Origin: Phaeobacter sp. B1627
Lineage (GTDB): Bacteria > Pseudomonadota > Alphaproteobacteria > Rhodobacterales > Rhodobacteraceae
Assembly: GCF_006265095.1 (NCBI RefSeq)
Contig: NZ_VCNK01000034.1
Span: forward strand, 1 to 61,505
Direction: 5' to 3'
Length of the DNA stretch: 61,505 bases
Both the position numbers and the translations under genes were made by a program. This document shows, piece by piece, positions 1 through 61,505 of this stretch; position 1 is the first letter of the stretch, and every line of letters begins with the position of its first letter. The notes below the pieces were generated by a model. It was not told the DNA's origin, ran no database searches, and saw only the letters and a list, made by a program, of their open reading frames with translations.

Positions 1-288
1 AAAATACCCGCAACCCCTTTTTTTGACGTTTGTGTAAAAATCCAAATCCCCGCGCAAAAAGTGATCAATAACAATACACTGAATGTGATTTCATTCGCGC
101 GCCGGAACATTTTCGGCCCTTGTAGGCTTGGATGCCACGTCTTTGAATCGTGGGTTGGATGACCTGATTTCAATATCTGGTGGCCGAATGCTCGCGGAGC
201 ACAAGTCGGGAGTACCGTTTTCGAGTCGGGCACCCTGTGAAATGCGGGACATTGCGTGATTCCTCGAGCGACGAGTCGCAAAAAGAGG
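1..288. other. Intergenic region at window edge, no gene recognised
   Basis: The first 288 bases are relatively AT-rich for this window and carry no convincing open reading frame on either strand. The segment lies downstream of the minus-strand reductive dehalogenase and probably contains regulatory sequence of a gene beyond the left edge. I see no clear hairpin terminator for the dehalogenase. Confidence 0.4.
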
Positions 289-3200
289 TCACAGATCGAT
301 CTCCAGAACCCCGTCGGGTTCAGCCGCCCGTGATTTACACAAGATGATCTCGTCCGCCTGCTGCGCCTTGGATAAAACAAAGTCGCGGTGCTCGACTTCG
401 CCGGACAGGACATGGCATTTACACACCCCGCATATCCCGTCTGCACATTTCACATCCACGCTAATCCCATGCGCCTGCAGTGCCTCTGATGCCGTCTGGT
501 CGGCGCGGACGGGAATTTCGCGGCCAGAGCGCCTGAGCCGGAGAGTGAAAGCATGGTTTTCGAGGTCAGGCTGCTCCGGAACAGCGAAATATTCCCGGCT
601 GCAGGCCTCGTCAGGGTAACCTGCCGCACGGGCGGCATCCATAACGGCCTCCATGTAGGGGGCAGCGCCACAGGTGTAGACGCGGCGACCGGGTTCATAT
701 CGGCTCAGGATGTCCTCAAATTTGGCGCGGGTGCCTTCGCTGGAGATGTGCACCCGGACCCGGTCGGCCCAAGGTGCGGACGCCAGATCATTGAGAAAGC
801 CGCCACTGTCTCGGGAGGAAATGGAATAGTGCAGCTCGAAGGGACGGGACAGACTATAGAGCCGGTGCGCCATGGCGATCATCGGAGTGATCCCGATGCC
901 GCCCCCCATCAGGAACGACTTGCTTGCCGCTTCGTCCAGCGGGAAGTGATTGATCGGCTGAGAGATGAAAATCCGGCGACCTTCGGTAAAAATTCGCTGC
1001 AGGAGCTTCGAGCCCCCGCGCCCGGCCTCTTCGCACAGCACACCGATCTCATAACGTGTGCGGTCGGCAGGGTTGCCCGACAGAGAATACTGGCGCAGGA
1101 ACTCCGGCGCCACCACAATGTCGATATGGGCACCGGCCGTCCAGGCGGGCAGCTCACCGCCGTCGATGGCGCGGAATTCATACTTGGTGATCCCTGCCGC
1201 CATCATTTCGACCTTTGAAACCAAGACCTGCAGCACCGGGCTTGCGCGGTCATTGCGGTATCGGTGATCCCAAGTGCCACTCTCCCCGCGGGCGCGGCGC
1301 GCCTGATAGTCCCCGGCGGTCACCATCGCCTGATAGGCCATGATCCCGGCCTCGCGATCCATCGGGAACGGATAGGGATAGGGGTGCGGCGCAAGGTTGG
1401 CCGGATAGACCGCCAGCGTCTGATCGCGGTATTGCAAATCAAGGTCCTTCGCCAGACGGCGGTGATTCACCGGGTGGCGGGTCGGGCGATATGCACCATC
1501 CTCCTGCAGTTCCAGATCCCACCACCACTTCTTGGCCGGGTTCATTTCGCCATGCCCCAGCGCATCATCAAGCCGCGCCAAGGCAGGCGCCGCCTTTGGC
1601 AATGTCATCGCGGCCCAGCGAAAGGGCTTTTCGGCAAAAAGTCCCTCAAGGTTCCAGGGACAGGTCTTCATACAGCGACCACACATCGCACCGCCCGGCG
1701 TGGTGATCCGGTAGGTTGTGCATTTCTGACTGTCCGACTTCCAGATTTCATATCCGTTGAACATCAGTTTCGGCCCGGCGGTAATCGCGCCCGCCGGGCA
1801 TTCACGGGCACATTTGTTGCAGGCCTGACAAAACGCCTGCAGGCCAAAGTCGATGGGCTTGTCATGCGCCAGGGGCATGTCGGTGGTCACCACGCCGGAT
1901 TTCAGGCGCGGGCCGAGAAAGGGATTGAGGATCACTTCGCCAATACGGGACACTTCGCCCAGCCCCGACAACAACAGAAGCGGAGGCTGCAAAACCTCGC
2001 CATCCATGACCGTGTGTGCCTTTGCTTTGTAGCCAAGATTTCGGATCTGCCTGGCAATGACGCCGCCCAGGAGGGAAAACCGCAGGTAGGCGCGCATGGA
2101 TTGCGCCACTGCGATCCAGTCATCGCCGGATGTGCCCTCGGTGGTGTCGAACCCCTGATCTATGATCATCGAAATCGCATGCGGCTGGTCTGGTACGATC
2201 GGAGCGCCGGTGGCGTCGTGACTGTACCAGGTCCAGTCCGGGCAGCGGCTGATCCCGACAGCATCCACCCCAAGCCAATAGGAGGCCGCTTTGACCGACA
2301 GCGCATTGCGCGCGGGATCCACAGGGCGCGCTCCTGCAGCGGGGACTCCATCCTGCAGCAGGACAAAGGCGCCCAGCATGCGGCGCTGCGCCATTGAGGG
2401 GGCCGCCTTCCGCACATAATGGCCACCGGTGGCGGCCTTTTGATTGGCCGGCCCCATATCCCCGAATTGAGCGCGCGCGAACATATCGGTGCGCTTGGGC
2501 ACGCGGGCGACACGCGCCTCGTCGATATAGGTGGTCGGAACATCGACCCGCTTCAGGGTCTCAAACGGATGCGGCCCGTCACAGAACGCACGTTTTTCAT
2601 AGGGGTCGCCGTTCAAGGCCGAGCGCGGGGCGCCGGATCCGATCCACCAGCGCAGATCACGCCCCTTGTGCCCTGGTTGCTGCGACAGCGGTGCAAGAGG
2701 GCGGTCCTCGGCGAGATCCAGATCAGTGGTGACGACCGCAAGGCCAAAGCGGGTACCGAGATAGGGCGCCACCAGCTTTCCCTCCTCGACACGGGCAATC
2801 CCGGCAGCCACAGCCAGCCGGTTCAGATCCACGTCCGACGATGTGCCTGTATGCGCCTTTGCATCCCAACCGAGCAACCTGATGTAATTGGCGATGACCA
2901 CTGCGGTCTCTGCGCTGCGCAGGCAGGCACGATGGGTTTCCGCACCCCTGATCCACTCACAGCCCTCTTCTTCGGCCCTTGGGGACCGAGGCGTCTCGTA
3001 CAGAAATACGATTGCGTGTTTATGCGCCCCGATCGTCGTGGGCGGCGCCTGCAGAGCATCTTTGAGGTCGGCCATGATCACATCGATGCCGGAGGCCAGC
3101 GTCTTGGTCTGACGTGATCTGAGATCCTCTGCCAGTCGATCGATATCCGGGTTGCGCCAGGGGACCGACAGGCGCGCGCCTTCATCCATCGGGCCAATCC

Positions 3201-3501
3201 CGACCATGGCGGCATCCGCGAAATAGCCGAAGGCCTTGATATGATCGGACCGTTCCCGCAGGTCCTCGGGCACCTCGGCCCGCGCCCCATTCACCAACCC
3301 ATCCCGGATGGCATCCATCATCGCCTGATATTCACACATGGCGTTGACAATATTCGCGGGCTGGTCGGGCTTGCGGAAACTCAATGGCTCGGCCGAAGGC
3401 ACATCCGACATATCCACCCGCGCCAGACGTTTGAGCCGCTCCAGCGGAAATGGCCCCAGAGGCACAGGCCGGTGCCTGGAGGAAAAGAAACGTAGGGACA
3501 T
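289..3501 (-). CDS. Self-sufficient reductive dehalogenase fused to FMN/NAD(P)H reductase and 2Fe-2S ferredoxin
   Basis: The 1070-residue protein combines a cobalamin-dependent reductive dehalogenase with a phthalate-dioxygenase-reductase-like module, the architecture known from catabolic enzymes of aerobes such as BhbA (Comamonas) and NpRdhA (Nitratireductor). Visible parts are: an N-terminal RDase-like half (about 90-280) that looks like a degenerate copy of the catalytic part; the catalytic part (about 370-550) with Tyr426 in WTWYSH and Lys492/494 in GYKAKAH as candidate active-site residues; a 4Fe-4S motif C558/C561/C564/C568; a second with C594/C607/C610/C614; an RQYSLSG flavin motif near 803; a GGGIGITPM nucleotide motif near 867; and a plant-type 2Fe-2S site C1019/C1024/C1027/C1055. 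There is no Tat signal and no rdhB anchor gene, so it should be cytoplasmic and draw electrons directly from NAD(P)H. The start at 3501 was chosen for the AGGAGA ribosome site just upstream; the frame stays open further but looks non-coding. The halogenated substrate cannot be read from sequence. Confidence 0.9.
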   Translation of the reverse strand: MSLRFFSSRHRPVPLGPFPLERLKRLARVDMSDVPSAEPLSFRKPDQPANIVNAMCEYQAMMDAIRDGLVNGARAEVPEDLRERSDHIKAFGYFADAAMVGIGPMDEGARLSVPWRNPDIDRLAEDLRSRQTKTLASGIDVIMADLKDALQAPPTTIGAHKHAIVFLYETPRSPRAEEEGCEWIRGAETHRACLRSAETAVVIANYIRLLGWDAKAHTGTSSDVDLNRLAVAAGIARVEEGKLVAPYLGTRFGLAVVTTDLDLAEDRPLAPLSQQPGHKGRDLRWWIGSGAPRSALNGDPYEKRAFCDGPHPFETLKRVDVPTTYIDEARVARVPKRTDMFARAQFGDMGPANQKAATGGHYVRKAAPSMAQRRMLGAFVLLQDGVPAAGARPVDPARNALSVKAASYWLGVDAVGISRCPDWTWYSHDATGAPIVPDQPHAISMIIDQGFDTTEGTSGDDWIAVAQSMRAYLRFSLLGGVIARQIRNLGYKAKAHTVMDGEVLQPPLLLLSGLGEVSRIGEVILNPFLGPRLKSGVVTTDMPLAHDKPIDFGLQAFCQACNKCARECPAGAITAGPKLMFNGYEIWKSDSQKCTTYRITTPGGAMCGRCMKTCPWNLEGLFAEKPFRWAAMTLPKAAPALARLDDALGHGEMNPAKKWWWDLELQEDGAYRPTRHPVNHRRLAKDLDLQYRDQTLAVYPANLAPHPYPYPFPMDREAGIMAYQAMVTAGDYQARRARGESGTWDHRYRNDRASPVLQVLVSKVEMMAAGITKYEFRAIDGGELPAWTAGAHIDIVVAPEFLRQYSLSGNPADRTRYEIGVLCEEAGRGGSKLLQRIFTEGRRIFISQPINHFPLDEAASKSFLMGGGIGITPMIAMAHRLYSLSRPFELHYSISSRDSGGFLNDLASAPWADRVRVHISSEGTRAKFEDILSRYEPGRRVYTCGAAPYMEAVMDAARAAGYPDEACSREYFAVPEQPDLENHAFTLRLRRSGREIPVRADQTASEALQAHGISVDVKCADGICGVCKCHVLSGEVEHRDFVLSKAQQADEIILCKSRAAEPDGVLEIDL

Positions 3502-3890
3502 GCTGGCTCTCCTGCTCGCGGACCTGACTGTGGCCTGACGCCATAGTCTAGCGGGCTGCAACAGCGCCCATAGGAAAACACCAGCCGCATGCCATAGAGT
3601 GGCACGCGCAGGCAGAGCCCGGCGCTGGCGCGCATCCCCGCTCGACATCGCGGCACAGCAGCATACTCCCCACCCCGAAGATGCTGGTCCGCCCGGCCGC
3701 CTATCGGTCAAGCATCGGGAATTAAAATGTCCAAAGCGCAAAATCGGACGTACAACAGTGTGATTACGCAACAATCGCCGTGACAGCGCGTTACGTAGAA
3801 AATTAGCTTCCGTTTCGACGGAGCTTTGTCGGAAAGTCGTATAAAGACAAACGGTGCCGTTTACCGAACTCAGAAAATTCAAGGACTCGC
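3502..3890. promoter_or_regulatory. Divergent promoter region between reductive dehalogenase and RND genes
   Basis: This 389-base intergenic stretch must hold promoters for both divergent units. On the plus strand a TATAAA hexamer (3840-3845) is followed by a 14-base palindrome, AAACGG-TG-CCGTTT (3849-3862), about 28 bases before the efflux start codon. A palindrome just after a -10 element is a typical repressor operator position. No regulator gene lies next to either unit, so the cognate factor is unknown. No good -35 is visible. Confidence 0.45.
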
Positions 3891-5102
3891 ATGGCCTACT
3901 CGCTGCATCCCCTGCCCTCCACTCTGAACCGGATCTGCGCGGGGGCGCTGGTCCCGTGCCTGAGCCTGTGTCTGTGCCTGAGCCTCTCCCTGCCCGCCCA
4001 AGCCCAGCAAAGGCCGGGGGCCCAGGGACCACTGACCGCCGGTGTCATCACGCTCGAAGAAGCGCAAGTGCCATACACCGTCACCCTGCCGGGGCGTGCC
4101 GTCGCATTTGAAGAAGTCGACATCCGCCCCCGCGTTGGCGGAACCATCAGCGAGATCCTGTATGAACCCGGCCGCCAGGTTCAAAAGGGCGACCTTTTGT
4201 TCCGCATCGAAGGCGACACCTTCGAAGTTGACGTCGAAGCCGCAGAAGCGGAAGTGGCCCGTGCCGAAGCCGCCGTGACCGCATCCGAGGCAACGCAATC
4301 GCGCTATGAGCGGCTGCAAGGTACCGGCGTCACCATCGAAGATCTGGAAACCGCCCGCGTTGCCGTGCTGCAGAACAAGGCAGAACTCAGCAGCGCACGC
4401 GCCGCGTTGAAGCTGGCCCAGCTTGATCTGGAACGCACCGAGATCCGCAGCCCGATCACGGGGGTCGCTGCGGTTGCCAATATCTCGGCCGGAGCGATCG
4501 TGACCGCCAACCAATCGGATGCGCTGACCACCGTGACCCGGCTGGACCCGATTTATGTCGACGTCGAAGAATCCAGCAAGCGCATTGCCGAGGTCCGGGC
4601 CCTTGCGGAAGGTGGCACGCTTCAGCGGGGTGATGACCTTGATCTGAGCCTGCAGCTTGAGACCGGCGCGCAATATGCCCAGAAAGGCACGCTGGCCGCC
4701 CCGGGCACGCAGGTGTCGACCACCACCGGAACATTCGAGTTCCGCATCCGGTTTGACAATCCCGAGCGCAGGATCCTGCCGGGACAATTCCTGCGCGTCG
4801 AAGTCGCCTTGGGAACAACCCGCGCCGTGCTTGTGCCGCAAGGCGCAACTACGCGTTCGGCAGAGGGGATACTCACGGCGTTTGTGGCCGCCGACGGCAA
4901 AGCAGAGAAACGCGAACTGACTGAACGTGGCAGCTATCAAAACGCATGGATTGTGACCGAAGGCGTATCAGCCGGTGAATTGCTGATCGTCGACGGGCTG
5001 ATATCCTTACGCGATGGCGCCGACGTGACGACCACGCCGGTGACCATTTCGGAGACGGGAATCGTTTCCGATCTGCCCGCCGCCACGAACGACGAGGGCT
5101 GA
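3891..5102 (+). CDS. RND efflux periplasmic adaptor subunit
   Basis: This 403-residue HlyD/AcrA-family membrane fusion protein would link the inner-membrane RND pump encoded immediately downstream to an outer-membrane channel. It begins with a hydrophobic signal sequence (about 15-38, ending at AQAQ), followed by the lipoyl/barrel-sandwich region (VDIRPRVGGTISEILYEPG, about 82-100), an alanine/glutamate-rich alpha-helical hairpin (about 118-185), the second lipoyl half (IRSPITGVAAVANISAG), a beta-barrel and a membrane-proximal domain. There is no lipobox cysteine, so it is probably not a lipoprotein. It is transcribed divergently from the reductive dehalogenase; an association with halo-organic export is only a guess. 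No outer-membrane factor gene is adjacent. Confidence 0.93.
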   Translation: MAYSLHPLPSTLNRICAGALVPCLSLCLCLSLSLPAQAQQRPGAQGPLTAGVITLEEAQVPYTVTLPGRAVAFEEVDIRPRVGGTISEILYEPGRQVQKGDLLFRIEGDTFEVDVEAAEAEVARAEAAVTASEATQSRYERLQGTGVTIEDLETARVAVLQNKAELSSARAALKLAQLDLERTEIRSPITGVAAVANISAGAIVTANQSDALTTVTRLDPIYVDVEESSKRIAEVRALAEGGTLQRGDDLDLSLQLETGAQYAQKGTLAAPGTQVSTTTGTFEFRIRFDNPERRILPGQFLRVEVALGTTRAVLVPQGATTRSAEGILTAFVAADGKAEKRELTERGSYQNAWIVTEGVSAGELLIVDGLISLRDGADVTTTPVTISETGIVSDLPAATNDEG

Positions 5103-5105
5103 TCG

Positions 5106-8100
5106 ATGGGAATATTCTTTATCCAGCGCCCGGTTTTCGCCTGGGTGCTCGCTCTCATGACCATGCTGCTTGGTGCCTGGTCCGTCTATTCCCTGCCGGT
5201 CGCGCAGTATCCCGAGATCGCGCCGACCACGGTGCGGGTATCTGCCAGCTACAAGGGCGCGACCGCCGCCGCGGTGGAGAATTCCGTAACCCGCGTGATC
5301 GAGGACGCGATGACCGGGCTGGACGGTATGATATATATGACGGCCCGTTCCTCTCAGGGGTCTTCCTCGCTGTCGATTACCTTCGACGAAAGCGTCGAGC
5401 CGGTGGACGCACAGAACGAGATCCAGACCAAGATTTCTCAGATTGAAAGCCAGCTCCCGACGGCAGTACGCACGCAGGGTGTCAGCGTCTCACGCTCTTC
5501 CTCCTCCATCCTGATGGTGGGCGCCATCGTCGCTGACGATGACACCTACTCGACCGTCCAGCTGGGCAATATTCTGTCAGAGCAGGTCGAAGGCGCGATT
5601 CAGCGCACCGAAGGTGTCGGCGGCGTCAATGTCTTTGGCTCCGGCTACGCCATGCGGGTGTGGTTGGATCCGATAGCATTGGCGAGATTTCAACTCACGC
5701 CTCAGGATGTTGTCAGCGCGGTAGAGGAGCAGAATACGACTGTCTCGGTTGGCTCGCTTGGCAGCCAGCCGACCCTTGCCGGGCAGCAATTCAACGCCAC
5801 GATCACCGCCCAGAGTCAGATGACCTCTGTCGGAGAATTCGAGCAGATCCTGCTGAAGGCGGATGAGAGCGGCGGCGTGGTCCGCCTCGGTGACGTGGCC
5901 CGGGTGGAGATCGGCCAGGAAAGCTATGGCGGAGACTCGCGGTTCTCCGGCAAGAACGCCACCGGATTTGGCGTCAACCTCGCCACTGGCGCAAATGCCG
6001 TGGATACTGCGGCAGCGGTTCGGGACACGCTGAACCGGCTGGAGCCTTCGCTGCCGGATGGGGTTCGCTTCGAGGTCGCCTATGACACCTCGCCCTTCGT
6101 CGAACTCTCTATCGAGCAGGTCTATCATACGCTGCTGGAAGCGGTGGTCCTCGTTTTCCTCGTGCTGCTTCTCTTCCTGCAGAGCTGGCGCGCGACCCTG
6201 ATCCCGCTGATCGCGATCCCGGTGGTTCTTCTGGGCACATTCGCGGTCTTGTCCGTGGGGGGCTTGAGCATCAACACGTTGACAATGTTCGCAATGGTAC
6301 TGGCCATCGGCCTGTTGGTCGATGATGCAATCGTTGTGGTGGAAAACGTCGAGCGCCTGATGGAGGACGAGGGCATGTCAGCCCTCGAAGCCACCCGGAC
6401 AAGCATGGCGCAAATCACCTCGGCCCTATTGGGAATAAACGTCGTCCTGGCAGCGGTTTTCCTGCCGATGGCGTTCTTTGGCGGCTCCACCGGGGTCATC
6501 TACCGTCAGTTCTCGATCACCATGGTGTCGGCCATGTCGCTGTCGTTGCTGGTTGCGATCATCCTGTCGCCACCGATGTCTGCCCGCCTGTTGCGCCCCA
6601 AAGACGGGCCGCCCCGCTTTGTTCCGTTTCGCTGGTTCAACAGCCTTGTGACGCGGGCAACCGCCGGATACGGCGCCGGCGTCAAAGGCAGCCTGCGGCT
6701 TCCGATCCTGATGCCCGTGCTGCTGGTCGCCGTTCTCGCCGGGGCATGGGTTGTCAATCAGCGCCTGACCTCTTCGTTCATTCCGACAGAAGATCAGGGC
6801 GTCCTGATGACCATGGTTACCCTGCCCGAAGGCGCGACAACGGCCCAAACGACAGCCACAGTTGAGAAAATCGAGGCGTATTTCCTTGGCGAAGAACCGG
6901 AAGCTGTCCAAAGCACCTTTGCCGCCCTGGGGTTCGGATTTTCCGGAAGCGGGCAGAACCGTGCCATGGTGTTCGTAAAACTGAAGAGCTTTGACGAGCG
7001 CGACGGACAGCCGGACCTGGCTGCCGACCAGGTCGCTCAGCGCGCCAATATGGCCTTTCGTCAACTGCGCGACGGTCAGATCTTTGTCATGCAGCCCCCG
7101 GCGATCCGGGGCCTTGGGAACAGCGGCGGCTTTGAAATGTATCTGGTTGACCAATCGGGTGCCGGCTCCGATGCCCTGCAAGCCGCCGCCGAGCAATTGA
7201 TCGCAGCGGCCGGGCAAAGCGACAAGCTCATCAACCTGAGCAGCAACGGCACCGAGGAGGACAGCGCGCTGAAGCTCTCGATCGATCGCGCCAAGGCCGA
7301 AAGCTTTGGCCTGACGCTTTCGGAGGTGAACGGGATGCTCTCGGTCATCTTCGCAGGCTCCGAAGTCAATGATTTCGAGCTCGGGGCGGGGCTGCGCCCT
7401 GTGATTGTTCAGGGCGAAGCTGCCAGCAGGATGCAAACCGAAGACGTCTTTGACTGGTACGCCCGCAACGCGAAGGGTGAAATGGTGCCTTTCTCGGCCT
7501 TTATGTCGACCTCATGGGAGCCGGTCGCACCGACACTGGAGCGCTACGACGGGACTTCCGCGCTTCAGATTTCCGGCTCGCCGGGGGCCGGATACAGCTC
7601 CGGCGCGGCGATGGCGGAAATGGAATCCCTCGTGGCCGATCTGGACGGCGGATACGCCGCTGCCTGGACAGGGCTCAGCTACCAGGAACGGCAATCTGGC
7701 GATCAGGCACCGATTCTCTATGCGGTGTCGGCGCTGGTGGTCTTTCTGGCGCTGGCCGCCCTTTATGAAAGCTGGTCGATTCCATTGGCAGTGATGCTGG
7801 CAGTGCCCGTCGGCATACTCGGTGCCTTGTTTGCAGCCTGGGTCTTCGGCCAGTCGAACGATGTTTATTTCAAGGTCGGCATGCTGACGACAATCGGCCT
7901 GGCCGCACGAAATGCGATCCTGATCGTGGAGTTCGCAGAAGAATTGCGGCGCAAGGGGCGCAGCATCGCAGAAGCCGCAATCGAGGCATCCCGCCTGCGC
8001 CTGCGACCAATCCTGATGACAGCGCTGACTTTCATCCTTGGTGTGTTGCCCCTCGCCTTGGCAACAGGAGCGGGTGCCGCATCGCAGAACGCCATCGGAA

Positions 8101-8225
8101 TCGGCGTGATCGGCGGCATGGTTGCCTCGACCTTCCTTGGCATTTTCATGGTGCCCGCATTCTACGTCCTGATCATGAGACTCACACGTTCTCTGTCAAA
8201 ACAGGAAGAACGGCAGACCACCTAG
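5106..8225 (+). CDS. RND multidrug efflux permease (AcrB/HAE1 family)
   Basis: The 1039-residue inner-membrane proton/drug antiporter starts three bases after the stop of the adaptor gene, so the two are co-translated. Length and layout match the hydrophobe/amphiphile efflux-1 family: TM1 near residues 10-28, a large periplasmic loop, a TM2-6 block at about 338-490 containing the proton-relay aspartates in the LVDDAIVVVENVER motif (about 403-416), a second periplasmic loop, and a TM8-12 block at about 870-1025. The N-terminal MGIFFIQRPVFAWV is typical of the family. Substrate cannot be inferred from sequence. No TolC-like gene and no regulator accompany the pair. Confidence 0.95.
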   Translation: MGIFFIQRPVFAWVLALMTMLLGAWSVYSLPVAQYPEIAPTTVRVSASYKGATAAAVENSVTRVIEDAMTGLDGMIYMTARSSQGSSSLSITFDESVEPVDAQNEIQTKISQIESQLPTAVRTQGVSVSRSSSSILMVGAIVADDDTYSTVQLGNILSEQVEGAIQRTEGVGGVNVFGSGYAMRVWLDPIALARFQLTPQDVVSAVEEQNTTVSVGSLGSQPTLAGQQFNATITAQSQMTSVGEFEQILLKADESGGVVRLGDVARVEIGQESYGGDSRFSGKNATGFGVNLATGANAVDTAAAVRDTLNRLEPSLPDGVRFEVAYDTSPFVELSIEQVYHTLLEAVVLVFLVLLLFLQSWRATLIPLIAIPVVLLGTFAVLSVGGLSINTLTMFAMVLAIGLLVDDAIVVVENVERLMEDEGMSALEATRTSMAQITSALLGINVVLAAVFLPMAFFGGSTGVIYRQFSITMVSAMSLSLLVAIILSPPMSARLLRPKDGPPRFVPFRWFNSLVTRATAGYGAGVKGSLRLPILMPVLLVAVLAGAWVVNQRLTSSFIPTEDQGVLMTMVTLPEGATTAQTTATVEKIEAYFLGEEPEAVQSTFAALGFGFSGSGQNRAMVFVKLKSFDERDGQPDLAADQVAQRANMAFRQLRDGQIFVMQPPAIRGLGNSGGFEMYLVDQSGAGSDALQAAAEQLIAAAGQSDKLINLSSNGTEEDSALKLSIDRAKAESFGLTLSEVNGMLSVIFAGSEVNDFELGAGLRPVIVQGEAASRMQTEDVFDWYARNAKGEMVPFSAFMSTSWEPVAPTLERYDGTSALQISGSPGAGYSSGAAMAEMESLVADLDGGYAAAWTGLSYQERQSGDQAPILYAVSALVVFLALAALYESWSIPLAVMLAVPVGILGALFAAWVFGQSNDVYFKVGMLTTIGLAARNAILIVEFAEELRRKGRSIAEAAIEASRLRLRPILMTALTFILGVLPLALATGAGAASQNAIGIGVIGGMVASTFLGIFMVPAFYVLIMRLTRSLSKQEERQTT

Positions 8226-8255
8226 GACACACATACTTGAGACACGTATAATCGC

Positions 8256-8280
8256 GGGGCGCCCAGCCAATGGGCGCCCC
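8256..8280 (+). terminator. Hairpin downstream of RND operon
   Basis: A perfect 10-bp stem (GGGGCGCCCA / TGGGCGCCCC) with a five-base loop lies 30 bases after the efflux permease stop codon. No T-run follows, so termination could be inefficient or Rho-assisted. Confidence 0.55.
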
Positions 8281-8464
8281 CTGGTCTGACCGCCGCAGAC
8301 CCGGGCACAGACCCTAGCACAGAGGCAGAACGCCCCCGCCCGGTCAGCCCGGTCAGAACGGCAGACCCACGCGGCATCCCTGCGCCTTTGATACGACACA
8401 AAGGGTGCGACGATTGTTTGCTATCGACACTACTGCGTTCGGAGAGCGCTGTATTTGGGAAAAG

Positions 8465-8541
8465 TGGCGGACCGAGGAGGATTCGAACCCCCGACCCCTT
8501 GATTCGTAGTCAAGTACTCTATCCAGCTGAGCTATCGGTCC
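8465..8541 (-). tRNA. tRNA-Arg(ACG), copy 1
   Basis: Read on the minus strand this 77-base segment has a 7-bp acceptor stem (GGACCGA/TCGGTCC), a D-arm with AGCTCAGCTGGATAGAG, an anticodon loop CTACGAA giving anticodon ACG (read as ICG for CGN arginine codons), a T-arm GGTTCGAATCC and an encoded CCA end. It is identical to the second copy 320 bases away. Confidence 0.97.
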
Positions 8542-8784
8542 ACTGAGCGGCGGTTTAGTGATCCCTGCGGAGAGGCGCAAGTCGAAAAGTGCGGCAGTCC
8601 AAAGATTTTGTGACAGGCAGACGACCAGAAAACTGACACGGCTCTGTGCCACTCTGGAGGTGCCTCTGTCCGGACAGGGTTGTTTGGCCGGACAGAGTTT
8701 TGCCTGCAGAATCACGATAGGCGCAATGGGATAGACCCGTTACGCACCATGCAACAGCCTCTGGTTGCTTATTATTTTAATAAG

Positions 8785-8861
8785 TGGCGGACCGAGGAGG
8801 ATTCGAACCCCCGACCCCTTGATTCGTAGTCAAGTACTCTATCCAGCTGAGCTATCGGTCC
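8785..8861 (-). tRNA. tRNA-Arg(ACG), copy 2
   Basis: This 77-base tRNA gene has the same sequence as copy 1, including the encoded CCA, with anticodon ACG. The identity extends only a few bases into the flanks, and the spacer between the two copies is not repeated. It therefore looks like an older duplication kept uniform by selection or gene conversion. Confidence 0.97.
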
Positions 8862-8932
8862 ACTGAGAGCGGGAACTACCCCCGCGATCACGGCGGCGCA
8901 ACCCCCAAAAAGAAAATAAGTCTCCAAGTTCC

Positions 8933-10339
8933 TCAGGAAGTGAGCTGACACTCGTAAACAGTCCCATCGCCCTTGGGCAAACAGATTTCAAACACTGTTC
9001 CCTCCGCTCCGGTGGCCCCCAACCGCAGCTGCCCCCCGTGCCCTTTTATCAGCTCAGCAGCAATCGCGAGCCCAAGACCGGACCCGCCCTTTCGCGCACC
9101 GCCCTGAAAGGGGGTAAAGAGATTGTCCCGAGCCTTTTTCGGCAGACCCGGCCCATTGTCCGCCACCAAAATCCACCAGGCATCATCCTCTTCGCGCATC
9201 GAGATGGTGATGCAGCCGTCCCGCCCCGTGGCCGTAATCGCCTGGCGCGCATTGCGGACCAGGTTCATGATCACGCGAAAGATCTGCTCCTTGTCGCAGC
9301 GGATCATGGTGGGGAGAGGCACCGAATTGATGATCTCCACCTCCACATCCGAGGGCACGAGATTTTCCCCCTCGGCCACATCATCCACGATTTCATGCAG
9401 ACACACCCGGCCGAATGTCGGCGCAGGCTCCTCTGCGCGGCCGAAGGCCAGCGTTCCCTCACACAATGAGACGGCCCGGGTGATCGAATTCACCAGCTTG
9501 GGCGCAAGACGACGCACCAACGGGTCCTCGCTCATTTCGATCCGGTCGGTAAACAACTGCGCCGAGGTCAGGATGTTGCGCAGATCATGGCTGATCTTGG
9601 CAACGGCCCCGCCCAGCTGCGCCAATCGCTCCCGCTGCTTCAGAGCATGCGTCAGCTCGATCTGCAGCTTCTGCAGTGCTTCCTCCGCCTCGCGCAATTC
9701 GATCACCCCGGCTGTCGGCGTTATGATCCCGCGCGCATCTTCCGGCGCCGCCGCGTACCGCTGCATATAGCCAATCACGCCCTTGATCGGCTTCACCAGC
9801 ACTATGCGCACCGCCACGAACAGCAAAACCGCCGTCAGAACAGAGATCACGGCGGACAACAAAAGGATGCGCACGCCGTAGTCGATCATTGTGTCCCGAA
9901 GAGGCGCCGTTTCGATGGTTATCTCGATCAGAAGCCCGGCGTCGCGCACCGGGGCGCCGATCACGCGGATGATCTCGTTTTCGGGATGAATGAGCCTGGC
10001 CATTGCGTCGCGGATCAGGATCAGGGCCCCGGCCTCGCGAAGATCAAAGGTCCCCCCGATCGGATGCGGAATGGGCGAGGACAACACCAGTTGACGCATC
10101 TCGTCGCGCCGCAAGACGACGTTATAGACGCCTGCGTTCTCCAGCAGCTCTTTCTCAAGCGCGCCGTCCAGCATGTCGTCGGCCAGTAATGCCAGCGAGG
10201 CGATCTGTGCCCGTTCGAGCCGGTCTTTCAGATAGTCCTCGCGGAAACGGGCAATGGAGGGGACAAAGATCAACACTTCGGCCAACATCACGAAGACCGT
10301 TGTCAGGATCAGGAATCTGCCCGAAAGCGTGTTTAACAT
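8933..10339 (-). CDS. Sensor histidine kinase (orphan)
   Basis: The 468-residue membrane kinase has a transmembrane segment at about 8-29, a periplasmic sensor region at about 30-155 with no domain I recognise, a second membrane segment at about 156-181, a HAMP-like linker, and a HisKA domain with the phosphoacceptor His251 in KISHDLRNIL. The ATPase domain shows the N box (NLVRNARQ), G1 (DNGPGLP) and G2 (GGSGLGLA). No response regulator is encoded nearby, so its partner is unknown. It follows the flavoprotein gene by 17 bases and is likely the last gene of the TVP38-flavoprotein-kinase operon. Confidence 0.9.
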   Translation of the reverse strand: MLNTLSGRFLILTTVFVMLAEVLIFVPSIARFREDYLKDRLERAQIASLALLADDMLDGALEKELLENAGVYNVVLRRDEMRQLVLSSPIPHPIGGTFDLREAGALILIRDAMARLIHPENEIIRVIGAPVRDAGLLIEITIETAPLRDTMIDYGVRILLLSAVISVLTAVLLFVAVRIVLVKPIKGVIGYMQRYAAAPEDARGIITPTAGVIELREAEEALQKLQIELTHALKQRERLAQLGGAVAKISHDLRNILTSAQLFTDRIEMSEDPLVRRLAPKLVNSITRAVSLCEGTLAFGRAEEPAPTFGRVCLHEIVDDVAEGENLVPSDVEVEIINSVPLPTMIRCDKEQIFRVIMNLVRNARQAITATGRDGCITISMREEDDAWWILVADNGPGLPKKARDNLFTPFQGGARKGGSGLGLAIAAELIKGHGGQLRLGATGAEGTVFEICLPKGDGTVYECQLTS

Positions 10340-10356
10340 AGGTCCCAGTCTTCGCC

Positions 10357-11772
10357 TCAGGGTATCCAGCGCTGCACCAGCCAGACCCCTCGCTTTACGA
10401 TGGAATTCTCAAATAGTCTCGGGGAGAAATACGCTCCCGCAACCCGTTTGTTAAGCTCTGCAATCGTCGGATAGGGTGCGACCATTGCGGCGATTTGGCT
10501 CATCTTCAGCCGATTGGCGAGTGCCAGCGACCAGGTGGCGATCAATTCCCCGGCCTGAGGCCCGGCAATCGTTGCTCCCACCGGACGCCCCCGAACCACC
10601 ATGACCTTTATGAACCCTTCTGTTTGCCGGGTCGCGATGGCCCTGTCGTTGTGGCTATAGTCAAATCGGGCGACCTCGAGTCTCGCGCCATATTGTGCCC
10701 GGGCCTCTGCTTCTGTCAGCCCCACCTGGGAGAGTTCCGGGTCGGTATAGGTTGCCCGGGGGATATGGGCGCTGCGGGCTTTGGATGGCAGGGCAAACAG
10801 CAGGGAGCGGATAATCACGCTGGCATGATACCCCGCGAGGTGCGTGAACTGCCCCTGCCCTGCCACGTCGCCGATAGCATAGACCTTGGCGTTGGTTGTC
10901 CGCAGGCTCGTGTCCACATGGATCCCCGCGCTGGAGGTCTCAATGCCTGCAGCCTCCAGGTTCAACCCGTCGACATTGGGCTGCCGCCCCACAGCCACCA
11001 ACAGATGAGAGCCTGAGATGTCGCCTTTGCTGGTCTCGACGACGATGTGATCACCCTCCTGCCGGACCCGATCTGCGCTGGTCTCCTCCAGAATTTCGAC
11101 GCCCTCGCCCCGCAGGCGATCCAGGACAAGGCCCGCCGCTTCGGGATCGTCCCGCCCCAAGGCCTGCTTGGCCTCAAGCACGGTCACTTTGCTCCCTAGG
11201 CGACGATGCGCCTGGGCCATCTCCATTCCGATGGGACCTCCGCCAATCACGATCAAATGCTCTGGTTGCTCGCGGAGCTCCCACAGAGTTTCGTTGGTGA
11301 GATAGGCGACCGAACCCAGTCCCTTGATCGGAGGCACCAAGGGGCGCGACCCGGTGGCGATGACGATCCGGCGCGCGGTGATGCGGGTGTTCCGGGCCTC
11401 GACCTCGGTGTTGCCGACAAAGCGCCCGGCCTCTCGGATCACATTGACACCCAGCCCCTCGAACCGGTCCTGGCTGTCGACGGGGGCGATCTTTTCAATC
11501 ACATTCTGCACATGGCCCTGCGCGGCAGCGTAATCCACTTCGGCCGTCCGATTCCTGATCCCGAAAGCGGCGGCATGGGATTGGGCATGCGCCATATGGG
11601 CGCTGGCCAGCAGCGCCTTGGAGGGGACGCAGCCATAGTTGAGACAATCCCCGCCCATTTTATGACGTTCAAGCAGCACAACATCGGCCCCCATCTGGCT
11701 GGCCCCCGCAGCAAGTGAAAGCCCCGCCGATCCGGCGCCGATAATCAACAGATCACAAGAGAGTTTTTCCAT
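10357..11772 (-). CDS. FAD-dependent pyridine nucleotide-disulfide oxidoreductase (mercuric reductase-like)
   Basis: The 471-residue protein belongs to the class I pyridine nucleotide-disulfide oxidoreductases. It has an N-terminal FAD-binding GAGSAG motif (about 12-17), the redox-active pair Cys43/Cys48 in CLNYGCVPSK, a second nucleotide site GGGPIGME near 180, a GDVAGQG FAD motif near 310 and a C-terminal dimerisation domain. No N-terminal heavy-metal domain or C-terminal cysteine pair of true MerA is present, so 'mercuric reductase' should not be assumed. Its gene starts four bases after the stop of a TVP38/TMEM64-type membrane protein gene, a pairing often seen in bacteria. The physiological substrate is unknown. 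Confidence 0.85.
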   Translation of the reverse strand: MEKLSCDLLIIGAGSAGLSLAAGASQMGADVVLLERHKMGGDCLNYGCVPSKALLASAHMAHAQSHAAAFGIRNRTAEVDYAAAQGHVQNVIEKIAPVDSQDRFEGLGVNVIREAGRFVGNTEVEARNTRITARRIVIATGSRPLVPPIKGLGSVAYLTNETLWELREQPEHLIVIGGGPIGMEMAQAHRRLGSKVTVLEAKQALGRDDPEAAGLVLDRLRGEGVEILEETSADRVRQEGDHIVVETSKGDISGSHLLVAVGRQPNVDGLNLEAAGIETSSAGIHVDTSLRTTNAKVYAIGDVAGQGQFTHLAGYHASVIIRSLLFALPSKARSAHIPRATYTDPELSQVGLTEAEARAQYGARLEVARFDYSHNDRAIATRQTEGFIKVMVVRGRPVGATIAGPQAGELIATWSLALANRLKMSQIAAMVAPYPTIAELNKRVAGAYFSPRLFENSIVKRGVWLVQRWIP

Positions 11773-11776
11773 TGGT

Positions 11777-12511
11777 TCAGACCTCTGCTTTGCCGCGTAT
11801 CAATTTTATCAGGATTGGCAGGGCCGCCAGCCCGCAGAGCCCGAGGATCGGGCCAATAACCTGGGGTTCCCACAACAAAGTCAAATCCGGACTATCCCCC
11901 CGATCAAAGACCTCGCCCAGTCCTACGCCGATCCAGGTGAAGACGATGGCCCCGGGAATGATCCCGACCCCGGTGGTCCAAAAGAACGTCCACGCGCGCA
12001 CCCCGACCAGGGCAGGCAGCAGATTGGCAACGAAGAATGGCACCGCCGGAACCAGGCGCAACAGCAGAAGGACTTCGACCTCGGTCTCATGCAATGCGGA
12101 TTTCAGCCGCCGGATACGCCCTTCGCCGGCCTCCATCCGCGCCGACAGGGTTGCCCCCAAACCAAAACGCGCCGCAAGAAATATCGCCATTGCGCCAAGA
12201 GTAGCCGCCACGACGTTGACCGTGGTGCCGACATATATCCCGAATAAAAACCCGCCCGTCACCGAGGCTACGGCCGCACCCGGCAGGGAAAACGCCACGA
12301 TGGCGACATAGGTGATCACAAACGCAAGCAGGAGGCCCGGATAGTTCGCATCCCGAAACGCCAGAAGCGCCGCTCGGTTGTCTCGCAGCGTGTCAAAAGA
12401 CAGCGTATCCCCCAAAGCCAAAGCCCCGATGCCCCCTACGCTGACAAATATCAATATCGGCAGGAGGCGCATCAGGCGTCCGCGCGATGCGGTGGGGTCT
12501 TGATCATTCAT
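11777..12511 (-). CDS. TVP38/TMEM64 family membrane protein
   Basis: The 244-residue multi-pass inner-membrane protein belongs to the SNARE-associated/DedA-like (VTT) group. It shows a first membrane segment near 15-32, a hydrophobic re-entrant region with PGAAVASVTGGFLFG near 80-95, the conserved LLLRLVPAVPFFVANLLPAL stretch near 150-170 and a C-terminal membrane segment. The start at 12511 (MNDQDPTAS) was chosen because upstream residues look non-membrane and arginine-rich; the ribosome site is weak, so the start is uncertain. It heads the operon with the flavoprotein and the kinase. Transport or lipid-scrambling roles proposed for relatives have not been shown here. Confidence 0.82.
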   Translation of the reverse strand: MNDQDPTASRGRLMRLLPILIFVSVGGIGALALGDTLSFDTLRDNRAALLAFRDANYPGLLLAFVITYVAIVAFSLPGAAVASVTGGFLFGIYVGTTVNVVAATLGAMAIFLAARFGLGATLSARMEAGEGRIRRLKSALHETEVEVLLLLRLVPAVPFFVANLLPALVGVRAWTFFWTTGVGIIPGAIVFTWIGVGLGEVFDRGDSPDLTLLWEPQVIGPILGLCGLAALPILIKLIRGKAEV

Positions 12512-12922
12512 CTTTGGGGGTCCTTGTCGACGCGGGGTACCACAGGCATGGCTGCCTGTTTGCACTACCCTCGAAGATGGGCGCATGACGAGGCCTGCAG
12601 ATGCCGCCTCACGTGCGCTTGAAAGGAGATAGGCATTTTGTGAGAAATCGGGGCGCGACGGCAAAAAACTGTAACAATTGGCGCGCCGGTGATTCTCTTC
12701 ACAAGCGCCAGCACGAGCCCGGCGCGAACAATGAGGGCCGTTTCAACTGCAAACAGCCTCAACCTTCTCTGTGATTTTAACAGAAATGTAGCAGGGAAGC
12801 CGGAAAACCCGGTCAATGGGTTTGACAGACCGGGGTCAGGGGTCTAGAGACCGGGCTTCGAGATAGATCACGGGGGTGCGATTCCGCGCCATACCCGACG
12901 TTAGCATTTGGAGACCGGAGCG
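12512..12922. other. Divergent intergenic region with rpmH promoter
   Basis: About 410 bases separate the minus-strand TVP38 gene from rpmH. I find no gene in it. The right end holds the putative rpmH promoter listed separately; the left half must contain the promoter of the TVP38 operon, which I could not place. Confidence 0.5.
12822..12850 (+). promoter_or_regulatory. Putative rpmH promoter
   Basis: A consensus -35 TTGACA (12822-12827), a 17-base spacer and a -10-like TAGAGA (12845-12850) lie about 72 bases upstream of the rpmH start codon. The -10 is imperfect, as is common in alphaproteobacteria. Confidence 0.5.
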
Positions 12923-13057
12923 ATGAAACGCACCTATCAGCCTTCGAACCTGGTTCGCAAACGCCGCCACGGCTTCCGTGCGCGCATGGCCACCAAGGCA
13001 GGCCGCAAAATCCTCAACGCACGCCGCGCCCGCGGCCGCAAGGAACTGAGCGCGTAA
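12923..13057 (+). CDS. rpmH: 50S ribosomal protein L34
   Basis: The 44-residue basic protein starts [18 protein letters not shown] and carries the invariant L34 pattern of arginine/lysine repeats ending in GRKELSA. It binds 23S rRNA in the large subunit. A GGAG site precedes the ATG. It is followed at short distance by rnpA, the classical rpmH-rnpA pair. It is too short for many ORF callers. Confidence 0.98.
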
Positions 13058-13105
13058 GTTTCGCGCCCAGGTTTCCAGACGGATATGAAACCGCCGGAGG
13101 CTCCC

Positions 13106-13552
13106 ATGGACGGCACAGCTGACCAGGGGACAACGCCTCCGGCGGTTTCCGTTTGCGCCCCTCACATGCCCATGTCAAAATCCCCTCCCCCCTCGCCGAA
13201 ACCTCCAAAGGTGCGTGCGGGCATGGAAGTGATGACAAAGCGGCGCGATTTTGTCGCCGCCGCACGGGCGCGAAAACAGGGCACGCAAAGCATGATGGTT
13301 CAGGGGCGGCAGCGCGGCGACGACGCACCGTTGCGTGTCGGCTATACCTGCTCGAAGAAGGTCGGCAATGCCGTCACCCGCAACCGTGCCAAACGCCGCT
13401 TGCGCGAGATCGCGCGGCTTTTGCTGCAGGAACACGGCAGACCCGGATGGGATTACGTGCTCATTGGGAGAGCAGGGGAAACCACCACGCGGCCGTTCTC
13501 GCAGATGCAGAAAGATTTCCTATATGCCCTGCGCAGGATTCACGGAGGCTGA
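13106..13552 (+). CDS. rnpA: Ribonuclease P protein component
   Basis: The 148-residue basic protein binds M1 RNA for 5' maturation of tRNAs. The RNR motif region NRAKRRLRE and the preceding VGYTCSKKVGNAVTR identify the family. The start at 13106 is favoured over 13085 because GGAGG sits five bases before it. The proline-rich N-terminal extension of about 45 residues ahead of the conserved RRDFV segment is longer than in E. coli. Confidence 0.93.
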   Translation: MDGTADQGTTPPAVSVCAPHMPMSKSPPPSPKPPKVRAGMEVMTKRRDFVAAARARKQGTQSMMVQGRQRGDDAPLRVGYTCSKKVGNAVTRNRAKRRLREIARLLLQEHGRPGWDYVLIGRAGETTTRPFSQMQKDFLYALRRIHGG

Positions 13553-13606
13553 CCTCTGCGCCCGGCTTGGTTGCACCTGCGATAGCGCTGGTCTATCTCA
13601 GAAACC

Positions 13607-13867
13607 ATGCAGATACTTGCGCGCATCATTGCCCTTCCCATTCACGGCTACCGACTGATCTTCAGCCCCTGGGTCGGGTTCAATTGCCGCTATCAGCCGA
13701 CCTGTTCTGCCTATGCTCTGGAGGCCCTGAACCGGCATGGGCCATTGCTCGGCACCTGGCTGATTGTCCGGCGCATTGGCCGGTGCCACCCCCTCGGAGG
13801 GTCGGGCTATGATCCGGTTCCAGGCAGCGATCCGGATCATGACCGCAGCGTGGCAAACGACGGCTAG
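13607..13867 (+). CDS. yidD: Membrane protein insertion efficiency factor YidD
   Basis: The 86-residue protein has the YidD hallmark: an amphipathic N-terminal helix (MQILARIIALPIHGYRL), the cysteine-containing NCRYQPTCSAYALEAL, and RRIGRCHPLGGSGYDPVP. It is thought to assist YidC-dependent insertion at the inner membrane. It lies in the usual place after rnpA; yidC itself is displaced by about 3 kb here, with ttcA and an EAL gene in between. Confidence 0.95.
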   Translation: MQILARIIALPIHGYRLIFSPWVGFNCRYQPTCSAYALEALNRHGPLLGTWLIVRRIGRCHPLGGSGYDPVPGSDPDHDRSVANDG

Positions 13868-14071
13868 TCCTGCGTTATCCGTGACACCCTCCTGTGACTG
13901 AACCCCAGGTCCGAATACGGTGCCACACCTCTGATCGTTTCAAGGGAAGAGGCGGCTGTGGCAACTGGGTTTCCCCACGAACAGGCCACTTCGCCCGATC
14001 AGCCGAATGTGTTTCACCATTTGCCCAAGTTTTACTTGGCTTTCGCTCGGCCAGACGCTACGCGGAAATTC

Positions 14072-14959
14072 ATGCTGGACACTGATACCGACGAGATTCA
14101 CCCGCTCTTTCAGGGCGCGCCGCAAACCACGGAGTTCAAAAAGCTCCGGAAACGCATCGTACGCTATACGCGCGAGGCGATCGATCAATATGGCATGCTG
14201 GAGCGGCGCGAAGATGGATCGGTTCCCAAATGGCTTGTTTGCCTGTCAGGTGGGAAAGACAGCTACACCTTGCTCGCGGTTCTGCATGAGCTGAAATGGC
14301 GCGGCCTCCTGCCTGTCGATCTCCTCGCCTGCAATCTTGATCAGGGGCAACCCGGATTTCCCGCGACAGTTCTACCGGAATTTCTGGAAAGGATGCAGGT
14401 CCCGCATCGGATCGAGTATCAGGACACCTATTCCATCGTGATGGACAAAATCCCACAGGGGCGCACATTCTGCGCCCTGTGCTCCCGCTTGCGTCGTGGA
14501 AATCTCTATCGAATTGCAAGGGAAGAAGGGTGCTCGGCGGTGGTGCTTGGCCATCACCGCGATGACATTCTGGAGACATTCTTCATGAATCTCTTTCACG
14601 GCGGCCGCCTGGCGACAATGCCGCCGAAACTGGTAAATGAAGAAGGCGATCTCTTCTTGTTTCGGCCGTTGGCGCATGTGGCAGAGGCCGATTGCGAAAA
14701 ATTTGCGCGGGCGATGAACTACCCGATTATTCCGTGCGACCTCTGCGGCAGTCAGGATGGCCTGCAACGCCAACAGGTCAAACAGATCCTTGACGGTTGG
14801 GAATCAAACAGTCCCGGGCGTCGGCAGATCATGTTCCGAGCCCTGATGAATGCACGCCCTTCGCACCTTCTGGACCCAAAACTATTTGATTTCACTGGGC
14901 TTGAACTCAAAAATTTCGATAATCCGATGGAATCTGAAGAAATCCCGCAGCTGCGTTAA
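14072..14959 (+). CDS. ttcA: tRNA 2-thiocytidine(32) synthetase TtcA
   Basis: The 295-residue ATP-pyrophosphatase thiolates cytidine 32 in tRNAs. It has the PP-loop SGGKDS (59-64) and the cysteine pairs Cys134/Cys137 ([10 protein letters not shown]) and Cys222/Cys225 (PCDLCGSQ), which bind the Fe-S cluster and sulfur. I chose the internal start at 14072 because family members begin with MLD..-IHPLF; the frame is open upstream to 13958 but that part has no family counterpart and the region 13868-14071 is otherwise empty. Confidence 0.93.
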
Positions 14960-15026
14960 CTCTGCAGTCAGACCCGGGACCTAGGTTGTTTGACAGCCAC
15001 CGGCGAAGTCGAAAGGTCCCATCGCT

Positions 15027-16571
15027 ATGAAATTTCCGAATTCATGTCTCTTCAGTCGGATCAGAGACGGGATTGCACAAGTGGTATTTGGACCGCCCAT
15101 TCTGGCGTTCCTGCCGGCGGCAACGCTTGGGGCTTTCTGGTTCGGAGGCGAAATGGCGCTGTTGGCCGCCGCATTGGGGTTACCTTTGCTGTTTGCCATA
15201 CTCGGCGGGTTCTCGCAGACAGACATCACAAAACCGGACCGCGACGGGCTCACCGGTCTGATGCTGGCAGCCGACTTTGATACACATGTCAAAGATGTGT
15301 ACCTGCGCACCGAGGACAGCGGTTTGAAATCCGCATTGGTGATAATAGAGATCGACGACTTCGACGATCTGGTTTCCGCGCATGGGCATGATGCAGGCGA
15401 TATCGCCATGCAACGCTGTGGGGAGCGCATCGGATCTGCCCTGCGCCACCGGGACACGGTCGCGCGCATCGGACGCAACCGCTTCGCCATTTGCCTGACG
15501 CCAATCATGCAATTGGATCTGGAGCTGTGCATTCAGATGGCCGGTCGCCTGCAGGCCGCCGTCGAAGAACCGATTGTTGTCGACGGGGCCTCTTTGTTTG
15601 TATCGTGCTCCATCGGCATGTGCATGCGCCACCGCGCCCCCAAAGATGCGCCAGGAAGCTGGCTTGAATGTGCCGTCGCGGCGCTGGATGAGGCTCTCAG
15701 TGTTGGTCCCGCCAGCATGCGCGCCTATTCCAGCGGCACCCACGTTCACCTCAAACGCGGCGATGATTTGGTGGAAGACGCCGCCGAAGCTCTTGAGAAC
15801 GGCATGATTCAGGCCTGGTTCCAGCCGCAGATCAGCACAGACACTGGCCGTGTTTCTGGTTTTGAGGCGCTGGCGCGGTGGTGCCATCCGGTAAAGGGGA
15901 TGATTCCCCCCTCCGCGTTCCTCCCCGCGCTGGAAGAGGCCGGTTTGCTGCAGAAGCTCAGCCAACAGATGGTGCAGCAGGCCCTCACCGCAATAAAGTC
16001 CTGGGATGCCGCCGGGTTGAGCGTCCCATCGGTCGGAGTGAATTTTGCCACGGATGAACTGCGTGACCCCGCATTGGTCAATCGGATCCGCTGGGAACTT
16101 GACCGGTTTGGATTAAGTCCGGACAGGCTCACCATTGAAGTTCTCGAAACGGTCATGACTGACCAGCCGGACGAAGTGGTCGCGCGCAACATTACCACCC
16201 TCGGAGAGATGGGATGCCATATAGATCTTGATGACTTTGGCACCGGGCATGCCTCAATCGCCTCCGTGCGCCGGTTCCGTGTATCACGGATCAAGATTGA
16301 TCGCTCATTTGTCACCAAATCGGACCATGATCCGGAACAGCAGAAGCTCATTGCAGCAATCCTGACGATGGCTGAGCGGCTGGAACTCAAGACTCTCGCC
16401 GAAGGGGTCGAAACCGTCGGGGAGCATGCCCTGCTGGCGCAACTGGGCTGCGATCACGTTCAGGGCTTCGGGATCGGGCGCCCGATGCCCTTTGATCAGA
16501 CCTTGGACTGGGTGGTGAGCCATGAAGCAAAGTTGCAGGATGCGCCCATGATCGGGCGGCTGCGTCACTAG
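15027..16571 (+). CDS. Degenerate GGDEF / EAL domain cyclic-di-GMP protein
   Basis: The 514-residue protein has two N-terminal membrane segments (about 20-62), a GGDEF-like domain (about 70-240) and an EAL domain (about 255-500). The diguanylate-cyclase signature is replaced by IGRNRF (148-153), so synthesis of c-di-GMP is unlikely. The EAL domain keeps FEALARW (E280), DDFGTG (402-407), KID (423-425), the LAEGVET motif (457-463) and QGF, so phosphodiesterase activity is plausible. It is probably a membrane-bound c-di-GMP hydrolase in which the GGDEF part is regulatory. The start has no strong ribosome site. Confidence 0.9.
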   Translation: MKFPNSCLFSRIRDGIAQVVFGPPILAFLPAATLGAFWFGGEMALLAAALGLPLLFAILGGFSQTDITKPDRDGLTGLMLAADFDTHVKDVYLRTEDSGLKSALVIIEIDDFDDLVSAHGHDAGDIAMQRCGERIGSALRHRDTVARIGRNRFAICLTPIMQLDLELCIQMAGRLQAAVEEPIVVDGASLFVSCSIGMCMRHRAPKDAPGSWLECAVAALDEALSVGPASMRAYSSGTHVHLKRGDDLVEDAAEALENGMIQAWFQPQISTDTGRVSGFEALARWCHPVKGMIPPSAFLPALEEAGLLQKLSQQMVQQALTAIKSWDAAGLSVPSVGVNFATDELRDPALVNRIRWELDRFGLSPDRLTIEVLETVMTDQPDEVVARNITTLGEMGCHIDLDDFGTGHASIASVRRFRVSRIKIDRSFVTKSDHDPEQQKLIAAILTMAERLELKTLAEGVETVGEHALLAQLGCDHVQGFGIGRPMPFDQTLDWVVSHEAKLQDAPMIGRLRH

Positions 16572-16943
16572 CTGGCGGGCAAGCGAGCGACTCCGTTCAA
16601 TCGCCATTGGCTGGCCATGTTCCAGGCATTGGTGCGCATTGTCCGGACATTGTCGGGCATTGAGCAGCCATAGAATCCTCCCTTCCGCTTTGGACGCGCC
16701 CCTTTGGAGGGGAGTGAGCGAGCTTTGCTGCTGCGTTTTGCGATCTGGCGCTTCTCTCTGCTCCCGGGGCCCACTCTCGCCCCCGCGCCCACCGCACGAC
16801 AACAGGCACAGAGCTGGCAGCCAGCCTGCGGCGACCGGCGATTTCTCATGTTTTTCGGGTTTTGCCGACCTCAGTGCAATACGAGCCCCGGATTTCCCTT
16901 GACCTTACCGACTGACCTCTGTTGAACCACACCCTGTCTTTGC
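16572..16943. other. Intergenic region with phased CATTG repeats and a small ORF
   Basis: The 370 bases between the EAL gene and yidC hold no classical gene. Four CATTG motifs occur at 16627, 16637, 16648 and 16658, i.e. at 10-11-base spacing, including the palindrome TGTCCGGACA (16640-16649). The same stretch encodes a 24-residue minus-strand ORF listed separately. The right part must carry the yidC promoter. Confidence 0.5.
16597..16671 (-). CDS. Possible 24-residue small protein
   Basis: A minus-strand ATG at 16671 is preceded by GGGAGG with a five-base spacer, one of the best ribosome sites in the window, and opens a 24-codon frame beginning MAAQCPTMSGQCAPMPG. The internal CPTMSGQ/CAPMPG similarity derives from a 10-11-base DNA repeat, which is not a codon multiple, so the repeat may matter at DNA or RNA level rather than as protein. 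Function unknown; it could be chance. Confidence 0.3.
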   Translation of the reverse strand: MAAQCPTMSGQCAPMPGTWPANGD

Positions 16944-16964
16944 ATGCATGAGGTGGCGGTCCAG

Positions 16965-18794
16965 ATGGACGATCAGAATAAGAATCTACTTCTCGCAACT
17001 GCCCTGAGCGCGGTGGTTCTCCTCGGCTGGTACGCCTTTGTTCCCCAGCCGGAACCGGTGCCGGAACCGACCGTTGCGGTCAGCGAAACCGCCCCAGGCG
17101 CGAGCAATGAAACGTCCTCGGCCACGGCTCCCAGCGCAGGCTTGGCGACCGGAGGTGCCTCTGCGGATGCGACCTCCTCCCCTGTCGACCCGGTAGAGGA
17201 CGCTCCGCGCCTGTCGATCGACACGCCGCGCATCGCCGGTTCGATCTCCCTGAAGGGGGGGCGCATCGATGACCTGCAGCTCAAAGACTACCGTGAAACG
17301 CTGGACGACGACTCGCCCATCGTGACCCTGTTGTCACCCGCAGGTCAGCCCAACGCCTATTATGCGTTGTTTGGCTGGGCGCCCGGAACGGGCCTCGGCA
17401 TAGATGATGTGCCGGGCGCGAATACCCTCTGGGAGGCAGAAGAAGGCGCGCTCCTGTCGCCGGACAGCCCCGTGACCCTGACCTGGGACAACGGCAGCGG
17501 CCTGACCTTCACCCGCGAAATCGCCGTCGATGCGGACTATATGTTCTCAATCACGCAGGCGGTCTCCAACACCAGCGACAGCGCGGTCTCCCTGGCTCCC
17601 TATGGGACGCTTGCCCGTCACGGCCTTCCCGCAGAGTTGGCGAATTTCTTCATTCTCCACGAAGGTGTCGTGGGCATGGCCGACGGCGAATTGTCCGAGA
17701 TCGACTACGACGACATGACGGATTTCGACCCGGACCCGCGTGACGGTTCGCGTGCACAGGTGACGGCGGTGGCCGACAATGGCTGGATCGGGTTCACCGG
17801 CCACTACTGGATGTCCACGCTGATACCTGCGCCCGGAGAGAGCTTCCGCGCCATTGCGAAATACGACGAGCGCCGGGATATCTACCAGACCGACGTGGTA
17901 TTGCCGACGATGACGCTCGCCGCAGGCGAGAGTGCCCGTGCCGAGACACAGCTGTTCTCGGGCGCCAAGGAGTGGGCCGCCATCCGCGACTATGAGCGCG
18001 GCGGCATTGAAGGCTTCCTCGACAGCATCGATTGGGGCTGGTTCTTCTTTTTCACCAAACCCATCTTTGCCGTTTTGCACTGGCTGCATGGTGCAATTGG
18101 CAACATGGGCGTCGCCATCATCGCGCTGACCTTCCTGTTGAAGATCCTCGTCTTCCCCCTGGCCTATAAATCCTATGCCTCCATGGCGCGGATGAAGGAA
18201 CTCCAGCCGGAGATGGAGAAACTGCGCGAGCGGGCTGGCGACGACCGCCAGAAAGTCCAGAAGGAGATGATGGAGCTCTACAAACGGGAAAAAGTGAACC
18301 CGGCTGCAGGCTGTTTGCCGATCCTGATCCAAATCCCGATCTTCTTCTCGCTTTACAAGGTTATCTTCGTAACGCTGGAATTGCGTCACTCCGCCTTCTT
18401 CGGCCCCTTCCGTGACCTCTCTGCTCCGGATCCGACGTCGCTTTTCAACCTCTTCGGGCTTTTGCCCTGGGCTGCCCCGACTGCCGATTCCCTTCTGGCG
18501 CTGGTCTTTATCGGCATCCTGCCGATCCTCCTGGGCATTTCCATGTGGCTGCAGCAGAAACTCAATCCGGCTCCGACCGATGAAACACAGGCGATGATCT
18601 TTGCCTGGATGCCATGGGTGTTCATGTTCATGCTGGGCGGTTTTGCCTCCGGTCTCGTGGTCTACTGGATCACCAACAACGTGATCACCTTCTCGCAGCA
18701 GTATCTGATCATGCGCAGCCACGGCTATTCGCCGGATGTGTTCGGCAACATCAAGAAGAGCTTTAAACGCAAAGAAAAAACCGAAGAAAAGTAA
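16965..18794 (+). CDS. yidC: Membrane protein insertase YidC
   Basis: The 609-residue inner-membrane insertase/chaperone has an N-terminal membrane anchor (about 5-25), an Ala/Pro-rich linker, the large periplasmic domain (about 60-350) and the conserved five-helix Oxa1 core (about 360-590) with the YKREKVNPAAGCLPILIQIP signature. The start at 16965 (MDDQNKNLL) is chosen because this is the family's usual N-terminus and a GAGGTGG site lies upstream. It works with SecYEG and alone on small membrane proteins. Confidence 0.97.
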   Translation: MDDQNKNLLLATALSAVVLLGWYAFVPQPEPVPEPTVAVSETAPGASNETSSATAPSAGLATGGASADATSSPVDPVEDAPRLSIDTPRIAGSISLKGGRIDDLQLKDYRETLDDDSPIVTLLSPAGQPNAYYALFGWAPGTGLGIDDVPGANTLWEAEEGALLSPDSPVTLTWDNGSGLTFTREIAVDADYMFSITQAVSNTSDSAVSLAPYGTLARHGLPAELANFFILHEGVVGMADGELSEIDYDDMTDFDPDPRDGSRAQVTAVADNGWIGFTGHYWMSTLIPAPGESFRAIAKYDERRDIYQTDVVLPTMTLAAGESARAETQLFSGAKEWAAIRDYERGGIEGFLDSIDWGWFFFFTKPIFAVLHWLHGAIGNMGVAIIALTFLLKILVFPLAYKSYASMARMKELQPEMEKLRERAGDDRQKVQKEMMELYKREKVNPAAGCLPILIQIPIFFSLYKVIFVTLELRHSAFFGPFRDLSAPDPTSLFNLFGLLPWAAPTADSLLALVFIGILPILLGISMWLQQKLNPAPTDETQAMIFAWMPWVFMFMLGGFASGLVVYWITNNVITFSQQYLIMRSHGYSPDVFGNIKKSFKRKEKTEEK

Positions 18795-18813
18795 ATCTTC
18801 GCAGCACATCCTG

Positions 18814-18840
18814 AAATGCCGCGCCCTGTGCGCGGCATTT
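18814..18840 (+). terminator. Rho-independent terminator after yidC
   Basis: A perfect 10-bp stem AAATGCCGCG / CGCGGCATTT with a seven-base loop and a following TTTT tract lies 20 bases after the yidC stop. Confidence 0.8.
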
Positions 18841-18907
18841 TCCATTGTGGCCGCGCCTCTGGCGGTGCTAGAAGACGGCCCATCCTGCCAGCCAAAAGGC
18901 CACCACC

Positions 18908-19558
18908 ATGCAACTGCCCTTCCCGCTCGCCGAAGAGCCCGACGCCTTCGCTCTCGAAACCGGGCGCAAGCTCTTTGCCGGGCAGTCAGAGTTCCTGAAG
19001 GGTGTGGTCGCGATGTCCGGCCTGCCGCCTGCCGACAGGATCGAGGTCTGTTTCGCAGGCCGCTCCAACGTTGGGAAATCCTCTCTGATCAATGCGCTGA
19101 CCGGAACAAAGGGAATTGCACGTGCCTCCAACACGCCGGGCCGGACGCAGGAAATCAACTTTTTCGTGCAAAGCCCGGAACTCTACCTGGTTGACCTTCC
19201 CGGTTATGGCTATGCGAATGCCCCCCTGTCTGTCGTCGAAAAGTGGCAAAAACTGCTGAAGCAGTATCTGTCAGGCCGACAGACGCTGCGGCGGGCTTTT
19301 GTGCTGATCGACAGCCGTCATGGCGTGAAAAAGGTGGACGACGAAATCATGTCCCTTCTGGACAGCGCCGCGGTGACCTTTCAGGTGGTGATGACCAAGG
19401 CGGACAAAGTAAAAGAGCAGGATCGCGCAAAAGTGCTGGATCAAGTCCGCGCTGCCCTCGCCAAACATCCCGCCGCCTATCCGGAACTCGTTCTGACCTC
19501 CTCGGAAAAAGGCGATGGCATCGCAACGCTCCGCTCGATCATTGCGCATCTGGATTAA
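18908..19558 (+). CDS. yihA: Ribosome biogenesis GTP-binding protein YsxC/EngB
   Basis: The 216-residue TRAFAC-class GTPase helps assemble the large ribosomal subunit. G1 GRSNVGKSS, G2 NTPGRTQ, G3 DLPGYG, G4 TKAD and a G5-like TSSEKGDG are all present, giving an intact nucleotide site. An N-terminal extension of about 45 residues precedes the G domain, as in other alphaproteobacteria. It stands after the yidC terminator; a DUF2946-like frame follows almost without gap. Confidence 0.96.
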   Translation: MQLPFPLAEEPDAFALETGRKLFAGQSEFLKGVVAMSGLPPADRIEVCFAGRSNVGKSSLINALTGTKGIARASNTPGRTQEINFFVQSPELYLVDLPGYGYANAPLSVVEKWQKLLKQYLSGRQTLRRAFVLIDSRHGVKKVDDEIMSLLDSAAVTFQVVMTKADKVKEQDRAKVLDQVRAALAKHPAAYPELVLTSSEKGDGIATLRSIIAHLD

Positions 19559-19561
19559 ACC

Positions 19562-19930
19562 CTGCGCCGCATTCTTCCATATCTGGCGCTGATCGCCATT
19601 TTTGCGGCGGGGATCATTCCTGCGGGCTTGATGCCGTTTGTAAATGATGACGGCAGGGTCCTGTTGGTCCTGTGCACCGAGGACGGCCCGCAGGAACGTT
19701 GGGTCGATCTCGGCGAGCCACAGCAAAAACAGCCGCACCAAGACAGCGAGGACGGCCCCAGCGGTTGTCCTTTTGCGCTCCACACGCCTGTCGTCCATCA
19801 CACATCAGTGGACCTCCCCCTACCCCTTATGGGGCCAGGGCAGGATCTGTGGCTTCGAAGCCCCTTCACCCATCACAGCGCCGGTTTTTACTGGCATTAC
19901 GACGCGCGCGGACCGCCCGCACTCTCCTGA
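19562..19930 (+). CDS. DUF2946-like small secreted protein with non-canonical or missing start
   Basis: The frame begins right after the yihA stop and encodes a hydrophobic N-terminus (RRILPYLALIAIFAAG), then IPAGLMP, a LCTEDG motif and a GCPFA motif, a pattern typical of DUF2946 proteins, which are small exported proteins often found near copper or TonB-linked genes. The only in-frame initiators before the hydrophobic segment are CTG at 19562 or ATT codons; TTG 19628 or ATG 19631 would delete the export signal. Either a rare start coupled to yihA is used or the gene has lost its start. It precedes a PepSY membrane protein, a frequent partner. Confidence 0.5.
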   Translation: MRRILPYLALIAIFAAGIIPAGLMPFVNDDGRVLLVLCTEDGPQERWVDLGEPQQKQPHQDSEDGPSGCPFALHTPVVHHTSVDLPLPLMGPGQDLWLRSPFTHHSAGFYWHYDARGPPALS

Positions 19931-20002
19931 CCCCAAAATCACATTCACTCTGATATCCCGGCCCCGCACGGCCCGGATCCCTTTGGTCTGGAGAATCCCT
20001 CA

Positions 20003-21415
20003 ATGGCAATGAGCCAAACCTCAAGCGCGGGCAGCCGTCCGTCGCCGAAAAACCTGTCGCAAAAATTTTATTTCGCCGCGTGGCGCTGGCATTTCTATGC
20101 TGGCCTCTATGTGATCCCGTTTCTGTTGATGTTGGCCATCACGGGCCTGATGATGATGTTCATCACCCAGGTCGATGGCCGCGACGGTGAAAAAATCCAC
20201 GTGGAGCCTGAGGCGACCGAACTGCCCATCGCCGCTCAAATGCAGATTGCCCGCGCCGTGCAACCCGGTCAGATCGTCGAATGGATCGGGCCGAAGGCCG
20301 AAAATCTGGCAGTTGTCTATCGCATTGCACCGCAAGACGGAGGCAATCAGATGGTGGCGCTTAATCAATACACCGGCGAGATCATCAAGGTCTGGGACCG
20401 CCGGGCCGGCTGGTACGACTGGGCGGACAATATGCATGGGTCCTTGCTGATTGGGGATACCGGGGATCGGTTGATCGAAATTGCCGCAGGTCTCGGTCTG
20501 GTGCTGGTCATGACCGGCCTCTATCTTTGGTGGCCGCGCGGCAATTGGAGCGCGGCCCTGGTTCCGAACCTGCGCGCGCGGGGGAGGTCGCTCTGGAAGA
20601 ACCTGCATGGGGTACTCGGGTTCTGGATCTCGGCGCTGCTGATTGTCTTCCTGATCTCTGGACTGTCCTGGACCGGCGTCTGGGGCGCCAAGTTCGTGCA
20701 GGCCTGGTCCACCTTCCCGGCGCAGAAGTGGGATGCTGTGCCCCTCTCTGACGTGACCCACACTGCGCATCTGAACCACGGCAACACGAATGATGTGCCC
20801 TGGGCCCTGGAACAGACCCCCATGCCGGCTTCCGGTTCGGATGCGGGGATCACCGGCCTGCCTGCGGGTCGCGAGGTCACGCTGGAATCGATCATCGGCC
20901 TTGGACGCGATCTCGGGATGGAGGGCCGGTTTCGGGTTGCGATTCCCACCAGCGACAGCGGCGTCTGGACCCTGAACCGAGACAGCATGTCCGGCGACGG
21001 CGAAGATCCTTTTATCGACCGGACCGTGCACATCGATCAGTTCACCGGCAAAATCCTCGCCGATGTCAAATATGATGACTATTCATGGGCAGGCAAAGCA
21101 ATGGCAGTCGGGATCCCGCTGCATATGGGGTTGGTCGGGCTGTGGAACTTCGTGTTGAATGTGTTCTTTTGCCTGGCAGTAATCTTTGTCTGTTTCTCGG
21201 GACTGGTGATGTGGGTCAAACGCCGCCCCACCAAAGCCGGTCGCCTGGCGGCACCGCCAATGCCCGCGGATCTGCCATTCTGGAAAGGTGCGGTACTGGT
21301 CGGCCTTTTCACCTCGCTGGCGTTCCCTCTGGTCGGGATCACGCTTCTGGCGGTCCTGGCAATTGACGTTCTGATCCTGTCAAACCTGCCCGCGCTTAAA
21401 CGTGTGATAAGCTAG
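20003..21415 (+). CDS. PepSY-associated TM helix protein
   Basis: The 470-residue inner-membrane protein has the PepSY_TM layout: membrane helices near 35-55, 155-175, 205-230 and 370-395, with two more near 425-460, and periplasmic PepSY-like segments between them (for example QYTGEIIKVWDRR and DQFTGKILADVKYDDYSW). Relatives accompany siderophore or copper uptake receptors and some are ferric-reductase-like. Conserved histidines (RWHFYAG, MHGSLL, LHGVLG, LHMGL) could bind haem. No TonB receptor is adjacent, so the substrate is not known. Confidence 0.85.
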   Translation: MAMSQTSSAGSRPSPKNLSQKFYFAAWRWHFYAGLYVIPFLLMLAITGLMMMFITQVDGRDGEKIHVEPEATELPIAAQMQIARAVQPGQIVEWIGPKAENLAVVYRIAPQDGGNQMVALNQYTGEIIKVWDRRAGWYDWADNMHGSLLIGDTGDRLIEIAAGLGLVLVMTGLYLWWPRGNWSAALVPNLRARGRSLWKNLHGVLGFWISALLIVFLISGLSWTGVWGAKFVQAWSTFPAQKWDAVPLSDVTHTAHLNHGNTNDVPWALEQTPMPASGSDAGITGLPAGREVTLESIIGLGRDLGMEGRFRVAIPTSDSGVWTLNRDSMSGDGEDPFIDRTVHIDQFTGKILADVKYDDYSWAGKAMAVGIPLHMGLVGLWNFVLNVFFCLAVIFVCFSGLVMWVKRRPTKAGRLAAPPMPADLPFWKGAVLVGLFTSLAFPLVGITLLAVLAIDVLILSNLPALKRVIS

Positions 21416-21422
21416 TGACCCT

Positions 21423-21449
21423 GGCCCGGATCTTTTTGGGATCCGGGCC
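21423..21449. terminator. Bidirectional terminator between PepSY gene and SDR gene
   Basis: GGCCCGGATC pairs with GATCCGGGCC around a seven-base T-rich loop, between two convergent genes. No long T-run on either side, but the position between convergent stops suggests it serves both. Confidence 0.6.
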
Positions 21450-21462
21450 TCATTGCGCAACG

Positions 21463-22194
21463 TCAGACGTGCTGTGCTCCGTTCACTTCGATCTCGGTTC
21501 CCGAGATATAGGTGCTTTGATCAGAACAGAGAAAGTAGATCGCATCCGCAACCTCTGACGGCTGACCAAGACGCCGCATCGGCAGTTGCGCAACGATTTT
21601 CTCGGTCCCCGGACTGAGGATGGAGGTTTCCACCTCACCCGGCGCAATCGCGTTGACGCGCACGCCCAACGGACCGAAATCATGCGCCATTTCGCGTGTC
21701 AGCGCCGCAAGGGCCGCTTTGGAAGTCGAATATGCGGCACCGGCAAAGGGATGCACCCGGCTCCCTGCGATGGAGGTCACGTTGACCACCGCCCCTTTGG
21801 CGGCGGCCAATTCTTCCCGCAGGCCACGCGCGAGAACCACCGAGGCAAAGAAGTTCACATGGAAGACCTTGGCCCAATCCATCAAATCCGTGGTGAGCGT
21901 GCTCAGCCGCTCCCCGTCCGGGCCCTTCGGAGAAATACCGGCGTTGTTCACAAGCGCGTCCAGCTTGCCATCCTCCAGCCGGTCCTGGATTTCGCCCACG
22001 CCGTTGATCGTGTCTGACGGGTCTGACAGATCAAGCTGTACGTGATTCTCGGCCCCCCCGCCCCAGGGGCATTCCTTTGGGAATGGGTGGCGCGAACAGG
22101 TGATGACCCGCCAGCCTTCCGCGTTGAACCGACGTACGGTCGCATGGCCAATACCACGACTGGCACCAGTCAGAAGCAGGGTTTTCCGGCGCAT
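21463..22194 (-). CDS. SDR family NAD(P)-dependent oxidoreductase
   Basis: The 243-residue classical short-chain dehydrogenase has the TGASRGIG cofactor loop (9-16), the NNAG motif, a catalytic Ser in VTSIAG and the YSTSK active-site Tyr/Lys. The SRH after the second beta strand suggests NADPH preference, which is an inference. It resembles 3-oxoacyl-ACP reductase-like SDRs but the neighbours give no pathway. It is divergent from argB. Confidence 0.88.
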   Translation of the reverse strand: MRRKTLLLTGASRGIGHATVRRFNAEGWRVITCSRHPFPKECPWGGGAENHVQLDLSDPSDTINGVGEIQDRLEDGKLDALVNNAGISPKGPDGERLSTLTTDLMDWAKVFHVNFFASVVLARGLREELAAAKGAVVNVTSIAGSRVHPFAGAAYSTSKAALAALTREMAHDFGPLGVRVNAIAPGEVETSILSPGTEKIVAQLPMRRLGQPSEVADAIYFLCSDQSTYISGTEIEVNGAQHV

Positions 22195-22367
22195 AATAGG
22201 GCTGGTCCTTCTCGCGAAGCAAATGCTGCAGCTGCAACACTACCACCACAGTCCGGCACTGCAATGGGAATGGGCGCCCGATCCTCCCTTGGCAGGCCGG
22301 TCAGAAATGCGTAACACCCTTTTAACACCCCGCGCCCTTTTTCGGGCCGCCTCAGGACCTGACAGCG

Positions 22368-23228
22368 ATGAAGACCCGTGACATGAACCGCGACTGGATT
22401 GCCACTGCCGAAACCTTGTCAAGCGCGCTGCCCTACCTGCAGCGTTACGACGACGCGATCGTCGTCATCAAACTTGGCGGCCACGCAATGGGAAGTGACG
22501 AGGGCATGGAAAGCTTTGCCCGCGACGTCGTTCTGCTGCGTCAGGTCGGAGTGAACCCCGTGATTGTGCATGGGGGCGGTCCAATGATCAATTCGCTGCT
22601 GGAACGGCTGCAGATCAAATCAGAATTTGTGAACGGCAAACGGGTCACCGACAAGGCCACGATGGATGTGGTGGAGATGGTGCTCTCGGGCATGGTCAAC
22701 AAGCGCATCGTGCAGGCGATCAACGCGCAGGGCGGCAAGGGCATAGGGCTCTCCGGCAAGGACGCAAATTTGATCACCTGCGAAGTGACCGATCCCGCCT
22801 TGGGTTTTGTCGGAACACCCTCTGCGGTAAATGACGAAATGCTGCGCAATCTCTTCGAAAAGGAATTCATTCCTGTCATCGCGCCCATCGGGGCAGGTGC
22901 GGAGGGCGAGACTTTCAACATCAATGGCGATACCGCCGCTGGCGCCGTGGCGGCAGCGCTGAAGGCCGACCGGCTGCTGCTGCTGACCGACGTCGCTGGT
23001 GTCAAAAACGCCGAAGGCGTGGTGGTGACTGAACTGACAGCCGCCGACGTTGAGAGCATGACCGTGACCGGCGTCATCGCGGGCGGCATGATTCCCAAGA
23101 CCGAAACTGCGGTTCATGCCGTGCGAGGCGGCGTCCGCGCCTGTACGATCGTTGACGGACGGGTGCCAAATGCGGTCCTGCTGGAGCTGTTCACCGACCA
23201 CGGCGCAGGATCCATGATCCGCGGCTGA
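22368..23228 (+). CDS. argB: Acetylglutamate kinase
   Basis: The 286-residue kinase phosphorylates N-acetyl-L-glutamate in arginine synthesis. Family motifs are KLGGHAMG near 30, VHGGGPMI near 67 and the ATP-site stretch [15 protein letters not shown]. The longer N-terminal helix matches the arginine-sensitive hexameric type. The start at 22368 is kept; ATG 22383 five codons later is possible. No other arg gene adjoins it. Confidence 0.97.
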
Positions 23229-23307
23229 GCCACCGGCCTGTCGCCCGAAAGAGGCAGGCTCGGCATCCATCCTTGCCAAGACTGCGAAGCTGCGGCTAGC
23301 TGGAGCC

Positions 23308-24000
23308 ATGTCGGCAAACGCCCCTCCCTGCCCCACTGGCGGCCTTTACCAACGTCTGTCCGAAGTTCTCGCCCCATTGGGGCTGACGATCTACGGGGCG
23401 CTGCATCCTGAACATGTTCCTGTACCAGATGCGAAACAGGGTACGCTGATTCTGATTGGCACAGGTTCCGGCTTCTGGTCTGTCCTGACGTCTGCGCCCG
23501 AAGGGCAGGATGGCGAACCCGACCCCGTCGACCGCTGGTCTGCACGCGTGATTGGACGCCTCGCGGACACCTTTGGTGCTCGGGCGCACTATCCCTTCTC
23601 TGGACCGCCCTACGCCCCGTTTGTGTCCTGGGCGCTGGCCTCGGGGCGCGCTTTCACATCTCCGTCGCAGATGATGGTGCATGATGAAGTGGGCATGATG
23701 ATTTCCTATAGAGGAGCGCTCCTGTTTGACGAGATCTTCGAAATACCGGAGCCTCGGATGGCTGCCTCTCCCTGCGAAAGCTGTGCGGACAAACCCTGCC
23801 TTTCTGCTTGCCCGGCACACGCACTGGTTGACGGAGGCCCCTACAAACTGGCAGCGTGTCACAAGCACCTTGATACGCGTGAAGGCGCAGCGTGCATGAC
23901 ATCCGGATGTGTAGCACGCCGGGCCTGTCCCCTCAGCATCGGTGCCGGGCGCCCGCCCGCGCAGACAGCCCATCACATGAGGTATTTTCACCGCCTATGA
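23308..24000 (+). CDS. 4Fe-4S cluster protein (QueG-like C-terminal ferredoxin module)
   Basis: The 230-residue protein ends in two iron-sulfur motifs: CESCADKPCLSACP near 151-164 and a second set of cysteines in ACHKHL...ACMTSGC...ACP near 180-210. The arrangement resembles the ferredoxin region of epoxyqueuosine-reductase relatives, but the upstream part (PYAPFVSWALASGRAF) is not a complete QueG. It overlaps the next gene by ATGA, implying translational coupling. Function unknown. Confidence 0.65.
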   Translation: MSANAPPCPTGGLYQRLSEVLAPLGLTIYGALHPEHVPVPDAKQGTLILIGTGSGFWSVLTSAPEGQDGEPDPVDRWSARVIGRLADTFGARAHYPFSGPPYAPFVSWALASGRAFTSPSQMMVHDEVGMMISYRGALLFDEIFEIPEPRMAASPCESCADKPCLSACPAHALVDGGPYKLAACHKHLDTREGAACMTSGCVARRACPLSIGAGRPPAQTAHHMRYFHRL

Positions 24001-24494
24001 CCTGTACCCTCGTCTTGACCCGTCATGCCAAGTCCGCTTGGAACAACGACTCCCCAAGTGACCACGCCCGCCCGCTCAGTGCCCGGGGCCGCCGTTCCGC
24101 CGAAGCGCTCGGAGTCTGGTTGCGAGATCAGCCCGTGAAGCCGGAACACATATTGTCATCGTCATCTCAGCGCACGCGGGAAACCTGTGATCTGATGAAG
24201 ATCGATGCACCTGCCGTCTATACTGAACGGCTGTATCACGCGACGCCTCAGATCATCCTCGAAGTGCTGCGGGAAGCCAGCAAACCCCATGTTCTCATGC
24301 TGGGGCACAATCCGGGGCTGCAGGAATTTGCCCATCAGATTGTAAAATATCCGCCACCTCATTCCCGTTTCGAGGACTACCCCACAGGTGCCACCCTGCT
24401 GGTGGAGTTTGACATCGAGGCCTGGCAGGAACTGCAACCCGGGACCGGCAAGGTGCTCGATTTCGTCGTCCCGCGCGAGCTTCTTGGCGAATGA
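23997..24494 (+). CDS. SixA-like histidine phosphatase family protein
   Basis: The 165-residue histidine-phosphatase (branch 2-like small member) has the catalytic LTRHAKSAW motif with the phosphoacceptor His, and the second-site LGHNPGL. Relatives such as SixA remove phosphate from phosphohistidine in HPt or NPr proteins. The start ATG at 23997 overlaps the upstream stop as ATGA. The coupling to an Fe-S protein is unusual. Confidence 0.88.
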   Translation: MTCTLVLTRHAKSAWNNDSPSDHARPLSARGRRSAEALGVWLRDQPVKPEHILSSSSQRTRETCDLMKIDAPAVYTERLYHATPQIILEVLREASKPHVLMLGHNPGLQEFAHQIVKYPPPHSRFEDYPTGATLLVEFDIEAWQELQPGTGKVLDFVVPRELLGE

Positions 24495-24600
24495 CGATCC
24501 GTTGCTTGGATCGCATCCGGTGCAGATCGCGGGCATAGGCGCGTTGTAACAGAGAGATGCAACCCCTTGCGCCCAATGGGAGCGACGCCCGACAAAGCAA

Positions 24601-24626
24601 GAGGCCAGGCAGTGATGCCTGGCCTC
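24601..24626. terminator. Terminator between SixA-like gene and bztD
   Basis: A perfect 11-bp stem, GAGGCCAGGCA / TGCCTGGCCTC, with a GTGA loop is followed by CTTTC on the plus strand and CTTG on the minus strand. It lies between convergent genes and probably serves both. Confidence 0.75.
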
Positions 24627-24683
24627 CTTTCAGTTCTGGCAAACGTCGCCGCGATAGTCCCAGCGACAGACTCAGTGACAGCC

Positions 24684-25475
24684 TCAGTGACCGAGGATCT
24701 GGCTGAGGAACAATTTGGTCCGTTCGCTTTGCGGGTTGTTGAAGAATTCCTCAGGCTCGTTCTGTTCCACGATCTGACCGGCATCCATGAAGATAACCCG
24801 GTTTGCGACCTGACGGGCAAACCCCATCTCGTGGGTCACGCACAGCATGGTCATGCCTTCCTCCGCCAGCTCGATCATTGTATCGAGCACTTCCTTGATC
24901 ATCTCCGGATCCAGCGCCGAGGTCGGTTCATCAAACAGCATGATACGCGGCATCATGCACAGGCTGCGCGCGATGGCGACCCGCTGCTGCTGGCCACCCG
25001 ACAGTTGGCCCGGGTACTTGTCAGCCTGCTCCGGGATTTTCACTTTCTCAAGGAAGTGCATCGCGCGCTCTTCGGCCTCTTTCTTCGGCGTTTTACGCAC
25101 CCAGATCGGGGCCAGCGTGCAATTCTCGAGAATTGTCAGATGCGGGAAGAGGTTGAAGTGCTGGAACACCATGCCGACCTCTGACCGGATCTTGTCGATG
25201 TTCTTGAGATCATTCGACAGTTCCGTGCCATCGACAAGGATCTTGCCCGCCTGATGCTCTTCCAGTGCATTGAGACAGCGGATCAGCGTGGACTTTCCCG
25301 ACCCGGAAGGGCCCGCGATGACGATCCGCTCCCCCCGGTTCACCGTCAGGTTGATGTCACGCAGCACATGAAAAGATCCGTACCACTTGTTCATGCTGGA
25401 GATTTGGATCGCGACCTCATCAGAGACCTGCATCTTGGATCGGTCGATTTCGCGTTCGATTGCCAGTTCAGACAT
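24684..25475 (-). CDS. bztD: Polar amino-acid ABC transporter ATP-binding protein
   Basis: The 263-residue ATPase has Walker [10 protein letters not shown], signature LSGGQQQR, Walker [13 protein letters not shown] and the H-loop VTHEMG. It energises uptake of glutamate-family amino acids with the two permeases and binding protein encoded upstream in the same direction; gene order and subunit lengths match Rhodobacter bztABCD (rhizobial aapJQMP). Confidence 0.95.
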
Positions 25476-25487
25476 ATGTTGAACTCC

Positions 25488-26786
25488 TTATCGGTGATCG
25501 GTGGCGAGACGACGCTCGAGCCACTGAGAGTATTGAGAGATGCCGTAACATACGACGAAGAAGAGAACCGCAGCGAAGCCAAGAAGCTCCCAGTAGACCC
25601 CGTTCCACTCGGTCGAGGCGAGAATGGGACCGCGGATCATACCCACCAGGTCAAACATCGAGATGACGGAGACGAGCGTGGTGTCCTTGAACAGACCCAC
25701 CGCCACATTCACGATGCCCGGAATGGAGATCTTGAGCGCCTGTGGCAGGATGATCAGGCGCATTGCCTGCGGATAGTCCAGCCCGAGACTGTCGGCGGCC
25801 TCATACTGGCCTTTCGGCAGCGCCGCCAATCCACCCCGGATCACCTCGGCGATATAGGCCGAAGAGAACATGGTGATCATGATCACCACCCGGAGGAACA
25901 GGTCGACTGTCGATTCCGGCGGGAAGAAATACGAGAGCATCACCGACGCGACGAACAGCAGCGTGATCAGAGGCACACCCCGCACGAACTCGATGAAGAC
26001 CACGCAGATCCACTTGATCAATGGCATATCCGACTGACGACCAAGCGCCAGCGCGATACCCAGCGGCAGTGACAGCGATACACAGGTGACACCGAGCATC
26101 AGGTTCAGCATGAAGCCGCCCAGATCACGGGAGGGCACAGCCGAGAGCAACGCATTGTCAGAGGCGCTTTCCGGGACCAATGCCCCGCCGACGATCCAGA
26201 CCACCAGGGCAGCGGCGATTGCGCCAAAGAACCCGATGGCAAAGCTCTTCTTGCCGTAGGTCTGGAATATCACAGCAGCCGCTGCAAAGCCAACGAAGGC
26301 CAGGATCGGTGTCAGGATTGTGCCGCCCCAGATCAACCAGAAGGCAATGAACGGATACACGGCCGTAAACGCCAGCATCTTGCGCGGCAGGTCGAAAAAC
26401 AGGACCGGCGCCGCGGCCACGAGCAGCAATACGAGCGCGAAATTCGGCCGCCAATATGCATCAGTCGGATACTTGAAGCCGTAGAGGAGCTGGTGCCAGC
26501 GCTCGGTCAGAACCGAGAAACAGGCGCCCAGCTTGTTGTCCAGCACCTCGCGACACTCATTGAGCGAACTGGTGGTCCAGACACCATTCAAAATCCACGG
26601 CAAAGTGCTGCTCAGCAGGACGTAGATCGCCCAAAGAGACACCAGTGTCAGGATTGAATTCGGGATGTTGGAGAACAGGTTCTGGCGCAGCCATTTTATG
26701 ACACCGGTTTCACGCGCCGGAGGCGGAAGCTCCGGCAGCATGGTTTCGGCCACATAGGCGACGGAGTTGGTTGTTTGGTCACTCAT
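25488..26786 (-). CDS. bztC: Polar amino-acid ABC transporter permease (BztC/AapM type)
   Basis: The 432-residue permease is longer than ordinary HisM/GlnP permeases because of an N-terminal region with additional membrane segments and a periplasmic loop (about 60-200), a trait of Aap/Bzt transporters. The permease core at about 220-420 carries the EAA-like EVIRGGLAALPKGQYEAADSLG contact motif for the ATPase. It starts three bases after the stop of bztB. Confidence 0.94.
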   Translation of the reverse strand: MSDQTTNSVAYVAETMLPELPPPARETGVIKWLRQNLFSNIPNSILTLVSLWAIYVLLSSTLPWILNGVWTTSSLNECREVLDNKLGACFSVLTERWHQLLYGFKYPTDAYWRPNFALVLLLVAAAPVLFFDLPRKMLAFTAVYPFIAFWLIWGGTILTPILAFVGFAAAAVIFQTYGKKSFAIGFFGAIAAALVVWIVGGALVPESASDNALLSAVPSRDLGGFMLNLMLGVTCVSLSLPLGIALALGRQSDMPLIKWICVVFIEFVRGVPLITLLFVASVMLSYFFPPESTVDLFLRVVIMITMFSSAYIAEVIRGGLAALPKGQYEAADSLGLDYPQAMRLIILPQALKISIPGIVNVAVGLFKDTTLVSVISMFDLVGMIRGPILASTEWNGVYWELLGFAAVLFFVVCYGISQYSQWLERRLATDHR

Positions 26787-26789
26787 GTC

Positions 26790-28022
26790 TCAGCGCTCCT
26801 TCAACTTGACCGAAGAGTTGTAGACGTTCATCGCCATCGAAATCAGCAGCGACGCAGTCAAGTAGAACAGCATCAGAAGAAGGACGCACTCAATGGCGCG
26901 GCCAGTCTGGTTGAGGGTAATCCCCCCCAACGTCGCGGTGATATCCGCATAGCCCACAGCGATCGCCAGCGAGGAGTTTTTCGTGATGTTGAGATACTGG
27001 GAAATCAACGGCGGAATGATGACACGCAGAGCCTGCGGCAGGACCACCAGGTTCATGATACGGCCCTGACGCAGGCCGAGCGCGGCCGCTGCCTCTGTCT
27101 GACCTTTGGAAATCGCCTGAATGCCTGCACGGACGTTTTCTGCGATGAAAGCGCCTGTGTAGATCGACAGAGCAAACCACAGGGCAATCAGCGGGCCGCC
27201 GATCTTCAGGCCACCGGAAAAGTTGAACCCCTTGAGCTCGGGGAACTCCCATGCCAGCCCCATGATCAGCATTAACAGTACAAAGGGGATCAACCAGACA
27301 CCGAGGATCATCGCCCTTGTGTTCGGCCGCACGCCGGTTGCCTCTTGTTTGGCTGTGGCCCAGGCGTTGATTTTACGCGCGCCAAAGAACGAAGCGACGA
27401 GCACGACAAGAACCAGAAGCCAGTTCAGCGCCGCGTTGGCGAAAATGCCGTTCTCGAAATAGGGGCCGGGCGTGTAGATCCCGCGGTTGGTGAAGGCAAA
27501 GGCATCAAACAGCATGCTGCTTGTGGCATTGTCACCCCGAAAGGCGCGGGGTCCCGGCAGGACGGCGGTCATGATCGTGAAGATGATGATGATCCATATC
27601 AGAACCGGGATATTTCGAAAAATCTCCACATAGATCATCATCAACTTTGAGACGAGCCAGTTCTTTGACAGGCGCAGGACGCCCGCGATCACACCGAACA
27701 CTGTCGCGGTCACACAGGCAAGAAATGCCACCAAAAGCGTATTCAGAACGCCGACCAGAGCGGCACGGGCGTGACTGGACTGGCTGTCATAGTCAACCAA
27801 TCGCTGGTTGATGTCATAGCCGGCCGGATCGCCGAGAAAGTTGTATGATATATTCAGCCCCGCTGCGCGCAGGTTCTGGATCAGGTTGTTGCCGAGGTAC
27901 CAGATACACAGGGCAAGAACGATGGCCGCGATCACCTGAAACGTCAGGGAACGATAGCGGGTATCGTTAATAAGCATAGACAGCCGAAAACTCTCTTTCG
28001 GCGGGTCAGACAAGGTCGACAT
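26790..28022 (-). CDS. bztB: Polar amino-acid ABC transporter permease (BztB/AapQ type)
   Basis: The 410-residue inner-membrane permease forms a heterodimer with BztC. Membrane segments begin near 30-50 and continue through the HisM-like core; the ATPase-contact motif ENVRAGIQAISKGQTEAAAALG lies near 315-335. A large periplasmic loop between the first two segments is typical of the Aap/Bzt subfamily. It is separated from the binding-protein gene by a stable hairpin. Confidence 0.94.
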   Translation of the reverse strand: MSTLSDPPKESFRLSMLINDTRYRSLTFQVIAAIVLALCIWYLGNNLIQNLRAAGLNISYNFLGDPAGYDINQRLVDYDSQSSHARAALVGVLNTLLVAFLACVTATVFGVIAGVLRLSKNWLVSKLMMIYVEIFRNIPVLIWIIIIFTIMTAVLPGPRAFRGDNATSSMLFDAFAFTNRGIYTPGPYFENGIFANAALNWLLVLVVLVASFFGARKINAWATAKQEATGVRPNTRAMILGVWLIPFVLLMLIMGLAWEFPELKGFNFSGGLKIGGPLIALWFALSIYTGAFIAENVRAGIQAISKGQTEAAAALGLRQGRIMNLVVLPQALRVIIPPLISQYLNITKNSSLAIAVGYADITATLGGITLNQTGRAIECVLLLMLFYLTASLLISMAMNVYNSSVKLKER

Positions 28023-28115
28023 ATGAAGGGATCCCCGAGGCCTGCGGTTCCTGTCGTCTCGGCGGGGTTTGCCCCGCTCTGCGATCTGCCGCAGCGTTCG
28101 TTTTTTACTAGGAAT

Positions 28116-28142
28116 AAGGGCGTGGGATCATCCCACGCCCTT
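28116..28142 (-). terminator. Intra-operon hairpin between bztA and bztB
   Basis: Twelve perfectly paired bases (AAGGGCGTGGGA / TCCCACGCCCTT, three-base loop) follow the bztA stop. Such structures commonly stabilise the binding-protein mRNA and reduce read-through to permease genes. No T-run follows, so partial termination is an inference. Confidence 0.65.
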
Positions 28143-28155
28143 TCCGGATGCTATT

Positions 28156-29172
28156 TTAGCGGAACGGCGGTGTGTAGAGCAGGCCACCGTTGGTCCACAG
28201 CGCGTTCAGGCCGCGCGCCAGACCGATCGGAGTGTCTTCACCGATGTTTTTCGCAAAGATTTCACCGTAGTTGCCACCTACGGACAGAGCGTTCACAGCC
28301 CAATCGGCTTCGAGACCAAGCATCTCGCCCAGGTTACCTTCGGTGCCGAGCAGACGGTTGATTTCCGGGTTGTTGGTGCCGGACGTCATTTCGGACAGGT
28401 TCGCGGAGGTGACACCCAGCTCTTCAGCTGCGATCAGAGCGTTCAATGTCCAACGTGCAACATCACCCCATTCGTTGTCGCCATGACGAACAAGCGGGCC
28501 AAGCGGCTCTTTGGAGATGATTTCCGGCAGGATCGCATGCGCTGTCGGATCGTCGAAGGTCGCGCGTGTCGAGGCCAGGCCGGACGCATCAGTTGTGTAG
28601 ACATCGCAGGCACCGGCAAGGTACTGCTGCTGCGCTTCGGCGTTGGTCTCAATCGGAACCGGCTCATAGCTGATGTTGTTGGAGCGGAAGAAATCCGCGA
28701 GGTTCAGCTCGGTCGTGGTGCCGGTCTGGATGCAGACGGTCGCGCCATCAAGTTCTTTCGCGGAGGACACGCCCAGTTCTTTTGGAACCATGAAGCCCTG
28801 GCCGTCGTAGTAGTTCACACCGACGAATTCGAACTTCAGGTCGACATCGCGCGAGAAGGTCCAAGTTGTGTTGCGGGCCAGCAAATCGATTTCACCGGAC
28901 GCCAGCGCGGTAAAGCGGGTCTTGCCGGTGGTCGGGACGAATTCGACCTTGGTCGAGTCACCCAGAACGGCAGCGGCCACAGCGCGACATACGGCGACGT
29001 CGAAACCTTCCCATTCGCCGTTTGCATTCGGCGCGGCAAACCCGACGAGACCGGTGGTGACGCCGCAGTTCAGCTTATCGCGGGCCTTGACGTCGTCCAG
29101 CGTACCGGCAGCAGCGGCACCGGCGGCGAGACCGGCCACGGTCAGCGCACCAAAGAATACGGAGTTGTTCAT
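28156..29172 (-). CDS. bztA: Amino-acid ABC transporter periplasmic binding protein
   Basis: The 338-residue exported protein starts MNNSVFFGALTVAGLAAGAAAAG, a clear Sec signal, preceded by AGGAAGAGG. The mature part is a class-3 solute-binding protein: LNCGVTTGLVGFA, EGFDVAVCRAVAAA and DLLARNTTWTFSRD are typical of AapJ/BztA. It should deliver glutamate, glutamine, aspartate or asparagine to BztBCD; specificity is inferred from the family. The start at 29172 is favoured over upstream in-frame codons by signal and ribosome site. Confidence 0.95.
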   Translation of the reverse strand: MNNSVFFGALTVAGLAAGAAAAGTLDDVKARDKLNCGVTTGLVGFAAPNANGEWEGFDVAVCRAVAAAVLGDSTKVEFVPTTGKTRFTALASGEIDLLARNTTWTFSRDVDLKFEFVGVNYYDGQGFMVPKELGVSSAKELDGATVCIQTGTTTELNLADFFRSNNISYEPVPIETNAEAQQQYLAGACDVYTTDASGLASTRATFDDPTAHAILPEIISKEPLGPLVRHGDNEWGDVARWTLNALIAAEELGVTSANLSEMTSGTNNPEINRLLGTEGNLGEMLGLEADWAVNALSVGGNYGEIFAKNIGEDTPIGLARGLNALWTNGGLLYTPPFR

Positions 29173-29515
29173 TTTTACCTCTTCCTGACTACCCACCTGA
29201 CTACGGTGGTTCTTTGTCGCCTCCCCCGTCACGGGACAGGCTGTATGAAACGGGGTTCGCCCCGTTTTCGAAGCCGAGTTTGGGCGAATTCATCAACAAA
29301 CGTCAAGGGTAGGATCACGGGAATCAATGGGCTTTTGGGCATCCCGTCGGGGCTTCTGGCAAATTTTGGGCGTCTTATTAACGTTTTCAGCTGTCAGGCT
29401 TGCGACAACGGCACCGCAGCGCGGACCGATTGTCAGACATGGAATCATCTGCCCCTGCCGTGATCTGTCCCGCCTGCCCCACGTCTTTGCGCACGGGAGG
29501 ATCCCAGGCGCCTAC
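29173..29515. other. Upstream region of bztA, no gene
   Basis: About 340 bases between bztA and the ATP12 gene, both on the minus strand. It should contain the bzt promoter; I could not place it, and no sigma-54-type GC/GG elements were evident. No coding potential seen. Confidence 0.4.
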
Positions 29516-30220
29516 TCAGGCATGTCCATAGAACGCGGCAGCGTGAAAAAAGGCCTGTTTTTTCACGTCTTCCTGGGCCTGAGCTTCTTCATCGACGCCC
29601 CAGATTTCTGCTTGCCAATGTTCATCAAGACGGGAAATGGACCAGATTTCATCCAGCGGTCGCCATGCCTTCGTCGCGGCAAAGCCAAGGATCAGCGAGC
29701 CGCTCAGCCCGACCAGATCGTGAAAGGCCGCCAGCTGAAATGCCGTCATCTCATGCACCCGCCCGCGCAAAATCTGCAGCGCCGCCTCGTCCTGCGGGGC
29801 ATGCAGCAGGCCCGACCGCGGCAACAGCCGCGCGCCCAGCGCTTCGTTGGCCCAATCCAGTGCTGGATCCCAAAATTCAGTCTGGCGCGCCACCAACTCC
29901 TCCGGGGACTCCGCCCGGTAGCACAGCAGATCACTGTCTCCGTATTCAGCCAGCATATCCGCGACTTCGCTGAACTGTGGCCTGACCTTGTCCAGCGCCG
30001 CATTGGCGGATCGCGTATTGGGCATCGACAGTGGGTTCACGACATCCTGCTGGGCATCCCATTCGGAGGCAATCGCCTGCGCCATGGACTGGCTCGGGAC
30101 GAGCAAGGTCGTCTTGGCCGGTGTTTTCACCCGCCTGCCATCCAATGTAACCGCGAATCCGCCATCCGTGGTCTCGACGTCTACGGATGTCCAGAATCGC
30201 TTCTGTTTCCACTCACTCAT
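29516..30220 (-). CDS. ATP12 family F1-ATPase assembly chaperone
   Basis: The 234-residue protein matches the ATP12 family, whose mitochondrial member chaperones the F1 alpha subunit. Features are RFWTSVDVETTDGGFAVTLDGRRVKTPAK near the start, the SEWDAQ motif and DSDLLCYRAESPEELVARQ in the middle. Alphaproteobacteria commonly carry it. It follows the HAD gene by three bases and appears to be the last gene of the crcB-rluA-HAD-ATP12 operon. Confidence 0.93.
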   Translation of the reverse strand: MSEWKQKRFWTSVDVETTDGGFAVTLDGRRVKTPAKTTLLVPSQSMAQAIASEWDAQQDVVNPLSMPNTRSANAALDKVRPQFSEVADMLAEYGDSDLLCYRAESPEELVARQTEFWDPALDWANEALGARLLPRSGLLHAPQDEAALQILRGRVHEMTAFQLAAFHDLVGLSGSLILGFAATKAWRPLDEIWSISRLDEHWQAEIWGVDEEAQAQEDVKKQAFFHAAAFYGHA

Positions 30221-30223
30221 CTG

Positions 30224-30934
30224 TCAGTGTCCTTCTTCGTCTGTCGCCCAGAGCTGCTGCAGCAAGCCGGGCAGCCCGTCAAAACTCTTCAGCATGTGAT
30301 CGGCTCTCAGGCGCTCTGCCGGGTGATAGCCCCAGTCAACGGCGATTGTTGTCACCCCTGCGGCCCGCCCCATGTCCATGTCAAAACTGGTGTCCCCGAT
30401 CATCACTGCGCTTTCGGGCGCGATCCCCGTTTCAGACAGCGCCGTGAGCACCATCGACGGGTGAGGTTTCGACGGGTGGTGGTCGGCGACTTGCCGGGTC
30501 ACGAACATATGCAGGCCATGCCCCTCAATCAGAGCATCGAGACCGCGCTGCGATTTGCCGGTGGCGACCCCCAGGATATAGTCCGGGACCGCATGCAGCG
30601 CCTCCAGGGCCGCGCGCGCGCCAGGATAGAGCGGCGAATGCGCCGGGCCTTCCCGCAGACGGCCCGCCTGATAGGCACGCTTGTAGCCCTCAACGAGCCT
30701 GTCCTGCATCCGGGCAGAATGCTCTGTCGCCAATTGAGCCAATGCCTGCGGAAGCGACAGCCCGACGATGGAAAGCACTGCCTCGCGCGAGGGCGGCGCC
30801 AAACCTTCGGCCCGAAAGGCTTCGTCCATACAGGCGACGATAGCACCCTGACTGTCCACCAGGGTGCCGTCCACATCGAATAGGATCAGGCGCAACGGAC
30901 CGTCCCGGGGCTCTTTTCGTCCGCCCTCGCTCAA
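30224..30934 (-). CDS. HAD family hydrolase (phosphoglycolate phosphatase-like)
   Basis: The 236-residue protein has HAD motif I with nucleophile Asp20 and Asp22 in DVDGTLVDS, motif II Thr in VATGKS, a lysine in SKPHP and motif IV IGDTSFDMDMG. A C1 helical cap lies between motif I and II. The substrate cannot be fixed; phosphoglycolate or another small phosphomonoester is typical. It overlaps the end of the pseudouridine synthase gene by four bases. Confidence 0.9.
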   Translation of the reverse strand: MSEGGRKEPRDGPLRLILFDVDGTLVDSQGAIVACMDEAFRAEGLAPPSREAVLSIVGLSLPQALAQLATEHSARMQDRLVEGYKRAYQAGRLREGPAHSPLYPGARAALEALHAVPDYILGVATGKSQRGLDALIEGHGLHMFVTRQVADHHPSKPHPSMVLTALSETGIAPESAVMIGDTSFDMDMGRAAGVTTIAVDWGYHPAERLRADHMLKSFDGLPGLLQQLWATDEEGH

Positions 30935-31977
30935 AACAGGCTCTCGAATGGGTCATCATCCGCCAGATCTTCGGTCCAGCCGAAGGTGTCCCAGCTTTCT
31001 TTCATATGCTCCGGCAGAGGGGCGGTCACAGACAGGACCTTGCCCGTGATCGGGTGTTCGAACTGCAAGCGCCGTGCATGCAGGTGCAGCTTCTTCGAGA
31101 TCAGCCCGCCCATCTGCGCGCCCCAGCCGTCACCGAGGTTCTCCTGACCGGAGCCACCGTATTTGCCATCCCCGACGATAGGGTGCCCCATGCCCGCCAT
31201 ATGGGCCCGCAGCTGGTGCGTCCGGCCAGTCACCGGCTCCATCGCTACCCAGCTGGCCCGGCTCGCCACGCGGTACAGGGTCGCATAGAATGTATGCGCC
31301 CGCTTGGCGCCGGGGGTGGAATTGATGTCCTGCGGATCGACGGGGATCATCTTCTCACCCTCGCCCGACTTGCCGTGCCCCGGCGCCTTGACCAGACCGG
31401 TCTTGATCTCGCCCAGGTAGGGTGTCGGCACCCCGGCAACCAGCGCCCAGTAAATCTTGCGCGTGTTTTTATGCCTGAACGCGGCCGTCAGCCCCTGCGC
31501 CGCTCGGCGCGTCCGGGCGAGCACGAGGATACCGGAGGTGTCTTTGTCCAGACGGTGCACCAGGCGCGGCTTTTCCTCCGCGTCAAAGCGCAGCGCCTCG
31601 GACAAGCCATCGACGTGTTTGGTTGTCCCGGACCCGCCCTGCACCGCGAGGCCCGACGGTTTGTTCAGAACCAGAACGTCATCATCCTTGTAGACCACGC
31701 AGTCGCGGATCATCTTGGCATCGGCCTCGGAGATATGCACCGGACGTGGTTCGGCCGGCTTCAGATCGGACTCGGCCAGGGGGGGGACGCGCACAACCTG
31801 TCCCGTCTCCACGCGGGAGCTGGCCTTGACCCGCCCGCCATCGACACGCAGCTCGCCCTTGCGGCACATCTTTTCGATGCGGCCCTGATTGACATGCGGA
31901 AACAGACGACGCAGCCAGCGGTCTATCCGCTGGCCGCCGTCGTCTTCGGTGACGGTGATCATTTGCACGCCGCTCAT
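30931..31977 (-). CDS. RluA-family 23S rRNA pseudouridine synthase (RluC-like)
   Basis: The 348-residue enzyme has an N-terminal S4 RNA-binding domain (about 15-70) and the catalytic HRLDKDTSG motif with its Asp near 145. GRTHQLRAHMAGMGHPIVGD completes the family signature. Length and domain order fit RluC/RluD-type enzymes; which uridine is modified is not determined. It overlaps crcB by four bases. Confidence 0.93.
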   Translation of the reverse strand: MSGVQMITVTEDDGGQRIDRWLRRLFPHVNQGRIEKMCRKGELRVDGGRVKASSRVETGQVVRVPPLAESDLKPAEPRPVHISEADAKMIRDCVVYKDDDVLVLNKPSGLAVQGGSGTTKHVDGLSEALRFDAEEKPRLVHRLDKDTSGILVLARTRRAAQGLTAAFRHKNTRKIYWALVAGVPTPYLGEIKTGLVKAPGHGKSGEGEKMIPVDPQDINSTPGAKRAHTFYATLYRVASRASWVAMEPVTGRTHQLRAHMAGMGHPIVGDGKYGGSGQENLGDGWGAQMGGLISKKLHLHARRLQFEHPITGKVLSVTAPLPEHMKESWDTFGWTEDLADDDPFESLF

Positions 31978-32354
31978 GTCAGCACTCCTCTGGCCGCCAT
32001 CATGCCAAGGGCAAGGGCTGCAATGGACAGGCCTACGGAGAGGCCAATGTAAAGCGCGGCATGGCCATAGGCCCCGCGCTCAATCAAGGTGACAGCCTCC
32101 ATCGAAAAGGCCGAAAACGTCGTGAACCCGCCCAGTAGCCCCGTCATCACGAAAGGCGACATATGGGTCAGGCCTTTGTGTGCCGCGAGCACGATGAACG
32201 CTCCCATCATGGCAGAGCCGAGCACATTCACGCTGAGAACCGGCAACGGCAATGAGGTCGGCCCCAGCAGGCGCATCATTCCCAGCCCGACCAGATACCG
32301 GCAACTGGCGCCGATTGCGCCACCCAGCGCCACATTCAAAATGGATATCAACAT
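31974..32354 (-). CDS. crcB: Fluoride channel CrcB/FluC
   Basis: The 126-residue four-helix membrane protein exports fluoride as an antiparallel dimer. The GGAIGASCRY start and the polar track GGFTTFSAFSMEA, with the phenylalanine-box region, are diagnostic. It overlaps the pseudouridine synthase start. I looked for a fluoride riboswitch in the 5' region and did not find one. Confidence 0.95.
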   Translation of the reverse strand: MLISILNVALGGAIGASCRYLVGLGMMRLLGPTSLPLPVLSVNVLGSAMMGAFIVLAAHKGLTHMSPFVMTGLLGGFTTFSAFSMEAVTLIERGAYGHAALYIGLSVGLSIAALALGMMAARGVLT

Positions 32355-32591
32355 GCAGGCGTCCTTCGCGCGGAGCGAGGCGGATGTCAAGTTTTGCGGA
32401 GCCATGGCCGCATTGCGCACGGCGCAGGACAGGCTGTCCGGCAGCGGGTGCACACGCCTCTCTGCACTCTGGCGACCCAGTGCATCACACCCAAAGGCAT
32501 CACAATTCCGAAAGCTTCCAGTGGATGGAGGACTTGTCCGGCCTGCCGGTTTGACTACCCTCAGATACAGATGACAAGGAGACCCCGACCT

Positions 32592-33974
32592 ATGCGATCC
32601 AGCCGCCGACGGTTTCTCGCGGGCTTTGCTGCCCTTTCGGCTGTGCCCGCGATGGCACGCCCCGCCCGGGCCTCGCAGGCGCGCCAGTTCATGCTTGAAC
32701 CCGCCCGGCAACAAATCGCGCCGGACGGCTACCCTGAAACCAATTTGTGGTGTGTGAACGGTTCGATGCCGGGCGAAACCCTGCGGCTCATCCAGGGCGA
32801 CAGATTGCGGGTGGAGGTGGAAAACCGCCTGCCCCAACCCACCAGCCTGCATTGGCACGGCATCCGCATCGACAACGCAATGGATGGGGTCCCCGGTGTC
32901 ACGCAAGCCCCGATACAGCCGGGAGCGCGGTTCACATATGATTTCGCACTGCCGGATGCAGGCACATATTGGTATCACTCCCACGCACAATCCGTGGAAC
33001 AGGTCGAGCGCGGCCTGCAAGGTGCCTTGATCATCGCCGAAGCCGTGTCCCCGGACATCGATCAGGATCTCCCGCTGGTCATCGATGATATGCGCGTCAC
33101 CGCAGAGGCGCAGGTGGATGAGGCATTCGCGGCGCCCCATGACCTGTCGCATGCCGGCCGCCTCGGGAATGTGCTTCTGGTCAACGGCCGTCTGCAATCC
33201 GAGCATTCGGTCCGCCGTGGTGATCGCCTGCGGCTTCGGCTGATAAACACGGCCAATGCCAGAATATTCATACTGGGACTACAGGGGCTTGAAGGGTGGG
33301 TCATGGCCTATGACGGCATGCCCCTGCGGACGCCGCGCGCAATATCCGACCGATTGACACTCGCCCCGGCGCAGCGTGTGGATCTCTTTGTTGATGTCAC
33401 GGCATCAGAAGGCGAGGACGCCTTTCTCCTTCAGTTCGAGCAGGACGGCGGTTATGAGATGGCCCGTTTCACGGTCACGTCCGGCACCGCAGTCCGCCGC
33501 GATCCGCCCGCCCCCCTCGCGCCGAACCCACAGTTCCCGATCGATCTGCCCTCCGCCCGCCATGTCGATCTCAGGATGCAGGGCGGTGCCATGGCCTGGC
33601 TGACAAGCGCGCAGTTCAAAGGGGAAGAGCTGGAGGGCCGGGAGTTGGCGCAGAGGGGACAGTTCTGGGCCTTCAACGGCACAGCCGGCCGTCCCGTAGA
33701 CCCTTTGATTACCGCGAAGCTTGGTGAAACCATCCGCATCCGCATGTTCAACGAAACACTGTTCCCCCATGCCATGCATCTGCACGGCATGCATTTTTCC
33801 GAGGTGCATTCCGATGGCAGCCTCGGGCCCCTCCGCGATACGCTCCTGATGCGACGAGGGGAAACCCGCGAGATCGCGTTTCAGGCGCACAATCCCGGCG
33901 ATTGGCTTTTGCATTGCCACATGCTGTCCCATCACGCGGCGGGCATGGGCACATGGGTCCGCGTTCTGACATAG
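32592..33974 (+). CDS. Tat-exported multicopper oxidase
   Basis: The 460-residue periplasmic enzyme begins with a twin-arginine signal (SSRRRFLAGFAALS) and has three cupredoxin domains. Copper ligands are visible in HWHG (His87/His89), WYHSHAQ (His129/His131), HAMHLHGMHF and the C-terminal HCHMLSHHAAGM, the last with the Cys flanked by two His for type-1/type-3 centres. It resembles CueO/CopA-like cuproxidases and laccases; oxidation of Cu(I) is a likely but unproven role. The start at 32592 has AAGGAG upstream. It is the only plus-strand gene in the crcB-to-degP interval. Confidence 0.93.
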   Translation: MRSSRRRFLAGFAALSAVPAMARPARASQARQFMLEPARQQIAPDGYPETNLWCVNGSMPGETLRLIQGDRLRVEVENRLPQPTSLHWHGIRIDNAMDGVPGVTQAPIQPGARFTYDFALPDAGTYWYHSHAQSVEQVERGLQGALIIAEAVSPDIDQDLPLVIDDMRVTAEAQVDEAFAAPHDLSHAGRLGNVLLVNGRLQSEHSVRRGDRLRLRLINTANARIFILGLQGLEGWVMAYDGMPLRTPRAISDRLTLAPAQRVDLFVDVTASEGEDAFLLQFEQDGGYEMARFTVTSGTAVRRDPPAPLAPNPQFPIDLPSARHVDLRMQGGAMAWLTSAQFKGEELEGRELAQRGQFWAFNGTAGRPVDPLITAKLGETIRIRMFNETLFPHAMHLHGMHFSEVHSDGSLGPLRDTLLMRRGETREIAFQAHNPGDWLLHCHMLSHHAAGMGTWVRVLT

Positions 33975-34035
33975 CGGGCGCGCACAAGCCGAAGACTGCC
34001 ACGTTCAGCTCAATCCGCCAAAAAAATCACAAAAA

Positions 34036-35376
34036 TCAATCACTTTTGTCACCTCGTTCCTGCCGAAGCTTTTCAAAATAGCGAACTCTCTTCGATAGTT
34101 CCCGTTCAAAACCCCGTTCTACGGGATCGTAATGCTGGGGCCGTTCCATACCTTCTGGAAAGAAGTTCTGACCAGAGAAACTGTCCGGCGCATCGTGATC
34201 GTATTGATATCCTTTGCCGTAACCCAGGTTTTTCATCATGGCAGTAGGCCCATTTATGATGTGCATGGGCGGCGGCTCCGATCCGCTCCTCTTTGCATCG
34301 GCGCGGGCCGCTTTGTGGGCAACGTATCCAGCGTTCGACTTCGGGGCCAAAGCGAGGTAGATTGTGGCTTGAGTTATGGCCAGATCTCCTTCGGGGCTGC
34401 CAAGTTTTTCATAAGTATCCCAAGCACTCAGGCAGACACGAGACGCCTCTGGATCTGCCAATCCAACGTCCTCCCATGCAATCATTGTCAACCGCCGCAG
34501 AACAAAGCGCGGATCTTCTCCTCCTTCAAGCGCCCTATGGACCCAGTAGATCGCGGCCTCGGGGTCGGAGCCCCTAATCGACTTTTGAATGGCGCTTGCG
34601 ATTGAATAGTGCCCATCGGAGGCGCGATCATACTGCGCCGCGCGTCGTGACAGACGGCTGCCGACTTCCTTTGCAGAATAAATATGATCTGCCGGCCAAG
34701 TCAGCACGCTTTCGACCAAGTTCAACAAGGCGCGTCCGTCACCATCAGCCATAGCGCATAAAAGCCCTTTGGCTTCGTCCTCCAACGGAAGAGACGTGTC
34801 CAGTTCCGCTTCGGCGCGCCCGATCATCGCAGCCAACGCGTTCTCATTGAGGCGCTCCAGTACCATCACCTGACAGCGACTGAGCACGGCTTTATTCACC
34901 GAGAATGACGGATTCTCTGTCGTAGCACCGCAGACCGTGACGGTCCCGTCCTCCATAACGGGCAGCAAAGCGTCAAGCTGCGTTTTGTTGAACCGATGGA
35001 TCTCATCGATGAACAGAAGTGTTCCCTGCCCGAGCCGTAGGCGATCCCGCGCCGCCTGAAATGCCTTCTTGAGGTCAGCCACCCCACTGAAAATCGCGCT
35101 AATCTGTTCAAAGTGTAGATCCGTTTTCACAGCCAGCAATCTGCCGATTGTGGTTTTCCCGACGCCGGTTGGGCCCCACAGGATCAAAGAGGAGATCTTC
35201 CCAGCCGCCAACATCGCCCCCAATGGGCCATCTTCGGCAAGCAATTTTTCTTGACCGATCACCTCTTCTATTGCCCGGGGCCTCAGCATGTCGGCCAAGG
35301 GGCGGGTCCCCGCCTCGGCCGGTAGGCGCTTTGTTGTACTGCCCGACTCTTCAAACAAATCCATACGCCGTTCCAT
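34036..35376 (-). CDS. rarA: Replication-associated recombination protein RarA (intact copy)
   Basis: The 446-residue AAA+ ATPase acts at stalled replication forks. It has Walker A GPTGVGKTT near 70, Walker B LLFIDEIHRFNK, the sensor GATTENPSFSVN, and the tetramerisation/clamp-loader C-terminal region (AWEDVGLADPEA, GPTAMMKNLGYGKGYQYDHD). ATG 35364 (MDLFEESG) is an alternative start. By eye its DNA is less GC-rich than flanking genes. A second, decayed rarA lies 600 bases upstream beside degP, so this copy looks imported. Confidence 0.95.
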   Translation of the reverse strand: MERRMDLFEESGSTTKRLPAEAGTRPLADMLRPRAIEEVIGQEKLLAEDGPLGAMLAAGKISSLILWGPTGVGKTTIGRLLAVKTDLHFEQISAIFSGVADLKKAFQAARDRLRLGQGTLLFIDEIHRFNKTQLDALLPVMEDGTVTVCGATTENPSFSVNKAVLSRCQVMVLERLNENALAAMIGRAEAELDTSLPLEDEAKGLLCAMADGDGRALLNLVESVLTWPADHIYSAKEVGSRLSRRAAQYDRASDGHYSIASAIQKSIRGSDPEAAIYWVHRALEGGEDPRFVLRRLTMIAWEDVGLADPEASRVCLSAWDTYEKLGSPEGDLAITQATIYLALAPKSNAGYVAHKAARADAKRSGSEPPPMHIINGPTAMMKNLGYGKGYQYDHDAPDSFSGQNFFPEGMERPQHYDPVERGFERELSKRVRYFEKLRQERGDKSD

Positions 35377-35449
35377 TCAGTTTTTCCCGTCGAAGGAGAC
35401 GGAGCTTCGCTTGAGGTAGACGCTCATCATAATCCGTAAACAGGCAACC

Positions 35450-35877
35450 TCAAAAACCTGCATTCAAATGATGTAACAAGTTCCTTTTGCGCCGGAAGAC
35501 AACTGAGCCCCGATCCACGGCTTTCTGGACCAGATCCATGTCCTCACAGCGCACAATACGCATTATTTGAGCGCATGTTACGCCGGTATAGAGAAGCGTC
35601 CTCTCCAGCATGCATGTCGCACCCCGGCGCAAAACAAGAACCAGGTTTTTCCAACTGCGCCCCTTGTGATTTGTGAATTGCCATTGCGCGACCAAGATTG
35701 ATCTTGTCCAACATGTCCGCGCCGAGATCAATCGTCCGGCCATCGATCTTCAAGAAGCCAAGCCGTCCGTCTTCTGTGGCCTCATCGAAAACCCTCCCGA
35801 TGGTGCCGAGATCGCCGTTGCGGATGCCAAGCTGATCCTCCGCAACGGGCCCGGTTTCGACCCGGTGGTCAGTTCAG
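35450..35877 (-). pseudogene. C-terminal fragment of a RecD-like/UvrD_C_2 superfamily I helicase, frameshifted
   Basis: Read on the minus strand, GIRNGDLGTIGRVFDEA ... GFLKIDGRTIDLG ... LGRAMAIHKSQGAQ is a typical C-terminal helicase domain; after a frame change near 35655 it continues as LVLVLRRGATCMLERTLLYTGVT ... LVQKAVDRGS. Motif VI-like LLYTGVT has lost the following arginine (CAQ instead of RAQ). No start and no upstream helicase motifs exist. It joins the decayed rarA at about 35877-35970 and sits directly upstream of the intact rarA, suggesting it arrived with it. Confidence 0.75.
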
Positions 35878-35969
35878 CGCGGGTCACCGGACGACCTGAC
35901 CTTGGAACTCTCACGGGGGAGGAACCCGCTGGGCCGACCGGTCTGGTGCCCGTTGCCCAGGGCAACGGA

Positions 35970-36424
35970 GTTCTCCGTGGTCGCGCCCACAAGCAGCAGG
36001 GTGCCGTCTTCCATATGCGGCAGAAACCCGTCCTGCGCTTTGTTGAAACGGTGGGTTTCAACCACAAACTACAGCCTGCGCTGACCATTCTGTCGCCTAT
36101 CCGGGCGGCCTCAAACACCTTTTCAGATCCGGAACGCCGGTAAAAATGGCTGAGATCTGAACGAAATGAAGATCACTTGCCCCAAGCAAGGAGGCCCGCG
36201 ATGGTAGTTCTCCCCCCGGGAGGCCCCCAAAAGATGACCGATGAAAGGTTGCCTGACGCCAGCATCACGCCCAACGGCGCCTCGGGGCCCAAGACCTGTT
36301 CCTGCCCGATCACCTCAGCGAGGACCCGGGGCCGCAACCGGTCCGCGAACGGGCGCGATGCGCCTCTGGCCCCGATTTGCCCGGTCTCAGCGCCCGCACC
36401 TGCGGCGGCAAAAAGATCCGGCAT
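35970..36424 (-). pseudogene. rarA: Decayed 5' part of a second rarA
   Basis: Starting at ATG 36424, five bases after the degP stop, the frame reads MPDLFAAAG ... [23 protein letters not shown] ... [20 protein letters not shown] and stops; a shifted frame gives DLHFVQISAIFTGVPDL and another [29 protein letters not shown], after which homology ends. The Walker A is damaged (GPPGGRTT, lacking the lysine). At least two frameshifts and loss of the 3' half make it non-functional. Position and GC-rich character mark it as the original resident rarA in operon with degP. Confidence 0.88.
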
Positions 36425-36428
36425 CTGA

Positions 36429-37826
36429 TTACAACCGGAACCGCAGGGACACGCGCTGGCCCTGACGCGCCAGATCCAGTTGCATCCAGCGGCCGCTGTC
36501 GCGCAGCAACCTGGGCACATCGGCCGGATGCTCCACCAACTGCCCGTTGATCGCGGTCAGAATATCGCCAAGCTGCACCCCCCCGCGCCCCGCATAGGGG
36601 CCGGGATCCAAAACCACGACCCCTTCGGCAGACAACGGCAGCTGCAGCCGGTTTATCACGCGGGGGTTGACCCGTGCCACCACCAGACCGGGCATCGGCG
36701 TCTGGTCATTCAACACGATAGGATCCGAAGCCGGGTTGTCCGGCGCCTCACTCAGCGTCACCGGAATAATGTCCACCTGCCCCTGACGCACCCGTGTGAT
36801 CTGGCTCTCGCCGCCCAGCCTCGCCACCGACAGGCGGAATGCCATTTCGGAAGGAGAGTTCACCGGTTCACCATCGACGGCAGTGACGACATCGCCCACT
36901 TCGAAGCCAGCCTGCACAAAGGGGCTTTGCGGGTGGAGTTCCGAAATCAGCATGCCATCCACCTGCCCCATACCCAGCGCCTCGGCCAGATCGGCATCCA
37001 CAGGCTGGCCGGTCATCCCCGCCCAGGGGCGCCGAAACTCGGTGCTGCCACTTTGCGCCTGGCGTACGAATTCCCGTACCAAATTCGCCGGAATGGCAAA
37101 GCCGATCCCGTTGGAGCCGCCCGACCGGCTCAGAATGCGCGTATTAATTCCAATCAGGTCTCCGTTCACATCAATGAGCGCCCCTCCGGAATTGCCCGGA
37201 TTGATCGGCGCGTCGGTCTGAATGTAATATCCAAATCCCTGCCCGCCCCCGGTCCCGGTCCGGGCCAGACCCGAAATGATGCCACTCGACACCGTCTGCC
37301 CGACCCCAAACGGATTGCCGATCGCCAATGTCAGTTCGCCCACTTCGACGGCATCACTGTTGCGCAACTCAAGATAGGGCAGCTCGTGCGCGTCCTTCAG
37401 CTGCAGGATCGCAAGATCCGACGCCTGATCTGCCAGAATGACCTCGGCCTCATACTCGCGCCGGTCGTTGGTCACCACACGGATATCCGAGGCCTCTCCC
37501 ACGACATGGTAATTGGACACGACAATCCCCTCGGCCGACAGGATAACGCCGGACCCGAGCGAATTCTGTACCCGGGCCCGAGGTTCCGCGAACTGGCGGA
37601 AGAAATCGTCGAAAAACGGGTCATTGGCGAAAGGGCTGCGACCGCGGTCCTGCCGCACAATCTTGGCGTAGATATTCACCACTGCCGGCGCGGCTTCTTT
37701 GACCAGGGGGGCAAAACCAAGCGAGAGTTCAGCCTGGCTTTGCGGGACTTTGGTTTCCGCCTGACCAAGCAGCGGCAGGCTCAGAGCCAGCGCAAGTGAC
37801 AAAGTGGTGGCAAGGACACGGACCAT
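36429..37826 (-). CDS. degP: Do-family serine endopeptidase (DegP/HtrA-like)
   Basis: The 465-residue periplasmic protease/chaperone starts with a Sec signal (about 1-23). The catalytic triad is His107 (SNYHVVG), Asp137 (SDLAIL) and Ser213 (GNSGGAL). Two PDZ domains follow (about 255-345 and 365-460). The resident rarA fragment follows five bases after its stop, showing a former degP-rarA operon. Confidence 0.95.
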
Positions 37827-38013
37827 GAGGCCTCCGATCTTATGGCATTGGTTCCAAGCATATGCGGAGCGTCAGAGTGAAATGCAAGGCGCCTCTCTGC
37901 AACAGGTATATCCCGGCCGCCCCGACGCATTCGGTCCAGTCGCAGGACCGGACGGGCACAGGACCGGACAGGCCACACCGGGGCAATTCTGGCAAGATTG
38001 CCCCGGCACCGTC

Positions 38014-39108
38014 TCAGCCCGCTTGCTTCAGAGCGGCACTACGCCGATCTTCGATCGCTTGTGCGAGGGCACGCAACTGGGTCTCAGTTTCTTCCCAGCC
38101 GATGCAACCATCGGTAACCGACTGACCAAAGGTGAGTTTTCTCAAATCGCCGTCTTTTGGCAGATCCTGCCGACCATGCACCAGATGGCTTTCAATCATC
38201 ACACCTGTGATACGGGTCTCGCCGCCAGAGATCTGGCGCGCAACATCACCCAGAACCTCGGCTTGTCGCGCCGGATCCTTGCCGGAATTGGCATGGCTGG
38301 CATCGATCATCACCTGCGGGCGCAGACCATCCATTTCCGCCGTTCTGCAGGCTGCATCAACACTATCTGCATCATAGTTGGTGCCGCCGCCGCCCCGTAG
38401 GATGATATGACAATCAGGATTGCCGGATGTTGCGGCAATCGCAGCCAGCCCCGACTTTGCCAGCGCCAAGAAGTGATGCGGCGTCGCCGCAGACCGTACC
38501 GCATCAATCGCGATCTGAACGTTCCCGCGGGTGCCATTCTTGAACCCGACAGGACAACTCAGCCCGGAGGCCATCTCGCGGTGTATCTGGCTTTCGGTGG
38601 TGCGTGCCCCGATTGCAGCCCAGCTGACCAGATCAGAGAGATACTGTGGCACCGAAGCGTCCAGAAATTCAGTACCGACCGGCACGCCTGTCTCGTTCAG
38701 CTCAAGACACAGCCTGCGGGCAAGCGATAGCCCCTTGTTGATCCGGAAAGACCCGTCAAGATCAGGATCATTGATCAGCCCCTTCCAGCCCGCAATTGTG
38801 CGCGGCTTCTCGAAGTAGACCCGCATCACGATCTCAAGTTGCTGCCCCAGCTCCTCGCGCAGGGGCGCCAGTCGGCGTGCGTATTCGATGGCAGCTTCGA
38901 CATCATGAATCGAACAGGGCCCCACAACGACCGCCAGCCTGTCGTCCGAGCCCTGCAGAATGCGTTGTAGGTTCGCGCGTGCGGCCAGCACAGTCCCGCG
39001 CGCGCCGTCGGTGAGCGGATGCTTCACCGCAAGGGCATCGGGGCAAATCAGTTCCTGCATATCAGTTATCCGGAGGTCTGTGGTCGCGTGGGCGGGCGAA
39101 GTGGTCAT
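38014..39108 (-). CDS. aroG: 3-deoxy-7-phosphoheptulonate (DAHP) synthase, class I
   Basis: The 364-residue enzyme joins phosphoenolpyruvate and erythrose 4-phosphate, the first step of aromatic amino-acid synthesis. It is of the AroF/G/H alpha type: VVVGPCSIHD near 60, RVYFEKPRT near 95, KNGTRGN, LRGGGGTNYD and VMIDASHANSGKD motifs. The AroG-type name is by similarity; F, G or H cannot be separated by eye. It is preceded by a leader peptide ORF and terminator forming a putative attenuator, so supply of charged Phe/Tyr/Trp tRNAs likely controls it. Confidence 0.95.
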   Translation of the reverse strand: MTTSPAHATTDLRITDMQELICPDALAVKHPLTDGARGTVLAARANLQRILQGSDDRLAVVVGPCSIHDVEAAIEYARRLAPLREELGQQLEIVMRVYFEKPRTIAGWKGLINDPDLDGSFRINKGLSLARRLCLELNETGVPVGTEFLDASVPQYLSDLVSWAAIGARTTESQIHREMASGLSCPVGFKNGTRGNVQIAIDAVRSAATPHHFLALAKSGLAAIAATSGNPDCHIILRGGGGTNYDADSVDAACRTAEMDGLRPQVMIDASHANSGKDPARQAEVLGDVARQISGGETRITGVMIESHLVHGRQDLPKDGDLRKLTFGQSVTDGCIGWEETETQLRALAQAIEDRRSAALKQAG

Positions 39109-39156
39109 TGTTTGGGTCCTTTTGAAGAAGAGCCCCTGTCAAACCTGGTCGGAAAC

Positions 39157-39183
39157 GAAAAAACCGCCCGGGTCGGGGGCGGT
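39157..39183 (-). terminator. Attenuator terminator upstream of DAHP synthase
   Basis: On the minus strand ACCGCCC and GGGCGGT pair around a short GC-rich loop and are followed immediately by six T residues. It stands between the leader-peptide stop (39219) and the DAHP synthase start (39108). Its 5' arm CCGCC (39178-39182) could alternatively pair with GGCGG inside the leader ORF (39242-39246), giving an antiterminator. Confidence 0.85.
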
Positions 39184-39218
39184 CTGGTGCAGTAATCTGG
39201 AATTTCTGTCAGTCAGTG

Positions 39219-39296
39219 TCAGAAACGAGAAAACCCTCCGTCCGCCATGTGGCGCGGATAAAAGTAATACCAAAACTGGACATACTGCTGGGTCAT
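39219..39296 (-). CDS. Aromatic-rich attenuator leader peptide
   Basis: A 25-codon ORF (ATG 39296, TGA 39219) encodes a peptide with four Tyr, four Phe and one Trp, including the run FWYYFY at codons 8-13. Leader peptides rich in the regulated amino acid act as sensors in transcription attenuation: ribosome stalling at scarce aminoacyl-tRNA lets an antiterminator form. No Shine-Dalgarno precedes the ATG, but a promoter predicted to start transcription at the ATG itself would make the mRNA leaderless, as known for trpL of Sinorhizobium meliloti. Downstream hairpin and DAHP synthase fit the model. Confidence 0.85.
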   Translation of the reverse strand: MTQQYVQFWYYFYPRHMADGGFSRF

Positions 39297-39302
39297 GGCG
39301 AA

Positions 39303-39331
39303 ACGCTAGCCGAGATTCGCAACTCTGTCGA
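39303..39331 (-). promoter_or_regulatory. Putative promoter of the aromatic leader
   Basis: On the minus strand TCGACA (39331-39326) and TAGCGT (39308-39303) are separated by 17 bases. Seven bases after the -10 lies the A of the leader ATG (39296), so transcription would begin at the start codon. Confidence 0.55.
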
Positions 39332-39445
39332 TCCCCATTTCCACATGTTTTCCCCCACAGAAGGCAGCTGGCGCTGGAACTGTCAGCGATCAGTGAGACA
39401 GAGCTTCAGGCTGGCTGGTTCGTTTCCCCGGATCATAGCACGGGC

Positions 39446-40084
39446 CTAATTTGCGGCCGAACGGCCATAGCCTGGACGGCCAGTCCCGCTTTGTGCGACG
39501 TCAAAATTCCATACGATGATCAGGTTTGTGATCAGCGCACCGATGAAGGAATAGAGCAGCTGACCGGGCGACAACACCAGCGCAGCGGCGGCAAAAACCC
39601 CCGCATCAATTAGCAACTGAAACCAGCCCGCCTTAAACCCGCTGCGTTGCTCGATCAGAATGCCCAGAATGGTCATCCCGCCGGCCGAGGCGTTGTGGCG
39701 AAAGATCGCGATCAATCCAACTCCGCTACAGGCACCGCCCAGGACGGCCGCGAGAGCAGGGCTCAGGGTGTTGAAACTCATGTACACAGGCAGGATCTGA
39801 GCACCGGCGGAAATTCCGACCACCACAATGATCGTCCGCACGGCAAATCCGGCACCGCGTTTGGCCCACGCAAGGATCAGAAAGGGCAGGCCGATTGCGA
39901 TGAACAACGGCCCGAATTCAATCGGCAGCAGGTAGGATAACAGCAAGGCCATCCCAGCCGTCTGCCCCGTCACCAAACCCGCCGATTTCAAGAATACGAC
40001 GCCAAGACTGCACATGAGGATCCCGAACAGCAATCCTTGCAGGTCGAATAGCAAGTGGGGAGATTTCGGCGACGACAGCGTCAT
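39446..40084 (-). CDS. YitT family membrane protein
   Basis: The 212-residue protein has five to six hydrophobic segments and the YitT_membrane pattern, with GILMCSLGVVFLKSAGLVTGQTAGMALLLSY early and GVGLIAIFRHNASAGGMTIL in the middle. The C-terminal cytosolic domain found in longer relatives is absent. Transported substrate unknown. The start at 40084 was chosen because upstream residues are not hydrophobic and look non-coding. It is divergent from the epimerase gene. Confidence 0.8.
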   Translation of the reverse strand: MTLSSPKSPHLLFDLQGLLFGILMCSLGVVFLKSAGLVTGQTAGMALLLSYLLPIEFGPLFIAIGLPFLILAWAKRGAGFAVRTIIVVVGISAGAQILPVYMSFNTLSPALAAVLGGACSGVGLIAIFRHNASAGGMTILGILIEQRSGFKAGWFQLLIDAGVFAAAALVLSPGQLLYSFIGALITNLIIVWNFDVAQSGTGRPGYGRSAAN

Positions 40085-40220
40085 TTTCAGATCCTCGGAT
40101 GCGGCGAATACAGGGCAGGCCACCTGTGATACGCGGCGGTGGCGGCAAAAACAACGACCGGTCTGGACCTTGTCGCCGTTAACGCTATCCTCGCGCCAGC
40201 ACTTACTCGGGAGGACCACA

Positions 40221-41120
40221 ATGCGCATTCTTTTCACCGGAGGATCCGGCAAGGCCGGACGTCACGCCATCGCATATCTGCTGGCGCAGGGACATCGTGT
40301 GGTCAACGTGGATCTGACCCCGCTTGATCTGCCTGGTGTGGACAACCGATTGGCCGACATCACCGATGCCGGCCAGATGCACGATGTGATGCACGCCTGG
40401 GCCGGATATGACGAAATGGAAGACCACCGTGAACCGCCGCGATTCGATGCGGTCGTGCATTTCGCGGCGATCCCGAGGCTTTTGATGAAATCGGACAATG
40501 AATGTTACCGGATCAATACCATCGGCACCTACAACGTCATTGATGCTGCGCTGAAGGCCGGGATACGGAAAGTCGTCTTTGCCTCATCGGAAACCACTTA
40601 TGGCGTGTGCTTTGCCGGCGGTGAGCGCAAACCGGAGTACCTGCCCGTTGACGAGGAGCACCCGGTCGTCCCGGAAGACAGCTACGCCATGTCCAAGGTC
40701 GCAAATGAGGTCACCGCACAGTGTTTTCAGCGCCGCACAGGTGCCGATATTTACGGCCTCAGGATAAACAACGTTATTGAGCCACACGAATACAAAGAGA
40801 AGTTTCCCGCCTATATGGCGAATCCGGATGTCCGTCAGCGCAATATCTTTGCCTATATCGACGCGCGGGACCTCGGCCAGATGGTGGAGCGTTGCCTGCA
40901 AAAGGACGGTCTGGGGTTTCAGATCTTCAATGTCGCGAATCGGGACCACTCGGTGAACCTGACCACCACGCAGATCATCGAACGCTACTATCAGGATGTC
41001 CCCGCGACAGAGATGGGGCCGCGGGAAACCTTCTATTCGATCCGCAAAGCCGAGAATATGCTTGGGTTCACCCCCGAGCATCACTGGCGCATGTATCTTG
41101 ACGATCCCTCCGAGGTATAG
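40221..41120 (+). CDS. NAD-dependent epimerase/dehydratase family (extended SDR) protein
   Basis: The 299-residue protein has the extended-SDR nucleotide loop TGGSGKAG (6-13), a catalytic Ser in ASSETTYG and YAMSK with the Tyr/Lys pair. It resembles sugar-nucleotide epimerases and uronate dehydrogenases, but its substrate cannot be deduced. GGGAGG lies eight bases before the ATG. It has no sugar-metabolism neighbours. Confidence 0.87.
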   Translation: MRILFTGGSGKAGRHAIAYLLAQGHRVVNVDLTPLDLPGVDNRLADITDAGQMHDVMHAWAGYDEMEDHREPPRFDAVVHFAAIPRLLMKSDNECYRINTIGTYNVIDAALKAGIRKVVFASSETTYGVCFAGGERKPEYLPVDEEHPVVPEDSYAMSKVANEVTAQCFQRRTGADIYGLRINNVIEPHEYKEKFPAYMANPDVRQRNIFAYIDARDLGQMVERCLQKDGLGFQIFNVANRDHSVNLTTTQIIERYYQDVPATEMGPRETFYSIRKAENMLGFTPEHHWRMYLDDPSEV

Positions 41121-41196
41121 GGGCGGCCACTATAATCTTGCTCATCCATGGGCCGAACCACTAGGCGGGATTATTATATGAGAGTAAGGACGCTGT

Positions 41197-41544
41197 ATGA
41201 TCGAAGCTTTGCCCCCCTGCCCCGCCTGTTCCTCCGCCTATACCTATCAGGTGGATGCCCTGCTGAACTGCCCCGAGTGCGGCCATGAGTGGGCACCCAT
41301 GCCCGATGGCGCGGCGGAGGACGACACGATTGTGCGCGACAGCGTCGGCAATGTCCTTTCAGACGGCGACACCGTGACTGTGATCAAGGATCTCAAGGTG
41401 AAAGGATCCTCAGCAGTGATCAAAGTCGGCACCAAGGTGCGCGGTATACGTCTGGTGGATGGCGATCACGACATCGATTGCAAGGTGCCCGGTGTCGGGC
41501 CGATGGGCCTCAAAAGCCAGTTCGTGAAAAAAGTGGCCGAATAG
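41197..41544 (+). CDS. yjdM: Zinc ribbon protein YjdM (PhnA family)
   Basis: The 115-residue protein has an N-terminal zinc ribbon (CPACSSAY ... CPECGHEW) and the C-terminal SH3-like PhnA domain (DSVGNVLSDGDTVTVIKDLKVKG). It was once tied to phosphonate use, but it is not part of the phn pathway. Role unknown; probably cytosolic. It converges on rplQ. Confidence 0.93.
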   Translation: MIEALPPCPACSSAYTYQVDALLNCPECGHEWAPMPDGAAEDDTIVRDSVGNVLSDGDTVTVIKDLKVKGSSAVIKVGTKVRGIRLVDGDHDIDCKVPGVGPMGLKSQFVKKVAE

Positions 41545-41598
41545 GGCTAGAGCCTCTTCGGCCCCGAGGAAACCTTCGCATTCAGCGCTTGTCCGGAA

Positions 41599-41632
41599 TG
41601 GAAAAACCCCGCTCTGTTTCCAGAGCGGGGTT
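41599..41632 (-). terminator. Terminator of the alpha ribosomal operon
   Basis: Twelve perfectly paired bases (AACCCCGCTCTG / CAGAGCGGGGTT) with a four-base loop, followed on the minus strand by a T-run, lie just after rplQ. It can also serve yjdM from the other side. Confidence 0.88.
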
Positions 41633-41659
41633 CCGTTTAACGGTCAGCGGACCGAAAAC

Positions 41660-42082
41660 TTATTCTTCTTCGGCCACTTCGATTTCCACGAGGCGCGCCT
41701 TGTCAGCAGCACCTTTCGCGGAAACGTCGCGGTCAACGAATTCGATGATCGCCATCGGAGCCATATCGCCGTAGCGGAAGCCTGCTTTGAGGATCCGGAC
41801 GTAACCGCCGGAACGGTCTTTGTAGCGAGGTCCGAGAATGTCGAACAGCTTCGCAACGTCCTTGTCTTGCTTCAGCTTGGACGCCGCCTGACGGCGCGCG
41901 TGAATGTCACCGCGCTTTGCAAGGGTAATCATCTTTTCGATGATCGGGCGCAGTTCCTTTGCTTTTGGCAAGGTCGTTTTGATCTGTTCGTGTTCGATCA
42001 ACGAGCCAGCCATGTTGGAGAACAGGGCTTTACGGTGCTCGTGTGTACGGTTCAGGCGGCGATAGCCACGTGCGTGACGCAT
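41660..42082 (-). CDS. rplQ: 50S ribosomal protein L17
   Basis: The 140-residue protein begins [20 protein letters not shown], the invariant L17 opening, and ends in an acidic VEEE tail extension. It lines the peptide exit tunnel region. It is the last gene of the rpsM-rpsK-rpoA-rplQ unit. Confidence 0.98.
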
Positions 42083-42224
42083 TGTTGAAGTCCTTATCTT
42101 GCGTGTTTTGCTTTGTCAGGCAGCTGATGCGTGTCAGCCACTCACCTTGGGGCAGATGCCCGTATCTTCCCCGGCAGGTCCGGGAATTGCTTGGGGAGAG
42201 CCGGAGCCCTCCCCTCAAAGACGC

Positions 42225-43241
42225 TTAGAAGCTATCTTCGAATTTCTTGGCCAGCTCTTCGATGTTGTCCGGCGGCCAGTCCTCGACGTCCATGCCAAGG
42301 TGCAGACCCATGCCCGACAGCACTTCCTTGATCTCGTTCAAGGACTTGCGGCCAAAGTTCGGCGTCCGCAACATCTCTGCTTCGGTTTTCTGGATCAGGT
42401 CCCCGATGTAGACGATGTTGTCGTTCTTCAGGCAGTTTGCCGACCGTACGGACAGTTCCAGCTCGTCCACCTTCTTCAGCAGCAGCGGGTTGAACTCCAG
42501 TCCGTCATCTTCGTCCTGGCGGCCAGCGGCTTCCGGCTCGTCGAAGTTGACGAAGATCGACAGCTGATCCTGCAGGATGCGCGCGGCAAATGCCAATGCA
42601 TCCTCGGGCGCGATGGAGCCATCGGTCTCCACCTTCAGCGTCAGCTTGTCATAGTCCAGCACCTGGCCCTCACGGGTGGGCTGCACGTCGTAAGACACGC
42701 GTTTGACCGGGGAATAGATCGCGTCGATCGGAATAAGGCCGATCGGTGCATCCTCAGGCTTGTTCTTCTCGGCAGAGACATAGCCCTTGCCGGTGTTGAC
42801 GGTCAGCTCCATGAACAGATCAGCGCCATCGTCGAGGTGGCAAATCACATGTTCACGGTTCAGAACCTCGATACCGGCGGTTTCTGCGATGTCGCCGGCG
42901 GTCACAACAGCAGGACCCTTGGCATTGATCGAAAGACGCTTTGGCCCTTCGACTTCCATCCGCAAAGACACTTGCTTGAGGTTCAAGATGATATCGGTCA
43001 CGTCTTCGCGGACACCGGCAACACTGGAAAATTCGTGCAGCACGTTGTCGATCTGAACGCTGCTGATGGCGGCGCCCTGAAGCGAGCTCATCAGAATGCG
43101 GCGCAGGGCATTGCCAAGCGTCAGGCCAAAGCCACGCTCCAGCGGTTCTGCGACCAATGTTGCCTGACGCGCCGGATCATTGCCCGGCTTGACCTCAAGC
43201 TGTGTGGGCTTGATCAACTCTGCCCAATTCTTATGGATCAT
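42225..43241 (-). CDS. rpoA: DNA-directed RNA polymerase alpha subunit
   Basis: The 338-residue subunit starts [16 protein letters not shown] with GGAGGG upstream. The N-terminal domain (about 1-235) assembles beta and beta-prime ([17 protein letters not shown]); the C-terminal domain (about 255-325, [16 protein letters not shown] and [14 protein letters not shown]) binds UP elements and activators. The open frame extends upstream to 43325 but lacks similarity there. Confidence 0.99.
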
Positions 43242-43354
43242 GCGTTCCCTCCATTCCTGTCTGAACCCCATGTCCAAAGGATCAGACGCCCGAGGTTTCA
43301 AATGACGCACTGAGGCCCTGCGCACGGCAAGGCCTCAGTGAGTGGTAATGTCGC

Positions 43355-43744
43355 TTAGACGCGGCGGCGCTTCGGCGGGCGGCAACCGTTGTGTGCGATC
43401 GGCGTAACATCCCGAATTTGGGTGATGTTGAAGCCGATTGCGGCCAAGGCGCGCAGCGCGGATTCACGGCCGGAACCCGGGCCCTGAACTTCGACCTCAA
43501 TGGTCTTGACGCCATGTTCCTGTGCCTTGCGGCCTGCATCTTCTGCAGCCATCTGCGCAGCGTAGGGCGTGGACTTACGAGAGCCCTTGAAGCCCATGGT
43601 ACCAGCGGAGGACCAGGAAATCGCGTTACCCTGAACGTCGGAGATCAGGATTTTCGTGTTGTTGAACGAAGAGTTCACATGTGCAACGCCAGAGGCGATG
43701 TTCTTGCGCTCTTTTTTCTTCGTGCGGGTTTTATCACGTGCCAT
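43355..43744 (-). CDS. rpsK: 30S ribosomal protein S11
   Basis: The 129-residue protein has the S11 signatures [29 protein letters not shown] and the C-terminal [15 protein letters not shown]. It sits at the platform of the small subunit near the mRNA exit. Sixteen bases separate it from rpsM upstream. Confidence 0.99.
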
Positions 43745-43760
43745 CTGTCAGAACCCTCCC

Positions 43761-44129
43761 TTACTTCTTCTTACCGGCAATGGCCTTTGCGGGGCCTTTG
43801 CGGGTACGAGCATTGGTGTGAGTACGCTGACCGCGGACCGGCAGGTTACGACGGTGGCGCAGGCCACGGTAGCAGCCAAGATCCATCAGGCGCTTGATGT
43901 TCATCTGCACTTCGCGACGCAGGTCGCCTTCAACAGTGAAGGTCGCATCGATGTGCTCACGGATGGCCAGAACCTCGGCATCCGACAGCTCGTTCACACG
44001 ACGGGTAGCGTCGATGTTCACGGCCTCGCAGATTGCTTTGGCGGAGGATGGGCCGATGCCCGTGATATAGGTGAGGGCGATTGGGACCCGTTTGGAAGTC
44101 GGGATGTTAACGCCGGCAATACGTGCCAC
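43761..44129 (-). CDS. rpsM: 30S ribosomal protein S13
   Basis: The 122-residue protein shows [16 protein letters not shown] and the C-terminal [25 protein letters not shown] typical of S13, which contacts tRNA and the 50S head bridge. It opens the alpha operon, with its own probable promoter upstream and a terminator for adk beyond that. Confidence 0.99.
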
Positions 44130-44285
44130 GTGTCACTTTCCTTTTGGTTGCGGTTCCGTAACTCCAGAACCTTTTTTCACAACGCTCAACCACCTGCCTG
44201 TGGCACGACAGTCGAACATGTATCGAGGTAGTCAGGGGGACAACAAAAATTGCCCGCCTGGAATGATTCCCAGCAGGGATGTTGG

Positions 44286-44314
44286 TGGATACGGTCTGTG
44301 CCGGATGCAGTCAA
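44286..44314 (-). promoter_or_regulatory. Putative rpsM operon promoter
   Basis: On the minus strand TTGACT (44314-44309), a 17-base spacer and TATCCA (44291-44286) lie about 160 bases upstream of the rpsM start. The inverted repeat CACTTG/CAAGTG at 44323-44339 abuts the -35 side and could be an activator or repressor site. Confidence 0.45.
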
Positions 44315-44376
44315 GGGGTAAACACTTGTATATCAAGTGCTGCGGCAACACCTGGATCGCAATCAGATCGCAACGA

Positions 44377-44400
44377 GAAAGGCCACCCGAATGGATGGCC
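44377..44400 (-). terminator. Terminator after adk
   Basis: On the minus strand GGCCATCC and GGGTGGCC pair (one G-U type position) around ATTC and are followed by TTTCTC, about 65 bases after the adk stop. Confidence 0.65.
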
Positions 44401-44463
44401 TCTGTCAAACCGGCCAATGCGGGTCGTTTTCGATCCGCACCCCCGATCAAGTCCAGCGTCAGA

Positions 44464-45117
44464 TCAAGGCGCCTTACCCAGGATCCAATCGATAGAGTCC
44501 CGGACCTCATCGATCGATGCCAGCCCATCAAGGCGCTGCAGATCACCCTTGGCCCAGTAGTATCCGATCAACGGTGACGTCTTCTTGTAGTATTCCATCA
44601 ACCGCGTCTTGAGGCTTTCTTCATTGTCGTCGGGACGCCGCTTTACCGTGGTTCCGCCGCAGTTGGAACATTTTCCGTCGGCAGGCCATGGCTTGGTTTC
44701 GTCGTGGTACACTTCACCACAGTCGGCGCAGGTCGAGCGCCCGGTGATCCGAGCGACCAACGCCTCGTCGTCAACCTGCATCTCGATCACCGCATCGAGT
44801 TTTTGCCCCATCTCGTTCAAGAGTTTTTCCAACGCATCAGCCTGGGCGAGCGTCCGTGGAAAGCCGTCAAAAATGAACCCGCCTTCGGACCCTTCCTGCA
44901 GCTTCTCACGGATCAGGCCAATGACGATCTGATCCGTGACCAGCTTGCCTTCGGCCATGATCGCCGCGACCTTCTTGCCCATTTCAGAGCCCGAGGCCTG
45001 AGCGTCCCGCAGCATATCGCCGGTACTCAACTGAACCATCTTTCGGGTTTCAACCAGATGACGCGCCTGCGTCCCTTTTCCCGCACCGGGCGGGCCCATG
45101 AGAATGATGTTGGTCAT
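44464..45117 (-). CDS. adk: Adenylate kinase
   Basis: The 217-residue enzyme interconverts ATP + AMP and 2 ADP. The P-loop is [10 protein letters not shown] (8-17), with DGFPRTLAQ in the middle. The lid carries four cysteines (CADC ... CSNC), so it is a zinc-type long adenylate kinase. Its start overlaps the secY stop by four bases. Confidence 0.98.
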
Positions 45118-46478
45118 CGACGTGCAGGCCCCCGTTTGGTGCGTTTTTTATTGCGACCGCGCAGCTGGCTCTTTTCAATCAGGCCTTCATACTGATGCGC
45201 GAGAAGATGGCTCTGAACCTGCTGGATCGTATCCATGGTCACAGACACCACAATCAAAACCGATGTGCCGCCGAAATAGACGGGAATTGCAAAATTCGCC
45301 CGCAGCACTTCGGGAAGCAAACAGACCAGCGCAAGATAACCGGACCCCAGAACCAGGATACGGTTCACGACATACTCAATATATTCGGCAGTCTTCTTGC
45401 CCGGCCGGATACCCGGAACAAAGCCGTTCTGGTTCTTCAGGTTCTGGGCAACTTCTTCCGGCTTGAACGACACGTTGAACGTATAGAAATACGCAAAAAA
45501 CACGATCATCGAGATGAAGAACAAAAGATAAAGAGGTTGACCGGGGCCGAAGTTCGCCAACAGCCAGCTCATGACGGGGCTCGAGGCCGAGCCCTGGCTA
45601 AAGGTGGAGATGGTCGTCGGCAACAGCAACAGCGAGGAGGCAAAGATCGCAGGGATCACGCCGGCCGGGTTCACCTTGACCGGAAGGTGGCTGGACCCGC
45701 CGTCATAGACCTTCATGCCGACCTGACGGCGCGGGTACTGGATGTGGATCTTGCGCAGCGCCCGCTCCATGAACACGACGAACATGATCACCGCAACAAC
45801 CATCACGATCACGGCGATGATGACCGCCGGGCTGATCGCACCGGAACGACCCGAGGCAAAGAACTGGGCGATGGCCGCCGGAACTTCGGCAATGATACCG
45901 ACGAAGATGATCAGGGAAATGCCGTTGCCGATGCCGCGATTGGTGATCTGCTCGCCAAGCCACATCAGGAACATTGTGCCACCGACCAGGGTGATCATGC
46001 AGGACAGTCGGAAATACAGCCCGGCGTCCAGCGCCAGATCGCCCGCTTCGAGCGAGGCCGCAAGCCCATAGGACTGCGCAGTCGCCAGCAGCACCGTGCC
46101 GTAGCGGGTATACTGGTTGATCTTCTTGCGCCCCTGCTCGCCCTCTTTCTTGAGTTGTTCGAGCGCAGGCACCATGGAGGTCAGCAGCTGCACGATAATC
46201 GAGGCGGAGATATACGGCATAATGCCGAGGGCGAAAATGCCCATGCGCCCGAGCGCACCACCGGTAAACATCGACACCATGCCGCCAATGCCCTGCCCCG
46301 CGGTTTCCATGAACTGACGCAGCGCATCCGTGTCGATTCCCGGAACGGGAATCCACGTGCCCAGACGATAGACAATCAAAAGTCCGATCGTGAACAGGAT
46401 GCGGTTGCGCAGATCCGTGGCCTTGCCCAGGGCAGCCCAGCTGGTGTTGGCCGCCATTTGTTCTGCTGCTGATACCAT
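45114..46478 (-). CDS. secY: Preprotein translocase subunit SecY
   Basis: The 454-residue channel protein has ten membrane segments, with the plug region after TM1, [15 protein letters not shown] in TM2, the cytoplasmic loop YPRRQVG and [15 protein letters not shown] in the conserved C5 area. It forms the Sec translocon with SecE and SecG. A hairpin separates it from rplO. Confidence 0.98.
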
Positions 46479-46501
46479 GAAATAGGTCTCTTCTTGCGAA
46501 A

Positions 46502-46537
46502 ACGCCGCCCGGAACCGTTTTCCGGCTCGGGCGGCGT
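46502..46537 (-). terminator. Hairpin between rplO and secY
   Basis: ACGCCGCCCG pairs perfectly with CGGGCGGCGT around a 16-base region; on the minus strand TTTTC follows. It lies about 50 bases after the rplO stop and may attenuate read-through into secY. Confidence 0.65.
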
Positions 46538-46588
46538 ATGGGAAAACTGATGACTTATGTAAGCGGCATCGGCGCCGCTCACAAGCCG

Positions 46589-47062
46589 TTACTCAGATGC
46601 GGCTTCTGTTGTTGCCACGGTCAGAGCGCCACCCGCCTTTGAAACAGCCTCGACAGCCGCCTTGGAGGCACCGGTCACTGCGATCGTCGCCTTTGCGGTG
46701 AATTCACCTTTTGCGAGAACGCGGACACCGTCAAGCTTGCGACGGACAACACCGGATGCGACCAGAGTGTCTTCGGTGATGGTCGCGGCATCAAGTTTGC
46801 CTGCGTCGATGAATTTTTGGATCAGACCAAGGTTAACCACCGCGTATTTCTTGGCGTTCGGCTTGTTGAAGCCACGCTTTGGCAAACGCTGGTAGAGGGG
46901 CATCTGGCCGCCTTCGTAGCCTTTGATCGCTACACCGGAACGGGATTTCTGACCTTTGATACCACGGCCACCCATTTTACCCTTGCCGGAGCCGGGGCCA
47001 CGGCCAACGCGGGTGCGTTTCGGGGTTGCGCCGGGATTGTCACGCAGTTCGTTGAGTCTCAT
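46589..47062 (-). CDS. rplO: 50S ribosomal protein L15
   Basis: The 157-residue protein starts [29 protein letters not shown] with the glycine-rich [12 protein letters not shown] and FEGGQ-like [17 protein letters not shown] segments typical of L15. It is separated from rpmD by a 0.9-kb interval holding a DUF1127 gene, unlike the usual rpmD-rplO adjacency. Confidence 0.98.
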
Positions 47063-47421
47063 TTCGCTTCTCCTAGAGCCGGAAGTGACCCCATGAAGCG
47101 AAGAGGGTCAGACGCGGCATTTTTTGGTTTTGTTTCAGAATCAGAGTCCGGGGCCCGAAGGCCACCGAGGGCGTATAGACGGATTGCCACCGGGGATCAA
47201 GGCTTCAACCGGTGCGCCTGTTGGCAGACGGCTCCTGCCCCCTCTCGCGGCATCGGTCTATTCAATGGCGCAGGAGCTCATAGAGCCCCCAAAGGTCCGG
47301 GCCTCGCCCGAAATCGCCGAGGATTGGTCACAAAAAAACGCTTCCACAAATTGCGAAAGCGTTTCTTCGGTGCAGACGGACCCGAGGGAGGAGGAGAGGC
47401 CGTCCGCGCGGTCTGCGGGTT
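47063..47421. other. Region between DUF1127 gene and rplO
   Basis: About 360 bases without a gene. It contains the DUF1127 terminator at its right part and must carry a promoter for rplO, which I could not place with confidence. Confidence 0.45.
47332..47364 (-). terminator. Terminator of the DUF1127 gene
   Basis: On the minus strand AAACGCTT and AAGCGTTT pair around a loop of 13 bases and run straight into a tract of seven T residues; a strong intrinsic terminator about 57 bases after the DUF1127 stop. Confidence 0.8.
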
Positions 47422-47637
47422 TTATGCGCCGTAGACATGTGTCCGGGCCAGATCGGCGATATCGCAGCGGCGAATGCCAATGTCAGCCAGATCCCGGTCA
47501 GTCAGCATGTCCAGCTCGTTAAAGGTGCGTTTGTATTCTTTGTGCAGCTCCCAGGAGGCGCGGGCTGTGTCAGCCATCGCGCGCAGACGCGCAACGAGGG
47601 AGGAAGAGGCGAAGCTTGTGTTCAGTGCATGTGCCAT
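47422..47637 (-). CDS. DUF1127 domain small protein
   Basis: The 71-residue protein ends in the DUF1127 pattern (about 35-62: ELDMLTDRDLADIGIRRCDIADLAR), with a helical ARLRAMADTARASWELHKEYKRT region before it. Small DUF1127 proteins in alphaproteobacteria are stress-regulated; CcaF1 of Rhodobacter sphaeroides binds RNA and affects RNA turnover. An AAGGA site precedes ATG 47637. The gene stands alone between rpmD and rplO with its own promoter and terminator. Confidence 0.88.
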   Translation of the reverse strand: MAHALNTSFASSSLVARLRAMADTARASWELHKEYKRTFNELDMLTDRDLADIGIRRCDIADLARTHVYGA

Positions 47638-47711
47638 GGGGCAGGTCCTTTCTCTAGCCGGGACGGGTTTCCTCGGCTCTATTTCTTTGGTGTGTTTCAC
47701 TTTATGTCCCA

Positions 47712-47755
47712 AAGATAGGTCACGCCGTTCGCGCTAACAACTGACAGTTCGTTAG
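47712..47755 (-). promoter_or_regulatory. Putative DUF1127 promoter with overlapping palindrome
   Basis: On the minus strand TTGTTA (47740-47735), 17 bases and TATCTT (47717-47712) form a good promoter. A near-perfect inverted repeat, CTAAC-AACTG-A-CAGTT-C-GTTAG (47734-47755), covers the -35, suggesting an operator. Confidence 0.55.
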
Positions 47756-47905
47756 ACCCGTTATGCACCTGCAGCATAGAAAACATCCGGAAAATTAATG
47801 CGATCTTCAACAAATGGACGTTCGCACGCACGCCTGCCCACAAATACACCTATAAAAGAACTCTTGGCGCGCGCGGCCGACGAGACGCGATTTTAATTTC
47901 ACATC

Positions 47906-47944
47906 CAAAAATGCGAAACGCCCCCGCATGTCTGCGGAGGCGTT
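47906..47944 (-). terminator. Terminator after rpmD
   Basis: AACGCCCCCGCA and TGCGGAGGCGTT pair with one mismatch around TGTC; on the minus strand a TTCGCATTTTT tract follows. It lies 30 bases after the rpmD stop. Confidence 0.72.
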
Positions 47945-47973
47945 CCAATTCAGCGGTCAGTACACCGACGAGC

Positions 47974-48162
47974 TTAGTCGCGCTCTTCGATGATTTCGAC
48001 CAAATGCGAGATCTTGTTGACCATACCGCGAACCGAAGGCGTATCTTCCAGCTCACGGGTCTTGTGCATTTTGTTCAGGCCCAAACCGATCAGGGTTGCG
48101 CGCTGTTCGGCGGGGCGACGGATCGGCGAGCCGACCTGTTTCACGACGATTGTTTTAGCCAT
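47974..48162 (-). CDS. rpmD: 50S ribosomal protein L30
   Basis: The 62-residue protein starts [31 protein letters not shown] and ends in the [14 protein letters not shown] segment, both diagnostic for L30. It follows rpsE by 12 bases. Confidence 0.97.
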
Positions 48163-48174
48163 GGAACGATCTCC

Positions 48175-48753
48175 TTACGCTTCTTCTGCGACTGGGCTGG
48201 ACGCGGCCGGAGCCTCGTCCCGCTTCGGCAGGATGTCCGCAACCTTCTTACCACGGCGCTGAGCAACGGCACGGGGGCTTTGCTCTTTCTTGAGGCCGTC
48301 GATGGTCGCACGGATCATGTTGTATGGGTTCTGCGAGCCAACCGATTTGGACACCACATCCTTGATGCCGAGCATCTCGAAAACGGCGCGCATCGGACCA
48401 CCAGCGATGATCCCGGTACCTTCAGGAGCCGTACGCATGACGACCTTGCCTGCACCGTGACGACCATACATGTCGTGATGCAATGTGCGGCCCTCTTTCA
48501 GCGCGACACGGATCATCTGACGCTTGGCCTGCTCGGTTGCCTTGCGGATCGCCTCGGGGACTTCCTTGGCTTTACCTTTGCCAAAGCCGACGCGGCCTTT
48601 TTGGTCACCAACCACAACGAGTGCGGCGAAGCCAAAGCGCTTACCACCTTTTACGGTTTTGGACACGCGGTTGATAGCGACCAGACGATCTGCGAATTCC
48701 GGCGTTTCTTCACGATCGCGGCGATTGCCACGACGGTTATCACGTTCTGCCAT
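48175..48753 (-). CDS. rpsE: 30S ribosomal protein S5
   Basis: The 192-residue protein has the double-stranded RNA-binding S5 domain ([26 protein letters not shown]) and the [38 protein letters not shown] core. The N-terminal arginine-rich extension and the C-terminal Ala/Pro tail are longer than in E. coli. A hairpin stands between it and rplR. Confidence 0.98.
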
Positions 48754-48885
48754 GAGGCATTCCTTATACAGGTGGCGAAACGGACAGACCGCCTCGCCTT
48801 TTCTCCAATCCTGGTGAGAGACGATAAAGCCCGCTCTCCCGGATCATCGGGGCCGCCCGTGAGGGCGCCCTCTCTCAACTTGAAA

Positions 48886-48912
48886 CGGACGCCCCGGGAT
48901 CCGGGGCGTCCG
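48886..48912 (-). terminator. Hairpin between rplR and rpsE
   Basis: CGGACGCCCCGG and CCGGGGCGTCCG pair perfectly over 12 bp with a three-base loop, starting five bases after the rplR stop; TTTC follows on the minus strand. It may be a partial terminator or a processing structure within the spc region. Confidence 0.6.
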
Positions 48913-48917
48913 AAACT

Positions 48918-49277
48918 TTAGATTTTCAGACCGCCTTCACGCGCAGCGTCGGCCAGAGCCTTCACTTTGCCGTGGTACAGGAAGCCACCGCGATCGAAGT
49001 ACGCTTCGGTCACGCCAGCCGCTTTCGCGCGCTCGGCGATCACGGAACCGACTTTGGTTGCCGCTTCGATGTTGTTCTTGCCGAAGAAGCCCAGATCCTT
49101 TTCCAAGGTCGAGGCCGCGGCCAGTGTCACACCGTTGACGTCGTCGATCACCTGAACAGAAATATTCTTGTTCGAGCGGTGCACGGAGAGACGCAGACGG
49201 CCTGCGTTCACCTTGCGAAGTTTGTTCCGGACGCGCAGGCGGCGCTTCAGAAACAGGGTACGTTTGCTGCTTGCCAT
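48918..49277 (-). CDS. rplR: 50S ribosomal protein L18
   Basis: The 119-residue 5S rRNA-binding protein shows [27 protein letters not shown] and the C-terminal [26 protein letters not shown] motif. It follows rplF by 11 bases. Confidence 0.98.
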
Positions 49278-49288
49278 TGTTGTCGTCC

Positions 49289-49822
49289 TTACTTCTTCTT
49301 GCCTTCCTTGCGGAAGATGAATTCGCCCTTGTAGCGGATGCCTTTGCCTTTGTAGGGCTCGGGACGACGCCAGTCGCGGATTTTCGCCGCCACTTCGCCT
49401 ACCGCCTGCGCGTCTGCACCTTCCACAACGATTTCAGTCTGCTTCGGCGCGGTGATGGTAACACCCTCCGGAGCAACGTAATCGACGTCATGCGAGTAGC
49501 CGAGGTTCAGCTTCAGGGTGTTGCCCTGCATCTGAGCCCGGTAACCAACACCCTGGATTTCAAGCTCTTTCTTGAAACCCTGGGTCACGCCTTGCACCAG
49601 ATTGGCAACCATGGTGCGGGACATGCCCCACTGCTGGCGCGCGCGCTTGGATTTGCCGCGCGGCTCAACTTTGACCAGGTTGTCCTCAACGGTGAGGGTC
49701 ACATCGTCGGTTGCGGTGAAGGTCTGGGCGCCTTTCGGGCCCTTCACTTCGATGGTTTGGCCGGACACGCTCGCGGTAACACCGCTGGGCAGGTCGACCG
49801 GTTTTTTACCAATACGGGACAT
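49289..49822 (-). CDS. rplF: 50S ribosomal protein L6
   Basis: The 177-residue protein begins [15 protein letters not shown] and ends with the family signature [26 protein letters not shown]. The two L6 domains are both present. It lies at the factor-binding region of the large subunit. Confidence 0.99.
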
Positions 49823-49837
49823 TGTGCAAAAGCCTCC

Positions 49838-50230
49838 TTAGAAGACGGTGCAGAGCACTTCGCCGCCGACGTTGGCTGCGCGTGCGTTTGCGTCCGACAT
49901 CACACCTTTGGGGGTGGAGACAATCGACACACCCAGGCCCTGACGGACCGACGGGATGTCATTGACGCCCATGTAAACGCGACGACCGGGTTTGGAAACC
50001 CGCTTCACTTCGCGAATGACAGGTTCGCCTTCGTAGTACTTGAGGCTGATTTCCAGCGCCGGATGGCCGCGTTCGTCAGTCAGTTTCTCATAGCCGCGAA
50101 TGTAGCCCTCGTCCTGCAGCACATCCAGAACCCAGGCACGCAGCTTGGAAGCCGGGCTGAGGACGGTGGATTTGCCACGCAACTGAGAGTTACGGATACG
50201 GGTGAGCATATCGCCGATAGGATCGTTCAT
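49838..50230 (-). CDS. rpsH: 30S ribosomal protein S8
   Basis: The 130-residue protein begins [21 protein letters not shown] and ends in [27 protein letters not shown], matching S8. It binds the central domain of 16S rRNA and in E. coli represses the spc operon; whether it does so here is unknown. Confidence 0.99.
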
Positions 50231-50243
50231 ATCTGTCTCTCCC

Positions 50244-50549
50244 TTACCAGCTCGACTTCACCATACCGGGGATCTGGCCATTCGAGCCCAGTTCCCGCAG
50301 CGCGATCCGGCTCACCTTCAGCTTACGGTAGTAAGCGTGGGGACGGCCGGTCAGCTGACACCGGTTGTGCAGACGAGTAGCCGAGGAATTCCGCGGCAAT
50401 TTTGCCAATTTCAGGCGCGCTTTGAAACGCTCTTCCATCGGCAGGGTTTCGTCATTCGCGATCTCTTTGAGCTCGGCACGCTTTGCGGCGTATTTTGCCA
50501 CCAGGCGCTCGCGCTTCTTCTCGCGTTCGATCATTGCTTTTTTAGCCAT
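50244..50549 (-). CDS. rpsN: 30S ribosomal protein S14
   Basis: The 101-residue protein is the long, zinc-free S14 type: the C-terminal region [31 protein letters not shown] lacks the four-cysteine knuckle. It follows rplE by 19 bases. Confidence 0.99.
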
Positions 50550-50568
50550 GGTCTCTTCCTTCCCGCGC

Positions 50569-51132
50569 TCAGCTGTTGAAGGGCATGTTGAAAGCTTTCA
50601 ACAGTGCCTTCGCTTCAGCGTCGGTTTTAGCGTTGGTGGCAATTACGATGTCCATGCCCCAGGATTCATCGATTTTATCGAAATCGATTTCCGGGAACAC
50701 GATGTGCTCTTTCAAGCCCATGGCGTAGTTGCCACGGCCGTCAAAAGAGGTGCCGGGAACGCCGCGGAAGTCGCGGATCCGAGGCATCGCAATGGTGATC
50801 AGGCGGTCGAGGAATTCGTACATCCGGTCGCCACGCAGGGTCACCTTTGCACCCATCGGCATGCCTTCACGAACGCGGAAGCCAGCGATCGAGTTCTTTG
50901 CAACGGTGGTGAGGGCTTTCTGGCCAGCGATCTTGGTCAGGTCTTCCTGAGCCGATTTCGCTTTCTTGCTGTCTTTGACGGCAGCACGACCACAACCGAT
51001 GTTGAGAACGATTTTCTCCAGCTTGGGGATCATCATCTCATTGGAGTAGCCGAATTCCTCTTTCAGGGACGCACGGATGCTGTCCTTGTAAGCGGCCTTC
51101 AAGCGCGGGGTGTAGGTTGCATCGTCAAGCAT
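50569..51132 (-). CDS. rplE: 50S ribosomal protein L5
   Basis: The 187-residue 5S rRNA-binding protein shows the [11 protein letters not shown] signature, the [19 protein letters not shown] loop and the [19 protein letters not shown] end. Its start overlaps the rplX stop by one base. Confidence 0.99.
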
Positions 51133-51437
51133 CAGACAGTCTCCCCGGTGGTTTTGGCGAAACGAACCTTCTTGCCGTCTTCCTCACGGAAACCGACGCG
51201 GGTTGCTTTGCCGTTTGCGTCCAGCAGAGCCAGGTTCGACAGGTCGATCGGCTGCGCTTTGGGAAGGCGGCCGCCCTGAGACGTTTGGGTCTGACGGGTG
51301 TGGCGGATCGCCATGTTCACGCCGTCAACAACGGCTTTGCCAGCCTTCGGGTCAACGGAAGAGATGGTCCCTTCCTGGCCCTTGTCCTTGCCAGCCAGAA
51401 CGACGACCTTGTCGCCTTTGCGGAGTTTAGCAGCCAT
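51132..51437 (-). CDS. rplX: 50S ribosomal protein L24
   Basis: The 101-residue protein has the KOW motif [22 protein letters not shown] and the [12 protein letters not shown] stretch, as in L24, an assembly initiator of the large subunit. Two bases separate it from rplN. Confidence 0.98.
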
Positions 51438-51439
51438 GG

Positions 51440-51808
51440 TTACAGCACCTCCGGAGCAAGCGAGATGATCTTCATGAAGTTCTTCGCGCGAAGTTCGCGA
51501 ACAACCGGGCCGAAGATACGGGTGCCGACCGGCTCACCGCTGTTGTTCAGAATAACAGCCGCGTTGCGATCAAAACGGATCGCGGTGCCGTCTTCACGAC
51601 GGACCTCTTTGGCGGTGCGAACGACGACGGCCTTGCGGACGTCCCCTTTTTTAACGCGACCGCGTGGGATGGCTTCCTTAACCGAGACGACAATGATGTC
51701 GCCTACGGATGCGTACTTACGCTTGGAGCCACCCAGAACCTTGATGCACTGAACTCGGCGAGCGCCGGAGTTGTCAGCGACATCCAGATTGGTTTGCATC
51801 TGGATCAT
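51440..51808 (-). CDS. rplN: 50S ribosomal protein L14
   Basis: The 122-residue protein starts [30 protein letters not shown] and contains [22 protein letters not shown], matching L14. A small hairpin lies in the 103-base spacer to rpsQ. Confidence 0.99.
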
Positions 51809-51890
51809 GTGGTTTCTCCCGACCTTTGGGGCGCCGATGCGTGGCGTACTCCCCCAGGGTTTCGACTAAACTGAAAAGTCAAGTCGCCAG

Positions 51891-51911
51891 GAGTCTCGGG
51901 GTACGAGACTC
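51891..51911 (-). terminator. Small hairpin between rpsQ and rplN
   Basis: GAGTCTCG pairs with CGAGACTC around a five-base loop, immediately after the rpsQ stop. No T-run follows; it may stabilise or process the transcript rather than terminate it. Confidence 0.4.
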
Positions 51912-52142
51912 TTAGGCTTCCAGAACTTCCCAGCGTTTCGTTTTCGATTTCGGCGCGCATTCGATGATACGAACGGCATCGCCGACCTTGAAAGCGTTCC
52001 GTTCATCGTGAGCCCGGTATTTTTTGGACTTACGGATGGTTTTCTTCAGAACCGGGTGTGTGAAGCGGCGCTCCACGGACACGGTTACGGTCTGAGCGTT
52101 TGCGTCGGAGGTTACGACGCCAGACAGGATACGTTTGGGCAT
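51912..52142 (-). CDS. rpsQ: 30S ribosomal protein S17
   Basis: The 76-residue protein has an OB fold with [42 protein letters not shown], typical of S17. It follows rpmC by 12 bases. Confidence 0.98.
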
Positions 52143-52154
52143 ACGATGAGCTCC

Positions 52155-52355
52155 TTATTCAGCCGCTGCTGCGGCTTTTTCGTTCAGGATGGTTTTCACA
52201 CGGGCAGCATTGCGGCGGGCCGCCTTGATGCCTGCGGTGTTTTCCATCTGACCGGTCGCTTGTTGAAAGCGCAGGTTGAAGCTCTCTTTTTTGAGGTTTG
52301 CGAGTGCATCGCGGAGTTCGTCCACGGTTTTTTCGCGCAGATCCTTGGCGTTCAT
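52155..52355 (-). CDS. rpmC: 50S ribosomal protein L29
   Basis: The 66-residue two-helix protein shows [32 protein letters not shown] and a conserved [10 protein letters not shown] end. Normally it follows rplP directly; here 3.7 kb of other genes intervene, so a promoter must lie within 52356-52590, where a TTGACA occurs (minus strand) without a clear -10. Confidence 0.98.
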
Positions 52356-52590
52356 CGCCTAGCGTTCCTTTCCTTGGCACCAGAAGGCCCCTTTTGATGG
52401 GTCACCTTGGGTCTGGTGGGTTATGTCAATGTCTGCACGCGGAGGTGCAAAAAAGAATCGCCCGACGCCCTTCGACTCGCGAAGCACGTGAAGCGATGCG
52501 TCCCTCTACAGGAGCACAGGGGCCGGGGCAAGGGAAACTTGGGGTTTTCCCGTTTCAGTCGCTGACATGCTGCCGCCGCCCTGCCCGTTC

Positions 52591-53634
52591 TCAGATAATT
52601 TCGTCTTCGTCAAACATCGCCGCACCATCGAGCTGCGCGTTCAAGCTCTCGATACGGCTTTCGGCTTCATGGGTGTTGACCACGCGCGCAATGTGGAAAA
52701 GGGCGTCGCCCTCATTCACGACCGGTAGGTTCGTGCGGCCAATGATAAGGCCGGCCTGACTTGCCAGAAGCTCAATCTCCTCCTCGCCGAACGGGTCGGC
52801 GACAATTCCAAGAACATCGCCCTCCGCAACCATCTCACCCGTGGTCTTGAAGGTGCGCAGCAAGCCACCGACCGGCGCACGCTCCCAGCTGGACTCACCT
52901 GCACGCACCGGCACCACCTCTGCCAGCGGCACGCCGTCCTCAGGGATCATGGCGAGGGCGTGCATCACCCTCAAAATCCCGGCAACACCGGCGCGGGCGG
53001 ATTGCTCGTCAAATCGCAACCCCTCCCCTGCTTCATAGAGCAGGATATCCACGCCCACCTTCTTCGCCTCCTGGCGCAGGCTGCCATCGCGCAGGCCCGA
53101 ACGGATGACCACCGGAGCGCCGAAAGCATCCGCGTAGGACAACGTCTCCTTGACCTTTGGGGACACACGGATCTGCGGCATGTTTGTCCGGTGAATTGCT
53201 GCCGAATGAAGGTCGATCCCCAAATCCGACCGCTCCACGATTTCTTTCATGAACAAGTGTGCAAGCCGACTTGCCAGCGACCCCGTTTCGCTGCCGGGAA
53301 AGCACCGGTTCAAATCACGCCTGTCCGGCAGATAGCGGGAGTGGTTGAGGAAGCCAAACGTATTGACGATCGGCACCACGATCAGCGTCCCCTTGAGACG
53401 GGCAAACTGGCGACTGCGCAGCAAACGCCGGGCAATTTCCACGCCGATCACCTCATCCCCGTGGACGGCAGCTGATACAAAAAGCGTCGGGCCCTCCTCG
53501 GCGCCATGTATGACGTGAGCAGACATGGTGACCGGCGTATGATCGGACAGGACGCTGACCGGGAGGTCAACAGTCCGACGCGAGCCCGGAGGAATCCGGA
53601 ACTCACCAATTTCAAAATCAGAGCGGCGCGCCAT
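52591..53634 (-). CDS. Succinylglutamate desuccinylase/aspartoacylase family (M14-type) metallohydrolase
   Basis: The 347-residue protein has the zinc motif SAAVHGDEVIGVEIARR (His and Glu about 56-59) and a later DLHSA histidine, as in the AstE/AspA group of zinc carboxypeptidase-like deacylases, plus a C-terminal beta-rich region with PVGGLLRTFKTTGEMV. Relatives deacylate N-acyl amino acids; some are linked with RimK-type ligases. The start at 53634 (MARRSDFEIG) matches the conserved beginning. It is the first gene of the foreign block within the ribosomal cluster, next to rpmC. Confidence 0.88.
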   Translation of the reverse strand: MARRSDFEIGEFRIPPGSRRTVDLPVSVLSDHTPVTMSAHVIHGAEEGPTLFVSAAVHGDEVIGVEIARRLLRSRQFARLKGTLIVVPIVNTFGFLNHSRYLPDRRDLNRCFPGSETGSLASRLAHLFMKEIVERSDLGIDLHSAAIHRTNMPQIRVSPKVKETLSYADAFGAPVVIRSGLRDGSLRQEAKKVGVDILLYEAGEGLRFDEQSARAGVAGILRVMHALAMIPEDGVPLAEVVPVRAGESSWERAPVGGLLRTFKTTGEMVAEGDVLGIVADPFGEEEIELLASQAGLIIGRTNLPVVNEGDALFHIARVVNTHEAESRIESLNAQLDGAAMFDEDEII

Positions 53635-53705
53635 GGAGAAGCCTTTCGGAAACACAATCCCGAACGGCTTAACAGGTCTGGCGGCTTTGACAATCTCGCA
53701 GGTGA

Positions 53706-54458
53706 TCAGTGCGACCGCGTCCGAGGCAACAATCGGCCGACAAACGGTGCTTCTTCTCGCGGCTTTAGCCGCGGTTCGCCGCGGCGACCATAGCCGAAGT
53801 TTTTAAAATCTTCGGCAAAGTACCAATCCAGCAGCGCGCAGCTGCGGTCGCTGAGGTCTTCGACCCGCGTCCCGCCGCTCGGGATGGTCTTGTTCTTGAC
53901 CGTGAGGGATGCATCAGTTTCTGTGAAGTCCTGGATCGTCTGCCAATCCTGATCGATCTCTTCCAGACGGCAAACTAACTTGACCATGGGGTTGCCCTCC
54001 CCATCCAGCACCCAGGGTGAACAGGGATGGAAGGTATGGAACAACTCCAGATCACTGGGATTTTGTCCGGCAAAGGTATTCAATACCCAGTCATCAATCG
54101 ACGCGCCCCTCATGTCAGGGTTCAATTCTCCAATAGCTTCGCTGTAGCGAAACAGCGAACACACACGCTCATACGGGTGGCGGACCAGGGCAAAGGTGTT
54201 CAGGTCGGCCCAGAACTGCGCTCCAACCTGCGCCACCCATTGCGCGGCCGTACCATGCAAATAAAATCCCCCCAACGCGTCGCCGACGGATGTACCGCCG
54301 CATTTCGGAATATGCACAAAGAAGTAGGGCCGTTGAAGCGAAGCTAGGGTCAGTTTTTCCGAGAGCTCCTTGCTCATACGGTACTTGGGAGCGGCGTGGA
54401 CGGGGTGAGTCAGCACTGGGGCCTCCTTGGACTTATCTTTCTGCGGAAAGACTTTCAC
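53706..54458 (-). CDS. Sulfotransferase family protein
   Basis: The 250-residue protein starts at a GTG and contains PYFFVHIPKCGGTSVGDALGG (about 44-64), the 5'-phosphosulfate loop of PAPS-dependent sulfotransferases, and LVRHPYERVCSLFRYSE, the 3'-phosphate-binding region. It resembles sulfotransferase family 2 members that act on carbohydrates; the acceptor is unknown. It sits within the block between rplP and rpmC. Confidence 0.85.
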   Translation of the reverse strand: MKVFPQKDKSKEAPVLTHPVHAAPKYRMSKELSEKLTLASLQRPYFFVHIPKCGGTSVGDALGGFYLHGTAAQWVAQVGAQFWADLNTFALVRHPYERVCSLFRYSEAIGELNPDMRGASIDDWVLNTFAGQNPSDLELFHTFHPCSPWVLDGEGNPMVKLVCRLEEIDQDWQTIQDFTETDASLTVKNKTIPSGGTRVEDLSDRSCALLDWYFAEDFKNFGYGRRGEPRLKPREEAPFVGRLLPRTRSH

Positions 54459-54921
54459 ACAACCCTTTCGCTAGGGTGAAAGGACGCACCAGGGCGGCTC
54501 AAATCTGAGCGCTTTTTACTCAGTCCTCACGCAGTTGCCCGGACAGGATGTCGGATCCCCTGAACAGATGCGACCGGACCGGACTTTCAAAAGCCCGAGG
54601 CCAGCACAGTTTTCCGCGCAGTCGTCGGTACAGTTTCGGGTAGGATCGATTCCGGTCTATATTTGCTTCATGCGCGAGAGACCGAAGTTCTGGCGTCCCA
54701 CCACTTTGTTGCGGCCCCTGATAGGAATGGTGAGCTGCCGCGGCCGGCGCAGCCGTCCAGTCTGAGAGCTCCATTTCAGCAGTCCAGAGTGTGGTCTTTT
54801 TTCGCTCGCCCTACGGCGCAGGCCGCAGAGCTTCCGAAACGTCATGCGACACGGTGCGGCGTGCCCGGATTTCCCCCACAGCAGCGCCGTTAGGACGGCG
54901 GACCGGTGCGACTAAGCCCTC
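54459..54921. other. Intergenic region, no gene recognised
   Basis: About 460 bases between the sulfotransferase and 2OG oxygenase genes. Short overlapping frames on both strands have no recognisable content and no good ribosome sites. It probably includes the sulfotransferase promoter and may be decayed sequence. Confidence 0.45.
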
Positions 54922-55542
54922 TCACGCCCATGCATAATTGAAGGAAACCGAAATGCGCTCTTCTTCCGACATGCTCATCGGAACTTCGTGGCGCACGAAA
55001 CTCTCCCACAGCAAAACATCCCCAACCTTTGGCGTCTCATAAACGAAGGTCCGCAGTTCCCGGCGACAGTCCTTGAGGCGCGGCGGGTGGGCCATCATCA
55101 TGGCGTGGCGCGGATCTTCGAGTTTCAATGCGGAGGCACCGTCGGGCATTGCGACATAGGTGGTTCCGGAAATTACCGAATGCGGATGAATATGGCTCGC
55201 ATGCGTTCCACCCTCCGGAAGTATATTGATCCAGAGGTCCTCAAGCCGCAGATCACGCCCGTCCAGATTGAGCTCCAGATCCTCCGCAAATGCCGCGACA
55301 TGGGCATCGAGGGATTTCACGAGCTCGGCAAATATCGGAAACCGCCAGGGCAGGTCCGTCAGTGATGCGTATGACGTATAGCCGGGATACCCGTTTGCTT
55401 CGCACCACTCCTGTCCGGCCTCGTCGTCCTCGGCAATGGTCAGGCAGGACACTTCCAATTCCTGCGAATCTATTTTGGGATCGTGCTCCGCCAGCGGCGC
55501 ACGGTAAAGACGGGTCACAAAGAGAGAATCGATCTGGGGCAT
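54922..55542 (-). CDS. TIGR02466-type putative 2-oxoglutarate/Fe(II) oxygenase
   Basis: The 206-residue protein has WINILPEGGTHASHIHPHSVISGTTYV, with a His pair as iron ligands, LKLEDPR, and a C-terminal VLLWESFVRHEVPMS with the distal His and RISVSFNYAWA, the pattern of the TIGR02466 family of predicted dioxygenases. The substrate is unknown. ATG 55542 is chosen; a TTG six codons upstream is possible. It lies in the rplP-rpmC insertion. Confidence 0.85.
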   Translation of the reverse strand: MPQIDSLFVTRLYRAPLAEHDPKIDSQELEVSCLTIAEDDEAGQEWCEANGYPGYTSYASLTDLPWRFPIFAELVKSLDAHVAAFAEDLELNLDGRDLRLEDLWINILPEGGTHASHIHPHSVISGTTYVAMPDGASALKLEDPRHAMMMAHPPRLKDCRRELRTFVYETPKVGDVLLWESFVRHEVPMSMSEEERISVSFNYAWA

Positions 55543-55687
55543 AATCCGGTCATACCCCAAGCATCTGCCCCTTGGCGAGGGGGATACCGCCGCAGCACAG
55601 CAGCGGGCAAACGCCCTTAGGCGCCTCGCATGAATGCCCGGCCCGCATGCCCTCCTTGCTGCTCAGATTGCAGGATTGGGGATCTCG

Positions 55688-55984
55688 TCATCCGCCCTCC
55701 TGAAAGACAATGGTGCAATCATCGCGCATCCGGTCCAGACGGGGAGACAACGGGTTCGCAACCAGAAACCATCGCCAACCGCCTCCCGCTCCGGGCGCTG
55801 GGGAATAGGTGCACCCATTGGCCAATGTCCAATAGGTAGCAAAGTCATGCCTATAGGGGGCCTGGCTCACCTCCGTCAGCGGCTCACTTCCGGTCACACC
55901 GCGAATGGCCGGACCCGGCGCATCGGAAATAGCGCAGGCCCCCAAACAGGCTACCAAGACCAGAATTACGAAACTGAGCTGCAC
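55688..55984 (-). CDS. Small predicted lipoprotein
   Basis: The 98-residue protein starts at a GTG with GGAGG seven bases before it. The N-terminus VILVLVACLGAC is a signal with lipobox LGAC, so the mature protein would be lipid-anchored at Cys17. The rest (YWTLANGCTYSPAPGAGGGWRWFLVANP) has no family I recognise. Confidence 0.65.
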   Translation of the reverse strand: MQLSFVILVLVACLGACAISDAPGPAIRGVTGSEPLTEVSQAPYRHDFATYWTLANGCTYSPAPGAGGGWRWFLVANPLSPRLDRMRDDCTIVFQEGG

Positions 55985-56063
55985 GATACCCTCCTGCCGT
56001 CACCGCCCCACGGTAGGAACAAAATGTGAACAATTTCTGCAGAGGTCAAAAAGCTGTCGCAAA

Positions 56064-56100
56064 ATGAAAAAACCTCCCACCAGGTGACTGGCGGGAGGTT
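56064..56100 (-). terminator. Strong terminator after rplP
   Basis: AACCTCCCACCA and TGGCGGGAGGTT pair with one mismatch around a six-base loop; on the minus strand TTTTTTCATTTT follows. It ends the rplB-rpsS-rplV-rpsC-rplP unit. Confidence 0.85.
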
Positions 56101-56125
56101 TTGAATTTTGTACGTGAGACTGGCT

Positions 56126-56539
56126 TTACCAGTCTTCGCGAACCACGACGCGGGTCTGGACCGGCAGCTTCATAGCTGCAAGGCGCAGAGCTTCGCGGGC
56201 GATATCTTCACCGACACCGTCGATTTCGAACATCACACGGCCCGGTTTCACTTTGCACGCCCAGAAGTCCACGGAACCTTTACCCTTACCCATACGCACT
56301 TCGACGGGTTTGGAGGTCACAGGCGTGTCCGGGAAGATACGGATCCAGACACGACCCTGACGTTTCATGTGGCGGGTCATTGCACGACGGGCAGCTTCGA
56401 TCTGACGGGCGGTCACACGCTCGGGTGTGACAGCCTTCAGGCCGTAGGTGCCGAAGTTCAAGTCGGATCCGCCTTTTGCCAGGCCTTTGATCCGGCCTTT
56501 GTGCATCTTGCGGAATTTAGTACGCTTTGGCTGAAGCAT
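56126..56539 (-). CDS. rplP: 50S ribosomal protein L16
   Basis: The 137-residue protein shows [19 protein letters not shown] and [27 protein letters not shown], both conserved in L16 near the A-site tRNA. It ends a ribosomal segment with a strong terminator rather than running into rpmC. Confidence 0.99.
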
Positions 56540-56551
56540 GTCGCGTTCTCC

Positions 56552-57271
56552 TTAGCGATCGCCACGACGGTTGCCGCCTGCACCGCGAGGTGCCGGACCG
56601 TCCTGGAGTTCCTGAGCTTTACGGTCACGCGCAGCGGGATCATGTTCCATGATCTCACCTTTGAAGATCCACACTTTGATACCAATGATACCATAGGGGG
56701 TGGACGCTTCGGAATGAGCGTAATCGATGTCTGCGCGCAGCGTGTGCAGCGGCACACGACCTTCGCGATACCATTCAGTCCGCGCGATTTCTGCACCGCC
56801 CAGACGACCAGCCACGTTCACCCGGATACCCAGGGCGCCCATGCGCATGGCGTTCTGAACCGAGCGCTTCATTGCGCGACGGAAGGACACACGACGTTCC
56901 AGCTGCTGAGCGATGGACTCGCCGACCAGAGCTGCGTCGAGCTCCGGCTTGCGCACTTCAACGATGTTGAGGTGCAGCTCGGAGTCCGTCATCGCGGCCA
57001 GCTTCTTGCGAAGCACCTCGATGTCAGCGCCTTTCTTGCCGATGATCACGCCCGGGCGTGCGGTGTGGATGGTCACACGGCACTTTTTGTGCGGACGTTC
57101 GATGATCACGCGGGCGATACCGGCCTGCTTGCATTCATCCTTGATGAACTCACGAATTCGGATGTCCTCAAGAAGAAGATCACCGTAATCCTTGGTATCG
57201 GCGTACCAGCGGCTGTCCCAGGTGCGGTTGACCTGAAGGCGCATGCCGATTGGATTGACTTTATGTCCCAT
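56552..57271 (-). CDS. rpsC: 30S ribosomal protein S3
   Basis: The 239-residue protein shows [24 protein letters not shown], the KH domain [18 protein letters not shown] and the C-terminal [14 protein letters not shown]. It forms part of the mRNA entry site. Its start overlaps the rplV stop by one base. Confidence 0.99.
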
Positions 57272-57651
57272 TAGGCTTGCTCCTCAACTTGACGCACCTT
57301 GATGGTGATCTCCGCGAACGGCTTCAGGATCTTGCCGAACCGACCACGGGCCCGCGGGCGTCCGCGTTTCATGGTCATGTTCTTGCCAACCCAGGCCTCG
57401 GCGACGATGAGCTCATCGACGTCCAGGTTGTGGTTGTTTTCAGCGTTCGCAATAGCAGACTGCAGGCATTTCTTGACGTCCTGCGCGATCCGCTTGTTGG
57501 AGAACGTCAGGTCCGTCAGGGCCTTGTCCACCTTCTTGCCACGGATCATCTGTGCAACCAGGTTCAGTTTTTGCGGGGAAGTACGGAGCATGCGCAGTTT
57601 TGCCATTGCTTCGTTGTCTGCCACGCGGCGGGGGTTCTTATCCTTGCCCAT
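57271..57651 (-). CDS. rplV: 50S ribosomal protein L22
   Basis: The 126-residue protein has the [23 protein letters not shown] and [21 protein letters not shown] motifs of L22, whose loop lines the exit tunnel. The N-terminal [20 protein letters not shown] extension is usual in Rhodobacterales. Confidence 0.98.
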
Positions 57652-57654
57652 GAC

Positions 57655-57933
57655 TTACTTCCGCTTCGCTTTTTTGTCAGCGGCGTGACCGTAATAGGTC
57701 CGGGTCGGCGAATACTCACCGAACTTCTGACCGATCATGTCTTCCGTGACGTTGACAGGAATGTGCTTCTGACCGTTGTACACACCAAAGGTCAGACCCA
57801 CAAACTGGGGCAGAATGGTGGAACGACGAGACCAGATCTTGATCACTTCATTGCGACCCGAATCGCGCGCTGCTTCGGCTTTTTTCAGCACGTAAGCATC
57901 GACAAAGGGGCCTTTCCATACAGAGCGAGACAT
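57655..57933 (-). CDS. rpsS: 30S ribosomal protein S19
   Basis: The 92-residue protein begins [20 protein letters not shown] and contains [29 protein letters not shown] and [21 protein letters not shown], as in S19. It follows rplB by three bases. Confidence 0.99.
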
Positions 57934-57936
57934 GTA

Positions 57937-58779
57937 TTAGCGCCCTTTCTTCTTGGCGTGACGCGAGCGGATGATCAGCTTTTGCGACGCCTTGTTCTTG
58001 TTACGGGTACGTGCGCCCTTGGTCGGCTTACCCCAAGGAGTAACCGGGTGACGACCACCAGAGGTCCGACCCTCACCACCACCATGCGGGTGATCGATCG
58101 GGTTCATGACCACACCACGGACGCTTGGACGTTTGCCCTTGTGGCGCATACGACCGGCTTTACCGTAGTTCTGGTTGGAGTTGTCGGGGTTGGACACGGC
58201 ACCAACGGTGGCCATGCATTCCTGACGCACGAGGCGCAGTTCGCCCGAGGACAGGCGGATCTGAGCGTAGCCACCATCACGGCCAACGAACTGAGCGTAG
58301 GTACCGGCTGCACGGGCGATCTGGCCGCCTTTGCCGGGCTTCATTTCGATGTTGTGAACGATGGTACCGATCGGCATGCCCGAGAACGGCATTGCGTTGC
58401 CCGGCTTGATGTCGGCCTTTGCGGAGGCTACGACCTTGTCGCCGACGGCCAGACGCTGCGGTGCGAGGATATAGGCCTGTTCGCCGTCCTCGTATTTCAC
58501 CAGCGCGATAAAGGCTGTGCGGTTGGGGTCATATTCAATGCGCTCGACGGTTGCGGCGACATCAAATTTATTCCGTTTGAAGTCAACGATCCGGTAAAGA
58601 CGCTTTGCGCCGCCACCACGGCGGCGGGAAGTAATACGTCCGGTGTTGTTCCGGCCGCCCGATTTGGTCAAACCCTCAGTGAGAGACTTGACCGGACGCC
58701 CTTTCCAAAGCTCCGAACGGTCGATCAGAACCAGCCCTCGCTGGCCCGGCGTCGTCGGCTTATACGACTTAAGTGCCAT
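57937..58779 (-). CDS. rplB: 50S ribosomal protein L2
   Basis: The 280-residue protein starts [20 protein letters not shown]; the peptidyl-transferase-near motif [38 protein letters not shown] is intact, including the conserved His. The frame is open upstream to 58818 but without homology. A 450-base gap separates it from rplW, which normally adjoins it. Confidence 0.99.
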
Positions 58780-59231
58780 GCTTTCTGTCTTCCGTTTAGC
58801 TACGGTGAGTTGCCCCACCGTTGCAGATCCACAAGGCGAGGTGCCATCGGATCCGCTATGTTAAAGCCCCCTGCCTGATCTGCGCGACGTATCGCTGGTG
58901 CAGACGGGTTCAGGTGACCGCGGTTTATAGGGCCCCGAAGGTCCCAGGTTCGTATTTCCCGGCAAAAGATACGGCCCCGGAACGAATCCGAGGCCTGCGG
59001 GATGGACGGTCATTAGCAGAGGTTGCCGGGGCTGGCAATGGCCATAGCACACCGGCTGAGAGGTTCCCGCCCGTGCGGGCATAGATCCTCCCTCTCCGTG
59101 CCATCCCCCTGCGTCTCTCCGGTCAAGGGGGCCAGCATGCCCCCGCGGCCCGGCCCCATTTCCCGGTCCGGCAAACAGCGAAAAGGCCCCCGCGCGAACG
59201 AGGGCCTTTCCAAATCTCAAAGAGGCAAATC
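58780..59231. other. Gap between rplW and rplB with 5' hairpin
   Basis: These 452 bases hold no gene I can support. They contain the rplW terminator (59182-59209) and a stem-loop, ACGGTG/CACCGT at 58802-58821, in the leader of rplB. A promoter for rplB must lie here; TATAAA occurs on the minus strand near 58926-58931 but lacks a good -35. Confidence 0.5.
59182..59209 (-). terminator. Terminator after rplW
   Basis: On the minus strand AAAGGCCC and GGGCCTTT pair around a GC-rich loop and TTTTCG follows, about 22 bases after the rplW stop. Confidence 0.72.
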
Positions 59232-59528
59232 TCAGAGTCCGGTGGACACGTCGATTGTGTTGCCCTCTTCCAGGGTCACATAGGCTTTCTTGACGTCTTT
59301 CCGACGGCCCAGCGAGCCACGGAAGCGCTTGACCTTACCCTTGGTGATGGTTGTGTTGACCGCTTTCACCTTCACACCAAAGAGCGCCTCGACGGCCTCC
59401 TTGATCTGGGGTTTGTTGGTGTCGATTGCCACTTCGAAAACCACGGCACCGTTTTCGGACGCCATTGTGGATTTTTCAGTGATGATCGGCTTGCGGATCA
59501 CGTCGTAATGTTCTGCCTTCGCGCTCAT
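59232..59528 (-). CDS. rplW: 50S ribosomal protein L23
   Basis: The 98-residue protein shows [19 protein letters not shown] and [21 protein letters not shown], conserved in L23, the docking site for trigger factor and SRP at the tunnel exit. It overlaps rplD by four bases. Confidence 0.98.
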
Positions 59529-60142
59529 TTCAGGCGAGCCTCCAGTGCTTCGACAGCCGACTTCGTGAGCACAAGTGTGTCACGTTTCAGGATGTCATAG
59601 ACGTTTGCGCCCATCGACGGCAGGATATCCAGACCTTCGATGTTCTTGGCGGCACGAGCGAAGCCTTCGTTGACAGCTGCGCCATCGATGACCAGCGCGC
59701 GTTTCCAGCCCAGGTTTGCAACCTGTTTGGCCAGAGCAGCGGTCTTGCCTTCGGACTCAGCATTCTCGATCACGACCAGCTCGCCCGCTTGTGCTTTGGC
59801 GGACAGCGCATGGCGCAGGCCCAGCTTGCGGAACTTTTTGGTCAGATCGTGGCCGTGGCTACGCGGGGTTGGACCTTTGTAGATACCACCCTTGCGGAAG
59901 ATCGGCGCGTTCCGGTCACCGTGACGTGCGCCACCGGTGCCTTTTTGGCGATAGATCTTCTTCGTCGAGTAGGACGTCTCGGAGCGGGTCTTCACCTTGT
60001 GGGTGCCGGCCTGCGCATTGTTGCGCTGCCAACGGACCACACGGTGCAGGATGTCCGCACGCGGTTCCAGACCGAACAGGTCTTCGGACAGTTCGATGTC
60101 GCCAGCGACGCCGCCGTCCAGTTTGATCACGTCAAGTTTCAT
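59525..60142 (-). CDS. rplD: 50S ribosomal protein L4
   Basis: The 205-residue protein has the extended loop [21 protein letters not shown] that reaches the exit tunnel. E. coli L4 autoregulates the S10 operon; no such leader is evident before rpsJ here. It overlaps rplC by four bases. Confidence 0.98.
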
Positions 60143-60861
60143 GCTTCACCACCTTCCGCGGGAGCTTCGGCAGCAGATGCCTCGGCAGCAGTTTTCAGGG
60201 CGGCCGGGAACGGCAGACCCTCGGGGGCTTTTTTCTTCACGGCATCTTTGACGGTGACCCAGCCGGATTTCGGACCAGGAACAGCGCCTTTGATGAAGAC
60301 CAGACCACGGTCGGCGTCGGTACGGACGACTTCCAGGTTCTGAGTGGTCACACGGGCTGCACCCATGTGGCCGGCCATCTTCTTGCCTTTGAAGACTTTG
60401 CCCGGATCCTGACACTGACCGGTGGAGCCGTGCGAACGGTGAGAGATCGACACACCGTGAGACGCCCGCAGACCACCAAAGTTGTGACGCTTCATCGCAC
60501 CGGCAAAACCTTTACCGATAGAGGTCCCGGTGACGTCCACCTTCTGACCCGTCAGGAAGTGCTCGGCGGAGATTTCCGCACCCACTTCGATCAGGCCTTC
60601 AGCGGGAACGCGAAACTCGACCAGCTTCCGCTTCGGCTCGACTTTCGCAGTTGCGAAGTGGCCGCGCATGGCTTTGGAGACGCGCTTCACCTTGGCGGAA
60701 CCAGCACCGAGCTGAACAGCAGTGTAGCCGTCAGTTTCTTCGGTACGCTGAGCCACAACCTGCAGACCATCCAGATGAAGAACGGTCACAGGAATCTGCT
60801 TGCCGTCTTCCATGAACAAGCGGGTCATGCCCACTTTTTTAGCGATAATACCAGAGCGCAT
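60139..60861 (-). CDS. rplC: 50S ribosomal protein L3
   Basis: The 240-residue protein shows [16 protein letters not shown] and the [36 protein letters not shown] core with the Gln-containing loop. The C-terminal Ala/Glu-rich extension is common in alphaproteobacteria. Confidence 0.99.
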
Positions 60862-60879
60862 ATATTCTACCCTCCGATC

Positions 60880-61194
60880 TTAAGACTGCAGCTTGATTTC
60901 GACATCAACACCAGCGGCGAGGTCGAGCTTCATCAGCGCGTCCACGGTCTGGGGAGTCGGATCAACAATGTCGAGCATACGCTTGTGCGTACGGATTTCG
61001 AACTGATCGCGGGATTTCTTGTCGACGTGAGGACCACGCAGAACAGTGAATTTCTCGATCTTGTTCGGCAGCGGAATCGGGCCGCGCACCTGCGCGCCGG
61101 TCCGCTTGGCAGTGTTGACGATCTCTTGCGTGCTGGCATCCAGAACGCGATAGTCAAATGCCTTCAGCCGGATACGAATATTTTGGCTTTGCAT
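60880..61194 (-). CDS. rpsJ: 30S ribosomal protein S10
   Basis: The 104-residue protein starts [19 protein letters not shown] and contains [37 protein letters not shown], as in S10/NusE, which also works in antitermination. It opens the cluster 18 bases before rplC. Confidence 0.99.
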
Positions 61195-61505
61195 TTCATA
61201 GCCTTATCTTAGGCGTTGGAGTTGAGAGGAAGGCCCGCGACCACCGCAGAACCTTCATCGAACCCAAAAGGCGGGAATCACCCCGCCTTTGCCCCGCCTG
61301 GCGGGATGGCGCTCTATACGTCCGATTGTGACCTGAAGCAAGGGGGAAGCGCATGTGATCCCTCGCGCCCGACGCAGGTTCCAGGGCGGGTCTCGGGGCA
61401 AGTCCGGGAGTAGTCCCAGAGCAAGGCCCACCGAGTGCCCGACGGGCCTTTTGGCGAGGCCCGCTCCCGCCTGTCAGCCTGGCACGAAAAAGGGCGCCGC
61501 GGGGG
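61195..61505. other. Upstream region of rpsJ at window edge
   Basis: The last 311 bases hold no gene that I can recognise. A hairpin (61266-61289) marks the end of a minus-strand gene beyond the edge, by convention tuf, though it is not in view. The rpsJ promoter should lie between the hairpin and 61195. Confidence 0.45.
61266..61289 (-). terminator. Terminator upstream of rpsJ
   Basis: AAAGGCGGG and CCCGCCTTT form a perfect 9-bp stem with a six-base loop; TTTT follows on the minus strand. It probably ends the gene preceding rpsJ. Confidence 0.7.

Follow-up and report, generated by a model that had tools for sequence, protein, structure and literature searches.

DAHP synthase (DAHPS) controls entry into aromatic synthesis. 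In Phaeobacter sp. B1627, a gene for this enzyme lies on the 61,505-nt stretch of DNA that was analysed here as a whole (contig NZ_VCNK01000034.1; hereafter the window), and it is preceded by a short reading frame rich in aromatic codons and by a hairpin with a T-run. The locus raises the question of whether these elements regulate the gene and, if so, where their transcript begins and which amino acids are sensed. A first-pass annotation, made from the sequence alone, had read them as a leaderless, aromatic-codon, ribosome-mediated attenuator of DAHP synthase. Our analysis supports this core reading, which came through most of the alignment with relatives, and from sequence evidence we put the probability that the DAHPS leader attenuates transcription through a translating ribosome, on a leaderless leader mRNA, at about 0.87.

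The locus and its parts

The DAHPS gene (38014-39108, minus strand) encodes a protein of 364 aa that matches PF00793 and TIGR00034 (E 3.1e-151; 503 bits against a curated cut-off of 173.2), so that the DAHP synthase annotated downstream of the terminator is identified as class I-alpha (aroFGH type). The closest solved chain is 5cks, a Phe-sensitive DAHP synthase. A YitT-family gene lies upstream and a Do/DegP-like protease gene downstream, and the DAHPS gene is probably monocistronic. The genome contains a single match to this DAHPS and one class II DAHP synthase elsewhere (contig C65:42870-44180). The 420 nt upstream of the class II gene hold five short ORFs, the best of which has three scattered aromatic residues, and no T-run; no attenuator leader was found there, and in this genome the class I gene alone carries one. 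Elsewhere in the window, two tRNA genes of equal score lie on the minus strand at 8468-8541 and 8788-8861, with starts 320 nt apart.

The leader peptide ORF was found as first described, at 39219-39296 on the minus strand. Its 25 codons plus stop encode MTQQYVQFWYYFYPRHMADGGFSRF, with four Tyr, four Phe and one Trp (9 of 25 residues aromatic), and the candidate stall codons FWYYFY occupy codons 8-13 (39258-39275), of which 10-13 are predicted to be productive by ribosome-walk folding. Six aromatic residues in a row occur in this leader alone among the window's 477 ATG-first ORFs of 10-60 aa, and no such run was seen among 14,021 ORFs from 20 simulated order-1 Markov windows. The peptide had no NCBIfam or Pfam match. 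The DAHPS gene has a Shine-Dalgarno-like AAAAGGA in front of it (39117-39123, minus strand); the leader has no such sequence.

The segments of the putative switch lie on the same strand. Segment 1, the protector arm (UCCGC, or CGCC in an alternative register; 39251-39258), was delimited by the minimum-energy fold, pair probabilities and the alignment. Segment 2 (GGCGGA, 39241-39246) is predicted by folding to pair with segment 1 or, under a predicted stall, with segment 3 to form the antiterminator. Between segments 2 and 3, a spacer hairpin (GUUUCUG/CAGAAAU, 39202-39226) is present in both the minimum-energy and the stalled-state folds. Segment 3, the 5' arm of the terminator (AGACCGCCC, 39177-39185), was located by sequence and by a terminator scan, which also gave segment 4 (39158-39169), consisting of the 3' arm GGGCGGTTT (39161-39169) and the U-tract (six T, 39158-39163). 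The GGCGG at 39242-39246 and the CCGCC at 39178-39182 are both where the annotation had put them. The terminator itself, with a stem of nine pairs (39161-39185) and a loop of 7, is present with its six T and is slightly wider (39158-39185) than the interval of 39157-39183 first assigned to it.

Taken singly, these parts stand out little in the window. The terminator scan of the stretch gave one terminator-like site against 0.6 expected, the 5-bp GGCGG:CCGCC match had p=0.32 relative to shuffled leader sequence, and the stability of the whole RNA was not significant (z -1.74; 13 of 200 shuffles equally good). The window-only tests of duplex, terminator, promoter and stability are weak; it is conservation rather than single-sequence statistics that carries the case.

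Conservation and the start of the leader

We assembled 125 DAHPS loci, comprising the best 80 of a genome-collection scan, which therefore favour close homologues, and a further 45 that came from genome searches. Of the 125, 85 passed an automatic filter calling for an ATG-initiated ORF with an aromatic cluster followed by a GC stem with a T-run; four further loci (L068, L110, L122 and L123) were added by eye from the sequence, so that a leader and terminator precede DAHPS at 89 of 125. They are present at all 34 loci of the family group, which we define as 32 loci of the window's family plus two Leisingera loci (72% and 75% DAHPS identity) that are nested among them on the tree. They are likewise present at 23 of 23 other alphaproteobacterial loci with intact upstream sequence, among them Devosia, Bradyrhizobium, Mesorhizobium, a Hyphomicrobiales assembly and further members of the class, and at 32 beta, gamma or unplaced loci (Burkholderia relatives, Oxalobacteraceae, Xanthomonadales and others). 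Within the 125-locus set, the leader was not detected in Enterobacterales, Pasteurellaceae, Vibrionaceae, Neisseriales, Methylotenera, Chromatiaceae and others. Two loci, L115 and L038, have shortened upstream regions (175 and 61 nt, respectively).

The alignment with relatives that the first-pass annotation had proposed as a check was run, and the leader, the aromatic block, the terminator, GGCGG and the promoter-ATG spacing were all conserved. In the family-group alignment, 85.3% of cells are paired in the CGCC/GGCG helix of segments 1 and 2, and in the 6-pair core of the terminator stem 97.1% of cells are paired across 34 sequences. The parts, their conservation and their spacing are established as features of the sequence. 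Class I DAHPS was found in 17 of the 18 genus genomes (the one without it is 67% complete) and in 14 of 385 in a class sample; in the family it is rare, with 17 of 394 genomes, and most relatives therefore cannot be aligned.

A promoter with a 17-bp spacer had also been proposed, and its boxes are present: a predicted -35 box, TCGACA (39326-39331, minus strand), and a -10 box, TAGCGT (39303-39308), followed by 6 nt and then the leader ATG. This ATG begins at 39296, 7 nt beyond the -10 box, and its first base is the predicted transcript start. The spacing of these boxes to the ATG is conserved in alphaproteobacteria. At 51 of 55 alpha loci, the -35 box has the end of its GACA 29-30 nt upstream of the leader ATG, against 0.3 expected (L122 and L123 left out; the upstream of two in-frame ATGs taken in L090 and L103). 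The family group contributes 33 of these, out of 34 loci, and the other filter-passing alpha loci 18, out of 21, with one more of the latter at 31 nt. The searched -10 motifs, which were picked after the sequences had been inspected, end 6-7 nt before the leader ATG at 33 of 34 family-group loci. At all eight Xanthomonadales loci (L012, L020, L026, L028, L034, L045, L052 and L080), TATCA[AC] ends 7-9 nt before the ATG.

The missing Shine-Dalgarno sequence, on which the annotation had also remarked, proved to be a general trait. A search of positions -20 to -4 for an SD-like tetramer (AGGA, GGAG, GAGG or AAGG) gave a hit before the leader ATG at 1 of 72 loci, as compared to 61 of 72 before the DAHPS start; 13 of the 85 filter-passing loci were excluded from this count, since the script had not found their DAHPS start codon. 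The conserved promoter-ATG geometry and the absence of SD-like sequences fit a leaderless leader in alphaproteobacteria. A wider claim can be entertained tentatively, and with clearly less confidence than the core reading: that an old attenuator family has been kept with class I-alpha DAHPS across alpha-, beta- and gammaproteobacteria, and that the absence of a ribosome-binding site is conserved and functional, with SD-less or leaderless initiation setting ribosome-polymerase timing and the released leaderless small mRNA perhaps also acting in trans.

Alternatively, the same switch might sit behind a conventional short 5' UTR, with leaderlessness an artefact of promoter guessing. A consensus sigma-70 scan of 38950-39480 detected no promoter, which leaves some room for this explanation, as does the situation in Burkholderiales: at 17 of 22 loci, the likeliest -10 box (TATAAA or TATAGT) ends 25-39 nt upstream of the chosen ATG, so that the 5' UTR there is apparently short. 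Some of these loci (e.g. L018, L021 and L022) also have an in-frame ATG further upstream. However, a short UTR accounts poorly for a GACA held at a fixed distance from the ATG across the alpha loci and for the near absence of SD-like tetramers before it, and we consider it unlikely for the Phaeobacter leader.

The predicted switch and the amino acids it may sense

From these parts we infer the transcript start, the stalling, the switch itself and its signal, as follows. The A of the leader ATG would be the first base transcribed, and a ribosome would load on the RNA 5' end without a Shine-Dalgarno sequence. With sufficient charged tRNA, the ribosome would pass the aromatic block and segment 2 would pair with segment 1; segment 3 would then be free for segment 4, and termination would occur some 50 nt ahead of the DAHPS gene. 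Under a shortage of Tyr-tRNA or Phe-tRNA, the ribosome would stall on codons 10-13 and cover segment 1, leaving segment 2 to pair with segment 3, which would block the terminator and allow DAHP synthase to be made.

Folding of the window RNA is in keeping with such a switch. In the free RNA, segment 2 (nt 51-55) pairs upstream with segment 1 with a probability of 0.80, and the probability of pairing between segments 2 and 3, P(2:3), is 0.00; with segment 1 masked, P(2:3) is 0.95. The mean P(2:3) changes upon masking from 0.24 to 0.96 in 33 family-group loci and from 0.59 to 0.94 in 52 others, and masking lifts it by more than 0.1 at 29 of the 33 and 26 of the 52. When a ribosome was walked along the 28 family-group leaders of 25 aa, P(2:3) exceeded 0.5 in 27 of 28 at codon 11; for codons 12 and 13 the numbers were 25 and 10, and at codons 14-24 no leader exceeded it. 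Values above 0.5 were also seen at codon 1 (10 of the 28), codons 5-9 (18-19), codon 10 (21) and the stop codon (9); in these models, some loci reach a high P(2:3) outside the aromatic block as well. In the window and most family-group loci, a mutually exclusive antiterminator is favoured in silico by a stall at the regulatory codons.

The pairing of GGCGG with CCGCC had been presented as giving the classical antiterminator switch. It is predicted under a stall at codons 10-14, but it is only one part of the switch: given the assumed footprint, a ribosome that has reached the stop codon (nt 76) leaves GGCGG (nt 51-55) uncovered, and the protector at 39251-39258, which folding predicts, is needed as well. 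A variant design was seen in Burkholderiales (e.g. L021, L023 and L017), where an antiterminator of 8-9 bp forms even in the free RNA. Many Burkholderiales leaders have their stop codon nearer to segment 2; with this placement and 2:3 pairing in free RNA, segment 2 itself may come to lie under the terminating ribosome.

The annotation had further suggested that all three aromatic amino acids are sensed. In the window, the productive codons fell within 10-14 under each of five footprint sizes, always with at least one of the Tyr-Tyr-Phe-Tyr codons 10-13, and every setting gave a P(antiterminator) of at least 0.9 for one or more codons in this range. With the ribosome at Trp9, P(antiterminator) was at most 0.05 under all five sizes; the family-group mean at this position is 0.55-0.82. 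These values come from assumed footprint sizes and from equilibrium rather than co-transcriptional folding. Since Trp9 is unproductive and codons 10-13 are productive, a Tyr/Phe sensor is predicted in the window species. All 85 filter-passing leaders contain Phe and Tyr; Trp is present in 71 and absent from 14. The suggestion is therefore partly borne out, in the folding of the window sequence for Tyr and Phe but not for Trp.

Codon use fits a division of the leader into two parts. Across codons 2-14 of the 28 family-group leaders with 25 aa, variation peaks at the third position (entropy 0.91 versus 0.44 and 0.68 at the first two); in codons 15-25, home of segments 1 and 2, it does not (0.54 versus 0.51 and 0.72). 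This pattern fits a constraint on the peptide in the early codons and on the RNA in the later ones. In the pooled 85 loci, Phe is encoded by TTT in 181 of 275 cases in the leaders (66%) versus 75 of 500 in the DAHPS genes (15%), and Tyr by TAT in 156 of 234 (67%) versus 160 of 456 (35%). In the window species, this bias of the leader is weak because the three neighbouring genes use TTT for 17 of 38 Phe codons; TAT accounts for 8 of their 15 Tyr codons. Rare codons or low structure may tune stalling.

The variability of the later codons also bears on whether attenuation of DAHPS is only part of the function, with the terminated RNA or the peptide acting in trans as well. The precedent is trpL (rnTrpL/peTrpL) of Sinorhizobium meliloti, reported to be a leaderless attenuator RNA that begins at the leader ATG (PMC7298713, PMC10117765). 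Both leaders are alphaproteobacterial, and both RNAs start with the leader ATG, as predicted in the case of DAHPS; they differ in that trpL has Trp codons, 14 aa and trpE(G) as its target, whereas the DAHPS leader has a Phe/Tyr block, 25 aa and DAHPS. In being a small leaderless mRNA, the predicted 140-nt termination product would resemble rnTrpL, as the latter is described in the same two sources. However, the lack of a third-position excess in codons 15-25 fits an RNA constraint rather than a selected C-terminal peptide, and we regard an additional role in trans as improbable.

Compensatory stem changes had been hoped for in relatives. Within the family group they are nearly absent because the stems hardly vary: no double change was found between segments 2 and 3, and the terminator showed one covarying pair in three cells (alignment A1, where the register of L110-L112 is partly lost at segment 2). 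In the wider set, the segment-2 duplex was better than in shuffled leaders (p<0.05) at 44 of 85 loci, including 4 of 33 in the family group, the window not being one of them. At 78 loci (7 of the 85 were dropped, having no GGCGG or CCGCC anchor), the bases flanking GGCGG paired with those flanking CCGCC more often than with permuted partners at offsets -3 (p 0.02), -2 (0.0005), -1 (0.01) and +1 (0.001), kinship being ignored in these values, and not significantly at +2. At offset -2, for example, 38 pairs were observed and 26.2 expected, again irrespective of relatedness. By subgroup, only offsets -2 and -1 in the beta/gamma loci stay significant, and none does in the family group or the other alphaproteobacteria.

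Known systems and the distribution of the proposed attenuator

The trpL, pheL, hisL and ilvL attenuators of Proteobacteria combine a leader rich in the regulated amino acids with a protector, an antiterminator, a terminator and a biosynthetic gene. The DAHPS leader has the same architecture, and differs in that its target is DAHP synthase and that no Shine-Dalgarno sequence precedes the leader. By its sequence, it would work like a classical attenuator, and SD-less, mostly leaderless initiation appears to be its most interesting conserved trait. At gathering scores, an Rfam search with the window and ten relatives reached no leader family; Phe_leader (RF01859) aligned over its length with 21.2 bits, below its gathering cut-off of 55.

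The annotation knew of no attenuator sensing all three aromatic residues for DAHP synthase in this group; one that senses an aromatic residue ahead of DAHP synthase is not unprecedented. The aroF (DAHP synthase) operon of Corynebacterium glutamicum is preceded by the AroR leader, a Phe-Tyr-Phe attenuator that is reported to respond to limitation for Phe and not for Tyr (PMC11802643, citing Neshat 2014; also PMC4046766). It too is a ribosome-mediated attenuator with an aromatic leader before a DAHP synthase gene. C. glutamicum, however, is an actinobacterium, and its system is compared here by description rather than by sequence; on that description, the Phaeobacter-type leader has a longer aromatic block, often with Trp, and spans three proteobacterial classes. 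In Shewanella, cis-regulatory RNAs have been predicted before aroF and aroH, with older E. coli literature as support (PMC2659441). These RNAs likewise precede gammaproteobacterial DAHP synthase genes; they differ in being predictions by machine learning, from a genus outside the 125-locus set. In a search that left most subscription literature aside, we found no published conserved DAHPS attenuator for alpha- or betaproteobacteria or Xanthomonadales, and the accessible text of start-site papers on Bradyrhizobium and Burkholderia and of a Burkholderia small-RNA paper, supplements aside, does not mention the DAHPS gene under the names tried.

A gene-linked RNA switch of this kind would explain DAHPS control in Rhodobacteraceae-type bacteria, Bradyrhizobium, Devosia, Burkholderia relatives, Oxalobacteraceae and Xanthomonadales, and would give Rfam one more family. 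It would also supply a natural series, with alphaproteobacteria and Xanthomonadales leaderless by geometry and most Burkholderiales having an apparently short SD-less 5' UTR, in which one can ask why attenuator leaders dispense with ribosome-binding sites. The Corynebacterium DAHPS attenuator, as described, makes the idea less new and turns independent versus shared origin into a testable question.

On a quick tree of the 125 enzymes, in which the shortened loci L115 and L038 count as leader-less, the attenuator label changes 5 times, versus 31.4 times with shuffled labels. The notion of a plain terminator of upstream transcription beside a chance, non-regulatory small ORF can draw on how common a hairpin with a T-run is by itself (0.6 expected in the stretch), but can hardly be sustained when different classes share the aromatic block, its spacing and the terminator, the attenuator tracks the gene on this tree and none of 57 testable alpha loci has the gene without the leader.

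A covariance model of the family-group leaders had matches in 14 of 248 family genomes, all of them DAHPS-bearing and with the sites just upstream of the gene; because many of these 14 sites had trained the model, the search tests specificity only. An extra match in genome G144 (E 0.003), near what by eye is an rpoC-like gene and without an aromatic leader, was taken as chance, as was, after inspection, a weak match in the genome of Phaeobacter sp. B1627 (E 9.6). A further weak match in the latter genome had an E of 2.8, and the DAHPS site was its only significant match.
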